Under the pieces are notes generated by a model, which had not been told where the DNA came from, searched no databases, and saw only the letters and a program-made list of their open reading frames with translations. From the NCBI GenBank assembly GCA_903840265.1, contig CAIMFH010000021.1, positions 1 through 64,000 of the forward strand: DNA of 64,000 bases, read 5' to 3'. This document shows positions 1-64,000 of the stretch, piece by piece. Each line of letters begins with the position of its first letter. Position 1 is the stretch's first letter. The translations under genes and the position numbers were made by a program. Origin of the DNA: an uncultured Schlesneria sp. Its GTDB lineage: Bacteria > Planctomycetota > Planctomycetia > Planctomycetales > Planctomycetaceae.

Positions 1-70
1 CTCCTGCCGAGCCGCGCTTGTTATTGTGAGTCCATCGACATGCGCGGCTCGGCAGGAGCCTCGCCCTCCC
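1..70. repeat. Palindromic repeat PR-A, copy 1 (cut by window start)
   Basis: The two arms read toward each other (CTCCTGCCGAGCCGC at the left, GCGGCTCGGCAGGAG at the right) around a spacer of about 25 bases. A second copy lies at 27020-27101. By eye 64 of the 70 shared positions match, spacer included, so the two copies are homologous elements and not just two independent hairpins. The left end lies outside the window. Confidence 0.85.
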
Positions 71-182
71 AGAAAACGCGATAACCTCTTTGGCCATTCG
101 TTCGACTGTGATCGCCATTCGTCTCGCGATATCATCGGCGCGACGTTCGTCATCATCTCGATTTCCACCCAGAGGCTCCTCG

Positions 183-1529
183 ATGACTCATCTCATTCTG
201 CCTGTATCTTTGACGCGACGCACGCTGTTGAAAGCCGCCGCGGCCGCTAGTGTTGCACTGACTGCTCCGGCGTTGCTGCTTGGACAAGATCCGACCAAGG
301 GTGGCAAGCGTTATCGCACGGCCCTCATCGGTTGCGGCTGGTGGGGCGGCAACATTGTTCGTGAGGCGATCGCTTCGGGGCAGTGTCAGATCGTCGCGCT
401 GTGCGACGCCGATCTGCGTCAGGTCGAGAAGCTCAAGGGCGAGCAGAAAGAGTTGACCGCCGATTCACCCAAGGTCTATCAGGACTTTCGCGAGCTCCTC
501 GACAAAGAGAAGCCCGAAATCGTCATCGTGGCGACACCCGATCACTGGCATCCGCTGATTACCATCGCCGCGGTGCAAGCCGGAGCCGATGTGTATGTCG
601 AGAAGCCCGTCGGGCATACCATCCTCGAAGGTCGAGCGATGGTGAAGGCGGCTCGCGATACCAGCCGCATGGTGCAAGTCGGCACGCATCGTCGAGTCTC
701 GCCACATAATCTGTCGGGCCGTGACTTCATCCGCTCCGGCAAAGCGGGCAAGATTGGAATGGTCCGCGCATTCGTGCACTACCCTGGTGACAAGGAAGAT
801 CCAGAAGCCAACAAGCCCGCGCCAAAGGAACTCGACTGGGATCTGTGGTGTGGTCCCGCACCGTTGCGACCCTTCAATGGAAAGATCCATGCGAAAGGGT
901 TTCGCAACTTCCTGGACTACGCCAACGGAACGCTGGGCGATTGGGGCATTCACTGGATGGACCAGATCCTGTGGGTGATGGACGAGACCGCCCCGAAAAA
1001 GGTCTTCTCAGCCGGTGGACGCTCGATCAAGGGCTCGGCCGTGAATACGCAGACCGAGCAAACTACGGACGCTCCCGATCATCAGGTTGCCAGCTTCGAG
1101 TTCGATAACTTCACCGCCTGCTGGGAACATCGTCAGTTCGCCGGTAACAATGCGGAGAAGGGCGAATCGGTCGGCTGCTACTTCTATGGCACCAAGGGAA
1201 CGTTCCATATGGGCTGGCAGAAGGGCTGGACATTCTATCCGGTGGGAGGCGATCCGATTCACGAAGATCCGCAACTACATATGCCCGACGAACAGAACAT
1301 CAAGGAACTGTTCGCCGACTTCCTGGCCTCGATCAAGTCACGCAAGCTCCCTGTCAGCGACATCGAAATCGGCCATCGCTCGACAACGATGAGTTTGCTG
1401 GGGATGCTAAGTCTCAAGCTTGGCCGCAGCCTCGACTGGGATGCCAAGCAGGAACGAGTCATCGGTGATGACGAAGCAAACAAGCATCTCAAACGAGATT
1501 ATCGCGGCGACTGGAAGTATCCAGTCTGA
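183..1529 (+). CDS. Tat-exported Gfo/Idh/MocA family oxidoreductase
   Basis: 448-residue NAD(P)-dependent oxidoreductase of the Gfo/Idh/MocA family; such enzymes act on sugars, inositols or related polyols, and the substrate here is unknown. The N-terminus carries a twin-arginine signal (TRRTLLK followed by an Ala-rich hydrophobic stretch ending near LLLGQD), so it is probably exported folded with its cofactor. A Rossmann start (ALIGCGWWGGNI) follows, and the family EKP motif (VEKPVGH) lies near residue 140. I chose the ATG at 183 because it begins right before the Tat signal; the in-frame ATG at 90 adds a Ser/Arg-rich stretch with no domain. Exported members of this family are very numerous in Planctomycetes. 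It stands alone between repeat PR-A and a convergent moxR gene. Confidence 0.9.
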   Translation: MTHLILPVSLTRRTLLKAAAAASVALTAPALLLGQDPTKGGKRYRTALIGCGWWGGNIVREAIASGQCQIVALCDADLRQVEKLKGEQKELTADSPKVYQDFRELLDKEKPEIVIVATPDHWHPLITIAAVQAGADVYVEKPVGHTILEGRAMVKAARDTSRMVQVGTHRRVSPHNLSGRDFIRSGKAGKIGMVRAFVHYPGDKEDPEANKPAPKELDWDLWCGPAPLRPFNGKIHAKGFRNFLDYANGTLGDWGIHWMDQILWVMDETAPKKVFSAGGRSIKGSAVNTQTEQTTDAPDHQVASFEFDNFTACWEHRQFAGNNAEKGESVGCYFYGTKGTFHMGWQKGWTFYPVGGDPIHEDPQLHMPDEQNIKELFADFLASIKSRKLPVSDIEIGHRSTTMSLLGMLSLKLGRSLDWDAKQERVIGDDEANKHLKRDYRGDWKYPV

Positions 1530-1636
1530 TGATCACAGATCATCGATCTGGCATTGGCCCCCTAAGTCGCATGCGTCCTATTGTCATAGGACAAATGGGA
1601 CGTAGGGGACTGATGATTGATACGCGAAGAATCCGT

Positions 1637-2707
<1,071 letters not shown>

Positions 2708-2830
2708 GCATGAACTCCAGTCGATAATCCGTGGACGCAGAATCGCCAGCTTCCCAAGTCATGCATGACTTTTCGAAGCAGTCGCACGCACTTGTTCGTG
2801 GTCGACGACGGGAGCGTCACGGCACCTCGA

Positions 2831-3922
2831 CTAGAACGTTCGCTGGACGGCAAAATCTGCTATTTCAGACAGGATGCGTTTGGCGGACGAGTTTGGCAAG
2901 CCGTCGAGTTGACTTCGAGCCTCCGCGGCCAGGCTTTGAGCTCGCTTGCTGGTGTACTCAAAGGCATCGCTGCGTTCGAAATACGGCGTTAGCTGCTGTC
3001 GTGTCGTCTCGTCAGGTTGAGCCAACAATCGCCGAATCTCAGCGGCATCCGCATCGGATACGGTGGCCAGCAGGCGAATCAGCGGCAACGTCAGCTTCTG
3101 CTTGTCGAGGTCGCTGCCCAGTGTCTTGCCGGTCTTCTTTTCGTTACCCATCAAGTCCAGCACGTCGTCGGCGATCTGAAAGGCCAGGCCCAGCGATCTT
3201 CCGTACTGTTCCATCGGGGCAATCAGGGCTTCGCAATTGGCAGCGTACTTCGCTCCCAAGTGGCCACAAAGTGCCGTCAGTTCTGCCGTCTTACCGTCAA
3301 TGATCTTGAAGTAGGTCGCTTCCGACAGGTCCAGGTTTCCCCGTTCCTTGATCTGCGACAACTCCCCCTCGCAGACGATATTCGTCGAACGGCCGATGCG
3401 GCGGCAGGCGTACGTCGTTTCCAGGCTGCTCGCCAGATGGAACGAATGCGTGAATAGATAGTCGCCGAATAGAACGCTGGTCTCGTTGTTCCATCGCGAA
3501 TTCACCGTCGCGACATGGCGACGTGTCGACGCCTCGTCCAGCACATCATCATGCACCAGTGTCGCCAGATGGATCATCTCAACGACGGCCGACAGAATCT
3601 TGTGATCCTGGCGAATGCCGCCACAGGCTTTGGCTGTCAGCAGCAGCAACATCGGGCGCAGGCGCTTGCCGCGGAATCGAGTCGAATGCTCAAGAATATC
3701 GCTAACGTAAGGATTTTCGCTGCGAAGTTCGTCGGCCAGAATCTGCTCGGCTTCAAGCAGTTCGGGGCCAATGGCCTGATCGACGGCCATCAAAACGGCC
3801 ATTCCGTCTGGGCTGGATTTGCTGGAACCGTTTACTGCAATGGCCGCTGCACTCGCTTCCCGATCCGTCCGGGATACAAACTCGTTCTGCATCACCGCTT
3901 TGCCTGTGGCTGGATTCGTCAT
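2831..3922 (-). CDS. Trans-polyprenyl diphosphate synthase
   Basis: Isoprenoid chain-elongating synthase of the IspB/HepT/GGPPS family, condensing isopentenyl diphosphate onto an allylic diphosphate, most likely to build the long side chain of menaquinone or a carrier lipid. The first aspartate-rich motif is LVHDDVLDEAST, about residue 125. The second is IADDVLDLMG, followed by the usual GKTLGSDLDKQKLTLPL. The first 45 or so residues are a poorly conserved Ala/Ser-rich extension. The start is uncertain: I use the ATG at 3922 (363 residues), but a GTG at 3964 and an ATG at 3892 are possible and none has a clear ribosome site. A short-chain product cannot be excluded. The FAD enzyme at 16384 belongs to the geranylgeranyl reductase family and might act on related lipids, but the two genes are not linked. 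Confidence 0.9.
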   Translation of the reverse strand: MTNPATGKAVMQNEFVSRTDREASAAAIAVNGSSKSSPDGMAVLMAVDQAIGPELLEAEQILADELRSENPYVSDILEHSTRFRGKRLRPMLLLLTAKACGGIRQDHKILSAVVEMIHLATLVHDDVLDEASTRRHVATVNSRWNNETSVLFGDYLFTHSFHLASSLETTYACRRIGRSTNIVCEGELSQIKERGNLDLSEATYFKIIDGKTAELTALCGHLGAKYAANCEALIAPMEQYGRSLGLAFQIADDVLDLMGNEKKTGKTLGSDLDKQKLTLPLIRLLATVSDADAAEIRRLLAQPDETTRQQLTPYFERSDAFEYTSKRAQSLAAEARSQLDGLPNSSAKRILSEIADFAVQRTF

Positions 3923-4080
3923 TTCACACCATGCATTTCGGCTGGGGAGGGGGTTCGATTCCACTCTGTTTTCCCAACCGCAGCCGGTCCAAAAGGATTA
4001 ACAGGGTAGCGGCGAGATGCAGGAAACGCCATCGCGACTGACGCGTTTACAGGCATCGCCTTTCTCACCATGCGGGGAGT

Positions 4081-4164
4081 GTGGCACACCATGAGTCTTC
4101 GAAGGGCGTGGGATTTCGGCTTCATTCATGACCACGCCCTTCGCAAAGCCTCTGAGCGTGCCAC
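4081..4164. repeat. Imperfect palindrome, degenerate PR-B member, in a 405-base gap
   Basis: The gap 3923-4327 before the permease gene holds no convincing gene. It does hold an inverted repeat running from GTGGCAC (4081-4087) to GTGCCAC (4158-4164), with inner arms CTTCGAAGGGCGTGG and CCACGCCCTTCG. The left arm, with GTGGCAC, AGTCTTCGA and CGTGG in that order, resembles family PR-B (see 31754-31890), but it is clearly diverged. Confidence 0.55.
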
Positions 4165-4327
4165 CCAAATTGAAGAAAGTGATGGCCCCGAACGCGTTTG
4201 GCTTCAAGCCCGTCTCCGACTATCGTAGGTCAACTACAGGATTCTTGAACTGCCATTCAGCAATTGAAGTGCCAAATGGTGATTTGCGATCCACTGGGAT
4301 CAAAGTTTTTAAGTTTGAGGTAACTGG

Positions 4328-7300
4328 ATGACGCGTCATCGCTTAGTTCTCAGCAGCCTGATGCATCACTGGCGAACCAATCTGGCCGTGCTGATGGGTG
4401 TTGTCGCTGCAACGGCTGTCATCGGCGGTGCCTTGATCGTTGGCGATTCTGTTCGCGCCAGCCTGCGACAGATGACGTTGAACCGCCTCGGCAACATCGA
4501 CTTTGCCGTGACGGGGCCGCGATTCTTTCGCGAAGACTTAGCGAAAGAGCTGAAGATCCCAGTTCACCCGGCGATCGTTATGCAGGCCGCGTTGCAATGC
4601 CGGTCGGGTGGCACACTCCGGCGAGCCGGTCAGGTGAATGTCTACGGCTTCAATCAGGAGTGGCCGCTGATAGACTCGCACGGCGTCAAACCGCCGCAAG
4701 GAGCCGAAGTCGTCCTCAATGCGCAGGCTGCGGCCGCTCTGCAGGCCAAAGTCGGCGAAGAAGTGACGCTGTGGATCGAACTTCCCACCGCCGTGCCGCG
4801 TGACACGCTGCTCGGACGCAAAGACAACGATTCTCAGGAAGTGACTCTGAAGGTCAGCGCGATCACGGCTGAAGGGAGCCCTCTGTCTCGCCTCGGCCTC
4901 AATCCGACTCAGGCGCTCCCGCTCAACGCGTTCGTCGATCTGCATTTGCTGCAGGAGCGACTCGATCTCGATGAGGTCCGCCCCAGCCGTCGCGATCCGG
5001 TGGGCAAGCCCGGTCGAATCAATGCCCTGTTCGCCAGTGGCCTCGATAAGCGGCCGCTGTCCGATACTCAAAAGATCGTTGACGAATACAACTCCGAATT
5101 GCGGAAGACGATTCAACTGGCTGACCTCAGCCTGAAGCTGGTACACGACACGACGCTTCACTGCGAAGTTCTCGAATCCGAGCAGATGATTCTGGAAGAC
5201 AAGCTGGCTGCTGCCGCCCAGAAGGGGGCCGACCAACTGAAGCTGTCGACTTCGCCCGTGATGGTCTACCTGGCCAATCGACTGGTCAACCCGCGACTGG
5301 AAGCAGGCGACCTGCTGAAGCGTGCCCTGAAGGATGACAAGAAGGCCCTGGGGGCGCTCAAGAATCGAGCCGGCGCTGATCCCGGCTACTCAATGTATTC
5401 GACCGTCGCGGGACTCGATGTATTAGAACTGGACGGGACACCATTCGCGGGCTTTGAATTCGTGGGACCCAAACCGACCTCCATGCGCGTGGGCGATGTC
5501 ATTCTGAATGAGTGGCTGGCCAAAGATCTGAAGCTGAACGTCGGCGATCCCATCCGCTTCGCCTATCACATCGTCGGTTCGCGCGGTGAGCTTCCCGAAG
5601 AGGATCGCACGGCACAGGTGCGCGGCATCGTCAAGATGACCGGAGCGGCCCTCGATCGCGCGTTGACACCTGAAGTGAAGGGGATCACCGATGTCGAATC
5701 GCTGTCAGACTGGGATCAGCCGTTCGATATGAACCTGGATGTCGTCACTGCTCGTGATGATGCGTACTGGGACAAGTACCGAGCCACTCCCAAGATGTTC
5801 CTGCCGCTGAAGTCGGCCCAGGTAATGTGGCCCAGCCGTTACGGCACGCTCACCTCAATCCGGTTTAGCAATACGGATTGGAAGGCCAGCCAGGAACCGC
5901 TGCCGGGCCAGCCGAACCCCGCCGTGAAAGCACGCCAGGCAGAGCTATCGGCCGCCATTCTAAAACAGATCGATTCTGTCGAACTGGGGTTGGCATTCAT
6001 GCCCGTCAAAGCGATTGGATTGATGGCCGCGAACGGGTCCACCGACTTCTCGCAATTGTTCTTCGGTTTCAGCATGTTCTTGATTGCGGCCGCGATGATC
6101 CTGATCGGTCTGCTGTTCCGACTGGGAATCGAACAACGAGTCCGCGATCTCGGTTTGCTGGGAGCGATCGGCTTTGCACCTAAGGGGGTCCGCGGACTGA
6201 TGCTGCTGGAAGGACTGATCGTTGCCATCGCCGGTGGCCTGATCGGACTGGTCGCGGCCGTCGGTTATGCCTGGCTGATGATCTATGGACTGACGCACTG
6301 GTGGGTCGGCGCGATTGGAACTCAAGACCTGTTTCTGGAAGTCGGCCCCGTCAGTCTGATGGCGGGCTTCGCGATCGCCATCGGTGCCGCGATGACTTCG
6401 ATCTGGTGGGCCCTGCGGCAATTGAACGGACTAAGCCTGCGTGAGCAACTGTCAGGCGTCACCGAAAAGGAAATCGATCTCGCTGCCCAACAAAAACGAG
6501 CTCAACGCGCGCGTCGAAGAGCGGCCATCTGCACGGGCTTAGCTCTGCTGCTGGCAGTCGGAATCGTCGCCAGCCTGATCCCTGCCACGGGGGCCTTCTT
6601 CGGCGTCGGTATCCTGGCGCTGATTGCCACACTCTCGTTCCTGTCCGCATGGTTGTCTGGAAAGCCCGATTCCAACACAGCTCAAAGCACGTCCGTGTTG
6701 CGGGGCAAAGGGAACGTCGCACTTGGCCGGCTTGGACTACGAAACGCCTCTCGACAACGGATGCGTACTGTGATGACCGCGGGCATGATCGCGACCGCGA
6801 CGTTCCTGATCATCACCGTCGCCGCGTTCCGCAAAGATCCGACTGGAGATCGACCGGACAAGAAGTCGGGCAATGGTGGTTTCACGCTGGTCGCCGAATC
6901 CAGCAGTCCCGTGTTGTACGATCTGAACACCGCGGAAGGCCGGAAGAAACTGCAACTGATTGCCCCGCCCGATTCACCGGCCGCGAAGGCTCTGGAAGCA
7001 ATGCGCGTGGTCCCATTCCGCGTGAAGCCGGGCGAAGACGCCAGTTGCCTCAACCTCTATCAAACGAAAGTCCCGAAGATTTTGGGGGCTCCCCAATTGC
7101 TGATCGAGGAAGGTCGCTTTGCTTTCGCAAGTGGTTCATGGAACGTGCTGACGACAGAGCTTCCAGCATCTCCGCAACGCGATGCCGCCCCAGTTCGCGG
7201 CGACTTGGACGCGGCGCAATCGTCGTCGGAAACCGTAGGAACATGGAAGGGCGATGTCGTTCCCGTCCTCGGCGATATGAACACCTTGATGTTTTCGCTG

Positions 7301-7972
7301 CACAAGTTTGTCGGCCAGTCGATTCCGATTCCCGATGACCAGCACCCGCAACATCAACTGAAGATCTCGGGGATGTTTCAAGATAGTGTCTTCCAAGGCG
7401 TGCTCGTCATGAGCGAAGACAACTTCCTGAAGGTCTACCCCGAACAAAAAGGATTTCGCTACTTCCTGATCGAAGTCCCACCGGAACTCGCCGAGGCCAC
7501 CACGACGCTGCTGGAAACAGAACTGTCGGAATACGGCTTCGATTGCGAACCGATCGCCGAACGACTGGCGCGTTTCCTATCCGTGCAGAACACATACCTG
7601 TCGACCTTCCAAACGCTGGGTGGGCTGGGACTGCTGCTCGGCACATTCGGACTGGCGACGGTCATGCTGCGCAATGTTCTGGAACGTCAGTCCGAACTCG
7701 CTCTGCTACGCGCGGTTGGCTTTAGCCCTGGCTCCGTCGGCATGTTGGTTCTGTTTGAAAACGCCTTCGTGTTGCTGTGGGGACTGCTGGCCGGTTCGGT
7801 CTCGGCGTTTCTCGCTGTCGCCCCGAATCTGGTCAGCCAGGCAGGAAACATCCCCGTCGCCTCGCTGCTGATGTTATTGGTCATTGTGTTCACTACGGGA
7901 ATGCTGGCCTCAGCCTTCGCCGTACGAACAGCCGTCCGGTTACCAATCGTCGCGACCCTTCGAGGTGACTGA
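4328..7972 (+). CDS. Very large FtsX/MacB-like ABC permease, two FtsX units
   Basis: 1214-residue inner-membrane permease. An N-terminal transmembrane segment (NLAVLMGVVAATAVIGGALI) precedes a long extracytoplasmic region of over 500 residues resembling MacB-type periplasmic domains. Then come an FtsX core (about 575-705, with RVRDLGLLGAIGFAPKGVR in its cytoplasmic loop), further membrane segments at about 730-775 and about 820, a second extracytoplasmic domain, and a C-terminal FtsX core (about 1095-1210, with the matching loop RQSELALLRAVGFSPGSV). Such permeases couple to a separate LolD/MacB-like ATPase and work on lipoproteins, lipids or cell-wall enzymes. No ATPase gene lies beside it in the window. 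The ribosome site GAGGTAACTGG supports this ATG. A strong hairpin follows at 7992. Confidence 0.9.
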   Translation: MTRHRLVLSSLMHHWRTNLAVLMGVVAATAVIGGALIVGDSVRASLRQMTLNRLGNIDFAVTGPRFFREDLAKELKIPVHPAIVMQAALQCRSGGTLRRAGQVNVYGFNQEWPLIDSHGVKPPQGAEVVLNAQAAAALQAKVGEEVTLWIELPTAVPRDTLLGRKDNDSQEVTLKVSAITAEGSPLSRLGLNPTQALPLNAFVDLHLLQERLDLDEVRPSRRDPVGKPGRINALFASGLDKRPLSDTQKIVDEYNSELRKTIQLADLSLKLVHDTTLHCEVLESEQMILEDKLAAAAQKGADQLKLSTSPVMVYLANRLVNPRLEAGDLLKRALKDDKKALGALKNRAGADPGYSMYSTVAGLDVLELDGTPFAGFEFVGPKPTSMRVGDVILNEWLAKDLKLNVGDPIRFAYHIVGSRGELPEEDRTAQVRGIVKMTGAALDRALTPEVKGITDVESLSDWDQPFDMNLDVVTARDDAYWDKYRATPKMFLPLKSAQVMWPSRYGTLTSIRFSNTDWKASQEPLPGQPNPAVKARQAELSAAILKQIDSVELGLAFMPVKAIGLMAANGSTDFSQLFFGFSMFLIAAAMILIGLLFRLGIEQRVRDLGLLGAIGFAPKGVRGLMLLEGLIVAIAGGLIGLVAAVGYAWLMIYGLTHWWVGAIGTQDLFLEVGPVSLMAGFAIAIGAAMTSIWWALRQLNGLSLREQLSGVTEKEIDLAAQQKRAQRARRRAAICTGLALLLAVGIVASLIPATGAFFGVGILALIATLSFLSAWLSGKPDSNTAQSTSVLRGKGNVALGRLGLRNASRQRMRTVMTAGMIATATFLIITVAAFRKDPTGDRPDKKSGNGGFTLVAESSSPVLYDLNTAEGRKKLQLIAPPDSPAAKALEAMRVVPFRVKPGEDASCLNLYQTKVPKILGAPQLLIEEGRFAFASGSWNVLTTELPASPQRDAAPVRGDLDAAQSSSETVGTWKGDVVPVLGDMNTLMFSLHKFVGQSIPIPDDQHPQHQLKISGMFQDSVFQGVLVMSEDNFLKVYPEQKGFRYFLIEVPPELAEATTTLLETELSEYGFDCEPIAERLARFLSVQNTYLSTFQTLGGLGLLLGTFGLATVMLRNVLERQSELALLRAVGFSPGSVGMLVLFENAFVLLWGLLAGSVSAFLAVAPNLVSQAGNIPVASLLMLLVIVFTTGMLASAFAVRTAVRLPIVATLRGD

Positions 7973-7991
7973 TAAGTTTGTTCGGCTTGCT

Positions 7992-8015
7992 CGGCGCGGG
8001 TCTCCGACCGCGCCG
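7992..8015 (+). terminator. Hairpin after the FtsX permease gene
   Basis: Perfect 8-base stem (CGGCGCGG / CCGCGCCG) with an 8-base loop, 19 bases after the stop codon, with a looser outer pairing (CGGCTT / AAGCCG region). No T-run follows, so it may be an RNA-stabilising hairpin or a short dispersed palindrome instead of a true intrinsic terminator. The rest of the gap to 8208 shows nothing I can name. Confidence 0.5.
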
Positions 8016-8208
8016 AACTAAGCCGTGTTCAATTCGTGTTTCATGAGTGGCTAAAGATCTTCTTTTCTCATCTCCCAGTGAATGACGAAGGGGCGTTTGA
8101 CAATCAATTCGGATCGCGTATCGTTGCGGTTGAAAGTCGAAAGACCTCGATCACTGGCTTTGACTTGGCTACGACTACGGAATTGGATTCACTCGGCAGG
8201 AAGCAAAG

Positions 8209-9498
8209 ATGGCGGAACGCTACTACGATGTGCTGGCTCTCAATGAGTCCACTTTTCAAGACGATGCGAAACGGATTGCGGCGTTCTTGGAGCAGCAGGG
8301 GACATTTCGATTTCCGACTCTTAGCACCGGCCTGTTTTCCGCTGCGGCTGGAGAAGGTGGCGACTTTGAACTGACCGGCTATCGTTCGGTCTGGGTCCGC
8401 GACAATATCCATATCGCGCACGCTCATCTGGTTTGCGGCGAACCGGCCAAAGCGGTCACCGCGATGCAGTCCTTGCTGACTTACTTCGGAAAGTATCAGT
8501 CGCGATTCACAGACGCGATCAGTGGCAAGAGCAACCTGCAAGACCCGATGGAGCGGCCGCATATCCGTTTCGATGGCAATCATCTCGTCGAACTTGACGA
8601 GAAATGGTCGCACGCTCAAAACGACGCCCTTGGCGCGTTCCTGTGGCTCTACAGTCGTTGCCGTTTGACCGCGATCGCCGAACCGATGACGAAGGACGAA
8701 TGGAAAACGCTGTCGTCGGTCCCGCTGTTTCTGAAAGCAGTCCGATACTGGCAGGATGAAGACAGCGGTCACTGGGAAGAAGTCCGTAAAATCGCTTGCT
8801 CCAGCATCGGGGCTGTTGTCGCTGGATTGAACGAGTTCCAGAAGCTGATCGACTCGGACGCGACGGCTCTCGAATTCATCTCCCGCGAAGATATTGCAGA
8901 TCTGATCGCTCAGGGTGAGAAGGCGCTGGCTCAGACTCTGCCGGCCGAATGCTTACAGCCCGATCCCGCTCAGCATCGTCTTTACGATGCTGCGCTGCTC
9001 TTCCTGATCTATCCGTTTCGAGTCGCCACGCCCGAGGCGGCTGATCGCATCGTCTCGAACGTGACGACGCATTTGATGGGCGATCATGGGATCCGCCGTT
9101 ACATCGGTGATTCGTACTGGTGTGCCGACTACAAGCAGAAGCTGGCGGCGGACCAGCGCACGGTTGATTTCAGCGATAACCTCGCCGATCGAGATCGCTT
9201 GCTGGAACCGGGTATGGAAGCGCAGTGGTGTCTGTTCGATCCGATCGTTTCGATCCACTACGGTCTGCGATTCCAACGGACAAACGATGCCGAAGACCGA
9301 CGCCGACAGATTCATCATCTGCAACGATCGCTGTATCAACTGACCAAACCCGGCACCAAGACACCCGCCTATCGCTGCCCCGAGTCATACTACTGTGAAC
9401 AAGGCCGTTACGTCCCCAATGACATCTGCCCGCTACTCTGGACGCAGGCCAACTTGAAGCTGGCTCTGCGACTGGCCTCCGGACAATCGATCACATGA
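8209..9498 (+). CDS. GH15 / phosphorylase-kinase-like glycoside hydrolase family protein
   Basis: 429-residue predicted cytoplasmic protein with an (alpha/alpha)6-type fold as in GH15 glucoamylases and phosphorylase kinase alpha/beta chains. Supporting stretches are GYRSVWVRDNIHIAHAHL near residue 60, IRFDGN with EKWSHAQNDALGAFLWLY near 125-145, and a C-terminal CPESYYCEQGRYVPNDICPLLW. No signal peptide is visible, so it probably acts on an intracellular glucan or a sugar conjugate; catalysis is not proven. The start has a good ribosome site (AGGAAG). It heads a compact + strand run: the next frame opens four bases before its stop. Confidence 0.8.
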   Translation: MAERYYDVLALNESTFQDDAKRIAAFLEQQGTFRFPTLSTGLFSAAAGEGGDFELTGYRSVWVRDNIHIAHAHLVCGEPAKAVTAMQSLLTYFGKYQSRFTDAISGKSNLQDPMERPHIRFDGNHLVELDEKWSHAQNDALGAFLWLYSRCRLTAIAEPMTKDEWKTLSSVPLFLKAVRYWQDEDSGHWEEVRKIACSSIGAVVAGLNEFQKLIDSDATALEFISREDIADLIAQGEKALAQTLPAECLQPDPAQHRLYDAALLFLIYPFRVATPEAADRIVSNVTTHLMGDHGIRRYIGDSYWCADYKQKLAADQRTVDFSDNLADRDRLLEPGMEAQWCLFDPIVSIHYGLRFQRTNDAEDRRRQIHHLQRSLYQLTKPGTKTPAYRCPESYYCEQGRYVPNDICPLLWTQANLKLALRLASGQSIT

Positions 9499-9512
9499 CC
9501 AAAGGGGTTCCA

Positions 9513-10022
9513 ATGGACCGCATCCGGCAACTCTGCTTGGTCTGTGGTGTGATGGCCTTGTCGGGACTTCCTCTCAGAGCTGCGGATCCCGCACCGCTGA
9601 GGCTGCAGCTCGAATTCCCTGCTGATAAAGCCACGATCACCGAAGAAGAAGGCCGCACAGTGATCACCGTGACCAGTGCCAGCGGCATCGGCCGGATGAC
9701 GTTGTCGGCGAAAGAACGCTGGCCGAAGGATGTGACACTCCGGCTGCGCTATGCTGGCGGCCATCCGTTCAAGACACTGGAAGGCTTCGATGTCACATCG
9801 TCGCGGATGCAGATTCGCGCCGAGACCGCCGATACGAATAAAGCTCGATTCTTCCTGGCCGATGACGACGGCAAGTTCTCGCGAGACGACCTCAACCCCA
9901 CCGGTTGGCTGAAGATCGAATTCAAACCACACGGCGACGATCTGGATATCATCTTCCCCTCGTCGCTCTGGCGTGACGAAAAAGAAGTCCGCGTGCAGTG
10001 GATCGATTTCTATCGCGTCTAA
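9513..10022 (+). CDS. Secreted protein of unknown function
   Basis: 169 residues with a clear signal peptide (MDRIRQLCLVCGVMALSGLP, then LRAAD). The mature part is a beta-rich domain of about 145 residues with alternating hydrophobic strands; I do not recognise the family. I prefer the ATG at 9513 because GGGG lies just upstream and the signal peptide starts there. An ATG at 9495 overlaps the previous stop as ATGA and is the alternative. It is probably co-transcribed with the GH15-like gene upstream and the membrane protein downstream. Confidence 0.75.
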   Translation: MDRIRQLCLVCGVMALSGLPLRAADPAPLRLQLEFPADKATITEEEGRTVITVTSASGIGRMTLSAKERWPKDVTLRLRYAGGHPFKTLEGFDVTSSRMQIRAETADTNKARFFLADDDGKFSRDDLNPTGWLKIEFKPHGDDLDIIFPSSLWRDEKEVRVQWIDFYRV

Positions 10023-10033
10023 GATCGGGTTGA

Positions 10034-10384
10034 ATGGACGACCTCGCACATACCCTGTTCTGGAAAACATGGTGGTCGTGGTCGCGACCGGGCAAGGAGC
10101 CGTACACCTGGGTCGACATCGTTTGCCGCGATTTCAATTTTCTTGAGGCGGCATCGTGGTTCGTGTTTGCGATCCTGGTCCTACTTCGATGGCGAAGAAA
10201 TCGAAGCTCATCACTGGAACTCTGGTACGCCTTGGCCTTCCTGCTGTTCGGGGTGTCCGATCTGATTGAGGCGTGGGTCTTAACTTCGTGGCTGCTGTGG
10301 TGGAAAGGCGTCAATCTCGTCGCGCTCTATCTGTTGCGAAGATCCGTGATGCGCAAGTTCTATCCTGATGCCAAACTCATTTGA
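10034..10384 (+). CDS. Small membrane protein of unknown function
   Basis: 116 residues with a Trp-rich N-terminus (LFWKTWWSWSRPG), a membrane segment around ASWFVFAILVLLRW, a basic loop (RRNRSS), and further hydrophobic stretches (LWYALAFLLFGVSDLIEAWV and SWLLWWKGVNLVALYL). Probably an integral inner-membrane protein with three or four passes. It starts 11 bases after the previous stop, which supports an operon. I do not recognise a family. Confidence 0.7.
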   Translation: MDDLAHTLFWKTWWSWSRPGKEPYTWVDIVCRDFNFLEAASWFVFAILVLLRWRRNRSSSLELWYALAFLLFGVSDLIEAWVLTSWLLWWKGVNLVALYLLRRSVMRKFYPDAKLI

Positions 10385-10459
10385 CGCATGAAGGCTCGCA
10401 TCTCCAACGGATAAGGATCACAATTCACGCTTCATCTCGATCCTTCAGACAGGGACACC

Positions 10460-11566
10460 ATGTCGCGCTCGCTCGTTCTTCGCCTGTTGATCATTGTCGC
10501 GCTGCAACCGGTGATCGGCGTCCATGCCGCAGACAAGCCGGTGCGTCGGCAACTCTATGTGGCGACCCCCGGTGTCAGGAACTATCTGGAATACGGTGGT
10601 CACGGCGTCCTGGTCTTCGACATCGACGCCGGTCACAAATTCGTCAAGCGGATCCCGACAGCCGGGCTGGATGGTGCCGGCAAGCCGTTGAATGTCAAAG
10701 GGATCTGCGCGAATGCTACGACTCAGCGGCTGTATGTCTCCACGATTCAGACGCTGCAGTGCTTCGATCTGTTAACCGAAAAGTTGTTGTGGGAGAAAGC
10801 GTACGACGGCGGCTGCGACCGCATGGCTATCGCGCCTGATGGAAAGGTCCTCTACGTCCCGTCGCTCGAAAAAGACCACTGGCACGTGGTGAACGGCCAG
10901 ACAGGCGACATCATTGCGAAGATCGAACCGAAGTCGGGAGCTCACAACACAGTCTACGGACTCGATGGAAAGCACTGCTATCTGGCGGGCCTGAAGTCGC
11001 CGCTGTTGACTGTCGCCGACACGTCGACGCATCAGGTCTCGAAAACAGTCGGCCCGTTCACCGCCAGCATTCGGCCCTTCACGATCAACGGCAAGCAGAC
11101 GGTGTGCTTCGTCTGCCTGAACGATCTGCTCGGCTTCGAAATCGGCGACATCACGACCGGAACAAAACTGCATCGGGTCGAAGTGGCCGGCTACGAGAAA
11201 GGTCCTGTCAAACGTCACGGTTGTCCCAGCCACGGCATCGGCTTGACTCCCGACGAAAAGGAAGTCTGGGTGTGCGACGCGTTCAATCATTCCATGCACG
11301 TCTTTGACGCGACGGTCATGCCTCCCAAGCAAGTCGCCAGCCTGAAGGTCCGCGATGAACCCGGTTGGATCACGTTCAGCCTGGACGGCAAGCTCGCCTA
11401 TCCATCAACGGGCGAGGTGTTCGACGTGGGAACGCGAAAGATCATCGCGACATTAACGGACGAAACAGGTGCGGCAGTTCAAAGCGAGAAGATGCTGGAA
11501 ATCGATCTGCGCGACCAGGAACCTGTGCGCACGGGCGATCAATTCGGTGTCGGTCGAGTTCAATAG
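10460..11566 (+). CDS. Secreted YncE/WD40-like beta-propeller protein
   Basis: 368 residues. The signal peptide is MSRSLVLRLLIIVALQPVIG..HAA. The rest shows repeated propeller blades (for example MAIAPDGKVLYVPS, GLTPDEKEVWVCDAFNHS and ITFSLDGKLAYPSTGEVFD) like YncE and surface-layer propeller proteins. Such proteins bind partners or small ligands; many Planctomycete copies have no known role. It is the last gene of the 8209-11566 run; the convergent phosphoesterase ends only three bases past its stop. Confidence 0.82.
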   Translation: MSRSLVLRLLIIVALQPVIGVHAADKPVRRQLYVATPGVRNYLEYGGHGVLVFDIDAGHKFVKRIPTAGLDGAGKPLNVKGICANATTQRLYVSTIQTLQCFDLLTEKLLWEKAYDGGCDRMAIAPDGKVLYVPSLEKDHWHVVNGQTGDIIAKIEPKSGAHNTVYGLDGKHCYLAGLKSPLLTVADTSTHQVSKTVGPFTASIRPFTINGKQTVCFVCLNDLLGFEIGDITTGTKLHRVEVAGYEKGPVKRHGCPSHGIGLTPDEKEVWVCDAFNHSMHVFDATVMPPKQVASLKVRDEPGWITFSLDGKLAYPSTGEVFDVGTRKIIATLTDETGAAVQSEKMLEIDLRDQEPVRTGDQFGVGRVQ

Positions 11567-11569
11567 GCC

Positions 11570-12220
11570 TCAGCATTGCAACGCGATTTCATGGCTAAGC
11601 ACAGCAGTCGCTTGATCGCGAATGTCCCAGAAGTTGACGACCCGTTGCTCCAGATCAATCGCTGCGAAGCAGGGGTCGTGGTCGCGGCGGAGTGTGCCTG
11701 CGTTGATGATCGTGAGCGATTGATAGGGACGCGCCATTCGTCGATGCGAATGCCCGTTGATGATCCAGCGATAACGCTGTGACTCCACGAGCGAATACAG
11801 AATCGGATGATCATCGAGGTCCGAGTCAGGCTGCTCGGGCAGGATCGAGAGCATGTCTTCGGCTCCGATGCCATGGCACATCAGCGCCAATCCTTCTGAT
11901 GTCGGCACGTCGATTGTCACCGGCAGCGATTCCAGAAATCGCCAGGACGATTTGGTCAACGAGCCTGGAGTCGTTGCGAACGGGCTGACATTGACCATGT
12001 GATTCAACAGCCACCGATCATGGTTGCCGCGAACTGTCGCGATCGTGTGGCGACGGAGCAGGTCACAGCAGTTGTTGATGCGGCCCGGTCCCGTTGCCAC
12101 GTCGCCGGTACAGACGATCGTCTCGAATCCCGCGGTATGCAGTGTCGCAATGGCCAATGCCAGCGACTGATCTTCGCAGTGGACATCGCCAATTAGACCG
12201 ATTCTTGAAGGAGCGGACAC
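11570..12220 (-). CDS. Calcineurin-like metallophosphoesterase (YfcE/MJ0936-like)
   Basis: 216 residues, a full-length small metallophosphoesterase. All metal-binding motifs are visible: GLIGDVHCE (D-x-H) at the start, CTGDVA, RGNHD near residue 60, and NGHSHRRM followed by INAGTLRR near the end. The family hydrolyses phosphodiesters or phosphoproteins; the substrate is open. The start is a GTG at 12220 with AGGAAA upstream. It faces the propeller gene tail to tail. Confidence 0.88.
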   Translation of the reverse strand: MSAPSRIGLIGDVHCEDQSLALAIATLHTAGFETIVCTGDVATGPGRINNCCDLLRRHTIATVRGNHDRWLLNHMVNVSPFATTPGSLTKSSWRFLESLPVTIDVPTSEGLALMCHGIGAEDMLSILPEQPDSDLDDHPILYSLVESQRYRWIINGHSHRRMARPYQSLTIINAGTLRRDHDPCFAAIDLEQRVVNFWDIRDQATAVLSHEIALQC

Positions 12221-12261
12221 GAGGTCGCTTTCCTGTCGCGAGATTGAAGTTAATTATTGTA

Positions 12262-12352
12262 GTTTAACCGCGTGGGCATCGCCCCGCGCGTTAGTTCAAA
12301 TCCAAGCCGCCAATCACATTGAATGTGCGGGGCGTTGCCCACGCGGTTAAAC
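12262..12352. repeat. Long intergenic palindrome (single copy here)
   Basis: Arms of 28 bases that pair almost perfectly: the left begins GTTTAACCGCGTGGGC and the right ends GCCCACGCGGTTAAAC. The spacer is about 35 bases. It sits upstream of the phosphoesterase and downstream of the CotH gene. The shape matches the dispersed PR families, though no second copy lies in the window. Confidence 0.8.
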
Positions 12353-12368
12353 GAGTCACAAAAGAGAA

Positions 12369-12397
12369 GCAGGCCAGATCGATATGATCTGGCCTGC
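12369..12397 (-). terminator. Intrinsic terminator of the CotH gene
   Basis: A perfect 12-base stem (GCAGGCCAGATC / GATCTGGCCTGC) with a 5-base loop, followed on the minus strand by TTCTCTTTT. It lies 39 bases past the stop codon of the gene ending at 12436. Confidence 0.8.
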
Positions 12398-12435
12398 CCG
12401 GTGAAAGTCAAATGAGCGATCTCATGTTTGAGTGA

Positions 12436-14982
12436 TCAGTTCGTTTGCTCCAGCGCCTTAATCTCGGGCCGGTTCATCAGGAACTTGCGGCGTTGATCGG
12501 CGAAAGTTCGTAGCGACATGTGAGGTCGTCGTCCTTCTTCAGCCTTGGGTTCGTCTGACGAGACCGTCGCGCGGAACGCTTCGTAAGAACTGAGCTTCTT
12601 CGTGTCGGCCTGGATCTCTTTGTCGATCAAGGTGACGTACTGATCGACCATCGGTTGCAGCTTCTTCCAGTCGAGCCACTCGTCGGACAGCGTCTTCACA
12701 TGGGAGAGGTAACGCGTCTTGAGGGCGGGGACAGCCAGTAGCTTGCTGCGGAGTGGTTTCGAGTTGTCGTTCAGTCCGACCAACGGATCAAGTTCCAGCC
12801 CACCGCCGCCTCCGCCGCGCGGACCTCCTCCGAACCCGCCAGGAGCACCACCACCCGGGCCTCCACCTTGACGACCGTTCGGTCCGCCAGGGGCTTGGTC
12901 ACGTGGGCCGCCGTCTCGAGGTCCACCTTCACGTGGACGTTCGTCGCGGGGACCACCTTCTGGCGGACGGCCTTCTTGAGGGCCCTCACCTTGTGGTCGT
13001 CGACCTCCACCCGGGCGGCCTTCACCGCCTGGACCTTGTCCACCGCGACCACCAGGCCCGCCCATGCCTGGGCCACCACCGGGTCCGCCGGGGCCCCCCA
13101 TGCCAGGGCCCATGCCCGCCTGGAAAGTTTCGTTGGAGTCATGCGGGATGATGTGGAACTTCCCTTTGCTGTCGAGGTAGATGCAGTAATCGCTGGCTCG
13201 TACCCAATAGCCGTCACTGTTGATCAGAGCATTTTCTAAAGCAAGGAACCATAAGGCTCCGTCAACATCGAGGATCGGTTCAAGTGCCGCTTCGAGCTTG
13301 TCCGCAGGGGTCTCATTCAGAATCCGGCAGAGCTTGATCAGGGCTTTCCAGTCCTTTTCGCTTTCTTTCGACTTCAGCGAGTACCGCGCCTTGTACGCGG
13401 CGATGTCATCGCCCAGGTACTCGAGGCCGCCACGTCCTCCGGGGCTTCCCTGGACCTTCCACCGAGCTCCCTTGGTTTCATCGAAGTTGTCTTTGAGGAA
13501 GTCCTTGTTGAACTGTTGAGCGTTCACATAGACACCCCAGCTTTCGCCGTTGATCGCCACTTTGACGAAGTTGGCTTTCGGAGCGGGGATGTGCTGACGA
13601 GCCGCTTGTAGATACAGCACGCTGTGCAAGAACGTCGGATCTTCGTGAGCGTTGAGCAGGTTAAGAGTCCTGTAGCCGTAGAGATCTTGCTTTTTGTCAA
13701 CGAAATCGAACGTCAGATTCAACGATCTCTTTGAACCAGCGCCCACTCCCATGAAGGATGACATGCCGCGGAAGTGGACGCCGACGTTCGGGTACTTCTT
13801 GCCATCCACGGTGACAGTAGCAGGGATCTCGACATCGGTGTTGTTGAACTCGGCCATCTCCGTTTCCCAGTCTTCATCTTCGAATTCCAGGAACAGCGTC
13901 CGCAGTACGGTCGGCTCGTACAGGTTGCCATCCGCAATCGGTGTGACATCGCCGGGGGTCAGTCGCGGGCCCGGCTTGGGTGGCTCGCCACCACGGCCAA
14001 AACCGCCTGGTCCTCCGCCCCCAGGACCACCACCGCGAGGACCGCCTCCTCCAGGCCCGCCCGGACCACCAAAGCCGGGACCACCCCCTCCGGGGCCTCC
14101 ACCACCGGGACCGGGACCGCCGGGTCCACCAAAACCTCGGCCGCCGCCACCGTTGGCTCGGTCTTTCTTCATGAACTCACGAGCCGCCTGCCGTTCTTCG
14201 CGGTTCAGTCGGCCGTCGTCATTTTTATCGAATTGAGCGACCAGCTTTCGTTCCTGGCCCATCATGCCGCCGGGACCACCAGGTCCGCGACCGCCTCCGC
14301 CAGGACCACCGGGGCCAGGCCCAAAGCCGCCGAAACCGCCCGGTCCACCTTCCGGAAAGGTGAACGCCTTTCCTTTGAGATCAGCAAATTGAGTTTGCTG
14401 ATCGGCCGACAGCACCGCCACGCTATCGGCTTCCGCTTGCTTGCGAACGTCCGCTGGTGCGAATGGGAAAATGGGCGGTTGGTCGCGCAGTTCCTGCAAT
14501 TGCGTCTCGGTCAGTTTCAACGTCTTCGCGATGTCGTCTCGCTGCAGGGCCTGGACCCCTTCGCGCTGCAACTTCAACTGATTCAATCGGGCGAGTTGCT
14601 TGGCGTCGATGATCTTGGCGAGCTTCTCATCGGCCTGCTTGATCGTTTCGTCCGTCTTGGCTCGCACATCCGACATTCGCTGGTCGCGTTCTTCGTTGCT
14701 AAGCGACTGGAGTTCCTGAAAGTTGATGTTCGAAAAGGCGTCGCGCATCTGTTCCTGAGTCTTGGCGACCCACTCGCCGACTTCCTTTTGCTTCGCGTCA
14801 TCCAGTCCGATTTCTTTCTGGACTTCAGGCATCCCCAACAGCATCGCATTGTTGACGCCGGGGCCGAACGGTCCGCGTCCTCCTGGGCCACCGGGACCAG
14901 GGCCGCGTCGCTCTTGCGAAAACGCCACCATCACCAGGACTAGGCAGAGCAAGCTGCCGACTGCGATTCCCTGCCGAACCAT
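12436..14982 (-). CDS. Exported CotH-kinase-fold protein with EF-hand and Gly/Pro-rich linkers
   Basis: 848 residues. A signal peptide (IAVGSLLCLVLVMVAFSQ) is followed by a Gly/Pro patch, a helical region of about 170 residues, a collagen-like G/P stretch, one EF-hand-like loop (DKNDDGRLNREE), a second long G/P stretch, and then the CotH domain (starting near EFEDEDWETEMAEF, with GVHFRGMSSF, GYRTLNLLNAHEDP and IIPHDSNETF). A third G/P/R-rich stretch interrupts the end before a C-terminal helical region. CotH proteins are atypical kinases of spore coats and, in cellulolytic bacteria, of extracellular enzymes. I chose the ATG at 14982 because it opens directly onto the signal peptide; an in-frame start at 15051 adds 23 residues. 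A transcription terminator follows. Confidence 0.88.
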   Translation of the reverse strand: MVRQGIAVGSLLCLVLVMVAFSQERRGPGPGGPGGRGPFGPGVNNAMLLGMPEVQKEIGLDDAKQKEVGEWVAKTQEQMRDAFSNINFQELQSLSNEERDQRMSDVRAKTDETIKQADEKLAKIIDAKQLARLNQLKLQREGVQALQRDDIAKTLKLTETQLQELRDQPPIFPFAPADVRKQAEADSVAVLSADQQTQFADLKGKAFTFPEGGPGGFGGFGPGPGGPGGGGRGPGGPGGMMGQERKLVAQFDKNDDGRLNREERQAAREFMKKDRANGGGGRGFGGPGGPGPGGGGPGGGGPGFGGPGGPGGGGPRGGGPGGGGPGGFGRGGEPPKPGPRLTPGDVTPIADGNLYEPTVLRTLFLEFEDEDWETEMAEFNNTDVEIPATVTVDGKKYPNVGVHFRGMSSFMGVGAGSKRSLNLTFDFVDKKQDLYGYRTLNLLNAHEDPTFLHSVLYLQAARQHIPAPKANFVKVAINGESWGVYVNAQQFNKDFLKDNFDETKGARWKVQGSPGGRGGLEYLGDDIAAYKARYSLKSKESEKDWKALIKLCRILNETPADKLEAALEPILDVDGALWFLALENALINSDGYWVRASDYCIYLDSKGKFHIIPHDSNETFQAGMGPGMGGPGGPGGGPGMGGPGGRGGQGPGGEGRPGGGRRPQGEGPQEGRPPEGGPRDERPREGGPRDGGPRDQAPGGPNGRQGGGPGGGAPGGFGGGPRGGGGGGLELDPLVGLNDNSKPLRSKLLAVPALKTRYLSHVKTLSDEWLDWKKLQPMVDQYVTLIDKEIQADTKKLSSYEAFRATVSSDEPKAEEGRRPHMSLRTFADQRRKFLMNRPEIKALEQTN

Positions 14983-15153
14983 CTGAATTGCCTTTGACTG
15001 GCGACTGGAATGAGCACCCGAACGGGACTGAAGTTCTCTGGTGACAACCACTTGGGCCGAAGCCTACCTGAAGACGAACTCAGGTCGTGAAGAGATTGTC
15101 ACGTCCTCTTGGACAATACCGCCGCAAATTAACTTCCGATTTTCATGATTTTT

Positions 15154-16332
15154 TCAAATCCCGTTCGCGCAGAAGTGATAGTAAACGTCCGCCGCTTGCC
15201 TTAATTGATCAATCGAAATCCATTCGTCCTTGGTGTGAGCCTGCGCGATGTTTCCGGGCCCGAAGACGACCGCCGGGATCCCGACACGCGCGATCCGAGA
15301 TGCATGCGTTCCGAACGGCACGCCGATTCTCTGACGCGGACCGACCACTTGACCAATCGATCGTTGCAGTTGGCTCGCCAGTTCGCCGCTCAGGTCGTCA
15401 CTCAACGGCGGGCTGGTGCAGTATGGTTCGTCATGAATCAGATCGAAGTCGAGGCGCTGTTTCAGGTAGTCGGCGACCTCGGCCTGCACCGCCAGGTTCT
15501 CTTCGCCAGGGATCACGCGCCGATCGATATCAATCGCGCAGCCATCGGGAACGACGTTGACGCTGCTGCCGCCCGCAATCAGCCCCACGCTGAGCGTCGC
15601 GGGGCCGCACAACGGATGCGCGGGTCGTGATGTTGGCACCCAGGCGGCGTATTCTTCCAGCAGCTTCAGCACTCGCCCCATCCGATAGATCGCGTTGACT
15701 CCTTCATTGGGCCGCGAACTATGACACGCTCGCCCGGTCGTATGCAGCTTCCAGCGCGTCGCCCCACGATGCGCGACGACCACATCCAACTCGGTGGGCT
15801 CGGCGACGATGGCGACGTCGGGCTTGGTTGGACTCAGCAAGTATCGGGGCGAACTCTTCCCCCAAGAGTTAACGAGATCGTTGATCCCGATGCTCGTTGA
15901 TTCTTCGTCGCAACTGCACGACAGCAGTACGTTTGCCATGCCGGCGGGTCGATCGTGAGCCAACCGCGTGAACGCCGCCAGCATCGCCGCCATGCCCCCT
16001 TTCACGTCACACGAACCGCGACCATAGACTCGCCCATCAACTTCAGTCGGTTCAAAGGGGGAGATCGTCATGCCATCGACAGGGACTGTGTCCTGATGAG
16101 CGTCCAACAGGATCGTTTTGGTGGCACCGGGCGATGTCAGCAGGGCGAGGATGTTCGCTCGACCGGGGACGATCTCGACGACTTCGTATGGAACCTGCAA
16201 TGTCTGCAGATACTTGACAAGGTAAGCGCTGAGTCGGCCTTCGAAGAATTCCGGTCCTGAGACATCGCGGCCCATAGGGTTGACGCTGGGGATCGAAATC
16301 AGATCTTTGAGTAACGGCAGGGGGTCGGTCAT
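15154..16332 (-). CDS. M20 family metallopeptidase (ArgE/DapE-like)
   Basis: 392-residue zinc amidohydrolase of the ArgE/DapE/ACY1 group, which removes acyl groups from amino acids (N-acetylornithine, N-succinyl-diaminopimelate) or cleaves small peptides. Metal and catalytic motifs are visible: LLDAHQDTVPV, YGRGSCDVKGG, CDEEST and, near the C-terminus, GNIAQAHTKDEW. The dimerisation domain lies between. The start is the ATG at 16332, five bases after GAGG; the GTG one codon earlier would be too close. No arg or dap gene adjoins it, so the exact substrate cannot be assigned. Confidence 0.88.
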   Translation of the reverse strand: MTDPLPLLKDLISIPSVNPMGRDVSGPEFFEGRLSAYLVKYLQTLQVPYEVVEIVPGRANILALLTSPGATKTILLDAHQDTVPVDGMTISPFEPTEVDGRVYGRGSCDVKGGMAAMLAAFTRLAHDRPAGMANVLLSCSCDEESTSIGINDLVNSWGKSSPRYLLSPTKPDVAIVAEPTELDVVVAHRGATRWKLHTTGRACHSSRPNEGVNAIYRMGRVLKLLEEYAAWVPTSRPAHPLCGPATLSVGLIAGGSSVNVVPDGCAIDIDRRVIPGEENLAVQAEVADYLKQRLDFDLIHDEPYCTSPPLSDDLSGELASQLQRSIGQVVGPRQRIGVPFGTHASRIARVGIPAVVFGPGNIAQAHTKDEWISIDQLRQAADVYYHFCANGI

Positions 16333-16383
16333 CACTACCTCAGAGAGAACTCGGCGACATCGGCATCACGCGGGAAGTTTGAC

Positions 16384-17514
16384 CTAATTGCGATGCAGAA
16401 ACCATTGATCCAGTAACACGCGCCGAGTGAACCAGCGGGAACTCATCAGGCGATGAGCGGCGAATTGGCGGAAGGCATGCGGAATCAGCTTGGAAAGTGG
16501 CGATGTCGTCGTCCCTTCCCGAAAGTGATGCCGCATTTTGGCGAGGTAGACGCTGTTCAGATTCTCTCGGTTGGCCGAGGTCTCGAGAATGCTGTCGGCG
16601 CAGAGCAAGCCGGATTCGATTGCGGGCCGAATCCCCTCGCCACTTTGTCGGTGAGCCAGGCCGATCGCATCTCCGATCAGAATGACACCCGGTTCAGCGG
16701 AAGGTCGCGGCAATTCGGTTCGCAGACGATAGGCATGTCCCTGAAACTTGCCGGGGAGTGCAAAGGTGATCTTGCCGCGAGTCTTTAAGAACTCGACAAA
16801 CTTTGACACATGCGTTGATAAGTGTTCTTCGGCTTCGCGGCCCAGGCCGACGTTCAAATAGTTGCCTTTGCGAAACACCCAGCCATAGCCCTTCAGGTCG
16901 GGGCAGAATAACAATTCGGGGCGGTCCGCATGAACCGAGCATTCTGATTGCTGTTCGGCCGACATCTCGAACTCCACTTCTTGTGCGAGCACGACGGGAA
17001 GTTCGGGCTCTTTGGGTGCTGAAGCTGTCGCATCGGTTTTGTGAAGTGATTCCAAATGCCGTGCGATCGGACAGAAGTGGCCTCCGGCACCGATGACGAC
17101 GGAGGCTCGATATTCATCGTTGACGACCCAGTGCGAACCGTCTTGCTTCAACGAGCGAAACGAATGTCCCAACTCCAGTCGGGCCCCAGATCGCTTCAGC
17201 AGGTAGTCGTCAAATTCGCAGCGGCGAATCCCATAGCTGACGGTTTGGGCATAGTCCGTTTCGATTTCGGGACCGCCGATGAAGCCCGTTAGGAACCGCG
17301 TGATCGGCTGCATCACATGGTGCGATTTGAAGTCTTCGACATCGATGTGCAACTCGTCCACGATTGGAGGCGTGATCCAACCGGCGCAGACTTTATGCCG
17401 CGGGAATTGAGCCTTGTCGAGCACCATCACATCGACGCCGGCCTGACGCAGTTTCCAGGCACACGATGACCCAGCAGGGCCGCCACCAACTATTAAGACA
17501 TCCGCGTTCTGCAT
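16384..17514 (-). CDS. Geranylgeranyl reductase family FAD-dependent oxidoreductase
   Basis: 376 residues. The FAD-binding start is DVLIVGGGPAGSSCAW, with the acidic end of strand 2 at VMVLDK. The family signature PRHKVCAGWITP follows, and the second FAD motif GVILIGDAIGLAHRQSGEGI lies near residue 280. The family includes geranylgeranyl reductases that saturate isoprenoid chains and related halogenase-like flavoenzymes. The ATG at 17514 has AAGGA at good spacing; the TTG six codons upstream is unlikely. The gene lies downstream of a cyclopropane-fatty-acid synthase on the same strand, which suggests, but does not prove, a role in lipid modification. Confidence 0.85.
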   Translation of the reverse strand: MQNADVLIVGGGPAGSSCAWKLRQAGVDVMVLDKAQFPRHKVCAGWITPPIVDELHIDVEDFKSHHVMQPITRFLTGFIGGPEIETDYAQTVSYGIRRCEFDDYLLKRSGARLELGHSFRSLKQDGSHWVVNDEYRASVVIGAGGHFCPIARHLESLHKTDATASAPKEPELPVVLAQEVEFEMSAEQQSECSVHADRPELLFCPDLKGYGWVFRKGNYLNVGLGREAEEHLSTHVSKFVEFLKTRGKITFALPGKFQGHAYRLRTELPRPSAEPGVILIGDAIGLAHRQSGEGIRPAIESGLLCADSILETSANRENLNSVYLAKMRHHFREGTTTSPLSKLIPHAFRQFAAHRLMSSRWFTRRVLLDQWFLHRN

Positions 17515-17620
17515 CGTGGCATCCTTCGACAAAGCCGTGCTGGCTTGAGAATCAATGTCACAATCGATCTCTTTTCTGTCGAGATGATTGCCGAAACATC
17601 AAGTTAAGTAAGGAGAGAAG

Positions 17621-17657
17621 ACACGGCCTTGTCGAAGACTCCAAAACCGTGGCACCC
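17621..17657. repeat. Dispersed repeat PR-B, half copy
   Basis: 37-base element starting ACACGGCCTTGTCGAAGACT and ending ACCGTGGCACCC. It lies between the cyclopropane synthase stop and the flavoprotein start. The same sequence recurs with few changes at 22602, 24715, 31832 and 59439. The CACGG/CCGTG ends can pair. Confidence 0.85.
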
Positions 17658-17686
17658 GAAACAAAATCAGCCATCATTGCCATCAT

Positions 17687-19039
17687 TTAAGAACCGGTGG
17701 ACTGGCCACGAAGCGGTGGCGAGTACCAATCGTCGCGGGTCCACGGCAGGGTGTTGTTTTCGGCTCGTGCGAAGACGACCTGGAACAACTGCAGATCGCC
17801 ACTGTCGAACGTTGCCGAAGAGGCTGCCAGATACAGTCGCCACATCCTGACGAATCGCTCGTCGAACATTTGTCCGACCTGGCCCGCCACCTGTTCGAAA
17901 TTGCTCAACCAGTCGGCACAGGTGCGCGCGTAGTGCAGTCGCAGATTTTCGACATCCAAGACCGAGAAGCCTGATCCCTCGAAGATATCCATCATTTCAC
18001 GCAGGCTGGGGGGATGAGCCCCAGGGAAGATGTACTTGTCGGTCCAGGGATCAAGGTCGCGTTTGACATTGCGGCCAATGCTGTGAATGAGGCCTCGTCC
18101 CAGCGGTGTGAGCACGCGCGCGATCAGTTGACCCATCCCGCGAAAGTTTTCGGGACCGACATGTTCCAGCATGCCGACGGAGACGAAGGCGTCAAACTGA
18201 CCGGTCAGATTGCGATAGTCGTCCTGCACGAATTCGATCTTGTCGCTTAGTCCTTCGCGCTGTGTCCGTTCTCGCGCGTACTGAACTTGTTCTGTCGACA
18301 GGTTGTACGCCTTCACTGACACGCCATAGTGACGAGCCATGTGCATTGCCAAGGCACCCCAGCCGCAGCCTGCTTCGGCCACTCGTTCGCCTGGTTTCAA
18401 TCGTAGTTTGCGGCAGACATAGTCCAGCTTGGCAATCTGCGCTTCGGCGAGAGTTGTTTCGGCGGTGGGGTAATAGGCACACGTATAGATCAGTTGCTCA
18501 TCAAGCCACAATTTGTAGAACTCGTTCCCCAGGTCGTAGTGATGATGCACGCTGGACTTCGACTTGGCGAACGAATGCGAACGACTCGTGAATCGCTTGC
18601 CGCGCAGCACCGGTCGTTGTTGCCGCGCTCGCTCGAGCCCTCGATTGATCTCCAGCAGCAGCGGTAGTACTTCTCCCTGGATTAGGAGAGTTCCGTCGCT
18701 GTAGCCTTCTCCGAACGCCAGGTTCGGATTCCAGAACAGCCGACGTAAGACATCGGGTTGCTGGATCACGATTTGTCCGACGCCAGAATGCGTCTCGCCC
18801 ACGGTCGTTCCGTCCCACAGGACAATGGCCAGACGCGGGCGGCCGACGCGATCGTAGACCCATTCGATCAGTTTGCGTTCCACAGGCCAGGCTTTGCGGA
18901 TCTGACCATCGCGAACGGGTTGCGGATGCGATTTCCCGCCATGAACAGAGGCTGGAGATCCGGCGTGATTACCGTTGCGACCAGGGTCGGTCGATGTGGA
19001 AGAGGCAGATGGTGCGGTGGTATCCAACCCTTCCTGCAT
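17687..19039 (-). CDS. Cyclopropane-fatty-acyl-phospholipid synthase family methyltransferase
   Basis: 450 residues. This SAM-dependent enzyme adds a methylene (or related methyl group) across double bonds of membrane phospholipid acyl chains. The SAM site is VAEAGCGWGALAMHMARHYG, preceded by the family stretch SSVHHHYDLGNEFYKLWLD and followed by YDRTG-type contacts (DDYRNLTGQFDAFVSVGMLEHVG). The N-terminal 130 residues form the helical lipid-binding domain of the family, after a Ser/Pro-rich leader of about 45 residues. The ATG at 19039 has a strong ribosome site (GAGGTGA). Confidence 0.9.
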   Translation of the reverse strand: MQEGLDTTAPSASSTSTDPGRNGNHAGSPASVHGGKSHPQPVRDGQIRKAWPVERKLIEWVYDRVGRPRLAIVLWDGTTVGETHSGVGQIVIQQPDVLRRLFWNPNLAFGEGYSDGTLLIQGEVLPLLLEINRGLERARQQRPVLRGKRFTSRSHSFAKSKSSVHHHYDLGNEFYKLWLDEQLIYTCAYYPTAETTLAEAQIAKLDYVCRKLRLKPGERVAEAGCGWGALAMHMARHYGVSVKAYNLSTEQVQYARERTQREGLSDKIEFVQDDYRNLTGQFDAFVSVGMLEHVGPENFRGMGQLIARVLTPLGRGLIHSIGRNVKRDLDPWTDKYIFPGAHPPSLREMMDIFEGSGFSVLDVENLRLHYARTCADWLSNFEQVAGQVGQMFDERFVRMWRLYLAASSATFDSGDLQLFQVVFARAENNTLPWTRDDWYSPPLRGQSTGS

Positions 19040-19389
19040 GGTGTCACCTCATGAGCTAGGGGATGAAAAACGATGGGACTGAAGATTCTGTCATGTTTTA
19101 TCGCGTCCATCGAGTCTATACGGGTACTCTGCTCGAGATTCGTGCAATTGCCAGATGGCACAGGGAACGGGAGAAGTTATCCGCGTCTGGCGCAGCACTA
19201 GGATAACAGACCCACCCGACGAGAAACCTCGACAGATTGCGAATTACCGGGCATCATGAGTTGAGTCCGATGTTGAACAACTTGCCTGCATCTCGCATTG
19301 GCTTCCGAAGCCGGGCCGACTAGCGGCACGTCCTTTTGATTTCGAATGATCACGAAGCGGGGGAATAACATCTGCTGAGGGGTTTTGGT
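19040..19389. other. 350-base gap without a recognisable gene
   Basis: This divergent gap must carry promoters for the lipid genes (minus) and for the small-gene cluster (plus). Frames here are short and lack good starts. I see no palindromic repeat and no clear promoter pair. Confidence 0.5.
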
Positions 19390-19728
19390 ATGCATCGTTT
19401 TTGGCTGGCGGATCACCTTCCTGAGTTGGCCAAAGATCTGGACGCTGCCTTCCGTAATATCGGCCGGGATAATTTAGCCGACAGCGTGTGGGACGCTGAA
19501 ATAGTGGAGCAATGCCCGTGTGATTCGGAAACATGCGGCACGTTCTATACGGTCACTCCTCGCATTTGGACTGGTGAGGTCGAACGTTTTTTTGATCTCG
19601 CCAACATTGAAGGTTTGATTTCCGTGCATGTGGTCAATGGCCAACTCGCCTGGGTCGAACTGCTCAATCGACCCGATGTCTGCAAGAAACTTGCGAGTCT
19701 ATTTTCATTTGGATGGTCCGACTCGTAG
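19390..19728 (+). CDS. Hypothetical small protein 1 of an orphan cluster
   Basis: 112 residues, soluble by composition, opening MHRFWLADHLPELAKDLDAA. It contains a CPCDSETCGTFYTV segment with three closely spaced cysteines and ends in an acidic/aromatic region (FFDLANIEGLISVHVVNGQL). GAGGGG lies eight bases before the ATG. I recognise no family. It is followed after 15 bases by the next small gene. Confidence 0.6.
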   Translation: MHRFWLADHLPELAKDLDAAFRNIGRDNLADSVWDAEIVEQCPCDSETCGTFYTVTPRIWTGEVERFFDLANIEGLISVHVVNGQLAWVELLNRPDVCKKLASLFSFGWSDS

Positions 19729-19743
19729 CTTGCTGAGGTATCC

Positions 19744-20025
19744 GTGTTCACGATCGATTTGCGTCTCGGTTTGTATTTCGAGAACACGGCCCTTAGTGCC
19801 TCAGCACCAACATTGGATAGCGCATTCTCATTTGTCCAGGCATTCTCCAACGATGGAACGATCGCCGGAACCTGGGAAGAGCATGCTGGCAAGCGATTTG
19901 TCGATGTGTATGATTGGTACGATCTCTGGTTTCTCGATGCCCAGGCCATTGCACGGATTACTGCCCCTCCTGCGTTCATTCCGTCGGATGGAACGGGTGG
20001 TTCGAAGGTATTCATCACGACGTAA
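19744..20025 (+). CDS. Hypothetical small protein 2 of an orphan cluster
   Basis: 93 residues from a GTG start with GAGG five bases upstream. The predicted protein is soluble with an aromatic, acidic centre (FVDVYDWYDLWFLDAQAI). No family is recognised. Its close spacing to the genes on both sides supports co-transcription. Confidence 0.55.
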   Translation: MFTIDLRLGLYFENTALSASAPTLDSAFSFVQAFSNDGTIAGTWEEHAGKRFVDVYDWYDLWFLDAQAIARITAPPAFIPSDGTGGSKVFITT

Positions 20026-20066
20026 TCTTTCATGTTACGGCGTCGCGGTGATCGGTGGAGCGAGAT

Positions 20067-20405
20067 ATGGCATCAACGGATCGCGGTGATCGCAAGTTAG
20101 ACTCCCCTTTCGATCTCCTGACATTGCTCATTCGCTGTAGGGAACTTTCGGAAGCATCGCAGGATGCGATTTACTCGTATATGACCTGCGATGAGATCGT
20201 CACCGTTCTTAATCGCGGTATCGATTCCCTTGGGAACGGGACAGAGTTGAATCACGAGGAGCTAAAGCTGTTGTTCGCTCCGACCGGGGCTCTTCAGGAC
20301 ACGGCGATGGAAAATGGCTGGTCGGGCGAATATTTACGGTTGTCATCACAATTCGATACCCTTATCGAAGATAGTGACGTAAACGACGGACGGCCGGGCG
20401 CGTAG
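20067..20405 (+). CDS. Hypothetical small acidic protein 3 of an orphan cluster
   Basis: 112 residues, acidic and mainly helical (FDLLTLLIRCRELSEASQDA, then ELNHEELKLLFAPTGALQDT and LRLSSQFDTLIED). The ATG at 20067 has GGTGGAG at good spacing; an ATG four codons upstream lies inside that site. Size, charge and layout recall immunity proteins of contact-dependent toxin systems, but no toxin is next to it and I recognise no family. Confidence 0.6.
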   Translation: MASTDRGDRKLDSPFDLLTLLIRCRELSEASQDAIYSYMTCDEIVTVLNRGIDSLGNGTELNHEELKLLFAPTGALQDTAMENGWSGEYLRLSSQFDTLIEDSDVNDGRPGA

Positions 20406-20455
20406 TTGTCAACTTGATTAATTTGCAACGAAACGCTTAACCCGGTTGACCAACC

Positions 20456-20977
20456 ATGCAAGCGATCAAACGACGTCTGGCTGAAATCACAGGTCTCGAG
20501 TGGATCGTGGTCGTCGCGATCATTGCTGCGCTGATTGCGTTGTTGTCTCCGCAGACTCAATGGGTGTCGGACGGATCGATTCGACTTCCGGTGCGAGTGA
20601 TTGTGTTCGACTCCGAACACGGAACGCCGATTTCGGGGGCGAAGGTGATGGTTAGTCGAGGACCATGGGCCAAAGATCCCAAAGCGCTGGATGAATTGCG
20701 CGATCGATTTGCGTCGGAGCCCATCGGCGACTTGCCGCAGAAATACTTCGCGACGACGGATGAGAAGGGTGTGGCAGTGATTGAACACGAATTATATACG
20801 GGTGCCAGTCATAGGCGACCTGTCTCGCACACCCAACTCGACTCCACCTGGGTGAGAGTTGAGGCGGACGGATATCGTGCTGCCGTCGTTCCGGTGCGTG
20901 ATGAATCACAACCGACGGCTTTGCTGCGAAAGCAAGGGGAAGTTCTCGTGCAGATCAGGTTGGATGGCGAAGAGTGA
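20456..20977 (+). CDS. Membrane-anchored protein with a possible carboxypeptidase-regulatory-like fold
   Basis: 173 residues. One N-terminal membrane segment (EWIVVVAIIAALIALLSP) is followed by an extracytoplasmic beta-rich domain. The pattern IRLPVRVIVFDSEHGTPISG, with later DEKGVAVIEHE and VEADGYRAAVVPV, resembles carboxypeptidase-regulatory / Ig-like domains. Function unknown. It is the last gene of the + strand group and faces flgL. Confidence 0.65.
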   Translation: MQAIKRRLAEITGLEWIVVVAIIAALIALLSPQTQWVSDGSIRLPVRVIVFDSEHGTPISGAKVMVSRGPWAKDPKALDELRDRFASEPIGDLPQKYFATTDEKGVAVIEHELYTGASHRRPVSHTQLDSTWVRVEADGYRAAVVPVRDESQPTALLRKQGEVLVQIRLDGEE

Positions 20978-21073
20978 CCCGAAGTCCGCGAGCGATATCG
21001 GGGCCATGTTGGTCGACCGGACCAAGAGATATGCTGAAGCATAACTTACGAAAGAACGCGCGAAAGCAATCTG

Positions 21074-22531
21074 CTATTTCAGGAAGTTGAGCAGCGTCAT
21101 CGAGTTGATCTGGACGGCGATCTGCAGGCTGGCCTGGTAGAGGTTCATCTGCTTTTGCAGGTCGACGATGGCGGAAGCGGTGTCGGTGGATTGGATGTTG
21201 TCGGTCCCTTGGCGCAGGTTGAGCTGAAGTGTTGTGAGCTGGTCTTTGAGGGTACTCAGCGATTGGGCCTGGACTGACTGACTGCCGATCGTGTTGCCCA
21301 CACTGTTGAGCGAGCGGTCGACTTCGCCGAGTTGTTGCTGCAGGACATCTGAGCGGTCGGTGGCCGACAGTCCCTGTTTGTTGGCAATGGTGTCTCGCAG
21401 AGCGATCAACGTCTGGAAGACATCGGATGTGCCGGTGTAGTGAAGCTGTTCGGTACCGGCCTGGCGGATGTTGGTGCTATTCACGTTGGTGATCGCGCCG
21501 GTCGTGCCGTTCTTGACGACCTGGTTCCCACTGAAATCGATCGGGACCGACGTGGCACCTCCATCGACGGACATCGATCCGGTCGCGGTCATCGAGACGC
21601 TGCCGTTGAAGCCGGGCGAGATCGAGGTTGTGTTCAGATAGACGACTTCGCCGTTCGGACCGGTGACCTTCAGATCGCTGTTCGCATTTGTAAACGCGGT
21701 GGCCGGTCCGCCGTTCAGCGAGACTGTGCCGGAGGCTCCCGTGCCGCTGGTATCGTTGATGACGACCGAATTCGCACCGGCGGGGCCGAGCACCGTGTCG
21801 CTGGCGGAGGAGGACGTTCCGGCGGTGACTCCGGAAGTGCCAGCGAATGTCGTCTGGAGATGCTTGATCACCAGAGAGCCTTCGCCGATCGCGCTGTCGG
21901 TGCCCGTTCCCGCAGTGGCTCCGGTAGCGCCGACATAGCCAGTGGCACTGCGTGAGCGTGACTGGAAGACATCTTTCCCCGACAACAGCGTGGTCGAGGT
22001 GACGCTTTGAGTGACGATCACCTCGGAATTCTGCTGCGTGCCGTTGTAGGCGACTCCTGTGGTCTGGCCACTGCTGTCCGTGCCCGAGGCAGTGAACGGC
22101 GCGGTGGTGCTGGCTGTTCCCCCGAACAAATAGGATCCGTCCGGAAGAGTCTGATTTGACAGCTTCATCAACTGATCAATCGCCGTGTTGATCTGGACGG
22201 CGATTGTTTTATTGGTTTGATCGCTGGTGGTGGTGTTATTGGCCTGCAGCGCAAGCGTCTTCACGTTGGACAGCAGATCCTGCACCTGGGTCAGCGTATC
22301 AACGCCGGTCTGTAGCTTGTTGGTGGTGTCCTGGATCATCGTCAGATCACCGGTCAGGCGTGAGTCCTGAACAGTGTTCGCCATGATCTGCGACATGGCG
22401 TTCGGATCGTCGGATGCCTGCACGACTCGTTTACCCGACGAGATCTGGTTCTGCAGGGTGGTGATCTTAGAATAGTTCGACTGAATATTCTGCAGTGCCT
22501 GCTGGTAATGGAATTCTGATGTCACACGCAT
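21074..22531 (-). CDS. flgL: Flagellar hook-filament junction protein FlgL
   Basis: 485-residue hook-associated protein 3. The conserved N-terminal coiled region (RVTSEFHYQQALQNIQSNYS, then ISSGKRVVQASDDPNAMSQI) and the C-terminal one (QKQMNLYQASLQIAVQINSM, ending LLNFLK) are both present. The centre is a long Gly/Ser/Thr-rich variable domain, making the protein longer than the approximately 320 residues of enteric FlgL. It is secreted through the flagellar export apparatus and joins hook to filament. It is the last gene of the flagellar operon, 120 bases after flgK, with a PR-B repeat in that gap. Confidence 0.93.
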   Translation of the reverse strand: MRVTSEFHYQQALQNIQSNYSKITTLQNQISSGKRVVQASDDPNAMSQIMANTVQDSRLTGDLTMIQDTTNKLQTGVDTLTQVQDLLSNVKTLALQANNTTTSDQTNKTIAVQINTAIDQLMKLSNQTLPDGSYLFGGTASTTAPFTASGTDSSGQTTGVAYNGTQQNSEVIVTQSVTSTTLLSGKDVFQSRSRSATGYVGATGATAGTGTDSAIGEGSLVIKHLQTTFAGTSGVTAGTSSSASDTVLGPAGANSVVINDTSGTGASGTVSLNGGPATAFTNANSDLKVTGPNGEVVYLNTTSISPGFNGSVSMTATGSMSVDGGATSVPIDFSGNQVVKNGTTGAITNVNSTNIRQAGTEQLHYTGTSDVFQTLIALRDTIANKQGLSATDRSDVLQQQLGEVDRSLNSVGNTIGSQSVQAQSLSTLKDQLTTLQLNLRQGTDNIQSTDTASAIVDLQKQMNLYQASLQIAVQINSMTLLNFLK

Positions 22532-22601
22532 GATGGACCGCCGTGTCGTGATGTTGCGTCATCGTGACGCGAATGGACTTACCTGACCAAAGCTAAATCG
22601 C

Positions 22602-22636
22602 GCGGCCTTGTCGAAGACTCCAAGACCGTGGCACCC
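22602..22636. repeat. Dispersed repeat PR-B, half copy, between flgK and flgL
   Basis: Starts GCGGCCTTGTCGAAGACTCC and ends GACCGTGGCACCC. It lies 15 bases after the flgK stop and occupies the only sizeable part of the flgK-flgL gap. Confidence 0.85.
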
Positions 22637-22651
22637 GACGGTGAAATACTT

Positions 22652-24628
22652 CTAGAGCGACTGAAACAATTGCTGATACATTTCGTTGACGGCACTGATG
22701 AATTTGGCACCGGATTGGAACAACTGTTGATACTTGATGACCTGCATCATTTCTTCGTTCATATCGACTCCGGAGACACTCGCCTGCTGGTCCGAGAGGC
22801 GCGTCATCAAGACCTGGTTGGTGCTACTCTGCTGCGTCAACGAACTGACTTGCGATCCGACATCAGAGACCATGTTGTTGAAAAACTTCGTGAACGTCAG
22901 CGTTCCGTTGCCCATCAACTGTCCATCCTGCAACGAGACGAATCGCTGCAAGTTGGTCGTATCGCCGGCCTGGCCGCTTCGCGACGTCGCCAGCAAATCT
23001 GGGTTGCCAACCAGTTGACTGTTGACCTTAATCGTAGAGGCGTCGTTCCCGGTGAAGAAGGTATTCAGTCCGAGGGCTGTGAGGACTCCGGCGGAGTCAG
23101 GGTCGCCGACAGCGCGTGTCGAGAGAGAATCTCCCGCGGTCACATCGCCGGCGCTCAGTGTCATGGTGACACCGTTGGTCGCGGCCGTGGGCTGGCCTGA
23201 TTCGTAGCCTTGGCCTACGTTGACTGTCCCCATCACGTTCCCGTTTTGATCAGTCACGCGGGCTTGCAGTCCTGCAGTCACACCGACAGTTCCACTGGAG
23301 AGGAACGTGAAGGTGTAGGTGTTGTTGGACGGGTCAGAGGGAACGCCGCCCGTCGTCGCGGTGACCGTTGTTCCGGCCGAGAATGACGTGGTCGGGGTCG
23401 CATCGACTCCACCGGCGAAATCGAATTTGTAGCCTGGGTTGGCGTACAACGAGACCGTTCCCGCCTGATCGTTGACGAAGGCCTGGATATTCGGATTGGA
23501 GGTCCCGATCGCCGTGGCCACGTCTTTCAAGCTTTGATTTGCCGGGTCGATATGAACTTCGGCCATCGTGCGTTGGCCAGTCGCCGTGTTCGTTACTCCG
23601 ATGAAGACCGAACCTGCCGTCGGAGGGAATGTCAATCCTGCGGCGTTGAGCATGGCGTCCGACTTTGACACCGGCCGTTGCGAAGTCATCTGTGAAAAGC
23701 CGCCAGCCAGCCCCACGCCAGTGCTTTGAATGGCATCGAACGCTTGCGAGACCGATTGGGCCAGATCATCCAATCGTTGCCGGAAATCGGTGAGCTGGTT
23801 GTTACGGGCGTCGAGCAGCGCTCCGAGAGAGCCATTGTCGATCGTCAGCGGTGTCGTGGCGCCAGCGACGCTGATCTGCATCTGGTCATTCTTGTCCAAA
23901 CTATACTGCAACTGTTGAGCATTTCCCGCGATCACGAGGGGAGCCCCGGAACGTAGAACCGTGATCTGCTGTTGCTGGCCCTGCTGAATTTCCAGCGGCA
24001 TTTGTTGAGCGACGTTGTTGACCAGTTGGTCGCGCGTATCGAGCAAATCATTCGGGCTGACACCCTGATCGACGGCTCGCGCGATCTGTGTGTTGAGCCC
24101 TGCAATCTGCGTCAGCATCGAGTTGATCGAACTCACGGATGAGGCGATCGAACTATCCATACCGGTGCGCATCTGGTCCATATTCGCGGACAGCGAATTG
24201 AACTGCGTCGCCAGCGATTGAGCTTGCGTCACCACGGTCTGGCGCGACGCGGGGTTACCGAGTTGCGATGAGGCCTGCTGCAAATCGTTGAAGACGCTGC
24301 TCAGTTCATTGGCAATCGACGACGCATCGGTCGGGATCATCGACTGAATCTGATTCATCGATGTCAGTTTGGTATCGACGTAACCGCTTTGCGTTGTTTG
24401 TGTGGTGATCGCCGCTTCGAGTTGAGTATTGATCGTGCGCTGCACGTCGGCGACTTCGACGCCGCGACCGTACGACTGGCCGTTCAGCTCCATAGGAGCC
24501 TGCGCAGCGAGCTTGACCACCTGGCGGTGATAGCCCGGCGTGCTCGCGTTGGCAACGTTATTTCCGGTGACTTCCATGGCGCGTTGAGCCGCCTGGATCG
24601 CCGAAAGGCCAATGGAAAATTCCAGCAT
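22652..24628 (-). CDS. flgK: Flagellar hook-associated protein FlgK
   Basis: 658 residues. The N-terminus has the rod/hook family signature (GLSAIQAAQRAMEVTGNNVANASTPGYH, given in parts: LSAIQAAQRAMEVTGNNVA, then NASTPGYHRQ). The C-terminus has the matching GVDMNEEMMQVIKYQQLFQS coil. A large Gly/Thr-rich variable domain lies in between. FlgK is the first junction protein between hook and filament. The preceding gene encodes its likely export chaperone FlgN, 161 bases upstream, with a PR-B repeat in the gap. Confidence 0.94.
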   Translation of the reverse strand: MLEFSIGLSAIQAAQRAMEVTGNNVANASTPGYHRQVVKLAAQAPMELNGQSYGRGVEVADVQRTINTQLEAAITTQTTQSGYVDTKLTSMNQIQSMIPTDASSIANELSSVFNDLQQASSQLGNPASRQTVVTQAQSLATQFNSLSANMDQMRTGMDSSIASSVSSINSMLTQIAGLNTQIARAVDQGVSPNDLLDTRDQLVNNVAQQMPLEIQQGQQQQITVLRSGAPLVIAGNAQQLQYSLDKNDQMQISVAGATTPLTIDNGSLGALLDARNNQLTDFRQRLDDLAQSVSQAFDAIQSTGVGLAGGFSQMTSQRPVSKSDAMLNAAGLTFPPTAGSVFIGVTNTATGQRTMAEVHIDPANQSLKDVATAIGTSNPNIQAFVNDQAGTVSLYANPGYKFDFAGGVDATPTTSFSAGTTVTATTGGVPSDPSNNTYTFTFLSSGTVGVTAGLQARVTDQNGNVMGTVNVGQGYESGQPTAATNGVTMTLSAGDVTAGDSLSTRAVGDPDSAGVLTALGLNTFFTGNDASTIKVNSQLVGNPDLLATSRSGQAGDTTNLQRFVSLQDGQLMGNGTLTFTKFFNNMVSDVGSQVSSLTQQSSTNQVLMTRLSDQQASVSGVDMNEEMMQVIKYQQLFQSGAKFISAVNEMYQQLFQSL

Positions 24629-24714
24629 AGTTCAGCCCGCAGCCGTGCGACGTGTTGCCTCGCACCCCAATCAAGGACTCATTTCATTCAATTCAATCGA
24701 ACGTTCGACATAAG

Positions 24715-24751
24715 ACACGGCCTTGTCGAAGACTCCAAAACCGTGGCACCC
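24715..24751. repeat. Dispersed repeat PR-B, half copy, between flgN and flgK
   Basis: Same 37-base unit as at 17621, differing at almost no position (ACACGGCCTTGTCGAAGACT, then CCAAAACCGTGGCACCC). The following bases (ATCCAAAACAACC) also match the flank of the copy at 31754-31890, so the shared unit is longer than its core. Confidence 0.87.
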
Positions 24752-24789
24752 AGACCAGATCCAAAACAACCGTTATCGCGCACGGTCAT

Positions 24790-25311
24790 TTAGCCACCCC
24801 ACTGCATCAGCGAACCGACGTGTGTCTCTTCCCTGGCACCGCCCGCGCTGTACGTTTCACCCGGCGCGGTTCCCGTCAACCGTCCCACGATGCCGCGGAT
24901 GAGCGAGAGCGACTGCTGGAGCATGGCCGAGTTCTGGTGGTTCAATCGCTCCATCTCGGTCGACATCTGCGCCAGCTTCTGTCGAGTTTCGACCACATTT
25001 TTCTGCAACGGCCCCCTCGTCTTTTCGGCGAACACGCTGAGCGTGACGTCTTGCGGTGGTACTCCTAATGCGCCGGCCGCTTCCACGCGAATCTGCTGTC
25101 GTCGAGCCTGCACGACTTCTGCTTTACGAAGGGCAGCGGCTTCGCTATCCAACGCGTCGGCGAGGGCGTTGCCGTCGAGGTTTCGCAGCGAATCATGCAC
25201 GGCGCGAACCGCATCCAGGACGGTGACCAGCGACTGCTCTTCTTCAGTCAGGTGCCGCTGCATCCGCTCGGCCAGCTCATTGGAGATCTGAGTTGCGTTC
25301 ATGGCATTCAT
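24790..25311 (-). CDS. flgN: FlgN-like flagellar export chaperone
   Basis: 173-residue helical, coiled-coil protein placed between flgJ and flgK. It has the features of FlgN: an N-terminal helix (ELAERMQRHLTEEEQSLVTV), a long central helical part (KNVVETRQKLAQMSTEMERL), and a C-terminal SLIRGIVGRLTG followed by a disordered tail. FlgN binds FlgK and FlgL and delivers them to the export gate, which agrees with the two genes downstream. Its ATG overlaps the flgJ stop (ATGA), which indicates translational coupling. Confidence 0.8.
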   Translation of the reverse strand: MNAMNATQISNELAERMQRHLTEEEQSLVTVLDAVRAVHDSLRNLDGNALADALDSEAAALRKAEVVQARRQQIRVEAAGALGVPPQDVTLSVFAEKTRGPLQKNVVETRQKLAQMSTEMERLNHQNSAMLQQSLSLIRGIVGRLTGTAPGETYSAGGAREETHVGSLMQWGG

Positions 25312-25751
25312 CCTGAGATCGACATCGTGGAATTTGTGGTGGGGGCGATGGCGTCCGCTTTGGTCGCCGCAGGGACGGCGTTCGCAGCGGGGACGGCAGT
25401 CGGGGCGGCGGGAGCGCCACCTGCGATCGGTCGTCCGGCTCGCTGCATTTTCACGATCGACTCTTCGACCATTTTCTTCATCCCCAGCCCGTTCCCCTTG
25501 GTGAGCTGTTCGCCGAAGTGGCGATCGAACAGACCGCCGTAGACATCGCCCGAGTCTTCGCCGAACATCGTGCCGGGTTCGAGTGATTGACGCATTTCTT
25601 TCAGCAGCATCGATGCGAAGACGCTCTCAAAGTCCTGAGCGACTTGAGTCGCGGACTGATTCAAGTTCGCTCGTCCCGAGGCATGGCTGCTGCCAGCCGA
25701 CTCGGGGAGTGGCATTGAATTGGAGATCATGGCTGAACCGATTGTCGACAT
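25308..25751 (-). CDS. flgJ: FlgJ-like rod-binding protein, single domain
   Basis: 147 residues corresponding to the N-terminal rod-capping half of FlgJ: QVAQDFESVFASMLLKEMRQ, then GDVYGGLFDRHFGEQLTKGN and LGMKKMVEESI. The C-terminal glucosaminidase half found in enteric FlgJ is absent, as in many other phyla, so another hydrolase must open the cell wall. The tail is Ala/Pro-rich. The start could be the GTG at 25760 or the ATG at 25751; neither has a strong ribosome site. Confidence 0.85.
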   Translation of the reverse strand: MSTIGSAMISNSMPLPESAGSSHASGRANLNQSATQVAQDFESVFASMLLKEMRQSLEPGTMFGEDSGDVYGGLFDRHFGEQLTKGNGLGMKKMVEESIVKMQRAGRPIAGGAPAAPTAVPAANAVPAATKADAIAPTTNSTMSISG

Positions 25752-25774
25752 GGTTGGCACCCGCGCGAGAGAGG

Positions 25775-26962
25775 TTAAATGGCAAGCAATTCGGCATGCA
25801 TGGCCCCCGATTCCTTGAGCGCCTGGAAGATGGCGATCAGGTCACGGGGTGAGACGCCCAGGGCATTTAAAACTCGGGCCAGTTCGGCCACGGTGTACGT
25901 TTGTTCCACTTCCAACAACGCGGCTGGCCCTTGCAGTGTAGGAGCCGGACGCGGACGCAGGGCTTCGAGGATGTCGTCAATCTTGTCGCGCGAGCCGTCT
26001 CGTGGGGCGAGAGATTCGGCCAGGCCATTGGGATCGACTTGTAATGGCATTAGACCACCTGGTGCTGTTGGTGCAGGAGCATTTCCTGGCTTGATCACCA
26101 GACTGCCGTGTGCGATGGCCACGGATGAGATGCGAACGCGATGACCGACGATCACGGTGCCGGTACGTTCGTTGATCACCACGCGGGCGGGTGAATCGGG
26201 CATCACCTTCAACTGACCGATTTCCGCGGTGAATTCGGCGACATTTCGCTGAAACCGCGGAGGGACTCGAACTTGAACGGTCCCTGCATCGAGGGTAAAC
26301 GCCGTTTCAGGAAATCGCAGGTTGATGGCGGTCGAAATCACGGAGGCGGTTGCTGAATCGGCGTCACGCAGTAGCAGGCGGATGATTCCCCCTTGATCGA
26401 TTTCGCCCAACGCTTCTCTTTCCACAATCGCTCCGCCAGGGATGCGTGCGTTGGTGGGATGATTCTGCTGACCACCCGGAGCATTGCTGCGGACTCGGAA
26501 GCCACCGATGGAGATGTTTCCTTGCGCGACGGCATACGTTTCTCCGTCGGCTCCGCGTAATGGACAGAGGACTAAGGTGCCCCCTTCCAGGCTGATGCCG
26601 TCATCCGCCATCGAGACGACGACATCGAGCTTGCTTCCCTTGCGAGAGAACGACGGCAGCTCGGCAGTTACGATCACGTGCGAGATACTGGTCGATTTGA
26701 AGACGTTGTCGAGCTGAGTCTGACGTTGCAGCTTGGTGGTCATTTCCAGCTTACGCAGCATGTCGATCGCCATCTGCTGCGTGGAGAGCGACTTGGCACC
26801 GGTGCCGTTCAGACCGAACACCAGTCCTGTTCCATACAACTGGTTGCCGCGAGCCCCTTCGACGGACGTGATGTCTTTGATCCGGACTTCGGCCTGGCAC
26901 AACGAGGCACTTGCCGCGCACAGCATCACGCTCGCCATCAAGAATCGACAATGTCGTAACAT
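25775..26962 (-). CDS. flgI: Flagellar P-ring protein FlgI
   Basis: 395 residues. It has a signal peptide (FLMASVMLCAASASLCQA), the conserved start of mature FlgI (VRIKDITSVEGARGNQLYG, then GTGLVFGLNGTGAKS), GGTLVLCPLRGADGETYAVA near residue 135, and the C-terminal VAELARVLNALGVSPRDLIA with IFQALKESGAMHAEL. It forms the periplasmic bushing around the rod, consistent with the flgH gene upstream. The flgH-flgI gap holds repeat PR-A. Confidence 0.95.
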   Translation of the reverse strand: MLRHCRFLMASVMLCAASASLCQAEVRIKDITSVEGARGNQLYGTGLVFGLNGTGAKSLSTQQMAIDMLRKLEMTTKLQRQTQLDNVFKSTSISHVIVTAELPSFSRKGSKLDVVVSMADDGISLEGGTLVLCPLRGADGETYAVAQGNISIGGFRVRSNAPGGQQNHPTNARIPGGAIVEREALGEIDQGGIIRLLLRDADSATASVISTAINLRFPETAFTLDAGTVQVRVPPRFQRNVAEFTAEIGQLKVMPDSPARVVINERTGTVIVGHRVRISSVAIAHGSLVIKPGNAPAPTAPGGLMPLQVDPNGLAESLAPRDGSRDKIDDILEALRPRPAPTLQGPAALLEVEQTYTVAELARVLNALGVSPRDLIAIFQALKESGAMHAELLAI

Positions 26963-27019
26963 GCTGTTGTCTCCGACAAGAATGCCTCGGGCACGCTTGC
27001 GACTGCGACTTTGTATTCT

Positions 27020-27101
27020 GGGAGGGGGAGGCTCCTGCCGAGCCGCATTTGTTGTTGTGAATCCATCGAAAAGCGCGGCTCGGCAGGAGCCTCGCCCTCC
27101 C
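27020..27101. repeat. Palindromic repeat PR-A, complete copy, between flgH and flgI
   Basis: Arms of 27 bases (27020-27046 and 27075-27101) pair with one mismatch; their outer ends are GGGAGGGGGAGGCTCC and GGAGCCTCGCCCTCCC. The 28-base spacer is also shared with the copy at 1-70. It ends five bases before the flgH stop codon. Confidence 0.92.
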
Positions 27102-27106
27102 AGTCA

Positions 27107-27748
27107 TTAGTACGGCCAGACCTTGTTTCCGATGCGACCCAGCCAGCCTTGATTGGTGAACTTCGATTCGACACCGCTGCCTTCGTACGAGACATTGAAG
27201 TTGGCGATGAACCGCGATTCGACGAAGTTCGGGATCTCGATGTCGTTGGGACGAACGACGCCGGAGACGCGGAGCAATCGCATTTCGTTCTGAACCAGCC
27301 GGCGACGATAGCCTTCGATGACGAGGTTTCCGTTCGGGAGGATATCGACCACGGTGAGGGTCATCTGGTCGAGCAACTGGCGTTCGCTGGCGAAGTCGGC
27401 ACTCCCTTGGAACGTCCGGTCCGACGAATTGCTGCCGTTCATCTGTCCCGATGCGGCACGACCCGCTCCACCGGCGTTTCCGCTGGCAGCCAGGTTCAGC
27501 TTGGCGGAGGCTGCCGTGTCTTTCTTCAAGTTGCGTTCTTCCTTGTTGGTCGCACCCGTGTTTTCGTTCACGGAGACGGTCAACAGGTCGCCAACTCGAC
27601 GGGCACGGTTATCCATGTACAGATAGCCACTGCGCTGGTCGCGGCGATCCCAGATGGAATCGGCGTCCAGTTGGGCGGGTGAAAAGAACGGGATTGCGGC
27701 GAAGGGTGTCAGCCACAGCATGATCCACTGACGTCGGGTCGTTTGCAT
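27107..27748 (-). CDS. flgH: Flagellar L-ring protein FlgH
   Basis: 213 residues. It has an N-terminal signal sequence (RRQWIMLWLTPFAAIPFFSP) and the FlgH core: DNRARRVGDLLTVSVNENTG, LTVVDILPNGNLVIEGYR, LRVSGVVRPNDIEI and a C-terminal NQGWLGRIGNKVWPY. Start: the ATG at 27748 has GAAGGA upstream and opens the signal peptide; the longer reading from 27931 adds 61 residues with no signal peptide and runs through a PR-D repeat, so I reject it. No lipobox cysteine is visible in the signal region, unlike enteric FlgH, which is a lipoprotein. Confidence 0.9.
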   Translation of the reverse strand: MQTTRRQWIMLWLTPFAAIPFFSPAQLDADSIWDRRDQRSGYLYMDNRARRVGDLLTVSVNENTGATNKEERNLKKDTAASAKLNLAASGNAGGAGRAASGQMNGSNSSDRTFQGSADFASERQLLDQMTLTVVDILPNGNLVIEGYRRRLVQNEMRLLRVSGVVRPNDIEIPNFVESRFIANFNVSYEGSGVESKFTNQGWLGRIGNKVWPY

Positions 27749-27799
27749 GTTCGGTTCCTTCAATTCTTCGCCAAGAGAGCAGGCCGCACCTGAAGGTAA

Positions 27800-27828
27800 G
27801 GAGTCGGCACACGTAGTGTGCCTGCTAC
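27800..27828. repeat. Short palindromic repeat PR-D, between flgA and flgH
   Basis: 29-base palindrome, read on the minus strand as GTAGCAGGCACACTACG then TGTGCCGACTCC. Its core GGCACAC-GTA-GTGTGCC is a perfect hairpin. A second 29-base member lies at 43390-43418. It begins three bases after the flgA stop codon and may act as an attenuator or an mRNA-stabilising hairpin. Confidence 0.75.
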
Positions 27829-27830
27829 TT

Positions 27831-29024
27831 TCAGAAGGCGATTTCGACTTCCTCTGCTGAGATGATTTTGCCTTGCACGATGCTTTTTGATTCCGTGTTT
27901 TGAACACGAATCGTGTCTCCAATTCGTCCATCCTGCATCGCTTCGCCCGAGACGGTCACTGCCAGGTTGCCGATCCGGCCGAGGATTTTGACTCGATCAG
28001 CCCGCTTGATTCGAACGGACTGATCTCCGTTCGCTTCCGTCTCGCTGGCTTTGTCCAGATCCTTCTCACGCACGATTTGTGCGGCGGCCAGCGTCCGCAT
28101 TGCGGTGCGTCCAATCAACTGATCTGGCTGCGTCGTGTAGTCGGTGGCCGCCGTGACATCCCAGCGATGCATATAGAGGTCTTCCTTCTGGATCTTTCGC
28201 CCTTTTGCGACGGGACGGGCGGTCGCCACCACCGTTTCGAAGTGCCGTACTTCCAGTGCCACAGAAACCTCAATCGGCGCCTGACGATCTGACTTCATCG
28301 TGACGTCCACGTTGACGCGACCGACGGGAGGACCGTTACCGCGGAGTTCCGCTACGCAGGTGTACCGTTCACCCGTGTTAAACAGCTTGGCATCGCGACT
28401 GAGGGGTTGAGCCAGCCGGAACGAGATGTCGTCGACAGGCCAGGGCAATTGTTCCAGAACGACCTTGCGGGCGGCAGCGACGATGGCGTCTTCGACCGAT
28501 TGACCGGGACCGCCGATTTCTTGAGTGACTTGCGCTCGTCTGTTTGGAGCGGGTGACTCCACTTCGAGTTCTGGTGTGGGCGACTCGAATTGGGCAGATC
28601 GAGCTGGAACGTAGGAGGTGGCGCGGACAGGTTCGATCCGTTCATCACGAACGCGGCGTGTCTTGCCCGTTGCGGTGACTTCGGACTGAGTCCCTTTGAT
28701 GTTGAAGGACCGCGTATCGAATCCGGCCATTCTTAAGCGGAATTCGATGGTTTTGGCAGTTACGGCAGTGGCTTCGCCTGGCGCTGGCGCATCTGTCAGA
28801 TCCAGCGATTCGATCTGGGACTTGAGTGCTGCATTGGCGGTTTCGACGCGAGCGACATCCGAGACCAAGATCTCGTGGCTGGCGACGTCGCATTTCGGAT
28901 AGAGCGAAATCACAACCCCGTTGGCGGGCATACGCGGAGGTGCCGACAATGCGTACGCGCCACCGCTGACAAGCAGCATTGCAGCTTGAGCAACAGACCA
29001 AATCGGATGGAGTATATGGCGCAT
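27831..29024 (-). CDS. flgA: P-ring chaperone FlgA, long form
   Basis: 397 residues. It has a signal-peptide-like start (IWSVAQAAMLLVSGGAYALS) and, in its C-terminal half, the SAF/FlgA domain: ARPVAKGRKIQKEDLYMHRW, then DQLIGRTAMRTLAAAQIVRE, GNLAVTVSGEAMQDGRIGD and VQNTESKSIVQGKI. FlgA helps FlgI assemble in the periplasm. Enteric FlgA is about 220 residues; the extra N-terminal part here (about 150 residues, with VARVETANAALKSQIESLDL) is longer than usual. The start is probably the ATG at 29024; a TTG at 29039 is the outermost option. Confidence 0.88.
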   Translation of the reverse strand: MRHILHPIWSVAQAAMLLVSGGAYALSAPPRMPANGVVISLYPKCDVASHEILVSDVARVETANAALKSQIESLDLTDAPAPGEATAVTAKTIEFRLRMAGFDTRSFNIKGTQSEVTATGKTRRVRDERIEPVRATSYVPARSAQFESPTPELEVESPAPNRRAQVTQEIGGPGQSVEDAIVAAARKVVLEQLPWPVDDISFRLAQPLSRDAKLFNTGERYTCVAELRGNGPPVGRVNVDVTMKSDRQAPIEVSVALEVRHFETVVATARPVAKGRKIQKEDLYMHRWDVTAATDYTTQPDQLIGRTAMRTLAAAQIVREKDLDKASETEANGDQSVRIKRADRVKILGRIGNLAVTVSGEAMQDGRIGDTIRVQNTESKSIVQGKIISAEEVEIAF

Positions 29025-29053
29025 GTGATTGATCACCAAAGCGATGCCTGTGT

Positions 29054-29845
29054 TTACCTGATCATGTCGTTGCTGGTACGGAGCATTTCATCACTAGTCA
29101 AGACGGCACGCTGGCTGGCTTCGAAGGCTCGCTGTGCCGTGATCAGTCCGATCATTTCGGTCACGACCTGCACGTTGGAAAGTTCCAGAAAGCCTTGCTG
29201 CAAAACACCGAAGCCTTGAGCTCCCGGGATGCCCTGAAGTGGCGAACCCGAGCCGGTAGTTTGAGCGAACAGGTTTCGGCCTTCAGACGCCAGACCGCTG
29301 GGGTTGGGGAACCGCGTCAGAGCAATGTTGCCGACGATGACCGTTTGCGTGGGGTTACTGCCCGTGATGACCGAGACCGTGCCGTCGGTCCCGATCGTGA
29401 CATCGAGGGTATCGATGGGGACGTTGATCGGCGGTTGCAACATGTAGCCGTCGGCCGTCACCAGTTGTCCGGTCGAATTCGGACGGAACGTTCCGTCGCG
29501 GGTGTAAGCGAATTCACCGCTGGGCAGCAGGATCTGGAAGAACCCCTGGCCCTGAATCGCCACGTCGTAGTTGTTGCCGGTGTTCTCTTCGACCCCTTCC
29601 GTGAAGACCTTGGTAATGGCGGCGGTTCGCACACCGCTACCGATCTGGATGCCGGTCGGGACTTCGTAGCCGGTGGCACCCTGCGTACCAGGTGCGCGCA
29701 CAGTCTGGTACAGCAAGTCCTGGAACTGGACTTCGCTGCGTTTGAAGCCGGTCGTGTCGACGTTGGCCAGGTTGTTAGCGGTCGTATCGACCACCGTCTG
29801 GTTCGCCAGCATGCCCGTCGCGGCAGTGAAAAGGGACTTCATCAT
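29054..29845 (-). CDS. flgG: Flagellar distal rod protein FlgG
   Basis: 263 residues, standard FlgG length. The N-terminal rod signature is SLFTAATGMLANQTVVDTTA followed by NNLANVDTTGFKRSEVQFQD. The central GYEVPTGIQIGSGVRTAAI and the C-terminal QGFLELSNVQVVTEMIGLIT with QRAFEASQRAVLTSDEMLR are typical. It starts nine bases after flgF, and flgA follows after about 30 bases. Confidence 0.95.
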   Translation of the reverse strand: MMKSLFTAATGMLANQTVVDTTANNLANVDTTGFKRSEVQFQDLLYQTVRAPGTQGATGYEVPTGIQIGSGVRTAAITKVFTEGVEENTGNNYDVAIQGQGFFQILLPSGEFAYTRDGTFRPNSTGQLVTADGYMLQPPINVPIDTLDVTIGTDGTVSVITGSNPTQTVIVGNIALTRFPNPSGLASEGRNLFAQTTGSGSPLQGIPGAQGFGVLQQGFLELSNVQVVTEMIGLITAQRAFEASQRAVLTSDEMLRTSNDMIR

Positions 29846-29854
29846 GATCGAAAA

Positions 29855-30553
29855 TTACCTGTTGAGCGGTCGCGTGTTGAAGGCGATGGCATCGCCGATG
29901 GATCGCAACGCACGCTGAGCGGCTTCAAACTGTCGCACACCTGCGATCATCTGCACCATTTCCTGAACGACTGTCGAATTGCTGACTTCGCGACAGCCCT
30001 GAAAAACATTGGGTGCAACGTCGAGCTTGGGCGCATCTGGCGGCGCCGAGAAATAGGATGTCCCGATTCGCTGCAGTTGATGTGGATCCTGAAACGCGAC
30101 CACCTTGACCTGATCAACTTCGATCCCATCCGCAATCACGGCCCCGTTCTTGAGCACTTCGATGGAGAATGTTCCCGGTGGGATATCGATGGGCCCCGTT
30201 TGGCCCATAGCCGGGAGACCCTCCATCGTGATTAGACGTCCCTGCTCGGTCATCTGGAAGACGCCGTTGCGGGTGTACATAGGACCGGACTGCCCCTGGA
30301 CCGCGAAGAACCCCGGCCCTTCGAGAGCTAGGTCAAGCTTGTTGCCGGTCTGCTGCATCGTGCCCGGTGCGAAGTCGGTATGCAGCGTCGGCGTCGGTCC
30401 GACCATCTCACTGCTAGGAGCTGGTGCTTCGAATCGAACGATCTCGCGCAGGTAGCCCGGCTTCATGGCGTGGCTAAGATTGTGCGCGATCGCGTCCTGT
30501 TGGGTCGCGGTCGCATTCATTCCGCCCGCGGCACTATACAGTCCTCGGATCAC
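29855..30553 (-). CDS. flgF: Flagellar proximal rod protein FlgF-like
   Basis: 232 residues. I place the start at the GTG at 30553: GAGG lies six bases upstream and the protein then begins MIRGLYSAAGGMNATATQQD, the standard rod-protein opening. The longer ATG reading from 30634 adds 27 unrelated residues. The C-terminal coil is VQEMVQMIAGVRQFEAAQRA. It is the first gene of the flagellar operon. Confidence 0.88.
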   Translation of the reverse strand: MIRGLYSAAGGMNATATQQDAIAHNLSHAMKPGYLREIVRFEAPAPSSEMVGPTPTLHTDFAPGTMQQTGNKLDLALEGPGFFAVQGQSGPMYTRNGVFQMTEQGRLITMEGLPAMGQTGPIDIPPGTFSIEVLKNGAVIADGIEVDQVKVVAFQDPHQLQRIGTSYFSAPPDAPKLDVAPNVFQGCREVSNSTVVQEMVQMIAGVRQFEAAQRALRSIGDAIAFNTRPLNR

Positions 30554-30982
30554 AATGGACCTCGCTGGTTTCGTTCGAACGGCAACATCTGCCGAAGGCC
30601 AAGTTGAGGTGCGCAAAGCACCCTGTCTCTCCATCGGACTCTGATGGGTTTGACGATTAGTCGCAGGATGACAGCTATGCCGTCTTCTCCCAACTTCACA
30701 GCTTTAGCGGATATCCGGGTACCCTACCGAAGGAAGAACCGGCTTATCAATTAATGTTGCGCCCGCAAAGTTTGCGCAGACTGCCACAGCGTTTTCTGGC
30801 GATTTTGGCCGAGGGTCGTTGTTCCGCATTACGAGAAGTGGTAGGGGTTGTGACCGTGCTTGCGAGGAACTCAGGTGAGTTGATTCGAAGTGCCCGCCCG
30901 GTTCGAACTTACAAGAGACGTCACTCGCCTCTTCGACTGATCTCTCTTCTCGCGGACCTCGCACGCTTTAGATCGTCCCCCG
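30554..30982. promoter_or_regulatory. Divergent control region between the flgF operon and the + strand hook/rod gene
   Basis: This 429-base gap must hold the promoter of the nine-gene minus-strand operon and that of the gene at 30983. I looked for sigma-54 (GG-N10-GC) and sigma-28 (TAAA / GCCGATAA) sites on both strands and found no convincing match, so the sigma factor is not identified. Confidence 0.5.
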
Positions 30983-31735
30983 ATGTTTGCCGGAATGACC
31001 ACCGCCGCGACCGCATTAGACGCCTTTCAGACGTCGGTGGAAGCGACGGCGAACAACCTGGCCAACGTCAACACGACCGCATTTAAGCGGAGTACGATCA
31101 ACTTTCAGGATCTGGTTTACACCGGTCCGGCCAATCTGCAGGTTGGGAATGGTGTTAAGGTCTCTGACATTTCGACTCGCGACTTCAAGCAGGGTGGCGA
31201 AGAGGCCACGGGCCGAGAGCTGGACGTTTTCATCAGCGGGAACGGTTTCTTCAGCGTTCAACAGTCTGATGGAACGATCAAATACACCCGCGACGGTTCG
31301 TTCCAGAAGGATGCGTTGGGTCGATTAGTGACGAGTACCGGAAACATCGTCCAGCCGCCCATCACATTTCCAGCAGACACGGTTTCGACATCAATCGGTG
31401 CCGACGGTGTGGTCTCGGTCGTGACAGGTTCTGAACCTGACAAAATCAAAGTCCTGGGGCAGATCCAGCTGACCAGTTTCCCAAATCCATCCGGATTATC
31501 TCAGGAAGCCAACAACCTGTTTGGCGAAACTCCGGCATCGGGCACTGCGACCACGGCGATCCCCGGGACAAATGGGTTGGGGAGCGTCAAACAGAAATCG
31601 CTGGAAGATTCGAACGTCGACATGACTTCGGAGATGACGCAACTGGTCACGGCTCAACGAGCCTATGATGCGAATTCGCGTGTGCTGACAACGTCTTATC
31701 AACTCGTCGGATCGGCGCTGGACATGATCCACTAA
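30983..31735 (+). CDS. Third FlgE/F/G-like flagellar hook-basal body protein
   Basis: 250 residues. The N-terminal signature is TALDAFQTSVEATANNLANV followed by NTTAFKRSTINFQDLVYTG, and the C-terminal one is MTSEMTQLVTAQRAYDANSR with TSYQLVGSALDM. In sequence and length it is close to FlgG and FlgF and far shorter than a usual FlgE, so it is a rod-type protein or a short hook variant. Unlike flgF and flgG it is transcribed divergently. Calling it flgG2, flgF or flgE would go beyond what can be seen. Confidence 0.85.
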   Translation: MFAGMTTAATALDAFQTSVEATANNLANVNTTAFKRSTINFQDLVYTGPANLQVGNGVKVSDISTRDFKQGGEEATGRELDVFISGNGFFSVQQSDGTIKYTRDGSFQKDALGRLVTSTGNIVQPPITFPADTVSTSIGADGVVSVVTGSEPDKIKVLGQIQLTSFPNPSGLSQEANNLFGETPASGTATTAIPGTNGLGSVKQKSLEDSNVDMTSEMTQLVTAQRAYDANSRVLTTSYQLVGSALDMIH

Positions 31736-31753
31736 GCGCCTGTGCGTGATGAT

Positions 31754-31890
31754 GGTTGTTTCGGATTCTGGCTCGGGTGCCAACGGACTCACTGTCTTCG
31801 AGGTGGCCGTGTGCTCGATCAAAGACACAGCCATGTCGAAGACCGCAAGTCCGGTGAGACCGTGGCACCCCGAACCAAAGTCAAACAACC
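31754..31890. repeat. Dispersed repeat PR-B, full palindromic copy
   Basis: An imperfect palindrome of 137 bases between two convergent genes. Outer arms are GGTTGTTT (31754) and AAACAACC (ending 31890); next GGGTGCCA and TGGCACCC; then the inner arms GTCTTCGAGGTGGCCGTGT and ACACAGCCATGTCGAAGAC around a 12-base loop. The right half is the unit found alone at 17621, 22602 and 24715, so those are half elements of this structure. Confidence 0.88.
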
Positions 31891-31897
31891 GCAGATC

Positions 31898-33931
31898 CTA
31901 CTTAGCGGAGCCAGCGGACAAGCGATGGATTCCCTTGCCGTTGCCGGCGGCACTCAGCAAGTAGATCTCGCCTTGTTCGTCTTCGCCGAACGACATTGCG
32001 GCAGGATGACGATCGCCAATTTGTTGATTCGCGGTAACTCGACGTTTCTGAGCGTCATAGCGCAGCGCCCAGACCTTCGTCGAAACGTAATCCGAATAGA
32101 CGTAGGCTCCGTTTAGGCTCGGAATCTGCTTGCCGCGGTAGACATAGCCGCCGGTGATCGACCGACCGACATCGTGGTGGTATTCCCAGATCGGCTCGAT
32201 CAGATCCTTGCGAACGTCAGATCCCTTACGACTGTGGGGATGAAACGCTTCTCGCAAGTTCCAGCCATAGTTGCCACCCTTCTTGATCAGCACGATTTCT
32301 TCGAAGATGTTCTGACCCACTTCACCACCCCACAGGTCACCTGTCTTGCGATCAAAACTCATCCGCCAGACGTTCCGCAGGCCATAGGCCCAGATTTCTG
32401 GCAACGCGTCGCTTTGCGAGACGAATGGATTGTCCTTGGGAATCGCGTACTTCTTCCCATCCGACTTGTGATCGACATCAATTCGCAGGACCTTGCCCAA
32501 CAATGTCGACATCTTCTGGCCGTTTTCGTGTGGATCACCGCCCGCTCCGCCATCACCGTGCGAGATGTACAGATAGCCATCGGGGCCAAAGGTGATGCAC
32601 CCACCGTCATGATTCCAGAACGGCTTTTCGAAGCGGATCAGTTCTTCTTCGGAATCAGGATCGCCAACCGACTTGTCGCCCGCCTTGGTGCGGAATCGCG
32701 ACAACACGTTGGCCATTTTGGCTTTGACATCGGTGTAGAAGACGAAGATCTCGCCGTTCTCTTTGAACTTCGGATGCAGCGCAAAACCCAGGAAGCCTTC
32801 TTCGTTCTGCTTGTCGTTGTAGCGCACTCGCGACGAGAGATCGAGGAAGACTTTGGTCTTCGTCGCTTTGTCGTCGTTCTCGAAGACATGGATGACACCC
32901 TGCTGCGTGGCAACGAAAATCCGGTTCGAACCGTCGTTAGCATGCGTCAGCACGATGGGTCGCAGGGCGTTGACCTGGCCCTTTTCGCTGCCATCGTCCC
33001 AGCCAGTCCACTTCAAGTCCGGGAACGCGGTCTTGAATTCCAGCTTCAGCGGTGACTCGTCGACTTCCCAGCCCGGAATCTTGGTGGAGAACGAAGTCAG
33101 CGTTCCGGCCTTCATGTCGGGAATGAGCAGTTGGCTGCCATCGGACGAGAGGCAGCAGTCAGCCGCCGATTCCAAACCTTCGCCCATCAGAATCGGAGCG
33201 ACGCCCGGCTGAGGAATTCCAAAGATCTTTCCGGTCTTCCAACAAGTGATGAACAGATGCCCAAAGTTGTCCCAGATCAATCCGTCCGCCCCATCCATTC
33301 CTTCGGCGACTTTGGCTGCGGTGCGGTCTGATGTCCGGACGCGAAACAAGTTGCCAGTCCCAAAGTCGGCGACCAGAATGCTGTCGCCTCCGTCGAAGGC
33401 GACGCCGTTGGGAGTGTTCAATTCAGGGATCGTGTCGGTATCGGCGAGTGTATCAATCTTGTTGAGTCGCACGTCGATCCGGTAGACGGCTCCGCCTTTG
33501 CCCTTCCGATCACCCGAATCACTGACCAGGAAAATCCCAGCTCCGGAATCGATGGCGAGATCGTTCAAGAACAACGGTGGCTTCGGAAACATCTCCGGTG
33601 GAGCGTAGACGCTGGTCTTGCCGCTCGCATCGATCTTCAAGACTTTCGTCTTATCGGTCACGTAGAGGTGATCCTTGAAGTAGACGAGCCCCTTGGGGTC
33701 ATCCAGCTTGTCGGCAAACGTTTGAGTCTTTCCATCCTTGAGCATGCTGATCTTGCCGTCACCATCTTTGCCGGGCTCGCCCATTTCCGAGATGTAGAGC
33801 GCCCCGTTCGGTCCGTAGCAGACCGATTCCGGATAAGTGAGCGAACCGACGATCTTCTTTGGCGTCTCAGCCGCCACCAGTGGCGATGCCAAGCCGAGAC
33901 CCAGCAGAATGAATGACCAAACACGACTCAT
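31898..33931 (-). CDS. Exported fusion of NHL/SMP-30-like propeller and glucose/sorbosone dehydrogenase-like domain
   Basis: 677 residues with a signal peptide (WSFILLGLGLASPLVAAE). The first half (about 25-300) is a propeller of the NHL/gluconolactonase type (PESVCYGPNGALYISEMGEP, GVAFDGGDSILVADFGTGN). The second half (about 325-670) matches PQQ-type glucose/sorbosone dehydrogenases: EEGFLGFALHPKF, WNHDGGCITFGPDGYLYIS, GDGGAGGDPHENGQ, LRNVWRMSFDRKTGDLWGGE and NYGWNLREAFH. Such enzymes oxidise sugars in the periplasm. Whether both halves are active, and whether PQQ is bound, is inference. Confidence 0.87.
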   Translation of the reverse strand: MSRVWSFILLGLGLASPLVAAETPKKIVGSLTYPESVCYGPNGALYISEMGEPGKDGDGKISMLKDGKTQTFADKLDDPKGLVYFKDHLYVTDKTKVLKIDASGKTSVYAPPEMFPKPPLFLNDLAIDSGAGIFLVSDSGDRKGKGGAVYRIDVRLNKIDTLADTDTIPELNTPNGVAFDGGDSILVADFGTGNLFRVRTSDRTAAKVAEGMDGADGLIWDNFGHLFITCWKTGKIFGIPQPGVAPILMGEGLESAADCCLSSDGSQLLIPDMKAGTLTSFSTKIPGWEVDESPLKLEFKTAFPDLKWTGWDDGSEKGQVNALRPIVLTHANDGSNRIFVATQQGVIHVFENDDKATKTKVFLDLSSRVRYNDKQNEEGFLGFALHPKFKENGEIFVFYTDVKAKMANVLSRFRTKAGDKSVGDPDSEEELIRFEKPFWNHDGGCITFGPDGYLYISHGDGGAGGDPHENGQKMSTLLGKVLRIDVDHKSDGKKYAIPKDNPFVSQSDALPEIWAYGLRNVWRMSFDRKTGDLWGGEVGQNIFEEIVLIKKGGNYGWNLREAFHPHSRKGSDVRKDLIEPIWEYHHDVGRSITGGYVYRGKQIPSLNGAYVYSDYVSTKVWALRYDAQKRRVTANQQIGDRHPAAMSFGEDEQGEIYLLSAAGNGKGIHRLSAGSAK

Positions 33932-34034
33932 GACAGATCCTTCTTCGATGCGATGATCCTAAGAAATGGTGGCCCGTAGAGTGCGGAGTGTATCGGTCGG
34001 AGGGGCTCATTCCAAGTTGTGGGGGAAGAGGGAG

Positions 34035-34074
34035 ATTGCAAATTGCGAATTGCAAAATGCAAATTTTCAATTGG
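34035..34074. repeat. AT-rich TTGCAAATT-type repeat in a 316-base gap
   Basis: A run built from near-identical short units (ATTGCAAATTGCGAATTGCA, then AAATGCAAATTTTCAATTGG), out of character with the GC-rich surroundings. The rest of the gap 33932-34247 holds nothing I can name beyond the ribosome site (GAAGGAAG) of the gene at 34248. Confidence 0.6.
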
Positions 34075-34247
34075 AAGAGACGATGTTGAAGATCGGCTGC
34101 GTGATCGCAGTCTGGCGTTGATCGCTGACGTTTGTCAGACTGATTTCGACTGCGTTGCTGTCAGACTGTACACGTCGAGCGGTCAAGCACGCGATCGATA
34201 CCAGCGGGCACCGGTTTATTACCAACTCTCTTGAAGGAAGCTGAACG

Positions 34248-34772
34248 ATGAACGGTCTGAAAACTTCGCTGGCGGCACTCGTATTCGTGGGGGCCATTGC
34301 AGGCCAGGCCTTCGCTGATGTTCAGGTGGAACTGAAGAAGACGCATGTCTGTTGCGGACAGTGCGAGAAAGCTGTTGCCAAGGTTCTGGATGCCGAAGAG
34401 GTCAAAGGCGCCGCGAGCAAGACAGACGGCACGGTGAAGTTTACCGCGTCGGATACGAAGACGGCTCAGAAGGTGCTCGACAGTCTGGCGGCAGCGGGCT
34501 TTCATGGCGTCGTCGACAATCAGGATCTGACAGTTAAGGACGACAGCGGCGCGAAGGAAGGCAAAGTCACCAGCCTGACATTGAAAGGGGTGCATAACTG
34601 TTGCGGACAATGCAACAACACCATCAAGAAGGCGATCAAGTCTGTCGAAGGAGTTGAATCCGAAGATGCGAAGGCCAACGCCGAAACCATCACCGTGAAG
34701 GGCAACTTCGACGGCAAGGCATTGGTCAAGGCCCTGAACGACGCCGGGTTCCATGCGACGGTTGAGAAGTAG
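34248..34772 (+). CDS. Secreted protein with two HMA-like domains carrying CCGQC motifs
   Basis: 174 residues. A signal peptide (LAALVFVGAIAGQAFADV) is followed by two tandem domains of about 70 residues with the ferredoxin-like layout of heavy-metal-associated domains. Each has CCGQC where classic HMA domains have M-x-C-x-x-C: THVCCGQCEKAVAKVLDAE and VHNCCGQCNNTIKKAIKSVE. Both end in AAGFHGVV- or DAGFHATV-like strands. A periplasmic metal-binding or metal-delivery role is plausible but unproven. A palindrome follows the stop codon at once. Confidence 0.82.
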   Translation: MNGLKTSLAALVFVGAIAGQAFADVQVELKKTHVCCGQCEKAVAKVLDAEEVKGAASKTDGTVKFTASDTKTAQKVLDSLAAAGFHGVVDNQDLTVKDDSGAKEGKVTSLTLKGVHNCCGQCNNTIKKAIKSVEGVESEDAKANAETITVKGNFDGKALVKALNDAGFHATVEK

Positions 34773-34782
34773 TCCGTACTTC

Positions 34783-34862
34783 CTGAGCGGTGCGGCGTCA
34801 GCCGCCTGGCAAAATTTACGTCGCCCCCATGATTGGCCAGGGCGCTGACACCCCCCGCTCGG
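34783..34862. repeat. Imperfect palindrome after the metal-binding-like gene
   Basis: Arms CTGAGCGGTGCGGCGTCAGC (from 34783) and GCTGACACCCCCCGCTCGG (to 34862), with GCCTGGC / GCCAGGGC nearer the loop. It begins 11 bases after the stop. It could terminate transcription or be one of the dispersed palindromes; no second copy lies in the window. Confidence 0.65.
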
Positions 34863-34903
34863 ACGTTTCTTGATTCTTGATCCAACTTGGGAGTTCTTAA
34901 TCC

Positions 34904-36310
34904 GTGTCTGATCAGCCCGAAAAGGAAACTGCGGCCCTGAGCGTGTGGGATGCCGTCAGTCTGATCATCGGGATCGTGATCGGCACGACTGTCTTCAAGA
35001 TGTCGGGGACGATCTTCGCGAACGTCCCCGACCCCTGGACCGGCCTGGGGCTGTGGCTGATCTGCGGCGGGTTGTCATTCGTCGGAGCCCTTTGTTACGC
35101 AGAACTCGCCACGACCTATCCGCGTCTCGGCGGCGAGTACAATTATCTGACACGAGCCTTCGGGCCCTCGATCGGCTTCCTGTTCGGCTGGTCGCAACTG
35201 GCGATTATCCAGACCGGTAGTATCGGGGCGTTGTCGTACGTCTTCGCCGAGTACGCCGTCAAGGTTTTCGGAGTCGATGAGAAACTTGTCGTCTGGTTCG
35301 CGATTGCTGCGGTCGCCGGCCTGACCGCCTTGAACTGCCTGGGGATTCATTCGGGCAAGTGGACTCAAAACCTGCTGTCGGCTTCGAAGACCCTGGGGAT
35401 CGTGATGCTGATTGCGGGGGGCCTGAGTGCCAGCGGCTCGGCTTCCCTCGTGGTGGAACGTCCGGTGGAAGGACCGGGGCTGTCGCTCGCGATGATCCTG
35501 ATTCTGTATGCCTACGGGGGCTGGAACGATGCCGCCTTCGTTGCTGCTGATGTGCGCGATCGGCAGCGAAATATTCCGCGAGCTTTGCTCTTGGGAATAG
35601 GAATCATTTCCGCCTGCTACGTCCTGATCAACGCCGCCTATCTGGCGACACTCGGTTTTGAAGGTCTGCGAGCATCTCATCAGCCCGCCAGTGATGCGAT
35701 GAAGAAGGTGTTCGGGTCATTCGGTGAACGGGCGATCAGCGTGCTGGTGATGGTGTCGGCCTTGGGCAGTGTCAACGGCTTGGTTTTTTCTGTCTCTCGA
35801 CTGCACGCCACGGTCGGGGCCGATCATCGAGTCTTCTCGCTGCTGGGACGATGGTCCACTTGGTCGAAAGCTCCTGTCTGGTCGCTGCTGGTGCAGGGCG
35901 GGATCGCCTGTGCCATGATCTTTTGCGTAGGAACCGATGCTGGTCGCAAAGCGGTCGACGCGGGACTTGCTACCATCCACGCCTCTCCGGTTCCCTGGGG
36001 CAAGTACTATGGCGGGTTCGAGACCCTGTATGCAGCCTCCGCCCCGATCTTCTGGTTGTTCTTTCTGACGACAGGCATCGCGTACTTTGTGCTGCGAGTG
36101 AAAGACCCGAAGATCGAACGACCTTTTCGAGCTCCCTTCTTTCCGCTGTGCCCGCTGCTGTTCTGTGGGATGTGCGTTTTCGGACTGTATTCAGCCACGA
36201 CTTATGCCACGCCGTTGCTGCCGTTGATCGCGGTCCCCTTTTTGCTCGGTGTGCCGCTGTACTTCCTCAGCGAACGACTTCGCCCCCAATCCTCCAGGCG
36301 GACGGAATAG
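34904..36310 (+). CDS. APC-family amino acid permease
   Basis: 468 residues with about twelve hydrophobic segments, an integral inner-membrane amino acid/polyamine transporter. The first helix has the family pattern LIIGIVIGTTVFKMSG, followed by GLGLWLICGGLSFVGALCYA and ELATTYPRLGGEYNYLTRAF, the conserved APC start. The C-terminal part ends in a basic tail (LSERLRPQSSRRTE). The start is a GTG with GGGAG upstream. The substrate cannot be predicted. No repeat separates it from the module that begins at 36522. Confidence 0.9.
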   Translation: MSDQPEKETAALSVWDAVSLIIGIVIGTTVFKMSGTIFANVPDPWTGLGLWLICGGLSFVGALCYAELATTYPRLGGEYNYLTRAFGPSIGFLFGWSQLAIIQTGSIGALSYVFAEYAVKVFGVDEKLVVWFAIAAVAGLTALNCLGIHSGKWTQNLLSASKTLGIVMLIAGGLSASGSASLVVERPVEGPGLSLAMILILYAYGGWNDAAFVAADVRDRQRNIPRALLLGIGIISACYVLINAAYLATLGFEGLRASHQPASDAMKKVFGSFGERAISVLVMVSALGSVNGLVFSVSRLHATVGADHRVFSLLGRWSTWSKAPVWSLLVQGGIACAMIFCVGTDAGRKAVDAGLATIHASPVPWGKYYGGFETLYAASAPIFWLFFLTTGIAYFVLRVKDPKIERPFRAPFFPLCPLLFCGMCVFGLYSATTYATPLLPLIAVPFLLGVPLYFLSERLRPQSSRRTE

Positions 36311-36521
36311 TGCGCGGTTTTGATGATCCGGAATGTCTGGCCGCCGTTTTGACGTAGTTCGCACGGAAGTTTATCGTGGCTTGCCCCCTCAATCCTGAGT
36401 CATCAACGGTATAGTACCGAGCCAACGCTTCCTGAGAGACAACCGGGGCCACTTCAGTGTTGATCGAGGCTGCCAGATTCCGAACCGACCACCAACGTGA
36501 GATTCCCCCGGGAGGTCTCGC

Positions 36522-38087
36522 GTGAAGCAGCGCATTGCGAACTGCCCGGCCTGTGGCGCGCCGATTGAGTTTCAGCTGAGCACCGCGCTCGTCACCGTCT
36601 GCGGCTTCTGTCACTCTGTCGTCGCACGCACGGACAAAAAGCTGGAAGACCTCGGCAAGGTCGCCGATCTGTTCGAGACCAATTCACCGGTCAAGAAGGG
36701 GATGACGGGAACATTCGAAAAGAAGAGCTTCGATGTCGTTGGCCGAGTCCAATACCAGCACCCTGCGGGCGGTGTTTGGGACGAATTCTATTTGAAGTTT
36801 CCTGGTGATCGAGTCCGCTGGCTGGCTTACGCTCAAGGCAAGTTCTACCTGACGACGGAAAAGAGACTTACCGACACTTCACAGATCCCCGACTTCGAAA
36901 CGATGACACCCGGCTATCGTCTGAACTTACCCGATGGCAACACGCTGGTCGTGGCGGAATCGGGGACCGCGACTGCTCGATCCGCTGACGGCGACATTCC
37001 GTGGGCGTTCCATCCGAATGCCGCACATCGCTTCGTCGACCTGCATGGTGCCGACAGCGAGTTCGCAACGCTCGAATACGATGCCGACGGACCTCATCTG
37101 TTCCTTGGTCGCGAAATTGCCGTCGATGATTTGAAGCTGACGGGCGACTCGTGGCAGTTCGAACAACCGCCGTCTGCCAACGTCGGTGTGTTGCAACTGA
37201 GTTGCCCGCAATGTGGCAGCCCGCTCACACTGCATGCCCCGGATGAAACGTTACGAGTCTGCTGCCCCAGCTGTAAATCGCTGCTCGATTGTCAGCAGGG
37301 CAAGCTGGAATACCTGCAGACGCTGACGATGAAACAGGGCGAGAAGCCTTTGATTCCGCTCGGCGCTGTCGGCCATTTGAATGGCGTTGAAGTTACGGTC
37401 ATCGGGTACCTGGTCCGATACGTCGTCTACGACGGCAAGAAGTTTAGTTGGTCCGAATACCTGTTGCACAATCCGAAGATCGGGTTTCGCTGGCTGGTCC
37501 TCAACGGGGGTCACTGGAGTTTCGTCGAAGCAATTCCGGTCTCCAGTGTTGTGGAGCAAACAAACTCGGTCGTCTACGAAGGCGAGACCTTCAAACTGTT
37601 TGATCGCGGGACTGCGTTTGTGCAGTACGTGGCAGGTGAATTCTACTGGCGAGTCACCATCGAAGAACAAGTCGCGTCGACCGATTTCATCGCGCCACCG
37701 CGCATGATTTCTTATGAAGCCTCAGCCAATGACACCGGCAGCGAACTAAATATTTCGCTCGGTACTTACTTGCCGAAAGAAGCGGTCGAAGTGGCGTTCG
37801 GTGTAAAAGATCTGCCAACTCCATGGGGTGTCGGCGCGATTCAGCCGGCCCCTCCGCCTCCCAAGGATGTCTACATCATGTGGGGTGTTTTCGTCGTAAT
37901 CCTGATCTGGCTGAACGTGATGTTCCTGTCCAAACTCGTCACGACCCCAGTCAATCAATTTCATTTCTATGTCGCCTTGGTGATCCTGTCGATCTGGCCG
38001 CTGCTGACGATGCTTGGCCGACGACAATTCGAAGTGGAACGCTGGAAACAGAGTGATTTCAATCCTTACCAAGGATCTGACGAATGA
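36522..38087 (+). CDS. Zinc-ribbon / DUF4178 membrane protein
   Basis: 521 residues. It has two zinc ribbons, NCPACGAPIEF..VCGFCHS at the N-terminus and LSCPQCGSPL..CCPSCKS near residue 228. Each is followed by a DUF4178-like beta-rich domain (GTFEKKSFDVVGRVQYQHPA with WDEFYLKFPGDRVRWLAY; GVEVTVIGYLVRYVVYDGKK with WSEYLLHNPKIGFRWLVLN). Two membrane segments lie at the end (YIMWGVFVVILIWLNVMFL and FYVALVILSIWPLLTML), with the bulk presumably cytoplasmic. The start is a GTG directly behind a strong GGAGGT. Its stop overlaps the next start (ATGA), so the downstream small gene is translationally coupled. Confidence 0.85.
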   Translation: MKQRIANCPACGAPIEFQLSTALVTVCGFCHSVVARTDKKLEDLGKVADLFETNSPVKKGMTGTFEKKSFDVVGRVQYQHPAGGVWDEFYLKFPGDRVRWLAYAQGKFYLTTEKRLTDTSQIPDFETMTPGYRLNLPDGNTLVVAESGTATARSADGDIPWAFHPNAAHRFVDLHGADSEFATLEYDADGPHLFLGREIAVDDLKLTGDSWQFEQPPSANVGVLQLSCPQCGSPLTLHAPDETLRVCCPSCKSLLDCQQGKLEYLQTLTMKQGEKPLIPLGAVGHLNGVEVTVIGYLVRYVVYDGKKFSWSEYLLHNPKIGFRWLVLNGGHWSFVEAIPVSSVVEQTNSVVYEGETFKLFDRGTAFVQYVAGEFYWRVTIEEQVASTDFIAPPRMISYEASANDTGSELNISLGTYLPKEAVEVAFGVKDLPTPWGVGAIQPAPPPPKDVYIMWGVFVVILIWLNVMFLSKLVTTPVNQFHFYVALVILSIWPLLTMLGRRQFEVERWKQSDFNPYQGSDE

Positions 38088-38293
38088 ACTTGTCGCCTGC
38101 GGCCTGGTATTACCTGGCCTTTTGTCTGATGACCTGTAGTTACTTTACCGCTGCCGCTGTGAATGGCTGGCCCGGCCCGACATTTGATGACGGCACCGGC
38201 GGCAGTTCGTATTCATCTGGCGGCGGCGGCTACATTGGCGGGTATGGTGGTGGCGGTCGCAGTTCAGGCGGCTTTGGCGGAGGAGGAAAATAG
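38084..38293 (+). CDS. Tiny membrane protein with Gly-rich tail
   Basis: 69 residues: one hydrophobic segment (AAWYYLAFCLMTCSYFTAAA) followed by a flexible tail dominated by Gly, Ser and Tyr (SSYSSGGGGYIGGYGGGG). Overlaps at both ends (ATGA with the DUF4178 gene, one shared base with the DUF350 gene) show it is a real, coupled gene. No family is recognised; such a tail could be an interaction or phase-separating segment. Confidence 0.75.
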   Translation: MNLSPAAWYYLAFCLMTCSYFTAAAVNGWPGPTFDDGTGGSSYSSGGGGYIGGYGGGGRSSGGFGGGGK

Positions 38294-38556
38294 TGCTCTC
38301 GATCAACTCGTTTTCGCTGTTGGCTGAAGTCATCGACGTCGGGGGCGTTCCCAGCGTCTGGCGGCACTTGCCCGCCGTCATCGTCTATTCGATGGTCGGG
38401 GTGCTGGTCCTGGGGGGCTGCTTCTGGATCATGAAGACGCTCATGCCGTTCTCGCTACGCAAAGAGATCGAAGAAGACCAGAACACCGCCCTGGCGATCA
38501 TCATCGGATCGGTCATCATCGGCATGTCGATCATCATTGCCGCCGCGATCCTGTGA
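38293..38556 (+). CDS. DUF350 (YjfL-like) membrane protein
   Basis: 87 residues with two hydrophobic segments (AVIVYSMVGVLVLGGCFWIM and ALAIIIGSVIIGMSIIIAAA) separated by an amphipathic LRKEIEEDQNTA loop, one DUF350 unit. DUF350 proteins often occur beside enzymes of polyamine or peptide-ligation chemistry and beside PspA; their function is unknown. The start is a GTG whose ribosome site AGGAGG lies inside the end of the previous gene. Confidence 0.83.
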   Translation: MLSINSFSLLAEVIDVGGVPSVWRHLPAVIVYSMVGVLVLGGCFWIMKTLMPFSLRKEIEEDQNTALAIIIGSVIIGMSIIIAAAIL

Positions 38557-38593
38557 TCGCATCATCTCAGCCAGCGAGGTCCCCGCAATCCGC

Positions 38594-38681
38594 GTAGCCA
38601 ATCTCGCCAAGAGATTGAGTGAAGTCGATTTGCCAACAACTTCGAAGGACACTCACCCAAGGTCTTGGCGACCTTGGCTAC
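38594..38681. repeat. Dispersed palindrome PR-C, copy 1
   Basis: Arms GTAGCCAATCTCGCCAAGAG (from 38594) and GTCTTGGCGACCTTGGCTAC (to 38681). The core CCAATCTCGCCAAGAGAT recurs at 48062 and, inverted, at 57121. It sits inside the DUF350 / synthase gap and ends 15 bases before the next start codon. Confidence 0.8.
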
Positions 38682-38696
38682 TTTAGTAAGGTTGAC

Positions 38697-40241
38697 ATGT
38701 CCGCAGGGTCGATGAACCGTGCTCCGCTGGTGCTGCTCTATCTGAACGTGCTGATCATCGCCACGTGCGGGCTGGTTTACGAACTGCTGGCCGGCACGCT
38801 CGCCAGCTATCTGCTCGGTGATTCCGTCACGCAGTTTTCCCTGGTGATCGGACTCTATCTCTCGGCGATGGGTGCGGGGGCCTGGATCTCGCGGTTCGTC
38901 GTGGATAAATCGCTGGCCCGCTGCTTTATCGAAGTGGAACTCGGCGTCGCTTTGGTCGGCGGGTTATCGGCCCCGCTTCTCTTCGCCGCCTTCTCGCGAG
39001 TCGACATCTTCGGCGTGGTGCTCTACGGATTCGTGTTTGCGATCGGCTCGCTGGTCGGCTTGGAACTGCCATTGCTGATGCGGCTGTTGAAAGAGCACCT
39101 CGACTTCGAAGACCTGGTCTCGCGCGTACTCGCATTCGACTACATCGGGGCACTCCTCGCATCGCTGATGTTTCCAATCTTCCTCGTTCCGCGACTCGGC
39201 TTGATTCGCACCTCCTTACTGTGCGGCCTGCTCAATGCGGTTGTCGGCGTCTGGGGAACGTACCTGCTGCGACCGCTACTTAATCGGAGCGGACTGTTAA
39301 GTCTGCGGATTCGTGGTGCGTTGGTGATCGGCCTGTTGCTGATCGCGTTTGCGCAGGCCGAGAGACTGACTAAGCTGTCCGAAGAGAGTGCCCTCGGTCA
39401 TGCCGTGATTCATGCAGAAACGACCCATTATCAACGACTGGTGCTGACTCGATCCGAACAAGGCTTTCGCTTGTATCTCAACGGGCATCTGCAATTCAAC
39501 TCGATGGACGAGTATCGCTATCACGAAGCCCTCGTTCATCCCGCGCTATCGCCGATCAGGTCACCCAAGCAGATCCTGGTTCTCGGTGGTGGCGATGGCC
39601 TCGCTATGCGTGAGATCCTGCGATACCCCTCGATCGAATCGGTCACGCTGGTCGACATCGATCCGGGGATGACATCTCTGGCCGATCGGTTCCAGCCCCT
39701 CGCGGAACTCAGCAAGTCGTCGCTTCGAGACCCCCGAGTCACCGTCATCAACGAAGACGCTTTTATCTGGACCGGGCGAGCGAATGGCCCCAAGTTCGAT
39801 GCGGTCGTCATCGACTTCCCCGATCCCGGCAACTTCGCCATCGGCAAGCTGTACACAACTCGCTTCTATCGCATGCTGCGCGATCGCCTGAACGACGGCG
39901 CGATGATCTCGATTCAATGCACGTCCCCGCTGGTCGCCCCCAAATCCTACTGGTGCATCGTTAGCACACTTGAGGCGACCGGCTACCAGGTGCGTCCCTA
40001 TCACGCTCCCGTGCCCACATTCGGCGAGTGGGGTTTCATCCTCGCGTCAGCGGGACCAATCCCCGAACGGCTGACGCTCTCGACAGAACTTACTGGCAAA
40101 TCACGGTTTCTTAACGACGATGTGTTGAACGGCATGTTTGTTTTGCCGCACGATCTGGTTCGCGTGAAAACCGACATCAATCAACTCAACAATCAGGCCT
40201 TGGTCCACTATTACGATGAAGAGTGGGGAGTCTGGAAGTGA
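38697..40241 (+). CDS. Membrane-bound spermidine-synthase-like aminopropyltransferase
   Basis: 514 residues. The first 220 or so form several membrane segments ([56 protein letters not shown]). The rest is a soluble SpeE-like methyltransferase-fold domain: [40 protein letters not shown] (SAM-type site), [10 protein letters not shown] and [20 protein letters not shown] (the family's acidic loop). The family moves aminopropyl groups from decarboxylated SAM, but no SAM decarboxylase is in the window, so another acceptor or donor is possible. I use the ATG at 38697; an upstream ATG at 38619 lies within a repeat. Confidence 0.87.
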
Positions 40242-40282
40242 GCGGATTGAACGTCGCTGAGAACGTTCATTGACGTTTCGTG

Positions 40283-40319
40283 GGGTGCCACGTTCATGCA
40301 GTCTTCAACATGGGCGTGC
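40283..40319. repeat. Dispersed repeat PR-B, diverged half copy
   Basis: GGGTGCCACG, then AGTCTTC, ACA and CGTG, align in order with the reverse complement of the 17621 unit with about nine differences in 37 bases. It lies in the gap before the FAD oxidoreductase. Confidence 0.55.
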
Positions 40320-40381
40320 AATCGGTATAACTGCTCGTCTGACAGCGACACTCATTCTCCACAGATTACTGGTTGTCTAAA

Positions 40382-42013
40382 ATGCGACTAAGCCGTCGAG
40401 AACTGATCGCCCTCATGCTGGGGGCTCCGGCCCTTGCGACGGGATGCTCATCACCCCCTGTTGTTCCTCTACACGGCGAACTGCTCGGCCAATCATTCGA
40501 CATCGGGCATCGATTGCGCGACGGCTTTCGACCACGCCCAGCCGACGATCAATGGCGAAATGTCCAAGTCGCGATCGTCGGTGGCGGCGCGGCGGGCCTG
40601 TCGGCCGGACGGGCCTTGCTGCAAGGAAAATGCGATGACTTTGTCGTCCTCGAATTGGAACTCGTCGCCGGGGGGACGTCTCGTTCTGATAAAGCAGGAG
40701 ACATCGCTTATCCTTGGGGAGCTCACTATGTCCCTGTCCCGCTGGCCGACAACAAGCCACTGATTCGGCTGTTCACCGAGATGGGGGTTGTCGAATCGCT
40801 GGCCGCGGATGGATCACCGGTCGTCGCCGAACAGTATCTTTGTCGCGACCCCGAAGAGCGACTGTTCTATCAAGGGGAATGGATCGAGGGGCTGTATCCC
40901 GCGACCGGGGCTTCGCAAGAAGACCATATGCAGTTGAAGGCCTTTCGCGAATTGATTGACCTGTTCGCGGCCTGGCGAGACTCATCCGGACGCCGCGCCT
41001 TTGCCATTCCGACCAGCCTGGCCACGGACGACAAAGAGATCATGGAGCTGGACAAGCTGTCCATGGCTGATTGGTTGAGGGGCAATGGATTTTATTCACC
41101 ACGTTTGCACTGGCTGGTCGATTACAGTTGCCGCGACGACTACGGCCTTTCCGCAGAAACGACCAGCGCCTGGGCGGGGCTGCTCTACTTCGCATCGAGG
41201 CTGCGCGCCCCCGGGGCCGACCATCAGCCCTTGATCAGTTGGCCCGAAGGAAATGGCCGGATCATCAACTACCTCGCCGAAGTCATCGGCCCGCGTCTGC
41301 AGACTGGCATGGCGGTCACACAACTGACGCCAGTCACCAGCGATAAAGGGGATTTCGTCGAAGTCACCTGCTTCAACACGCAGACTCAATCTGTGACCGG
41401 CCTGCGAGCCCGACACGTCATCTTCGCCGCGCCTCAATTCCTGGCACCACGATTGATCACAGAGTTCACCGAACGAACCAAGCGGAAAACGGATGAGTTC
41501 GAGTACGGGTCGTGGTTTGTCGCGAATCTGCACTTAAAGGATCGACCGCCACAAAAACAGGGGTATCCGCTCTGCTGGGACAACGTGATGTTTCGCAGCC
41601 GCTCATTGGGCTATGTCGTCGCGACTCATCAGGCCGGTCGCGACTATGGCCCGACCGTGCTCACCTGGTACTACCCGTTCACAGAATCGCACACGCGTGA
41701 AGTGCGGGAGAAGCTCTTGAAGGCCACGTGGGCCGATCTGGCAGACGTGGTCCTCACGGACTTGGAAGTTCCACATCCGCAGATTCGACAACTCGTCGAG
41801 CGATTGGACATCTTCCGCTGGGGTCACGCAATGATTCGACCGAAGCCGGGCTTCATCTCCAGTCAGCAACGTCGTGACGCCCGCCATCCTGACGGTCGCA
41901 TTCACTTCGCCAACACCGACCTCAGCGGCGTCGCCCTGTTCGAAGAAGCTTTCGACCACGGCTGCCGCGCCGCCGATGAGGTGTTGTCAGCGTTGCCTCA
42001 AGATCGCGTCTAG
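40382..42013 (+). CDS. Tat-exported lipoprotein-like FAD oxidoreductase (amine-oxidase fold)
   Basis: 543 residues. The N-terminus combines a twin-arginine motif (LSRRELIAL) with a lipobox-like ALATGC, predicting a folded, cofactor-loaded protein held on the outer face of the inner membrane. The FAD-binding start is VQVAIVGGGAAGLSAGRALL with VVLELE at the end of strand 2, then GGTSRSDKAGDIAYPWGAHY. The C-terminal motif with FANTDLSGVALFEEAFDHGC resembles flavin amine oxidases. Together with the preceding synthase this hints at oxidation of an amine or modified lipid. The start is the ATG at 40382, not the TTG three codons before. Confidence 0.85.
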   Translation: MRLSRRELIALMLGAPALATGCSSPPVVPLHGELLGQSFDIGHRLRDGFRPRPADDQWRNVQVAIVGGGAAGLSAGRALLQGKCDDFVVLELELVAGGTSRSDKAGDIAYPWGAHYVPVPLADNKPLIRLFTEMGVVESLAADGSPVVAEQYLCRDPEERLFYQGEWIEGLYPATGASQEDHMQLKAFRELIDLFAAWRDSSGRRAFAIPTSLATDDKEIMELDKLSMADWLRGNGFYSPRLHWLVDYSCRDDYGLSAETTSAWAGLLYFASRLRAPGADHQPLISWPEGNGRIINYLAEVIGPRLQTGMAVTQLTPVTSDKGDFVEVTCFNTQTQSVTGLRARHVIFAAPQFLAPRLITEFTERTKRKTDEFEYGSWFVANLHLKDRPPQKQGYPLCWDNVMFRSRSLGYVVATHQAGRDYGPTVLTWYYPFTESHTREVREKLLKATWADLADVVLTDLEVPHPQIRQLVERLDIFRWGHAMIRPKPGFISSQQRRDARHPDGRIHFANTDLSGVALFEEAFDHGCRAADEVLSALPQDRV

Positions 42014-42108
42014 TGCGTTCGCACTTAAGTGTCGCGTTGAAACATGGGTTAGACCAAGCGGTTTTCTGCTCGCGGGACGCCACAGTTTGATGGGAGCGCT
42101 CTAATCGC

Positions 42109-42975
42109 TTATGTGCCGCTCGCCACAAGCTGAGGTTTCTCTTCAGCAATCGGCTCTTCGATTAAAGTCGGCATGCTCAGTCCCAGTTCTTTCAAGGTCG
42201 AAGCGAATCGAGTCCATGGCGGAGTACGGAACGGTTTCAGAGTTCCAGCAGAGACTTCTTCGTCTGTCGGTTCCAGCATGTCGGTCGACAAGCTGAGGTC
42301 CAACAGCCACATTTCCTCGAGGTATTGTGTCGAACGGCCTTCCGCACGCGCTCGGGCCAGCCGTTGTTCCTGATCTTTGAATTTGCGGTGGACCTCCATC
42401 AGCGTCAAAATCTTGGCGGCATCGGACCCATGATGGACCAGCAGGTCTCGGCACGAATCGAATGATGCAAAGATCGGCAGGTCCGATTTGCGGACCAGCA
42501 GCACTGTCGGAGCCACATACTGCAGTGGCCGGTACGTTTCGAGGATCGGAGCCATCAGCCACCACTCTCGCTTCAATCCTTTCTCTTCGAGCAACGTGCG
42601 CAGATGTCCGTGCAGTTCTCGCAGTACGAACGAGCCGAGCTTCCCTTCCATGGCGATGACCGAATTCAGCTCGTCTTCGGCCGATTCGCGCGACAGGCCG
42701 AGCAGATGCGAGCGAATCGCATCCTTGGCCACAAACACCTTGAGCGGCAGACAGCCAATTGTCCGGACCACGAAGCGACGTTGACCGTTTCGATCCGCTG
42801 TGACGAAGGCGTAGGCGAACTCCAACTGCTGGAACTGATGTCCCTGGTTGATCTCACGAAATTCGCGTCGCCGTCGTCGCCAGTTCGCCACACAGGCAGC
42901 AAGCAGCGCAAAGCTGGCACCAATCAGAAAGCCGATGGATTCTTCGTGAATGACATTCCAATGGGATTGCCACAT
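42109..42975 (-). CDS. Hypothetical single-pass membrane protein
   Basis: 288 residues. One N-terminal membrane segment (GFLIGASFALLAACVANW) is followed by a basic stretch (RRRRREFREI) and a cytoplasmic part with a long charged helical region (HRKFKDQEQRLARARAEG). No catalytic motif is visible and I recognise no family. The ATG at 42975 has AAGGA and starts just before the membrane segment; a further upstream reading from 43095 is less likely. It is convergent with the FAD oxidoreductase gene. Confidence 0.7.
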   Translation of the reverse strand: MWQSHWNVIHEESIGFLIGASFALLAACVANWRRRRREFREINQGHQFQQLEFAYAFVTADRNGQRRFVVRTIGCLPLKVFVAKDAIRSHLLGLSRESAEDELNSVIAMEGKLGSFVLRELHGHLRTLLEEKGLKREWWLMAPILETYRPLQYVAPTVLLVRKSDLPIFASFDSCRDLLVHHGSDAAKILTLMEVHRKFKDQEQRLARARAEGRSTQYLEEMWLLDLSLSTDMLEPTDEEVSAGTLKPFRTPPWTRFASTLKELGLSMPTLIEEPIAEEKPQLVASGT

Positions 42976-43389
42976 ACAATTCGATCCTTTCTTCAGGATA
43001 AAGCTCTCAGAGTGCGCACCGATATCGCGGCACTGAAACATCTGGAGCCAAGGGACATTCAGCCCAAGAGCATTTTCGACGAGCACCCGTCGCACAAATC
43101 ACGATCTGTGAATCACGAGGGCTGCTGGCATATCGACTGAGGACCATGCACGAGGCAGTCCCGAGGACACCTTCCGTTAACAACGGCGGCCGAGTTGTCT
43201 AGCGCATCAAATAGTTGACGCACTTCAATCAGTTACGAGGATCGCAATTCGATCCATCCGCCACCTGTCAGCCGCAATGGCGTTGGCGATGGGACTGCAA
43301 ACGAAGCAGATTGCAAAAGGATCAAAATCCCCGCGAGAATTGTTCGTTATCTCGACTTAGAAGCAGGCCACATCGCGACTTCCGCCAAT
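42976..43389. other. Gap without a recognisable gene
   Basis: About 410 bases upstream of the membrane protein and downstream of ubiD. Frames are short with poor starts. I see nothing further until the palindrome at 43390. Confidence 0.5.
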
Positions 43390-43418
43390 GTAGAAGGCAC
43401 GCTCCGAGTGCCGTCTAC
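43390..43418. repeat. Short palindrome PR-D at the 3' end of ubiD
   Basis: 29 bases: GTAGAAGGCAC, a 7-base loop, then GTGCCGTCTAC; one mismatch in the 11-base stem. It matches the 29-base element at 27800-27828 at most positions. It abuts the ubiD stop codon, so it may protect or terminate that transcript. Confidence 0.75.
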
Positions 43419-43419
43419 C

Positions 43420-45246
43420 CTAAATAATGCCGTGTAGCGGCCCACCCTTCGCCGCGAGTTGATCGACCCGTCTTGTCACGGCGGGGTCTTCAATCAGTGG
43501 CGGAGCGTGATGCGGTTTGATGCGGGCGTCGATGATCAAAGGTCCAGTGCAGCCCCAATGCTTCTGTTCGTTGAACGCGCCGATTCCGTCAATGTCGGCA
43601 GCAGGGTTCGACCGAGTAAACGTCACCCACAACCAGTTGTTCATTGTCTTCGCAGCAAGCTCGCTGTCATCGACGATGACCAGTAACGGAAACGCGGCCA
43701 GCAGCGAACTTCCGTCTCCTTCCGCGTCACTCGTCAATTTCCTCTCGTCACTCTCGACCACAATTACCCCCGGCAGGGCGACCCGAGGGTTGCGGAATCC
43801 ATGCGGCAACCGCAGATCGCTGGGAAGCGAAGTTCCCAACTCGCGCCGCTTTGGTCCCGCGGCGGCGATGACAACTTTCGATCCCTGGTTGAAGCCGCTA
43901 CCGGAATAGTCGAGCGTGTCCATCGTCGTTCGCGTCTGAAAATGCAGGTCGCTGCGCCAGTCGACTCGTTCGAGCACATGTCGAAAGTATGCGGCAATAT
44001 CGTGAATCTTCAGGTCGGGGTTATCTTCGCCGGCAATGATGAACAGGTACTTGGCTAGTGACAGTTGGCCTTGGCCCAGGATCGCGTTCGCCGTCGTCAG
44101 CAGTTCTTGCGGTGATCGCTTTGAGGCATAGGGCACATAACGTTCGCTGCCAATCGCCAGTAGCAGCGGATGAACTCCGGCGGCATCAACCGCATGCACG
44201 GCTTTCACTCCGGCAATCACGGTGGGAATGATCGGGCCGGTGATTTCATGAATGATCTCACCGAACGAAGTGTCTTCCTGCGGTGGTCGACCGACGACAG
44301 TAAACGGCCAGATCGCATCGCGGCGATGATAGACTCGTTCGACGTCCAGCACTGGGAACTCATGTTGCAGGCTGTAGTATCCCAGATGATCACCGAACGG
44401 ACCTTCCAGCTTCGTGCGACTCGGGTCGATTGTCCCGACGATGCAGAAGTCGGCATCCGCATAGATTGGCAGAGTCGACCCGCCATTCGACGTGGGCGGC
44501 GTCACCATGCGAACGGGTCGACGACCGAGGGCCGCGGCGAACAGCAATTCCGATAGCCCTTCCGGCAATGGCATCACCGCAGACAAGGTCATCGCGGGCG
44601 GACCACCGACGAAAATGTTGACGCGTAGCTTCTCGCACCGCTGAATCGCCGCTGCGTGATGCACGCCGATGCTGCGATGGATTTGGTAGTGCAGTCCAAT
44701 CTCGCGATTGGGGACATAGTCGTTGCCCCCCAGTTGGACTCGGTACATCCCCAGGTTCGAATTCTTGAAGCCGGGGTGATCGGGATGTTCGGAATAGACC
44801 TGCGGCAGCGTGACAAATCCACCCCCGTCATCGGGCCAGCATTTCAGTTGCGGCAACTGATCGATTGTCGTCTGGCAGGCCATGACGGGGCCGGACCGAG
44901 CCTTCCGAATCCACATCGACCACAGCGTCCGAGGGAGATCCAGATAGCGGAACGGACGCTTGGCCAGTTCACCGGGATTGATTTTCAGCTCGACCAAATG
45001 CCGGACTGCTTCCAGCGAATCGCGGAACATGAACCGCGTGCGTTCGATGGTGCCGAACAGATTCGACACCATTGGAAAGCGGCAGCCCTTCACGTTCGCA
45101 AATAGCAGCGCGGGGCCGCCCGCAGCATAGACGCGCCGTTGGATTTCGGCCGCTTCCAGATTCGGATCGATCTCGGCGTCGATCCTGACCAGCTGCTTAT
45201 GGCGCTCCAGATCCTGAACGCATTCTTGAAGACTGCGGTAACCCAT
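43420..45246 (-). CDS. UbiD-family (prenylated-FMN) decarboxylase
   Basis: 608 residues, a full-length UbiD-type decarboxylase. It opens YRSLQECVQDLERHKQLVRI and shows GTIDPSRTKLEGPFGDHLGY, VYHRRDAIWPFTVVGRPPQE, DTSFGEIIHEITGPIIPTVI and WLWVTFTRSNPAADIDGIG, all typical. Such enzymes need prenylated FMN from UbiX, which is not in the window. Likely work is decarboxylation of an aromatic intermediate in quinone synthesis (in Planctomycetes probably menaquinone) or of another aromatic acid. Confidence 0.9.
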   Translation of the reverse strand: MGYRSLQECVQDLERHKQLVRIDAEIDPNLEAAEIQRRVYAAGGPALLFANVKGCRFPMVSNLFGTIERTRFMFRDSLEAVRHLVELKINPGELAKRPFRYLDLPRTLWSMWIRKARSGPVMACQTTIDQLPQLKCWPDDGGGFVTLPQVYSEHPDHPGFKNSNLGMYRVQLGGNDYVPNREIGLHYQIHRSIGVHHAAAIQRCEKLRVNIFVGGPPAMTLSAVMPLPEGLSELLFAAALGRRPVRMVTPPTSNGGSTLPIYADADFCIVGTIDPSRTKLEGPFGDHLGYYSLQHEFPVLDVERVYHRRDAIWPFTVVGRPPQEDTSFGEIIHEITGPIIPTVIAGVKAVHAVDAAGVHPLLLAIGSERYVPYASKRSPQELLTTANAILGQGQLSLAKYLFIIAGEDNPDLKIHDIAAYFRHVLERVDWRSDLHFQTRTTMDTLDYSGSGFNQGSKVVIAAAGPKRRELGTSLPSDLRLPHGFRNPRVALPGVIVVESDERKLTSDAEGDGSSLLAAFPLLVIVDDSELAAKTMNNWLWVTFTRSNPAADIDGIGAFNEQKHWGCTGPLIIDARIKPHHAPPLIEDPAVTRRVDQLAAKGGPLHGII

Positions 45247-45362
45247 GCCGAGTAATCACCAATACCTGAGGAGACCGTTTGAAAATCGCGACGCTAAGAG
45301 ACCATCAAGGGATGATAGTGGTATCGGCTACTTCGTCCCACGATCTCATCGAGCAATGTGGC

Positions 45363-46187
45363 TTAGTCGACTGGCGGCTGCCAGTCACCCCAGTGAGAGA
45401 GGTAGTGGAGGTAGATCGGCTGAGTCTTCCCTTGCTCTTCCAGCCAGGTCTTCGTCGCGGTCACCAGTTCATGCTCGGTTTCGAGTGTGATCTTGCCCAG
45501 CAGGACTCGCGACCGCAGGAAAACGAAGTAGGTATCCAAAACATCGCAGCGGCAGTAGTCGTTAATCGCGACCGACTCACCCCGATCGTACATGTCCTGA
45601 ACCTGCGAGCCATCGACCCCGGCCTTACCCGGCTTCCCGATCAGGTTTGCCAACAGGTTCAGCCCGCCACTCAACCGCGCCGCCCCATAGTTCGACAGCA
45701 AGTCGAACAGATCGAGGTGCATTTCTAAGTTGTAGCGATTGCGGGATTGATCGTAAGCCCTCGCCTCGACATTGAACCAGGCCGGTACCGAATATCCGTA
45801 GCGATAAGCCGCCAGTTCCAGCACAGGCAGGTCGTAACCTCGACCATTGAAGCTGACCAGCGTCGGCCGCCCATAGCCGTTCCAACCTTGCCAGAAATGT
45901 TTCGCGATCACATGCGGCCGAAACTGCGGAGCATCCAGCACTGCCAGGTCCAGCAACCGGTAATCGGCATCCACCTTGGCCACCGCCACCGAGATCGGGA
46001 GCATGAACGTGACCGGAAGCACATCTTTGCCCGTCGTCGCCAGTAACTCGGCTCGATATCGTGCAATCGCTTCCGGCCCCTGCATGGATTCCTTCGGATA
46101 GCGAATCTTCGAAACCAGATCCCCATCGGCAATCGCTTCGATATCGAAGATCAGGTACTGCACATTCTGCTTGCGTTCAGTGGACAT
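45363..46187 (-). CDS. PolB-like DEDDy 3'-5' exonuclease
   Basis: 274 residues of the predicted PolB-type 3'-5' exonuclease family that occurs without a polymerase domain. All three exonuclease motifs are visible: YLIFDIEAI (D-x-E), [20 protein letters not shown] and [14 protein letters not shown]. It may degrade or proofread DNA or RNA ends; the partner is unknown. I use the ATG at 46187 (AGAAGAAG upstream); an ATG nine codons further up (46214) is the alternative. The longest reading, from 46406, runs into the small membrane gene region and is rejected. Confidence 0.85.
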
Positions 46188-46326
46188 AAGAGCTTCTTCT
46201 GCGTGAATCTTCATCGGAGCCGGCCAAGTCGCCGTTGACACCAACATAACAGGTGGGGCGCGCGGAGTCTTCGGAACACGCCATCCTCTCTCCAACGCTG
46301 GCCGCGCGATTCGACTACGACACGAC

Positions 46327-46650
46327 CTATCCAGCCGCGTTCTTCCGCGAGGTCCAGAAAATAAGACAAGCTGCCAGAGCAGCAAGTGGAAGCGTGATGA
46401 CTGCATAATGCACGACGATCAATTTTTCTTCGCGAATTGCTCTCCCACATCCGTAGTGACAAATGAACCGAATCGCGCTGTCGTTCGAGCGAATGTAATA
46501 GATCTCTTGCTGAGGACCGCTAAACCGACTTTCAAGTTCAAATTGGTCGACCACGACGCTACTTCGCAGCCAGCCGATAAGCAGTACGATGGAGATAATG
46601 AACACCGCACTCCCATACGTTCGTCGGCCGCCGCGGTAGAAGTCGCCCAT
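46327..46650 (-). CDS. Small two-pass membrane protein
   Basis: 107 residues with one hydrophobic segment near the start ([19 protein letters not shown]), an extracytoplasmic loop of about 45 residues containing FICHYGCGR, and a second segment at the end ([20 protein letters not shown]). The topology recalls short Planctomycete proteins of unknown function. The ATG at 46650 has AGGGGA upstream. Confidence 0.6.
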
Positions 46651-46853
46651 CGGAATCGTCCCCTGCACGAATGCTCTCGGTCTATCACCAAGCCCGTGGT
46701 ATTGCAAATTCGGGTCAGATGTCGCTTTCAACCGGTTCTGTCTTGGAGGTAGAGTCTATTTTTCAACTTGGGCCGATGATAACAGTGTCGTCGGGGTCAC
46801 TGTTGCTGGTAAGATGGCATTTGTCCGCGACTGTGACCAGCGAATTGACCGCG

Positions 46854-47093
46854 ATGAAAGACAATATTGTGACGACTCCTGAAGCTGCACCGATTACTTT
46901 GGACCAGTTCCTCAAGACGACCGGCCTGGTCGGAACGGGGGGGCAGGCGAAAATTGCCATTCAGGAGGGGTATGTCACCGTGAACGGCGAACTCGAAACG
47001 CGGCGACGACGGAAGTTGGCACTCGGGGATGTGATCGTGGTCGATAACGAGCACAAGTTCGTCGTCACCGAAGACGCGATCCGTCGATTCTAA
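46854..47093 (+). CDS. Small S4-domain RNA-binding protein (YbcJ/RqcP-like)
   Basis: 79 residues, a single S4 RNA-binding domain: TLDQFLKTTGLVGTGGQAKI, AIQEGYVTVNGELETRRRRK and LALGDVIVVDN. Lone S4 proteins act on ribosomes or tRNA. The ATG at 46854 gives the normal length; a longer reading from 46671 adds 61 unrelated residues. Confidence 0.85.
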   Translation: MKDNIVTTPEAAPITLDQFLKTTGLVGTGGQAKIAIQEGYVTVNGELETRRRRKLALGDVIVVDNEHKFVVTEDAIRRF

Positions 47094-47120
47094 ACGACCG
47101 AGCGGCGTGGCTCTTCTCCA

Positions 47121-47229
47121 CGTGGGACGGGTTTCCAATCCGTCACTCTTCGCTGCGCGATGCACCGAGAAGTCGAGAACTGAGGTCAAATACCAAATCG
47201 AATGCAACGGGCTGGAAGCCCATCCCACG
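47121..47229. repeat. Long intergenic palindrome (GTGGGACGGG type)
   Basis: Arms CGTGGGACGGGTTTCCAATC (from 47121) and GGCTGGAAGCCCATCCCACG (to 47229) pair over 23 bases with four mismatches, around a 63-base spacer. It lies between two convergent genes. One copy in this window. Confidence 0.75.
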
Positions 47230-47245
47230 AAGAAATACGACTTAG

Positions 47246-47497
47246 TCAATTGTTCTTCTTATCGTCATCGGGATCGGGATGACGACTCAGATATTTTGGC
47301 AGCCACCAGCCCCACAGAATGTAGTGGGCACTGCCGAAGATCAGCATGCCACCGACGACCAGGACGACTCCCAGTAGCGCCGGCATGACGAGCGCGGTCA
47401 GTCCCAATAGCAGCAGTGAGACGAAGACCAGCAGCAGCAACGCAATTAACGTGCGCTGGTCGGCTTCACTCTTCGAGCGGTCTTCGTCGTCACTCAT
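47246..47497 (-). CDS. Small membrane protein of unknown function
   Basis: 83 residues. It has a charged N-terminus (SDDEDRSKSEADQ), two hydrophobic segments (LIALLLLVFVSLLLLGLTAL and LLGVVLVVGGMLIFGSA) and an acidic C-terminus (HPDPDDDKKNN). Its ATG overlaps the stop of the SRPBCC gene, so the two are coupled. Confidence 0.7.
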   Translation of the reverse strand: MSDDEDRSKSEADQRTLIALLLLVFVSLLLLGLTALVMPALLGVVLVVGGMLIFGSAHYILWGWWLPKYLSRHPDPDDDKKNN

Positions 47498-47940
47498 CCA
47501 AACACTTTCTTCAGCGCCAGCGAGCGGTGATAGAACCCGTCTTCCAACGCTTCCATAATACGATCGGCGGTCACGATCAGCCCCATCATTCCGCCGGGGG
47601 GTTCGAATTCGATCCGATTCGTGAGGACCGCGGCACCTTCAGGCGCAGCGTCGACGATATAGTCGTGCTGCCACTTCTTGAGGGCCCCTTCGACAAGGTT
47701 CTCGCGGTATCGGTGCGGCGGATCCATCTCGACGATCTCATACTTCATCTGCTGGACCATGCCATAGGCCTGGATCTTGCAGAGCAGATGTGTCCCCAGC
47801 ACGATCAACTGTGGGGGATCGACATAAACGAAATTGGATTCGGGGGGAGCGATCGCCTGCAAGTTGGCCGGACTCAAAATGAAATCGAACACCTGCTGGG
47901 GCGAAGCCTTCAAGGGGGTGCGATATTCAAAAACTGGCAT
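47494..47940 (-). CDS. SRPBCC (START-like) ligand-binding protein
   Basis: 148 residues with the polyketide-cyclase/START-like pattern: an N-terminal strand and helix (EYRTPLKASPQQVFDFILSP), central strands (YEIVEMDPPHRYRENLVEGA) and a long C-terminal helix after NRIEFEPPGGMMGLIV. The fold binds hydrophobic small molecules; the ligand is unknown. GAAGGA precedes the ATG. Confidence 0.82.
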   Translation of the reverse strand: MPVFEYRTPLKASPQQVFDFILSPANLQAIAPPESNFVYVDPPQLIVLGTHLLCKIQAYGMVQQMKYEIVEMDPPHRYRENLVEGALKKWQHDYIVDAAPEGAAVLTNRIEFEPPGGMMGLIVTADRIMEALEDGFYHRSLALKKVFG

Positions 47941-48061
47941 GCGCGGTCCTTCAAATTCGTTTCGATCCGGACCAGCGTCCGATATCTTGAGCGTCTTGGA
48001 TTGGCATTGTAGGTACCTGACGGATCATAGTGAAGTTGGACCGACAAGAACTGTTACCGTC

Positions 48062-48131
48062 TTGTATCCAATCTCGCCAAGAGATCGGGCAAACGTGACA
48101 TCACCCAATCTCGTGGCGAGATTGGATACAA
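48062..48131. repeat. Dispersed palindrome PR-C, copy 2
   Basis: Two 28-base arms (48062-48089 and 48104-48131), beginning TTGTATCCAATCTCGCCAAG and ending GGCGAGATTGGATACAA, pair with about two mismatches around a 14-base loop. It ends 14 bases before the miaA start codon, so in RNA it could fold next to the ribosome site. Confidence 0.85.
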
Positions 48132-48145
48132 AAGAGATCCACCAC

Positions 48146-49111
48146 GTGCAGTTTCCTGTCGATTTGCTGGCGCAGTGTCTATTCCTGTGCGGACCCACAG
48201 CTTGTGGCAAGACCGCCCTCTCGCTGGCTCTGGCCGAGCGGCTCGATGCCGAAATCGTATCGCTCGATTCGATGACGCTGTACCGCGGCATGGATATTGG
48301 AACCGCCAAGCCATCCTCCGTCGAACAAGCTCGCGTCCCCCATCATCTGATCAACATCCTCGATCCTCACGAAGAGTATAGTCTGGCCGACTACCTGACC
48401 GCAGCCGAAGCCTGCTGCCGAGACATCGTCGCTCGCCAGCGTCGGCCTTTGTTCGTGGGTGGGACAGGACTGTATCTGCGTGGCGTGCTCCGCGGCGTCT
48501 TTGAAGGCCCCGCTGCGGATTGGGATTTGCGAAAGCAATTGGAAGAGCAGCTATCGCGTGACGGAGCCGTGGCGCTCCATCGAGAGCTGCAGCAGATCGA
48601 CTCGCCGACAGCGATACGATTGCACCCGAACGACACTCGCCGAGTGATTCGTGCCATCGAAGTCTTCCGTCTGACAGGACGACCATTGTCGGAGCATCAC
48701 GAGCAACTTGCCCGGCCTGCCAACGAACGGCCGCGGCATGTCTACTGGCTGTCGCCACCGCGCGAGTGGCTCTACCAGCGAATCAACGATCGTGTCGAAC
48801 AGATGTTCGAGCAGGGATTGCTGGACGAAGTCAGGCAGTTGAAAGAGCTGCCGCGGGGACTCGGCCAGACTGCTCGACAGGGGTTGGGCTACAAAGAGGT
48901 ACTCGACTGGCTGGAGTCACCCGCACGGGACGCAATCGCTCCGATAGCAGAACTGATCGACCTGATTCAGACGCGGACTCGCCAGTTTGCGAAACGGCAG
49001 CACACGTGGTTTCGCAATCTGGAAGAGTGTACGGCGATCGAAATCACTGGACAGGAATCGACAACGGAGCTGGTCGAGCAGATCTCGTTACGAGTCACCA
49101 CCTACGGTTGA
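48146..49111 (+). CDS. miaA: tRNA dimethylallyltransferase MiaA
   Basis: 321 residues. It transfers a dimethylallyl group to N6 of A37 in tRNAs that read UNN codons. The P-loop is LCGPTACGKTALSLALAERL, then EIVSLDSMTLYRGMDIGTAK, LFVGGTGLYLRGVLRG, NDTRRVIRAIEVFRLTGRPL and RQGLGYKEVLDWLE, all MiaA features. I place the start at the GTG at 48146, just upstream of the P-loop, which gives normal MiaA length; the ATG reading from 47834 would run through repeat PR-C. Confidence 0.92.
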   Translation: MQFPVDLLAQCLFLCGPTACGKTALSLALAERLDAEIVSLDSMTLYRGMDIGTAKPSSVEQARVPHHLINILDPHEEYSLADYLTAAEACCRDIVARQRRPLFVGGTGLYLRGVLRGVFEGPAADWDLRKQLEEQLSRDGAVALHRELQQIDSPTAIRLHPNDTRRVIRAIEVFRLTGRPLSEHHEQLARPANERPRHVYWLSPPREWLYQRINDRVEQMFEQGLLDEVRQLKELPRGLGQTARQGLGYKEVLDWLESPARDAIAPIAELIDLIQTRTRQFAKRQHTWFRNLEECTAIEITGQESTTELVEQISLRVTTYG

Positions 49112-51082
49112 TCACTGCTTGCGGTACGGCCACGGCTCGATCTCGTTCCCTGCGGCTGGCGGTGGGCCGAGCAGCTTAGGCTGCGGTCGCGAAACAGGCT
49201 GTCCGTTGTTCCAATTCGGGAGCGAATTCGGCATCCCATTGCCACCGGCGGAACCGCCTTGCGAACCGGCTGGCCAGGATCCGTTGTAGGGGGCGGCAGG
49301 ACTTAAATTTGGCTTGTCGGCCCACGTCGATCCGGCGGCACCTTGATCAACTGGATCGCCAAAACGAGGGACCGAGTTACTGTTGGGTGATGTCGCACCA
49401 GCCTGAGTGACCTGGCCATTGCCGTTGATCTGGGGCCAGCCACTTGCTGGTGATTGCGGCCCCAGCGGTTCGTTATCCATCGCGGCCGAACGTTGAAAGT
49501 TGCCCTGACGCTGATCGCCTGGGGCAAAGCTGCCGCGGTTCGGTGCAAAGGCAGGGTCTTGATAGGAAGGTGGCGAAGCGAATTCGGCACCGAAGCGACT
49601 ATTGGCACCGGGGCCGGATTGGTTGGGTTGTCCGAATGAACCACCCTGGCCACCCGCTTCCGCAGGAACGACCGGGAACAATCCGCCGACATTCATCCCC
49701 AACTGAGCGGCCGCTTGATTGGCCGACTGATCACTGAAGCCACCGTTGTTCTGGCCTGATCCCATTGGCTGCATGTTTGGCAATTGAATGTTTTGCTGCT
49801 GCTGGTAGTAAGGATTCGCGACTTGTGAGTTCGAGTTGCCGTTCGGTTGCACACCCGCCCGTTGGAAGTTGGGATCGCGAACGCCAGCCCCCTCCCAACC
49901 GTTGATATCAGGCGTGGCACCAGGTCGAGCGTTCAAAGAATCTTGATTGTTAAATTGGCCAGGATTCTGACTGAAGCCGTTCGGGTCAGTTCGTCCGCCG
50001 TTGTTCGCCATGGCACCGGGGTTATTGCCATAACCGTTCGGGGTGACCACAGGGTACTGATTCGGAGGCCCTTGATTGAACTGCTGTTGGGATGTCTGAC
50101 CTGCACCTGGTCCGATCACGATTGGCGAATTCGACTGCGATGGCGGCTGATTCACGTGAGCCGTCTGCTGTCCGCCACTGTGATCGTGCCATTCACTGCG
50201 TGGTTTGGATTCATCGATCATCTGCTGCTGTCGACGTGCCTTCGATTCGGCACGTTCGCGCTGCATTACCTCTTTCAACTGCTCGGGAGTCATGTTGGAG
50301 ACATCAGGTCGTTCGTTGTTCGCGGGCGAGACGCGGCTGTTGGGATTGTTCTGCGCCATCATGTCGTTATTCGGCATGCCGTTCCGCTGCGGGAACAATT
50401 GTGCCATGTACTGCTGAGCTTCTGCCTCCGAGCCACCGCGGCGGAACATCGCCATCGCATCGTCGGAGCGACCCTGTTTCGCGTAGAGCGCTCCGAGATT
50501 AGCCATCGCCCCCTTGTGAGACGGAATGATCCCCAACGCCTTGTTCAGTGTCTCTTCGGCGCGGCGATCCTGACCGCGCAGCGAGTACGAATACCCCAAG
50601 TCGCTGAGCAGATTGGCATCGTTTGGCCGTTGTTTCAGCGCAGCTTCGTAATGATCGTCGGCAGCGCCGAATTGACCTTCTTTGTCGGCGACAACGGCCA
50701 ACCGGTGATGGCAATCGGGGTCGTTCGGTCGTAATACCAGCGCCTTTTCATATTCCTTCTTCGCGTCAGCCAGTTGATTGGCGCGCAGAGCGAGCCCACC
50801 TTGTCGTAGATGGCTTTCGTACGTGGAAGAACGAGACGAACCGTCCTTGGATCCACTCGCCAGCTTGGTGCGGAGTTCGTCCGAGTTGGGTGCCTTGCCC
50901 TTGTCTTTCTTCTGACCCCAGTACGTGACGACTTCTTTGTTATTGGGATTGGACTGGCGGGGCTTCGAAGTCGAGGCCATCCAACTGGACGGGCCCTTCA
51001 TCGATTGACATCCGCAGTGCGCGAGCGCGATCGCAAAAATCGCGCTTATGCACGCCATCCGTGGCACCCTATGGTCGATCAT
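49112..51082 (-). CDS. TPR lipoprotein with a long Asn/Gln/Gly/Pro-rich C-terminal half
   Basis: 656 residues. The signal sequence has a lipobox-like end (ISAIFAIALAHCGC). TPR repeats follow at about 90-230 (ALRANQLADAKKEYEKALVL, AADDHYEAALKQRPND, AEETLNKALGIIPSHKGA, AKQGRSDDAMAMFRRGG). A charged helix comes next (EVMQRERAESKARRQQQM). The remaining 370 or so residues are low-complexity, rich in N, Q, G, P and S, and probably disordered. It is likely an envelope scaffold protein. It abuts miaA tail to tail with no base between. Confidence 0.82.
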   Translation of the reverse strand: MIDHRVPRMACISAIFAIALAHCGCQSMKGPSSWMASTSKPRQSNPNNKEVVTYWGQKKDKGKAPNSDELRTKLASGSKDGSSRSSTYESHLRQGGLALRANQLADAKKEYEKALVLRPNDPDCHHRLAVVADKEGQFGAADDHYEAALKQRPNDANLLSDLGYSYSLRGQDRRAEETLNKALGIIPSHKGAMANLGALYAKQGRSDDAMAMFRRGGSEAEAQQYMAQLFPQRNGMPNNDMMAQNNPNSRVSPANNERPDVSNMTPEQLKEVMQRERAESKARRQQQMIDESKPRSEWHDHSGGQQTAHVNQPPSQSNSPIVIGPGAGQTSQQQFNQGPPNQYPVVTPNGYGNNPGAMANNGGRTDPNGFSQNPGQFNNQDSLNARPGATPDINGWEGAGVRDPNFQRAGVQPNGNSNSQVANPYYQQQQNIQLPNMQPMGSGQNNGGFSDQSANQAAAQLGMNVGGLFPVVPAEAGGQGGSFGQPNQSGPGANSRFGAEFASPPSYQDPAFAPNRGSFAPGDQRQGNFQRSAAMDNEPLGPQSPASGWPQINGNGQVTQAGATSPNSNSVPRFGDPVDQGAAGSTWADKPNLSPAAPYNGSWPAGSQGGSAGGNGMPNSLPNWNNGQPVSRPQPKLLGPPPAAGNEIEPWPYRKQ

Positions 51083-51351
51083 TCAACCGATCCTTGGTTG
51101 AGTACGTTGTCGAAATGTCTTAGCCCGACGATGTGAACGAGGTGTCTCGATGACAATCGCTGAAGTAAATCATCGGACGATTTTTTGATTTCTCGTGCCG
51201 ACTACTGAAAAATGTTAGAGTTTGTGTCAGTTTGTGTCGAGACGAGGTTTCGCACCCGGCGCTTACCTAGTTTCGCAATCCCTCCCGGTTGGCATGTCTT
51301 TCGGCATTTTTTACTGGGAAGCACCATCTTCATGTGGCAACGAAACGTACA

Positions 51352-52140
51352 ATGCTCGCGAAACGCATCATCCCTTGTTTAGATGTCCACGGCGGACGCG
51401 TCGTCAAAGGCGTCAATTTTCTCAATCTTCAGGATGCTGGCGACCCCGTCGAAGTGGCCGCTCGCTATGAAGAAGACGGCGCGGATGAATTGGTCTTTCT
51501 GGATATCACCGCCAGTCACGAACAGCGGGCGATCCTGCTGGATGTGGTCCGGCGCACCTCGGAAGTCTGTTTCATGCCGCTGACCGTGGGTGGCGGCATC
51601 CGCACGATCGACGACATTCGCGCCTTATTGAACGCCGGCTGCGACAAGGTGTCGATCAATTCGTCGGCCGTGAAGGATCCGCAGTTCGTTCGCGATGCGG
51701 CGGCGAAGTTCGGCAGCCAATGCATCGTCGTGAACATCGACCCCAAGCGAGTCCAACGAGACGGCCGCGAAGTTTGGGAAGTCCATATTAACGGCGGCCG
51801 AGTTTCCACCGGACTGGAGGCGGTCGCGTGGGCTCAGGAAGTCGAGCGCCTGGGTGCTGGCGAGATCGTGCTGACATCAATGGACGCCGATGGCACCAAA
51901 GACGGTTACGACCTTCCCATGACGCGAGCCGTCGCCGATGCCGTGAACATTCCCGTCGTCGCGAGCGGTGGTGCCGGCAACCCCGAGCACTTACGAGCGA
52001 TCTTGACCGAAGGTCATGCGAGTGCCGCGCTGGCAGCCAGCATCTTCCATTACGGAACGCACCCCATCGGCGTGACCAAGCAGTACCTGGCTGATCATGG
52101 CGTACCGATTCGTTTCAACTCGCTGGCTGGGGCTCGCTGA
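51352..52140 (+). CDS. hisF: Imidazole glycerol phosphate synthase cyclase subunit HisF
   Basis: 262 residues, a full-length HisF. It works with HisH to make IGP and AICAR from PRFAR in histidine synthesis. The opening [20 protein letters not shown] carries the catalytic Asp, and [20 protein letters not shown] the second. DITASHEQR and the phosphate-binding [12 protein letters not shown] are present. The start is the ATG at 51352; the longer reading from 51289 has no support. It is not in a his operon; the next gene is moaC. Confidence 0.95.
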
Positions 52141-52231
52141 GAATTTTTCCGTTCGCGGCCAAGAATGAGGTCTTCTCCGATATTACTCCCGCGATCAACG
52201 GCTTCACTTTGCACCGAGCACGTTATAATCG

Positions 52232-52702
52232 ATGACTGACCTCACACATTTCGATGAACACGGTGCCAGTCGCATGGTCGATGTCGGTGCGAAAGAAATC
52301 ACGCATCGCATGGCGCGCGCCGAAAGTTTCGTGGTGATGCAGACCGAGACGCTCAAGTTGATCATCGATCGTCGAGTCGCCAAGGGAGACGTGCTGGAAG
52401 TGGCTCGGCTGGCCGGGATCATGGCGACCAAGCGAACTGCCGATCTGATCCCGCTATGTCATCCGCTGGGAATCGACGGCGTCGATGTGAATCTTCAACC
52501 CGTCGACGCGACGACGATCCGCATCGAAGCGACCGTGCGCGTCCATGGGCGAACGGGCGTCGAAATGGAAGCTCTTACCGCGGTCTCGGTCGCTGCACTC
52601 ACGATCTATGACATGTGCAAAGCTGTCGATCGTGGAATGACTCTGGGTCCGACTCGCCTCTTGGAAAAGTCGGGTGGCAAGAGCGGGCATTTCAAAGCAT
52701 AG
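52232..52702 (+). CDS. moaC: Cyclic pyranopterin monophosphate synthase MoaC
   Basis: 156 residues. It acts after MoaA in molybdenum cofactor synthesis. Signature stretches are [60 protein letters not shown] and the final [10 protein letters not shown]. It follows hisF after 91 bases on the same strand; no other moa gene is near. A palindrome begins nine bases after the stop. Confidence 0.96.
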
Positions 52703-52711
52703 CCCACGGTG

Positions 52712-52838
52712 CCCGGTGAGCCGCGCCGCGTTAGCACACAGATCGCTTCGCAGACTCGCGATTTGATTTGCTCGTTGGATCCGATCGGGATGAGTCTGTG
52801 CCAACTTTCCGCATGCTAACGCGGCGCGGTTCACCGGG
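52712..52838. repeat. Long intergenic palindrome after moaC
   Basis: 25-base arms (from CCCGGTGAGCCGCGCCGCG at 52712 to CGCGGCGCGGTTCACCGGG at 52838) pair with one mismatch around a spacer of about 77 bases. It fills the space between two convergent stops, moaC and the peroxiredoxin-like gene. One copy in the window. Confidence 0.85.
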
Positions 52839-52841
52839 AAT

Positions 52842-53633
52842 CTAAGCCGTCAGCGCTGTTTCCAGTGACTCGTTCGCGACGAGGCGAACTGCCTCCAGAA
52901 CGTCCTTGGGTTCCGCTCGTTTCCAGTATTCCGCTTCCACGAATCGCCACGTCACAATGCCGTCCTGGTTGATGACATACGTTGCCGGTACTGGCATTTC
53001 GTCACGGTTCCCTTTGCCATTGTGCTCTTCAAAGTAGATGCCGAAATGTTGCTCGTGCCATTGCAGAGCGTACTCGGGAACCTTCCAGACAATCCCAAGC
53101 TCCTCGGCAAAACGTAGACCATCATCGGTCAGCACGTCGAACCCTAGGCCATTCTTGCCGACGGTCGACAAGGAATCGTCAGGATGTTCAGGGGTGATCG
53201 CAACGAGATGCGCACCCAACTCTTCAAGTTCAGGTAACGCGTGTTGAAGTGCTCGCAATGCAAAGTTGCAATACGGACTCCAGCCACCGCGATAGAAGGT
53301 GACCACGAGCGGTCCCTTGGAGAGCAACGAATCCGATCGGACCATATCGCCGATTTGATTCGGCAGGAAAAACATCGGGAATTTATCACCGACTTGAATC
53401 GAGTTTTCGTTGAGTCCTGCTGCGACCAGTTCGGTGAGCGAACGATTCAACGCTTCCACAAATTCCGGTGGCATCGCGCCGTGCTGAGGGTCTTGCCAGT
53501 ATTGACGCGACTCTTCCAACGCGTCGACCAGCGACGTGCTGGTGGGATCCCAGCGGAACGGTAACGCGAAGCCCTCATCCACTTTATCAACGGCATCCGG
53601 ATCTTCGGTGTAGCTGCGAATCTTCTGTCCCAT
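52842..53633 (-). CDS. Peroxiredoxin-like (AhpC/TSA) protein with Ser in the usual Cys position
   Basis: 263 residues with a thioredoxin-fold redoxin domain in the C-terminal two thirds. The active-site region reads VTFYRGGWSPYCNFALRALQ; related peroxiredoxin-like proteins usually have W-C-P-Y-C here, so the first cysteine is Ser. Only one cysteine remains at this site. The N-terminal helical part (ALNRSLTELVAAGLNENSIQ) is family-typical. The ATG at 53633 has GGAAG eight bases upstream, while the ATG six bases earlier would be too close to it; a longer reading from 53771 is rejected. Confidence 0.82.
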   Translation of the reverse strand: MGQKIRSYTEDPDAVDKVDEGFALPFRWDPTSTSLVDALEESRQYWQDPQHGAMPPEFVEALNRSLTELVAAGLNENSIQVGDKFPMFFLPNQIGDMVRSDSLLSKGPLVVTFYRGGWSPYCNFALRALQHALPELEELGAHLVAITPEHPDDSLSTVGKNGLGFDVLTDDGLRFAEELGIVWKVPEYALQWHEQHFGIYFEEHNGKGNRDEMPVPATYVINQDGIVTWRFVEAEYWKRAEPKDVLEAVRLVANESLETALTA

Positions 53634-53958
53634 GCTCATCACTTCCCGACGAACGACAAGCCCACCGACCAACCCGGGACCGATATTCGTTCCAAATGCC
53701 AGGTTGCCGCGACGACTCGCCCTATGCAGAGAAATACCGGCATCCTCGACCATTCTTACATTAAATCTCATTCATTCAGGCGAATTTCAGCTTTGACGAT
53801 TGCTCCAAACAGACCATGACCATCATCGATTTCCGGTGTGAAAGAGGGTCGGGTCGTTCACGCCGTGGCACTTGGTTGGCGCGCTTAATGCTATTTCCGC
53901 ATTGGACTTCCGTGCCGTCACGTTGCGACGACGACCCCCTGACAAGCCTATCCAACTC

Positions 53959-55062
53959 CTACTCAAACGCAGCCGAATCGATCGCCGGTTGAAGCAGAGT
54001 CGGCTTGGAGCCGTCGGTCCCGATTGTCAGCAACTGCAGGCTCTTGCCGGTGGTGCCGTAGACCTTCCGCTCCACGAAGTAATAGATCGATTTGTCGGAG
54101 ATCCAACCCGCTCGCACGGCCCCTTCGCCACCCAGAGCCAACGGGTACGAGGCGGTGCATAACTCGGTCGATTTGGTCACTTCATTCGCATCGGCAATCT
54201 GCAGTTGCACCGATTCGAAGCTGAATCCTTCCGATGGCAGCGCCAGCAGCAGCGACTTGCCATTCGGCGAATAGTAGGCGTACTTCGGCTGGATCTTTAA
54301 GTTCCTGGTCGCGCCTGTCGCCAGAGTCAGTTCGTGCAGGTTCTCGCCCCCATTCTCGTCCTTCTCCAGCTTGCTGCCCACTTTGCCTGCCGCAAACGCC
54401 GTGAACACAGCCTTCTTGCCGTCGGGCGAAACATCAAATGCAAACTGTTGATTCACAATCACCGCGGCCTTCGCGGTGAGCTTTCCGGTGGCCACATCCA
54501 ATGTCGACACGGTCCCTGCGAATCCGACATCTCCTTCTTTCGACTTGGCTTCCAGCAGCACGATCGTCTTGGAATCGGCCAACCATTGAATGTTCGTGCC
54601 GATCTTGCTGGCGATCTTCTTGGCATTGCCATTGGCGGTTGTCACCAGGTGCAGTTCCGGCACCTTCGATTTGAATTCGGGATCATCGTCATTCGACCCG
54701 GCGACAATAGCGATGTATTTCCCATCGGGTGAAAAGCGAGCATTGGCTGCGCTATCGACTTGGAAGATCTGCTTCGCCTTCCCATTGGCCACCGTCACCA
54801 ACGAGAAATCGAACGTCTGAAATCCCGACTTGGATACTGTCAGCACCTGCTTGCCATCGGGCGAGAACCGAGCGTACGACGGCTCGGCGCCTTCGGTCGC
54901 CTTCTGGATCAGCTTCACCTTCTTGCTGACAGGGTCCACGACAAAGAACCCTTCCTGCCGAGTCACCAGCAGATGCCCCTCCTTGTTCACATCCAGCTCG
55001 ATGGGAAAACATCCCACCAGCAACAGCAGACCCAAGGCACAGAGCACTCGATTTTTAGCCAC
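53959..55062 (-). CDS. Lipoprotein with a TolB-like beta-propeller
   Basis: 367 residues. The start is a GTG at 55062, behind AGAGGAAG, giving VAKNRVLCALGLLLLVGC with the lipobox LLVGC. The mature part has repeated blades with the pattern ARFSPDGKQVLTV, ARFSPDGKYIAIV, FDVSPDGKKAVFTAF and YYSPNGKSLLLAL, as in TolB and WD40-like proteins. No enzyme motif is visible. It probably sits in the envelope as a binding protein. Confidence 0.82.
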   Translation of the reverse strand: MAKNRVLCALGLLLLVGCFPIELDVNKEGHLLVTRQEGFFVVDPVSKKVKLIQKATEGAEPSYARFSPDGKQVLTVSKSGFQTFDFSLVTVANGKAKQIFQVDSAANARFSPDGKYIAIVAGSNDDDPEFKSKVPELHLVTTANGNAKKIASKIGTNIQWLADSKTIVLLEAKSKEGDVGFAGTVSTLDVATGKLTAKAAVIVNQQFAFDVSPDGKKAVFTAFAAGKVGSKLEKDENGGENLHELTLATGATRNLKIQPKYAYYSPNGKSLLLALPSEGFSFESVQLQIADANEVTKSTELCTASYPLALGGEGAVRAGWISDKSIYYFVERKVYGTTGKSLQLLTIGTDGSKPTLLQPAIDSAAFE

Positions 55063-55256
55063 GACATCTTCCTCTGGCAGACTTTTTGGACAGCAACGAC
55101 TCGGTGTAACCGCAAACTTTGCAGGGACGCGTCTCGACAATGTCTCGTTATGCCATACTTTGTTTGGCTCGATCTAGATCGTCTTTCAACGACTTCTGAA
55201 AGAATGCGAAAATAGTCGGCTTCTTCCTGATCGCGACCTCAGATTGCGGTGCCTGA

Positions 55257-55988
55257 TCACTTGAACAGCGTCACGGGATAGACCGATGCGGGCAGTTGAT
55301 TCTTGCCGTCCTTCACGGTGATCTTGAGGGCCTTTTCGAGATAGCCAACTTTTTCCTGCCAGATCCGAAATTCGTGCTCGCCCTCAGGCAGGTCGGCGAT
55401 TTCGAACTCGCCCCGCTCATTGGTCACGGCGGCATACGGGTGATCCAGGATTACCCACCACCCCTGCATCCAGGGATGGATATCGCAGCCGACCTTGGCA
55501 GGCAGTCGTTCGGCCTTCGTGAGGCTGGTCACGAGGACTCCTTTGCGGTCGTTAGGCTGAACGTGGAAATTCTCCTGAGGGTTTTTCAGCGGGTAGGTGT
55601 GGACGTTGTGAACGACAGGATCGGCGGAAAGAACTTGCACCTGCTGGTCGGTTCTGACGAGCAGGACGTGTGGAACAAATCGACACCCTCGCTGGTCGAA
55701 TACCACTTGCGGCGCTTTGGGCTTAACCAGCGCCGGATGAATTTGAGTAGGTTGCTTCGTCAGGTAGATGACAGCGTTGGCCAGGCCCTTGGTCTTGGGG
55801 TCGATGACCACCGTTTCATCCGGAACATTTCCGACACCACGAAGACCCCGCACCAGATCAGGCCGCTTGGGGAAATCACCTTCCACGACAATCTGCCCCG
55901 TGAACGTTCCCCATTGCGCTGCCGACTCGTCGACCAACAACAGTCCAGCAATCACCGCCATTGCCAAAGCGATTGTAATCCTTTGCAT
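55257..55988 (-). CDS. Secreted cupredoxin-like protein, paralogue 1
   Basis: 243 residues. It has a signal peptide (ITIALAMAVIAGLLLVDESA), then a domain with possible type-1 copper ligands: VHNVHTY (His) and VGCDIHPWMQGWW (Cys-x2-His-x2-Met). It ends in a carboxypeptidase-regulatory-like Ig segment (GEFEIADLPEGEHEFRIWQE). A periplasmic electron-transfer or copper role is plausible. The paralogue at 56070 is nearly identical over the copper-site region, so this is a tandem duplication. GAGG precedes the ATG. Confidence 0.8.
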   Translation of the reverse strand: MQRITIALAMAVIAGLLLVDESAAQWGTFTGQIVVEGDFPKRPDLVRGLRGVGNVPDETVVIDPKTKGLANAVIYLTKQPTQIHPALVKPKAPQVVFDQRGCRFVPHVLLVRTDQQVQVLSADPVVHNVHTYPLKNPQENFHVQPNDRKGVLVTSLTKAERLPAKVGCDIHPWMQGWWVILDHPYAAVTNERGEFEIADLPEGEHEFRIWQEKVGYLEKALKITVKDGKNQLPASVYPVTLFK

Positions 55989-56027
55989 CGAGCACCTCGC
56001 TGATCACTTGTGGAGTTGCAATACGAA

Positions 56028-56054
56028 AACAGCCCGGCACAAGGCCGGGCTGTT
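56028..56054 (-). terminator. Intrinsic terminator between the cupredoxin paralogues
   Basis: A perfect 11-base stem (AACAGCCCGGC / GCCGGGCTGTT) with a 5-base loop, followed on the minus strand by TTTTCG. It lies 15 bases past the stop of the gene ending at 56070, so the two paralogues are probably transcribed separately. Confidence 0.85.
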
Positions 56055-56069
56055 AGTCGATTGTCGATG

Positions 56070-56831
56070 CTACTTGAGCGTGGCGGCTTGAACCTTGATC
56101 GGGGTCAGCTTGTTCTCGCCCGCTTTCACGGTGACCTTGTAAGTCTTTTCGAGATAGCCCGCTTTTTCTTGCCAGACGCGAAATTCGTGCTCGCCAACGG
56201 GAAGGTCGGCGATTTCGAATTCGCCCTTGGCGTTGGTCACAGCGGCATACGGATGATCGAGGATGACCCACCAGGCCTGCATCCAGGGATGGATATCGCA
56301 GCCGACCTTGGCGGGCAGACGCTCTTCCAGCGAGACGGAGGGGACGGCGACGCCCGCGCGATCATTGGGGGCGACGATGAAGTTTTCCTGCTTATTCTTC
56401 AGCGGGTAGGTGTGGGTGTTGTGAGCGACACCATCATTGGAGAGCACTCGCACCTTCTGATCGGTCCGGACCAGCAGCACGTGAGGAATAAACTGGCAGC
56501 CCTTCTGATCGAAGGTCACTTCGGGGTTTTTGGACTTCGCCAGGTCAGGATGAATCTTGGCGGGCTTCTTGGCGAGCCACACCACGACATTGGCCAGGCC
56601 CTTGGATTCGGGATCGACGACAACCGTTTCATCAGGAACGCCAGCGGCGGCGCACACGTCGGCATCTTTGGCACCCGCATCGCCCTTAGCGACCAAGGCC
56701 TTCAACGGAGCGAAATCGCCGGTGACAGTAACCTGTCCCTTAATCGTTCCCCACTGGGCCTGAGCTGTTACGGGAGCCAGTCCCATCGCGGTGACCGTAC
56801 AAACGGTCGCCAACGCCAATACCTTGCGCAT
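56070..56831 (-). CDS. Secreted cupredoxin-like protein, paralogue 2
   Basis: 253 residues, same layout as the gene at 55257: signal peptide (LALATVCTVTAMGLAPVTAQ), GTIKGQVTVTGDFAP, then VAHNTHTYPLKN and VGCDIHPWMQAWWVILDHP, and a C-terminal ADLPVGEHEFRVWQEKAGYL. It has an extra stretch around residues 45-60 (VAKGDAGAKDADVCAAAG) with a cysteine that paralogue 1 lacks. GAAGGTG precedes the ATG. Confidence 0.8.
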   Translation of the reverse strand: MRKVLALATVCTVTAMGLAPVTAQAQWGTIKGQVTVTGDFAPLKALVAKGDAGAKDADVCAAAGVPDETVVVDPESKGLANVVVWLAKKPAKIHPDLAKSKNPEVTFDQKGCQFIPHVLLVRTDQKVRVLSNDGVAHNTHTYPLKNKQENFIVAPNDRAGVAVPSVSLEERLPAKVGCDIHPWMQAWWVILDHPYAAVTNAKGEFEIADLPVGEHEFRVWQEKAGYLEKTYKVTVKAGENKLTPIKVQAATLK

Positions 56832-57120
56832 GGTGCACCTTCACGAAAATAGAGGTTGTCGGGGCTCGGCCCCTGAGGTGGGAGGAAACTCCGTTCCTGT
56901 CAGTTGTTGCCACTCTATTATGGTCACCCGATGACCGGAGGCAAGGAATCCATTCGCCTTAACTCGCAACAGAGATTGGGATTCCTCAAATTGGGAATCG
57001 GCGGACCAGCAGGAAGCGTCTTCGCGGGTGAACCTCGCAGATGAATCCGGGCTCCTCATTCGGACGACTCACGGCGGGTGTATCAGGAGAGATTGGCCTC
57101 ATCGTATCTCTTGCAGACTT

Positions 57121-57143
57121 AATCTCTTGGCGAGATTAGCCAC
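57121..57143. repeat. Dispersed palindrome PR-C, short copy, in a 433-base gap
   Basis: AATCTCTTGGCGAGATTAGC followed by CAC, the reverse complement of the PR-C core, with its own AATCTC/GAGATT symmetry. Only one arm is present. Apart from this the gap 56832-57264 shows no gene. Confidence 0.7.
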
Positions 57144-57264
57144 GTCGGGCTGACAGTGGATTGCCGTCAATTCCTGACCCCTCGGTGTCGATTACTGGCC
57201 AATCCCTAGTGCGATGTGTTAATCTCACGGAATTCCAAATATCAAACTGCGTCGAGTAGGTCGA

Positions 57265-57552
57265 ATGATTTATCTGAATGTCGTCCTGACCGTCAAAGAT
57301 TCGAACGATGTGCCCGAGATTCAGTCGCTGCTGTCCCAGCAGGGACGCCTGTCACGTGCCGAACCAGGCTGCGTTCGATTTGAAGTCTATCATTCGCAGA
57401 ATGACCCCAAAGTTTTCATTCTGAATGAGCATTGGACGGATCAGGCCGCTGTCGACGCTCATCGCAAGGCGACTGCCTACACCACGATTTATCAGCCCCA
57501 AGTCCTGCCGAAAGTGGAACGAACTCCACATCCGTCGGACTTGGTTCCTTAA
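57265..57552 (+). CDS. Antibiotic biosynthesis monooxygenase (ABM) domain protein
   Basis: 95 residues, one dimeric ferredoxin-like ABM/YgiN domain: MIYLNVVLTVKDSNDVPEIQ, EPGCVRFEVYHSQNDPKVFI and LNEHWTDQAAVDAHRKATAY. Such proteins are quinol or small-aromatic monooxygenases without metal; many are uncharacterised. The gene lies upstream of ilvD by 121 bases. Confidence 0.85.
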   Translation: MIYLNVVLTVKDSNDVPEIQSLLSQQGRLSRAEPGCVRFEVYHSQNDPKVFILNEHWTDQAAVDAHRKATAYTTIYQPQVLPKVERTPHPSDLVP

Positions 57553-57673
57553 TAGTATCTGCCGAGTTCGCTTCTTCGTGCCATCCCGTATTTAACACGT
57601 CGCTCATTCGTGGCACGGCAGAAACCCGAACTTCGCTTTTTCCGTTCATCGACTTTTTTGCCGAGTGGAAACT

Positions 57674-59356
57674 ATGTCTACGCAACTCAACAAATTCAGC
57701 GCTCGTATCACTCAGCCACGATCTCAGGGTGCTTCACAGGCCATGCTGTATGGAACCGGCATGACTCGCGAAGACATGGACAAGCCACAGGTTGGCATCG
57801 CCAGCGTCTGGTACGACGGCAACACGTGCAACATGCACTTGAACAAGCTGGCTGAGCAGGCTCGGGAAGGTGTTCGCAATGCTGACATGGTCGGCATGCG
57901 TTTCAACACGATCGGGGTCAGCGACGGGATCTCGATGGGAACCGACGGCATGTCGTTCTCGTTGCAGTCGCGCGATCTGATCGCCGACAGCATCGAAACC
58001 GTCATGTCGGCTCAATGGTACGACGCCAACATCTCGATCCCCGGTTGCGATAAAAACATGCCCGGCTGCCTGATCGCGATGGGTCGGCTGAACCGCCCGG
58101 CGCTGATGGTCTACGGCGGGACGATTCGCGCGGGCTGTATTCCCCTCCATCCAAAGCTGGACATTGTGTCGGCCTTCCAATGCTACGGCGAATACCTGGC
58201 CGGCAAGATTACCGACGAAGAACGTCAGGCCATCGTCGAAAAGAGCTGTCCCGGTGCTGGTGCCTGCGGCGGAATGTACACGGCCAACACGATGGCTTCG
58301 GCGATCGAAGCGATGGGGATGTCGCTCCCTTATAGTTCGTCGATCCCTGCCGATGATCCTGCCAAGCTGGGCGAATGTCTGGCGGCGGGCAAGTTCATCC
58401 GCATCCTGCTTGAACGGGATATCAAGCCTCGCGACATTATGACGCGGGCCGCGTTCGAAAACGCAATGGTCCTGATCATGGCCACCGGTGGTTCGACCAA
58501 CGCCGTGCTGCACCTGATCGCGATGGCTCGTTCAGTCAATGTGCCGCTGACCATCGATGACTTCCAGAAGGTGAGCGATCGAGTCCCCTACATCGCCGAT
58601 CTGAAGCCGTCCGGCAAGTACGTGATGGAAGACCTGCATTACGTCGGCGGAACTCCGGCTGTGCTGAAGTATCTGCTGGAGAAGGGCTATATCGACGGCA
58701 GTTGCCTGACCGTGACCGGCAAGACGATGGCCGAGAACCTGGCCGACCTGCCCGGTCTGGCTGAAGGTCAGCGAATCATTCAGCCCGTCGAGCAGCCGAT
58801 CAAGGAATCGGGCCACATCCGCATCATGCGAGGCAACTTCTGCCCTGACGGTGCCGTGGCCAAGATCACAGGCAAAGAAGGCCTGGTCTTTACCGGTCCC
58901 GCTCGCGTGTTTGATTCTGAAGAAGACATGCTGAAGGGCCTGGAGCAAAATCGGATCGCCAAGGGCGACGTGATCATCATCCGGTACGAAGGCCCGAAGG
59001 GTGGACCCGGGATGCCAGAAATGCTGACTCCGACCTCGGCCATCATGGGTGCGGGGTTGGGATCTGAAGTGGCACTGATCACCGACGGTCGCTTCTCGGG
59101 CGGGTCTCACGGATTCATCGTGGGCCACGTCACTCCGGAAGCTCAGGCAGGTGGACCAATCGCTCTCGTTGAAGACGGCGATATGATTGCCATCGATGCG
59201 AAACTGAACCGCATCGACGTGGCCTTGGCATCGACAGAACTGGATCGTCGCCGATCCGTCTGGAAAGCTCCCGCGCTGAAGGCGACTCGCGGCACGTTGT
59301 ACAAGTACATCCAACTCGTGAAGAGTGCCTCTGACGGCTGCGTGACTGACGAGTAG
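57674..59356 (+). CDS. ilvD: Dihydroxy-acid dehydratase IlvD
   Basis: 560 residues. It dehydrates 2,3-dihydroxy acids in valine, leucine and isoleucine synthesis. The Fe-S cysteines are visible in [20 protein letters not shown] and [40 protein letters not shown] and [16 protein letters not shown] near the end are typical. The start could be the ATG at 57674 or a GTG three codons earlier. No other ilv gene is near. Confidence 0.95.
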
Positions 59357-59392
59357 TCGTTCTACAGGCGGCTAACGCATTGTTGATTTGGG

Positions 59393-59475
59393 AGACACGG
59401 TCTCACCGTCTTCGGGGTGGCCGTGTCTTTTTTTAAAGACACGACTTTGTCGAGCACTCCAAGTCCGTGGCACCC
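59393..59475. repeat. Dispersed repeat PR-B, full palindromic copy after ilvD
   Basis: Left arm GACACGGTCTCACCGTCTTC then GGGGTGGCCGTGTC; loop TTTTTTTAAA; right arm GACACGACTTTGTCGAGCAC and TCCGTGGCACCC. It begins 36 bases after the ilvD stop. The run of seven Ts means it could also terminate transcription. The rest of the 378-base gap to fliF shows no gene. Confidence 0.82.
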
Positions 59476-59734
59476 ACGCAATGTCCTATCATTGAAACGT
59501 GCGGAAGGCCGAAGCCGGACCTGGAACTAGTGGGCTATTGTCGGCCGTCCCTACGGGGACTAAGGCAATCAACGTCATCAGAATCGGCGATTTCTGCCGA
59601 TTGACGGACGGCCATCGCGTGCCTGATTAATTGCTTTAACCGTTACAGGCTTCCGGACCGATAGAGTTGATGGGGTGTTATCCGTCCCCTCCCTTGTGCT
59701 GCGCGGTCGCTGTTTCTTGAATTTTCGGGCCGAT

Positions 59735-61264
59735 ATGAATCCGTTCCTGCAACAAATCCAACAACTCTGGAATCGCCAGAGCTTTCTGGGCCGTCTGGTT
59801 CTGGGTGGCGCTACGGCGATCCTCGTATTGATTGTGGCTGGCGTCGGCTTCTGGTCGAGCCAGACCAGTTACGTCGTGCTCTATTCGGGTCTACCGATGG
59901 AAGAAGCGGCCGCAATCACTCATAAGCTCGATGCGGATCGAGTCACGTATAAGCTCTCTTCGGATGGAACTGCGATCATGGTTCCCACCGAAAGTTTGCA
60001 TAAGACACGAATGGATCTTGCCCGCGCTGGAGTACAGCGAAATTCCGTAGAGGGTTTTGAGGGGCTTAAGCAAATACCTGTTACGGCCAGCCCGGATTAC
60101 GTGCAAAAATACTACGCACATGCCGTTGAAGGAGAATTGACGCGAACGATCATGACTTTGGATTCGGTCGCCCACGCTCGTGTTCATATCGTTCAGCCGG
60201 ACCCCAGCCCATTTGTCCGTGAACAGAAGCCAGTGACGGCAAGCGTTGTTTTGAAGTTACGTCCCGGTGCCACTTTGAATCGAGAAGGAGTTCAGGCCAT
60301 CGTCGCTCTGTTGGCAGGGAGCGTGACGGGGTTAACTCGCGACAACGTGACTATCGTCGATACCGAAGGTCGAATGCTGTCGGAGAAGAAGCGATCAACC
60401 CAGGGACAATCATCTTCGGATCAGTTGTCTCATCAATTGGAAGTGGAAACGCACCTGGCCGAGAAGGCTCAGGAAGTACTGAACAAGGTACTTGGTCCCG
60501 ATCGGGCCGTTGTGCGCGTGACGCTCGACATGAGTTTTCGGCACGTGAAAGAGAACAGCGAGAAGTTCGATCCCGACGGCAAGGTCGTCGTTCACGAATC
60601 GGTTCAGTCGTCGAAAACCACGGCACCCGGTGGGCCACGTGGCCCGGCAGGAACAGCTAGCAATTTGCCACCCGGTGCCCCGATCGGACCTCCGGTCGCC
60701 GGACCGTCTGCGAATGAAGAAGTCATCGACAGCCAGTATCTGGTTTCTCGCAACGGCCGGATCCTGGAAGAACAGCAGGAAACCATCAACCGACTAACAG
60801 TCGCGGTGATGCTGATCCCACCGATCCCGGTCGACGAGATGCCACTGGAAGAATCGCTGGGGATCACGCCCGAGAAAGCGGAATCGCTGGTGAAGCAGGC
60901 GGTGGGATTTAAAGAGGGTCGAGACAAGATTGAAGTCGGCATTGGCAAGCCTGTCGAATCGCCGGCTGAAAAGGCTTTGGATCAACAACTGCTGGCCGTG
61001 CAGAACTGGCAGAGCTATGGGACCGTGGCCAAGGCCTCTTCCCTGGGGATCGCCGCATTGGCACTGCTGGCGATCGGTGTGATGTCCATTCGCACGAAGT
61101 CGGCCCCGCCCCCTACGGCAGGGGCACTCGCTTCCGGAAGTGGCGCGGCCGGGGACCTGAATGATCTGCACGCGATTGCCGGAACGATCAAGGCCTGGCT
61201 AGAAGAGCCCGCGACGATTCGCATGGATCGAGCGAAGTCGACACCAACAGCGGCCGCTCGATAG
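59735..61264 (+). CDS. fliF: Flagellar MS-ring protein FliF
   Basis: 509 residues. Two membrane segments (LVLGGATAILVLIVAGVGFW near 20-40 and SSLGIAALALLAIGVMSI near 435) enclose the YscJ/FliF region: YVVLYSGLPMEEAAAITHKL, GIMVPTE-like AIMVPTESLHKTRMDLARAG, GEFEL-type EGELTRTIMTLDSVAHARVH and VTIVDTEGRMLSEKK. A Pro/Gly-rich loop (GPRGPAGTASNLPPGAPIGP) precedes the second segment. The C-terminal cytoplasmic tail is short, ending IKAWLEEPATIRMDRAKS, where FliG should dock. The start is the ATG at 59735. It has no fliG, fliE or fliH neighbour in the window. Confidence 0.92.
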   Translation: MNPFLQQIQQLWNRQSFLGRLVLGGATAILVLIVAGVGFWSSQTSYVVLYSGLPMEEAAAITHKLDADRVTYKLSSDGTAIMVPTESLHKTRMDLARAGVQRNSVEGFEGLKQIPVTASPDYVQKYYAHAVEGELTRTIMTLDSVAHARVHIVQPDPSPFVREQKPVTASVVLKLRPGATLNREGVQAIVALLAGSVTGLTRDNVTIVDTEGRMLSEKKRSTQGQSSSDQLSHQLEVETHLAEKAQEVLNKVLGPDRAVVRVTLDMSFRHVKENSEKFDPDGKVVVHESVQSSKTTAPGGPRGPAGTASNLPPGAPIGPPVAGPSANEEVIDSQYLVSRNGRILEEQQETINRLTVAVMLIPPIPVDEMPLEESLGITPEKAESLVKQAVGFKEGRDKIEVGIGKPVESPAEKALDQQLLAVQNWQSYGTVAKASSLGIAALALLAIGVMSIRTKSAPPPTAGALASGSGAAGDLNDLHAIAGTIKAWLEEPATIRMDRAKSTPTAAAR

Positions 61265-61273
61265 CGCACATCC

Positions 61274-62599
61274 TCATTGATCATTCTGCCAATAGTCGGG
61301 TAAGCCGGGCTTGGTCGCAATGAGAATCTCGCGAATCGCCTGGCGATCTGCTTCGGTGAGATGAGCAAACGTCTTCGTCTGATCGGTCCCGCTGAGGACT
61401 TCCCACAGGCGTCGATAGACCAACGATTTAGCTTCGGTAGGAAGTTCGTCGAATGATCGCGAATAGATCAGATAGCTGCACGGATATTTGAATAGTCGAC
61501 GCTGTAAGTCGAAGTCGCGCAGTGAACGGTTGCAGGGATCGCGCGGGCCGAGTTCGACAAAATCTGTGGCGAACGTGGATGTTCCCTGAATCAGACTGGT
61601 CAGCGGGGCTTCGTCGCAGAACAGCATGTATTTCACCAACGCCTCGCAGGAGCTTTTGATGCGGGTGTTGGTGCTGTCCCAGCGGTGCCCCTCTTGCTCA
61701 CCAAGTTCTTTGTTGAGCTTCGCTTCAGAGTACAGGGCTTCGCGAGCCTGAAAGCTGGCGCGCGTCAGCAGGTTGTGAGCTTCGGTTTGATGTTCCAGGA
61801 CCATGAGCGCGATTAAGTCGCTGTGAGGCGAGAGATAAGCCGAGGTCTTCAATCTGGAGGTCAGGTCGGTGACATTCTGTCCGGCGGCATTGTCGACGGG
61901 CTCGCGTTCCTGCTTACCACTGACGATCAGGTTGCCCCGGTGTGCCTGCTCGCCATGAGTCCCCGTCACGTACCAGCCGCCCCAACGATCCGAAATCGGG
62001 CTGCTGTGATCAATGCGATGAGTGCCCATCGCCAGCACGGGGAAACCAACGCTGTCGGTGTAGACCGAGCGGATGAAGTGCCCGGGAATGCCCCGGGTCT
62101 GCCCGGTGCCGTGACAAAGCAAGCAATTGTCGACTTGCCTGGCCAAGTGTGGTTTGAGCGTTGCGTCCTGCCCGAGCGTGTAAAAGACGGCCCCCAGTTG
62201 CGGGTCGGCGACCGACAATTCCAGCACGTCGCCATTCTGACAGAAGCCGACATAGGTGTCGTCGCTGAAGTAGATGGCTCGCGGCGTCCTGGGGGTGATG
62301 CGGTGCCGCTGCAGGCTTGTTTTAGAGTAGACGAGCGCCTGCGACGAAATCGGAATCTTCAGTTCGGCCAGCACGGACTTCAGGTAACCTGGCCCCTCTT
62401 CAAACTTCAGTCGCGACGTTCCCCCGTCCAGTCGAGTCTGCAGCCGCGAGATCGGATTGTCTGGCTTCGCGGTGGCGTAGTTGATCGGTTCACGCTCGAA
62501 GTCCTGAGCATGAAGTTCCATGGAGCTCGAAATGACGCTCGGCAGAATGGCGAGTATCATCCCGAGGACAAACGTTGATCGAAGCGGGCCAGTTAACAT
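61274..62599 (-). CDS. Exported single-haem c-type cytochrome-like protein
   Basis: 441 residues. A signal peptide (FVLGMILAILPSVISSSMEL) is followed by one haem-binding CLLCH motif near residue 160 (QVDNCLLCHGTGQTRGIPGH). The rest, with GTHRIDHSSPISDRWGGWYV and TGTHGEQAHRGNLIV, matches a family seen as hypothetical proteins in Planctomycetes. A periplasmic electron-transfer or oxidase role is likely. It is transcribed divergently from the Rrf2 regulator, which may control it. Confidence 0.8.
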   Translation of the reverse strand: MLTGPLRSTFVLGMILAILPSVISSSMELHAQDFEREPINYATAKPDNPISRLQTRLDGGTSRLKFEEGPGYLKSVLAELKIPISSQALVYSKTSLQRHRITPRTPRAIYFSDDTYVGFCQNGDVLELSVADPQLGAVFYTLGQDATLKPHLARQVDNCLLCHGTGQTRGIPGHFIRSVYTDSVGFPVLAMGTHRIDHSSPISDRWGGWYVTGTHGEQAHRGNLIVSGKQEREPVDNAAGQNVTDLTSRLKTSAYLSPHSDLIALMVLEHQTEAHNLLTRASFQAREALYSEAKLNKELGEQEGHRWDSTNTRIKSSCEALVKYMLFCDEAPLTSLIQGTSTFATDFVELGPRDPCNRSLRDFDLQRRLFKYPCSYLIYSRSFDELPTEAKSLVYRRLWEVLSGTDQTKTFAHLTEADRQAIREILIATKPGLPDYWQNDQ

Positions 62600-62681
62600 T
62601 ACCGACTTCTCGAGAAAGTAGGTTGTGCATCTTGCGGCGAGTCACTTGTGAGTTGACGTTCTCACATGCACTCCCCAAAAT

Positions 62682-62697
62682 TGGATAGTCACATCCA
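62682..62697. promoter_or_regulatory. Possible operator palindrome between the cytochrome and Rrf2 genes
   Basis: TGGATAGTCACATCCA: TGGAT and ATCCA pair around a 6-base spacer, inside an AT-richer stretch of the 162-base divergent gap. It could be the binding site of the Rrf2 regulator encoded next to it. It is one short palindrome, so chance is possible. Confidence 0.4.
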
Positions 62698-62761
62698 CTT
62701 TTAACTGTACTGGCGTCCGTATGCGACGTCAATCTCTGGTCGAATGAAGTCGAGGGACGGC

Positions 62762-63220
62762 ATGTTTTCTCAAACCGTCGAATATGCGCTGCGAGCGATT
62801 GTCTTTCTCGCCGACAAATCACCGGAGGCCTGCACGACTGAGCAGATCGCGGAAAGGACGCAAGTGCCAAAGCCGTATCTGTCCAAAGTGCTGCAGAACC
62901 TAAGCCGCTGCGAGATCGTGCGAACTCAGCGTGGTATTGGAGGTGGCGTCACGCTGCTGCGTCCGCCCGCGGAATTGACGATCCTGGAAGTGGTCAACGC
63001 GGTCGAGCCAATTCAACGAATCGCCACCTGTCCGTTGGGACTAAAGTCGCACGGCAAGAAACTGTGTCCGCTACATCGCCGCATGGACGACGCGATGGCC
63101 TCGGTAGAAGCGGCGTTCCGCAATACGACACTCGCCGAAATCCTGGCCGAGCCGACCGGCAGCCCGCCGCTCTGCGACGATCGCAAACCCGATCACAAAC
63201 CGACTCTGGCGAAGGGTTGA
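62762..63220 (+). CDS. Rrf2-family transcriptional regulator
   Basis: 152 residues with an Rrf2 winged helix: MFSQTVEYALRAIVFLADKS, EQIAERTQVPKPYLSKVLQN and IVRTQRGIGGGVTLLRPP. Two cysteines in the effector part (CPLGLKSHGKKLCPLH, residues 90 and 102) match the outer two of the three Fe-S cysteines of NsrR-type members; the middle one is Ser96. Further cysteines lie at 24 and 50. It may sense Fe-S status, NO or redox state. The ATG at 62762 has GAGGGA upstream; an earlier ATG at 62744 adds six residues. Confidence 0.87.
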   Translation: MFSQTVEYALRAIVFLADKSPEACTTEQIAERTQVPKPYLSKVLQNLSRCEIVRTQRGIGGGVTLLRPPAELTILEVVNAVEPIQRIATCPLGLKSHGKKLCPLHRRMDDAMASVEAAFRNTTLAEILAEPTGSPPLCDDRKPDHKPTLAKG

Positions 63221-63242
63221 GAGATTTCAAACTTCGCCTCTT

Positions 63243-63297
63243 ATAACTCGGCAGTGGCAATTCCCGCTGCCGTGGATGTTGCTCGCTGCCGAGTTAT
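63243..63297. terminator. Hairpin between the convergent Rrf2 and AhpD-like genes
   Basis: Perfect 12-base outer arms (ATAACTCGGCAG at 63243, CTGCCGAGTTAT to 63297), with an additional GGCA/TGCC-rich inner part. It fills the gap between two convergent stops and could serve both. Confidence 0.7.
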
Positions 63298-63314
63298 TGA
63301 AAGGCACTCTTGGC

Positions 63315-63995
63315 TTACTTACTTGTTTCCGTAGTTTTTACCGGTGGGTTGGCAAAGACGTTATCCCGCTCCAGCGGCAGCTGGAACCCATCCGAGACGC
63401 GGGTCATGTACAGACCTCGACAGAGCCACCAGAAAGTTGCCATGGCTTTGTCGGAACCGAAGTCGACTTCCAAGGTCTTGTAATCGGCCGCGGACAATTC
63501 CCATGGTGTCTTGCTGAGCTTTCGCGCGTAAGCGAACGCTCGCTGTTCTGCAGGAGGAAACGCAGACCAGTCTGAACCGGCCAGAAGTTTTGTCCGCGCA
63601 GCGATGGCTTTCTGGTCGAGTCCAGCGACTTCCAGCAGCATTTCGCAATGACCCATGCAGTAGTTGCATTCGATCGCGCGAGTTTGAATCCAGAACAAAC
63701 TCTCTTCCAGGACGCGATCGGGTTTTGTTTCAGACCACATGGTTCGAGTGGCGATGCTCCAAGGGACAGCCAACTCGGGAACGTAGCCTGAACAGACCAA
63801 ATTCCAGATGATTCGAGTCGGACGCGCGGCCATTGCGGGGGGAAGTTTTTGTTTCACTTCGTCCCACGTGGGTATCGGCAGTCGCGGCTTGCGACTGCGC
63901 TGCTGCTCCAGTCGTGTCTGCAACTGGTCATACGAGATGGCAGACCAGGCGGGATCGTCATCGACGACATCCTGGCCTGACGATTTAAGGGCCAC
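63315..63995 (-). CDS. AhpD/carboxymuconolactone decarboxylase-like protein (5' end uncertain, near window edge)
   Basis: 226 residues as seen. The redox motif IECNYCMGHCEMLLEVAGLD has the AhpD form (E-C-x2-C-x3-H-like, with His in the last position before Cys-Glu). AhpD-type proteins are small alkylhydroperoxidases that use this CxxC. The C-terminal part is helical (FAYARKLSKTPWELSAAD). The visible start is a GTG at 63995, five bases from the window edge; the frame remains open upstream, so the protein may be longer. Confidence 0.72.
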   Translation of the reverse strand: MALKSSGQDVVDDDPAWSAISYDQLQTRLEQQRSRKPRLPIPTWDEVKQKLPPAMAARPTRIIWNLVCSGYVPELAVPWSIATRTMWSETKPDRVLEESLFWIQTRAIECNYCMGHCEMLLEVAGLDQKAIAARTKLLAGSDWSAFPPAEQRAFAYARKLSKTPWELSAADYKTLEVDFGSDKAMATFWWLCRGLYMTRVSDGFQLPLERDNVFANPPVKTTETSK

Positions 63996-64000
63996 TGATG

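Follow-up and report, generated by a model that had tools for sequence, protein, structure and literature searches.

The window analysed here, a 64,000-nt stretch of contig CAIMFH010000021.1 (assembly GCA_903840265.1, uncultured Schlesneria sp.), carries a module of five genes at positions 36522-42013 of its + strand (Table 1). Inspection of the sequence confirmed the coordinates and common strand that a previous sequence-only reading had given for all five open reading frames, as well as the two overlaps it had described, i.e. four bases between the DUF4178 gene (stop codon 38085-38087) and the peptide gene (start 38084), and a single base between the stop codon of the latter (38291-38293) and the DUF350 start (38293). 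Translation of the membrane SpeE may in fact begin further downstream, at an internal ATG near 38712, since residues 1-33 are mostly of low confidence in the structural model and several homologues start at this point.

Table 1. Features of the module, with positions in the window and the basis of each assignment
Feature	Position	Strand	Basis
DUF4178 protein (521 aa) with two zinc ribbons, a pair of DUF4178 domains and two hydrophobic helices at the C-terminus	36522..38087	+	Pfam
Gly-rich peptide, 69 aa, proposed acceptor	38084..38293	+	Position between DUF4178 and DUF350
Codons of C-terminal Gly-Lys, directly 5' of the TAG stop	38285..38290	+	Sequence, last-residue statistics
Short DUF350 membrane protein, 87 aa	38293..38556	+	Pfam
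Membrane SpeE: seven TM helices and C-terminal spermidine-synthase domain	38619..40241	+	PRK03612, model, Foldseek
Accessory flavin protein resembling amine oxidases, with a twin-arginine signal and lipobox	40373..42013	+	Pfam, signal pattern

Proteins encoded by the module

The first protein of the module (P0001) matches Pfam DUF4178 in two stretches (E 1.6e-35, 122.7 bits), and its four CxxC cysteine pairs are invariant among 15 homologues. Whilst its model is good (pLDDT 85, with helices at residues 448-469 and 479-509), no usable PDB match was found for it, and assignment of a function from the fold was abandoned. The genome holds DUF4178 at one locus, as two adjacent domains inside the module; among 392 genomes the domain is present in at least 41, a lower bound because G064 and G081 were missed initially and matched later by a profile of our own. 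The DUF350 gene of the module is the only one that the genome search found, and its product scores 51.2 bits against a Pfam cut-off of 26 (E 1.7e-13) over positions 3-65 of the 133-position profile, i.e. about half a domain. No Pfam family was found for the peptide at E 1, and its N-terminal hydrophobic segment is weak. The flavin protein matches Pfam Amino_oxidase (E 7e-21, 75.4 bits), carries an export signal and has MAO-A (E 6.8e-4) as its only match among PDB sequences; the Pfam family is broader than the amine oxidases, and the protein is described here as a putative amine oxidase.

The membrane SpeE exceeds the curated cut-off of NCBIfam PRK03612 / NF002956 (polyamine aminopropyltransferase; 640 bits against 472), matches Pfam Spermine_synth (E 1.5e-32) and gives a model (pLDDT 93) in which a spermidine-synthase fold stands behind the membrane domain. 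Foldseek matches the catalytic domain to solved aminopropyltransferases, the best being the Thermus triamine/agmatine aminopropyltransferase. These results bear out the earlier description of a membrane aminopropyltransferase-like enzyme, with an activity that is putative as judged from sequence. Residues Q292, D297, E298, Y301, H302, GGGDG, D399 and D402 are invariant or almost so across 82 homologues, and these active-site-type residues presumably have catalytic roles. From the loop charges, the catalytic domain is predicted to lie outside the cytoplasmic membrane. Anti-phage defence was rejected as a function, since PADLOC returned only a partial match of SpeE to mad2 (57.5 bits, synthase domain only) and trivial matches to the flavin protein.

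Gene neighbourhood and the C-terminal Gly-Lys

The survey covered 126 stretches (L033-L072, L073-L152, L155-L159 and the window), of which 113 were counted as membrane-SpeE loci on the basis of an SpeE profile match above 120 bits. Part of these loci derive from the top 80 of 570 relatives, ranked by similarity to one query, and form an uneven sample; 5 of 53 plasmid records with an SpeE match were included, 10 of the 158 that match YgiC were examined as well, and none of the 12 plasmid matches covering at least 80% of SpeE came from an actinobacterium. DUF350 is encoded within 6 kb of the membrane SpeE in 95 of the 113 loci; for DUF4178 the figure is 86 and for the flavin protein 25, co-occurrence that argues against a chance association. 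DUF4178, a Lys-tailed protein, DUF350 and SpeE occur together in 80 loci and all five kinds in 24, such that the first four form a core and the flavin gene, present in 14 of 28 planctomycete loci, is an accessory. The sequence-only reading had named rare adjacency of the five genes as grounds for refutation; the survey did not refute the module, although the full set adjoins in far fewer loci than the core. The association that it drew with PspA and polyamine-related enzymes has been published, in the accessible part of PMC11237479, and PspA is found near the membrane SpeE in 26 of the 113 loci, but in this genome PspA lies elsewhere, as two genes on other contigs.

Apart from the enzyme, the most constant feature of these loci is one that had been overlooked, namely a C-terminal Gly-Lys. 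A Lys-ended protein lies near the membrane SpeE in 100 of the 113 loci, from many phyla; 95 end in Gly-Lys, four in His-Lys and one in Val-Lys, so the preceding Gly is not absolute. An automatic last-residue filter identified 87 of these tails and reading added the other 13 (L041, L049, L062, L074, L082, L087, L116, L126, L138, L139, L145, the window, whose own Gly-Lys tail the automatic filters missed, and L159, with Val-Lys), and several tail-protein lengths were measured stop-to-stop. Because a pattern requiring [GH]K was used to pick out the majority of the 100, the weight of the observation rests on residue specificity and on pattern-free tests. Applied to each last residue in the 113 loci, the same filter returned Lys 87 times, Arg 8, Ser 5, Phe 3, Ala 2 and all others 0-1; it found no [GH]K ends more than 5.5 kb from SpeE, a Gly-Lys end was present in one of 165 distal genes, and [GH]G ends near SpeE occurred in none of the 113 loci. 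Lipoproteins matched by a profile built without their last 15 residues end in Gly-Lys in 34 of 34 cases (and in 5 of 5 in a later set), and the slot between DUF4178 and DUF350, which in most relatives holds a peptide ending in Lys, has a Lys-ended protein as its most hydrophobic ORF in 30 of 33, indicating that the tail is not an artefact of the pattern. The window peptide falls below the hydrophobicity threshold of this slot test, which makes its export less certain. All seven loci of the later set with full context carry the tail, four further ones being cut by contig ends.

The proteins that carry the tail are unrelated (short peptides, lipoproteins, Bacillota proteins and tails fused to DUF4178), the Lys and Gly codons of their ends vary among loci, and their K+R content is 1.92 before the hydrophobic core against 0.85 after it. 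The last residue is fixed and the remainder of the tail drifts. This conserved end rules out the Gly-rich peptide as low-complexity noise, and its constancy points to a protein, rather than a free metabolite, as the acceptor. Among the 13 loci counted as lacking the tail, L073, L107, L123 and L130 have little or no context at contig edges, L089, L091, L105, L118, L134, L137 and L147 have SpeE without DUF350/DUF4178, L095 has DUF350 present, and in L143 a single residue follows the terminal Lys.

Loci with a YgiC-like peptide-spermidine ligase instead of SpeE have a partner tail that ends in Gly-Gly in 10 of 12 cases. Operons of E. coli, Rhizobium, Vibrio and Pseudomonas that combine DUF350 with a ligase-like enzyme have Gly-Gly ends, which indicates that the tail end follows the enzyme and not DUF350. 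No GSP_synth (ATP-grasp ligase) match was found in the genome to which the window belongs.

A candidate reaction at the terminal lysine

The catalytic domain and the tails are both predicted to be extracytoplasmic, and we propose, with a probability of roughly 0.6, that the membrane SpeE transfers an aminopropyl group from decarboxylated SAM to the terminal lysine, generating a protein-borne spermidine mimic. The module would encode both an exported protein, with Lys at the end of a flexible Gly-rich tail, and the enzyme that acts on this Lys, the seven TM helices of SpeE placing its spermidine-synthase domain outside, on the same side as the tail. SpeD would make decarboxylated SAM, from which SpeE would pass the aminopropyl group to the side-chain amine of the C-terminal Lys, perhaps repeatedly, with release of methylthioadenosine. 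As the lysine side chain is a four-carbon chain with an end amine, like putrescine, the modification would convert the C-terminus into an equivalent of spermidine anchored at the cell surface. The tail would be placed or sensed by DUF350, and by PspA if present; DUF4178 may also have a part, and oxidation of the newly attached amine might fall to the flavin oxidoreductase, which is found in about one fifth of loci. We also lean, with somewhat less assurance, towards the wider view that this is a bacterial system of many phyla in which a membrane aminopropyltransferase with its catalytic domain outside the cytoplasm makes the gene-encoded terminal Lys of a dedicated exported protein into a surface-fixed spermidine mimic, as the counterpart of the Gly-Gly/peptide-spermidine-ligase systems.

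From the lack of a nearby SpeD, the sequence-only reading had suggested that the donor may be other than decarboxylated SAM. The genome search for speD that it had proposed shows SpeD to be present, and the gene adjoins the module in the nearest relatives. In 38 of the 113 loci, among them all three that come from other genomes in the family of the window (L033, L034 and L035), SpeD is at most 6 kb from SpeE, and it occurs in 32 of 37 genomes with a membrane SpeE against 74 of 355 others; with SpeD present and linked to SpeE, a different donor was rejected. Decarboxylation of the tail lysine by a SpeD homologue was also rejected, as SpeD-type decarboxylases require a free alpha-amine. Were the enzyme extracytoplasmic, as predicted, decarboxylated SAM would be needed outside, which counts against our explanation, and we know of no exporter of this compound. 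The presence of a soluble SpeE in this genome is a further point against it. The linked SpeD genes are treated as putative AdoMet decarboxylases, since, according to the accessible part of PMC10407285, some SpeD homologues, including planctomycete ones, decarboxylate ornithine or arginine instead.

Alternatively, though this seems unlikely, the product of the membrane SpeE could be a small polyamine that stays free, formed at the membrane or outside it; the Gly-Lys tail would then not be the substrate, and would serve in docking or sensing by binding this polyamine, DUF350 or the enzyme. In favour of this, SpeE has the name and fold of a family that synthesises free polyamines, and its best fold match, the Thermus enzyme, works on small amines; however, this leaves unexplained both the fixed last residue on a drifting tail and the switch to Gly-Gly with a ligase-like enzyme, and the genome already has a second, soluble SpeE. 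Aminopropylation of a lipid or other envelope molecule, with the tail protein as a partner alongside (cf. the "amine-modified molecule" of the sequence-only reading), would suit the membrane setting, the loci with PspA and the envelope-stress genes reported in the accessible part of PMC11237479, but is improbable, given that Pfam finds a lipid-handling domain in none of the five proteins and that the constancy of the tail would again go unexplained. Equally improbable is a reading in which Gly-Lys acts as a signal in some other process (sorting, proteolysis, or assembly with DUF350 or a chaperone) whose only connection with SpeE is a common operon. DUF350 does accompany the tail at about the frequency of SpeE (tail in 92 of 95 DUF350 loci), but eight tails occur in loci without a recognised DUF350, and DUF350 operons with a ligase-like enzyme carry Gly-Gly ends.

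Relation to known polyamine systems

The operon type itself is already published: the accessible part of Ravi et al. 2024 (PMC11237479) describes CesT/Tir-PspA operons with a 7TM-spermidine-synthase, DUF350, the Ctha_1186 lipoprotein and DUF4178, and DUF4247 as a partner in another operon variant, and contains no mention of a C-terminal residue or of the lipoprotein as a substrate. The window has in common with the operon so described a 7TM-spermidine-synthase, DUF350, DUF4178 and an exported protein, but differs in having no PspA or CesT among the neighbours, a short DUF350, a doubled DUF4178 with zinc ribbons, an added flavin lipoprotein, and the 69-aa peptide in place of the Ctha_1186 lipoprotein; the lipoprotein profile (lipo7), which from its operon position probably represents Ctha_1186, does not match this peptide. 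In the survey, relatives of this type that have the lipoprotein are likewise Gly-Lys-ended. No mention of a C-terminal Gly-Lys tail, or of lysine aminopropylation by these enzymes, was found in the part of the literature covered.

Soluble aminopropyltransferases (Thermus 1uir/3anx and thermospermine synthase 6bq2) share the SpeE fold and conserved residues, at about 30% identity, but take small free amines as acceptors and have neither a membrane domain nor a partner tail protein. Spermidine synthases fused to a membrane domain occur widely, often in company with SpeD, and their product is reportedly posed as a question in the title of Li et al. 2019; the constant Gly-Lys end provides a candidate for the acceptor, with a mass shift at a single residue as the prediction. 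Polyamines are built on protein lysine side chains in the hypusine of eIF5A and the aminopropylated lysines of diatom silaffins, but these systems are eukaryotic or archaeal, with other or unknown enzymes, and to our knowledge no such change has been described on the terminal lysine of a bacterial exported protein. If correct, aminopropylation of the tail would constitute a new bacterial protein modification and provide the acceptor that has been missing for the membrane spermidine-synthase-like proteins.

The YgiB-YgiC and YjfM-YjfC pairs of E. coli (DUF1190 protein plus peptide-spermidine ligase, by their RefSeq names), said to be covered by Pederick et al. 2023, likewise set an exported tail protein rich in Gly and Ser beside a polyamine enzyme, and the yjf operon also holds DUF350 and PspA. 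In contrast to the window, where an aminopropyltransferase accompanies a Gly-rich tail with a Gly-Lys end, the YgiB/YgiC type combines an ATP-grasp ligase with a Gly-Gly end. Were the proposed reaction to hold, the joint travel of polyamine genes, DUF350 and, elsewhere, PspA would be explained by the building and use of cationic surface tails, and two unrelated enzymes, a ligase acting on Gly-Gly and a transferase acting on Gly-Lys, would reach the same end.

Composition of the module in the window and the survey

The window's genome (7.49 Mb in 204 contigs, 99.98% complete) bears out the five same-strand genes that the sequence-only reading had described, at the positions it gave, with the first three joined, as it wrote, by a four-base and then a one-base overlap. 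Family searches and an alignment of homologues resolve the first product into two copies of DUF4178, each preceded by one cysteine-paired zinc ribbon. Family searches also confirm the DUF350 protein (a short form), place a membrane domain ahead of the spermidine-synthase domain in the membrane-bound relative of spermidine synthase (SpeE), and match the last product to the flavin amine oxidases, this protein additionally carrying a twin-arginine and lipobox signal; they return no match for the 69-aa Gly-rich peptide. The predicted fold of DUF4178 is mostly beta, and a structure search with it found no usable solved relative. Nothing seen suggests that the adjacent permease gene belongs to the module.

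Features by position (L handles denote genome or plasmid stretches read around DUF4178, SpeE or YgiC-like genes)
Stretch	Positions	Feature
Window	34248-34772	protein of 174 aa containing two heavy-metal-associated (HMA) stretches; lies upstream of module
Window	34904-36310	amino-acid permease gene, same strand, directly upstream of module
Window	36522-42013	five-gene module
L034	13992-15230	c10; here and in relatives a membrane protein of ~400 aa after the flavin gene
L143	3812-4642	exception: lipoprotein-like tail, one residue beyond Gly-Gly-Gly-Lys
L159	5465-5728	exception: peptide with Val-Lys end
L164 (Arthrobacter plasmid)	4368-4874	169-aa gene, Gly-rich tail with Gly-Gly end, adjoins YgiC-like enzyme

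Among 392 genomes sampled from the phylum, DUF4178 occurs in at least 41 (a lower bound, our own profiles having later found it in G064 and G081, two genomes missed before), membrane SpeE above the NCBIfam cut-off in 37, and both together in 34 (Fisher p 1.4e-38). The 126 stretches read are made up of the window, five plasmid loci, 40 regions around DUF4178 in genomes of the phylum and 80 loci of membrane SpeE spread over many phyla, these last being the best 80 of 570 when relatives are ordered by likeness to one query; the 113 that contain membrane SpeE form the survey set. The anatomy of the module is directly observed in these loci: the counts of SpeE neighbours identify a four-gene core of DUF4178, the tail protein (a nearby protein ending in Lys), DUF350 and SpeE, present in 80/113 loci, to which the flavin gene is accessory. 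The annotation of a Novosphingobium plasmid repeats the window's gene order, with an SPFH gene before it and SpeD after.

Genes within 6 kb of membrane SpeE in the survey set (113 loci, including the best 80 of 570 relatives)
Neighbour	Loci
DUF350	95
DUF4178	86
SpeD	38
lipo7 lipoprotein	34
PspA	26
Flavin protein	25
K+-channel-like protein	24
CesT	13
c10 membrane protein	12

The L034 copy of c10 has no Pfam family match. Four Flavobacteriales loci (L097, L098, L101, L102) contain two membrane SpeE genes tail to tail. One is accompanied by DUF350 or a lipoprotein with a Gly-Lys end; after the other come polytopic c10 and the flavin protein, and no tail was seen to go with it. This second kind may act on the product of the first.

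The lysine-ending tail

A nearby protein ending in Lys was found at 100 of the 113 SpeE loci (again including the best 80 of 570), and at 28/28 planctomycete-set loci with membrane SpeE, window counted. These 100 tails end Gly-Lys in 95 cases, His-Lys in 4 and Val-Lys in 1, with only a loose Gly/Ser/Arg/aromatic preference at positions -3 to -12. The peptides in the slot after DUF4178 have little common sequence, yet share the Gly-Lys end, which is likewise found on lipoproteins of other operon types, on proteins of 186-232 aa in Bacilli and, in certain loci of Bacteroidota, Clostridia and Coriobacteria, on a protein that is DUF4178 or resembles it and has a single hydrophobic helix.

Because most tails were picked by a pattern requiring [GH]K, their constancy needs tests free of that pattern. 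Rerunning the filter for each last residue over the 113 loci gave Lys 87, Arg 8, Ser 5, Phe 3, Ala 2 and 0-1 for the rest, and it found no [GH]K ends more than 5.5 kb from SpeE. Lipoproteins recognised by a profile lacking their last 15 residues end Gly-Lys in 34/34 cases, and in 5/5 from regions fetched later. When the most hydrophobic ORF in the slot was taken whatever its end (47 loci, 33 with an ORF above threshold), 30/33 ended in Lys (26 GK, 3 HK, 1 VK); of the three misses, two have Gly-Lys at the end of the second ORF and one is the window, whose peptide falls below threshold. Eleven later SpeE regions gave a Gly-Lys tail in 7/7 with full context, four being cut by contig ends. Distal genes of the best 80 of 570 loci end Gly-Lys in 1/165 and Lys in 27/165. 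Terminal Lys codons are AAA (75) or AAG (25) and all four Gly codons are in use, so it is the protein end that is kept.

The tail was present at 98/101 SpeE loci with DUF350 or DUF4178 nearby and at 2/12 with neither recognised, three of these 12 lying at contig edges. The same filter found no tail at L068, L071 and L072, which carry DUF4178 and PspA without SpeE; on another contig of the same three genomes (L213-L215) a tail stands beside SpeE and DUF350. Nor was one found at L040, L046, L048 and L053, where a divergent DUF4178 has neither SpeE nor DUF350 beside it. The tail therefore accompanies the SpeE module, not orphan SpeE.

Predicted topology, and proposed donor and reaction

An AlphaFold2 model of membrane SpeE (82 sequences; pLDDT 93, pTM 0.86) has helices at 34-66, 69-93, 96-125, 128-157, 163-216 and 223-245 before the catalytic domain, of which 163-216 is long enough for two; together with the hydrophobicity profile this predicts seven membrane helices, the number given for the family in the available text of Ravi et al. 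2024 (PMC11237479). In Foldseek the catalytic domain matches aminopropyltransferases, with Thermus 1uir/3anx as best hits (30-31% identity). Mean K+R alternates along the loops (1.74, 0.18, 2.07, 0.10, 2.93, 0.78, 3.71), which fits an inside N-terminus; after the seventh helix the catalytic domain is therefore predicted to lie outside. With DUF4178 fusions set aside, the tail proteins (n=93) have more K+R before the hydrophobic core (1.92) than after it (0.85), so the tails are predicted to lie on the same, outer side; the lipobox-like signals are consistent with this placement, as is the Tat flavin protein.

We infer, with a probability of roughly 0.6, that the tail lysine is the substrate and aminopropylation the chemistry. 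SpeD would produce decarboxylated SAM, which would have to cross to the outer side; membrane SpeE would then aminopropylate the side chain of the terminal lysine, giving a four-carbon chain, a secondary amine, a three-carbon chain and an amine, i.e. a spermidine mimic anchored to a protein of the cell surface. The aminopropylated lysine could in turn be oxidised by the flavin lipoprotein.

The sequence-only reading had doubted decarboxylated SAM as donor, seeing no SpeD nearby. This doubt is not supported, because SpeD is encoded in the window's genome (on a different contig), co-occurs with SpeE (32/37 genomes with membrane SpeE vs 74/355 without, p 1.9e-15) and lies near it in loci, within 6 kb in all three that come from further genomes in the window's family. 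The SpeE-linked SpeD genes are putative SAM decarboxylases, since PMC10407285 describes SpeD homologues, some of them planctomycete, that act on ornithine or arginine instead. A further frame in the window's genome, 310 aa long, resembles soluble SpeE, and the cell therefore probably produces free spermidine too.

This operon type was already described by Ravi et al. 2024 (PMC11237479), where aminopropylation of other substrates is raised in general terms; the available text mentions neither the C-terminal residue nor a lipoprotein as acceptor. No literature on a C-terminal Gly-Lys acceptor was found, in coverage that lacked most subscription papers and so gives weak evidence of absence.

Comparison with peptide-spermidine ligase loci

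The E. coli loci ygiB-ygiC and yjfIJKLM-yjfC resemble the SpeE module in layout, but their enzyme is of the ATP-grasp type and bears the RefSeq name peptide-spermidine ligase; Pederick et al. 2023 is reportedly the work behind this annotation. Their partner proteins end Gly-Gly, in contrast to Gly-Lys near SpeE. Across ten plasmid loci, out of 158 plasmid records that matched YgiC, and the two E. coli loci, an adjoining protein ends Gly-Gly in 10/12, the Acinetobacter, Deinococcus and Arthrobacter partners (three of ten) having been chosen by eye among neighbours not annotated DUF1190; the exceptions are Sphingomonas (a different end) and Azospirillum (partner not seen). The annotation of the Arthrobacter gene in L164 as a tRNA-dihydrouridine synthase is probably wrong. 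A Gly-Lys end occurs in 0/14 neighbouring proteins at YgiC-type loci, and tails ending [GH]G near SpeE in 0/113 loci. A spermidine-to-carboxylate ligase pairs with Gly-Gly and an amine-alkylating enzyme with Gly-Lys, and this match between tail end and enzyme type is our strongest reason for regarding the tail end as the probable substrate.
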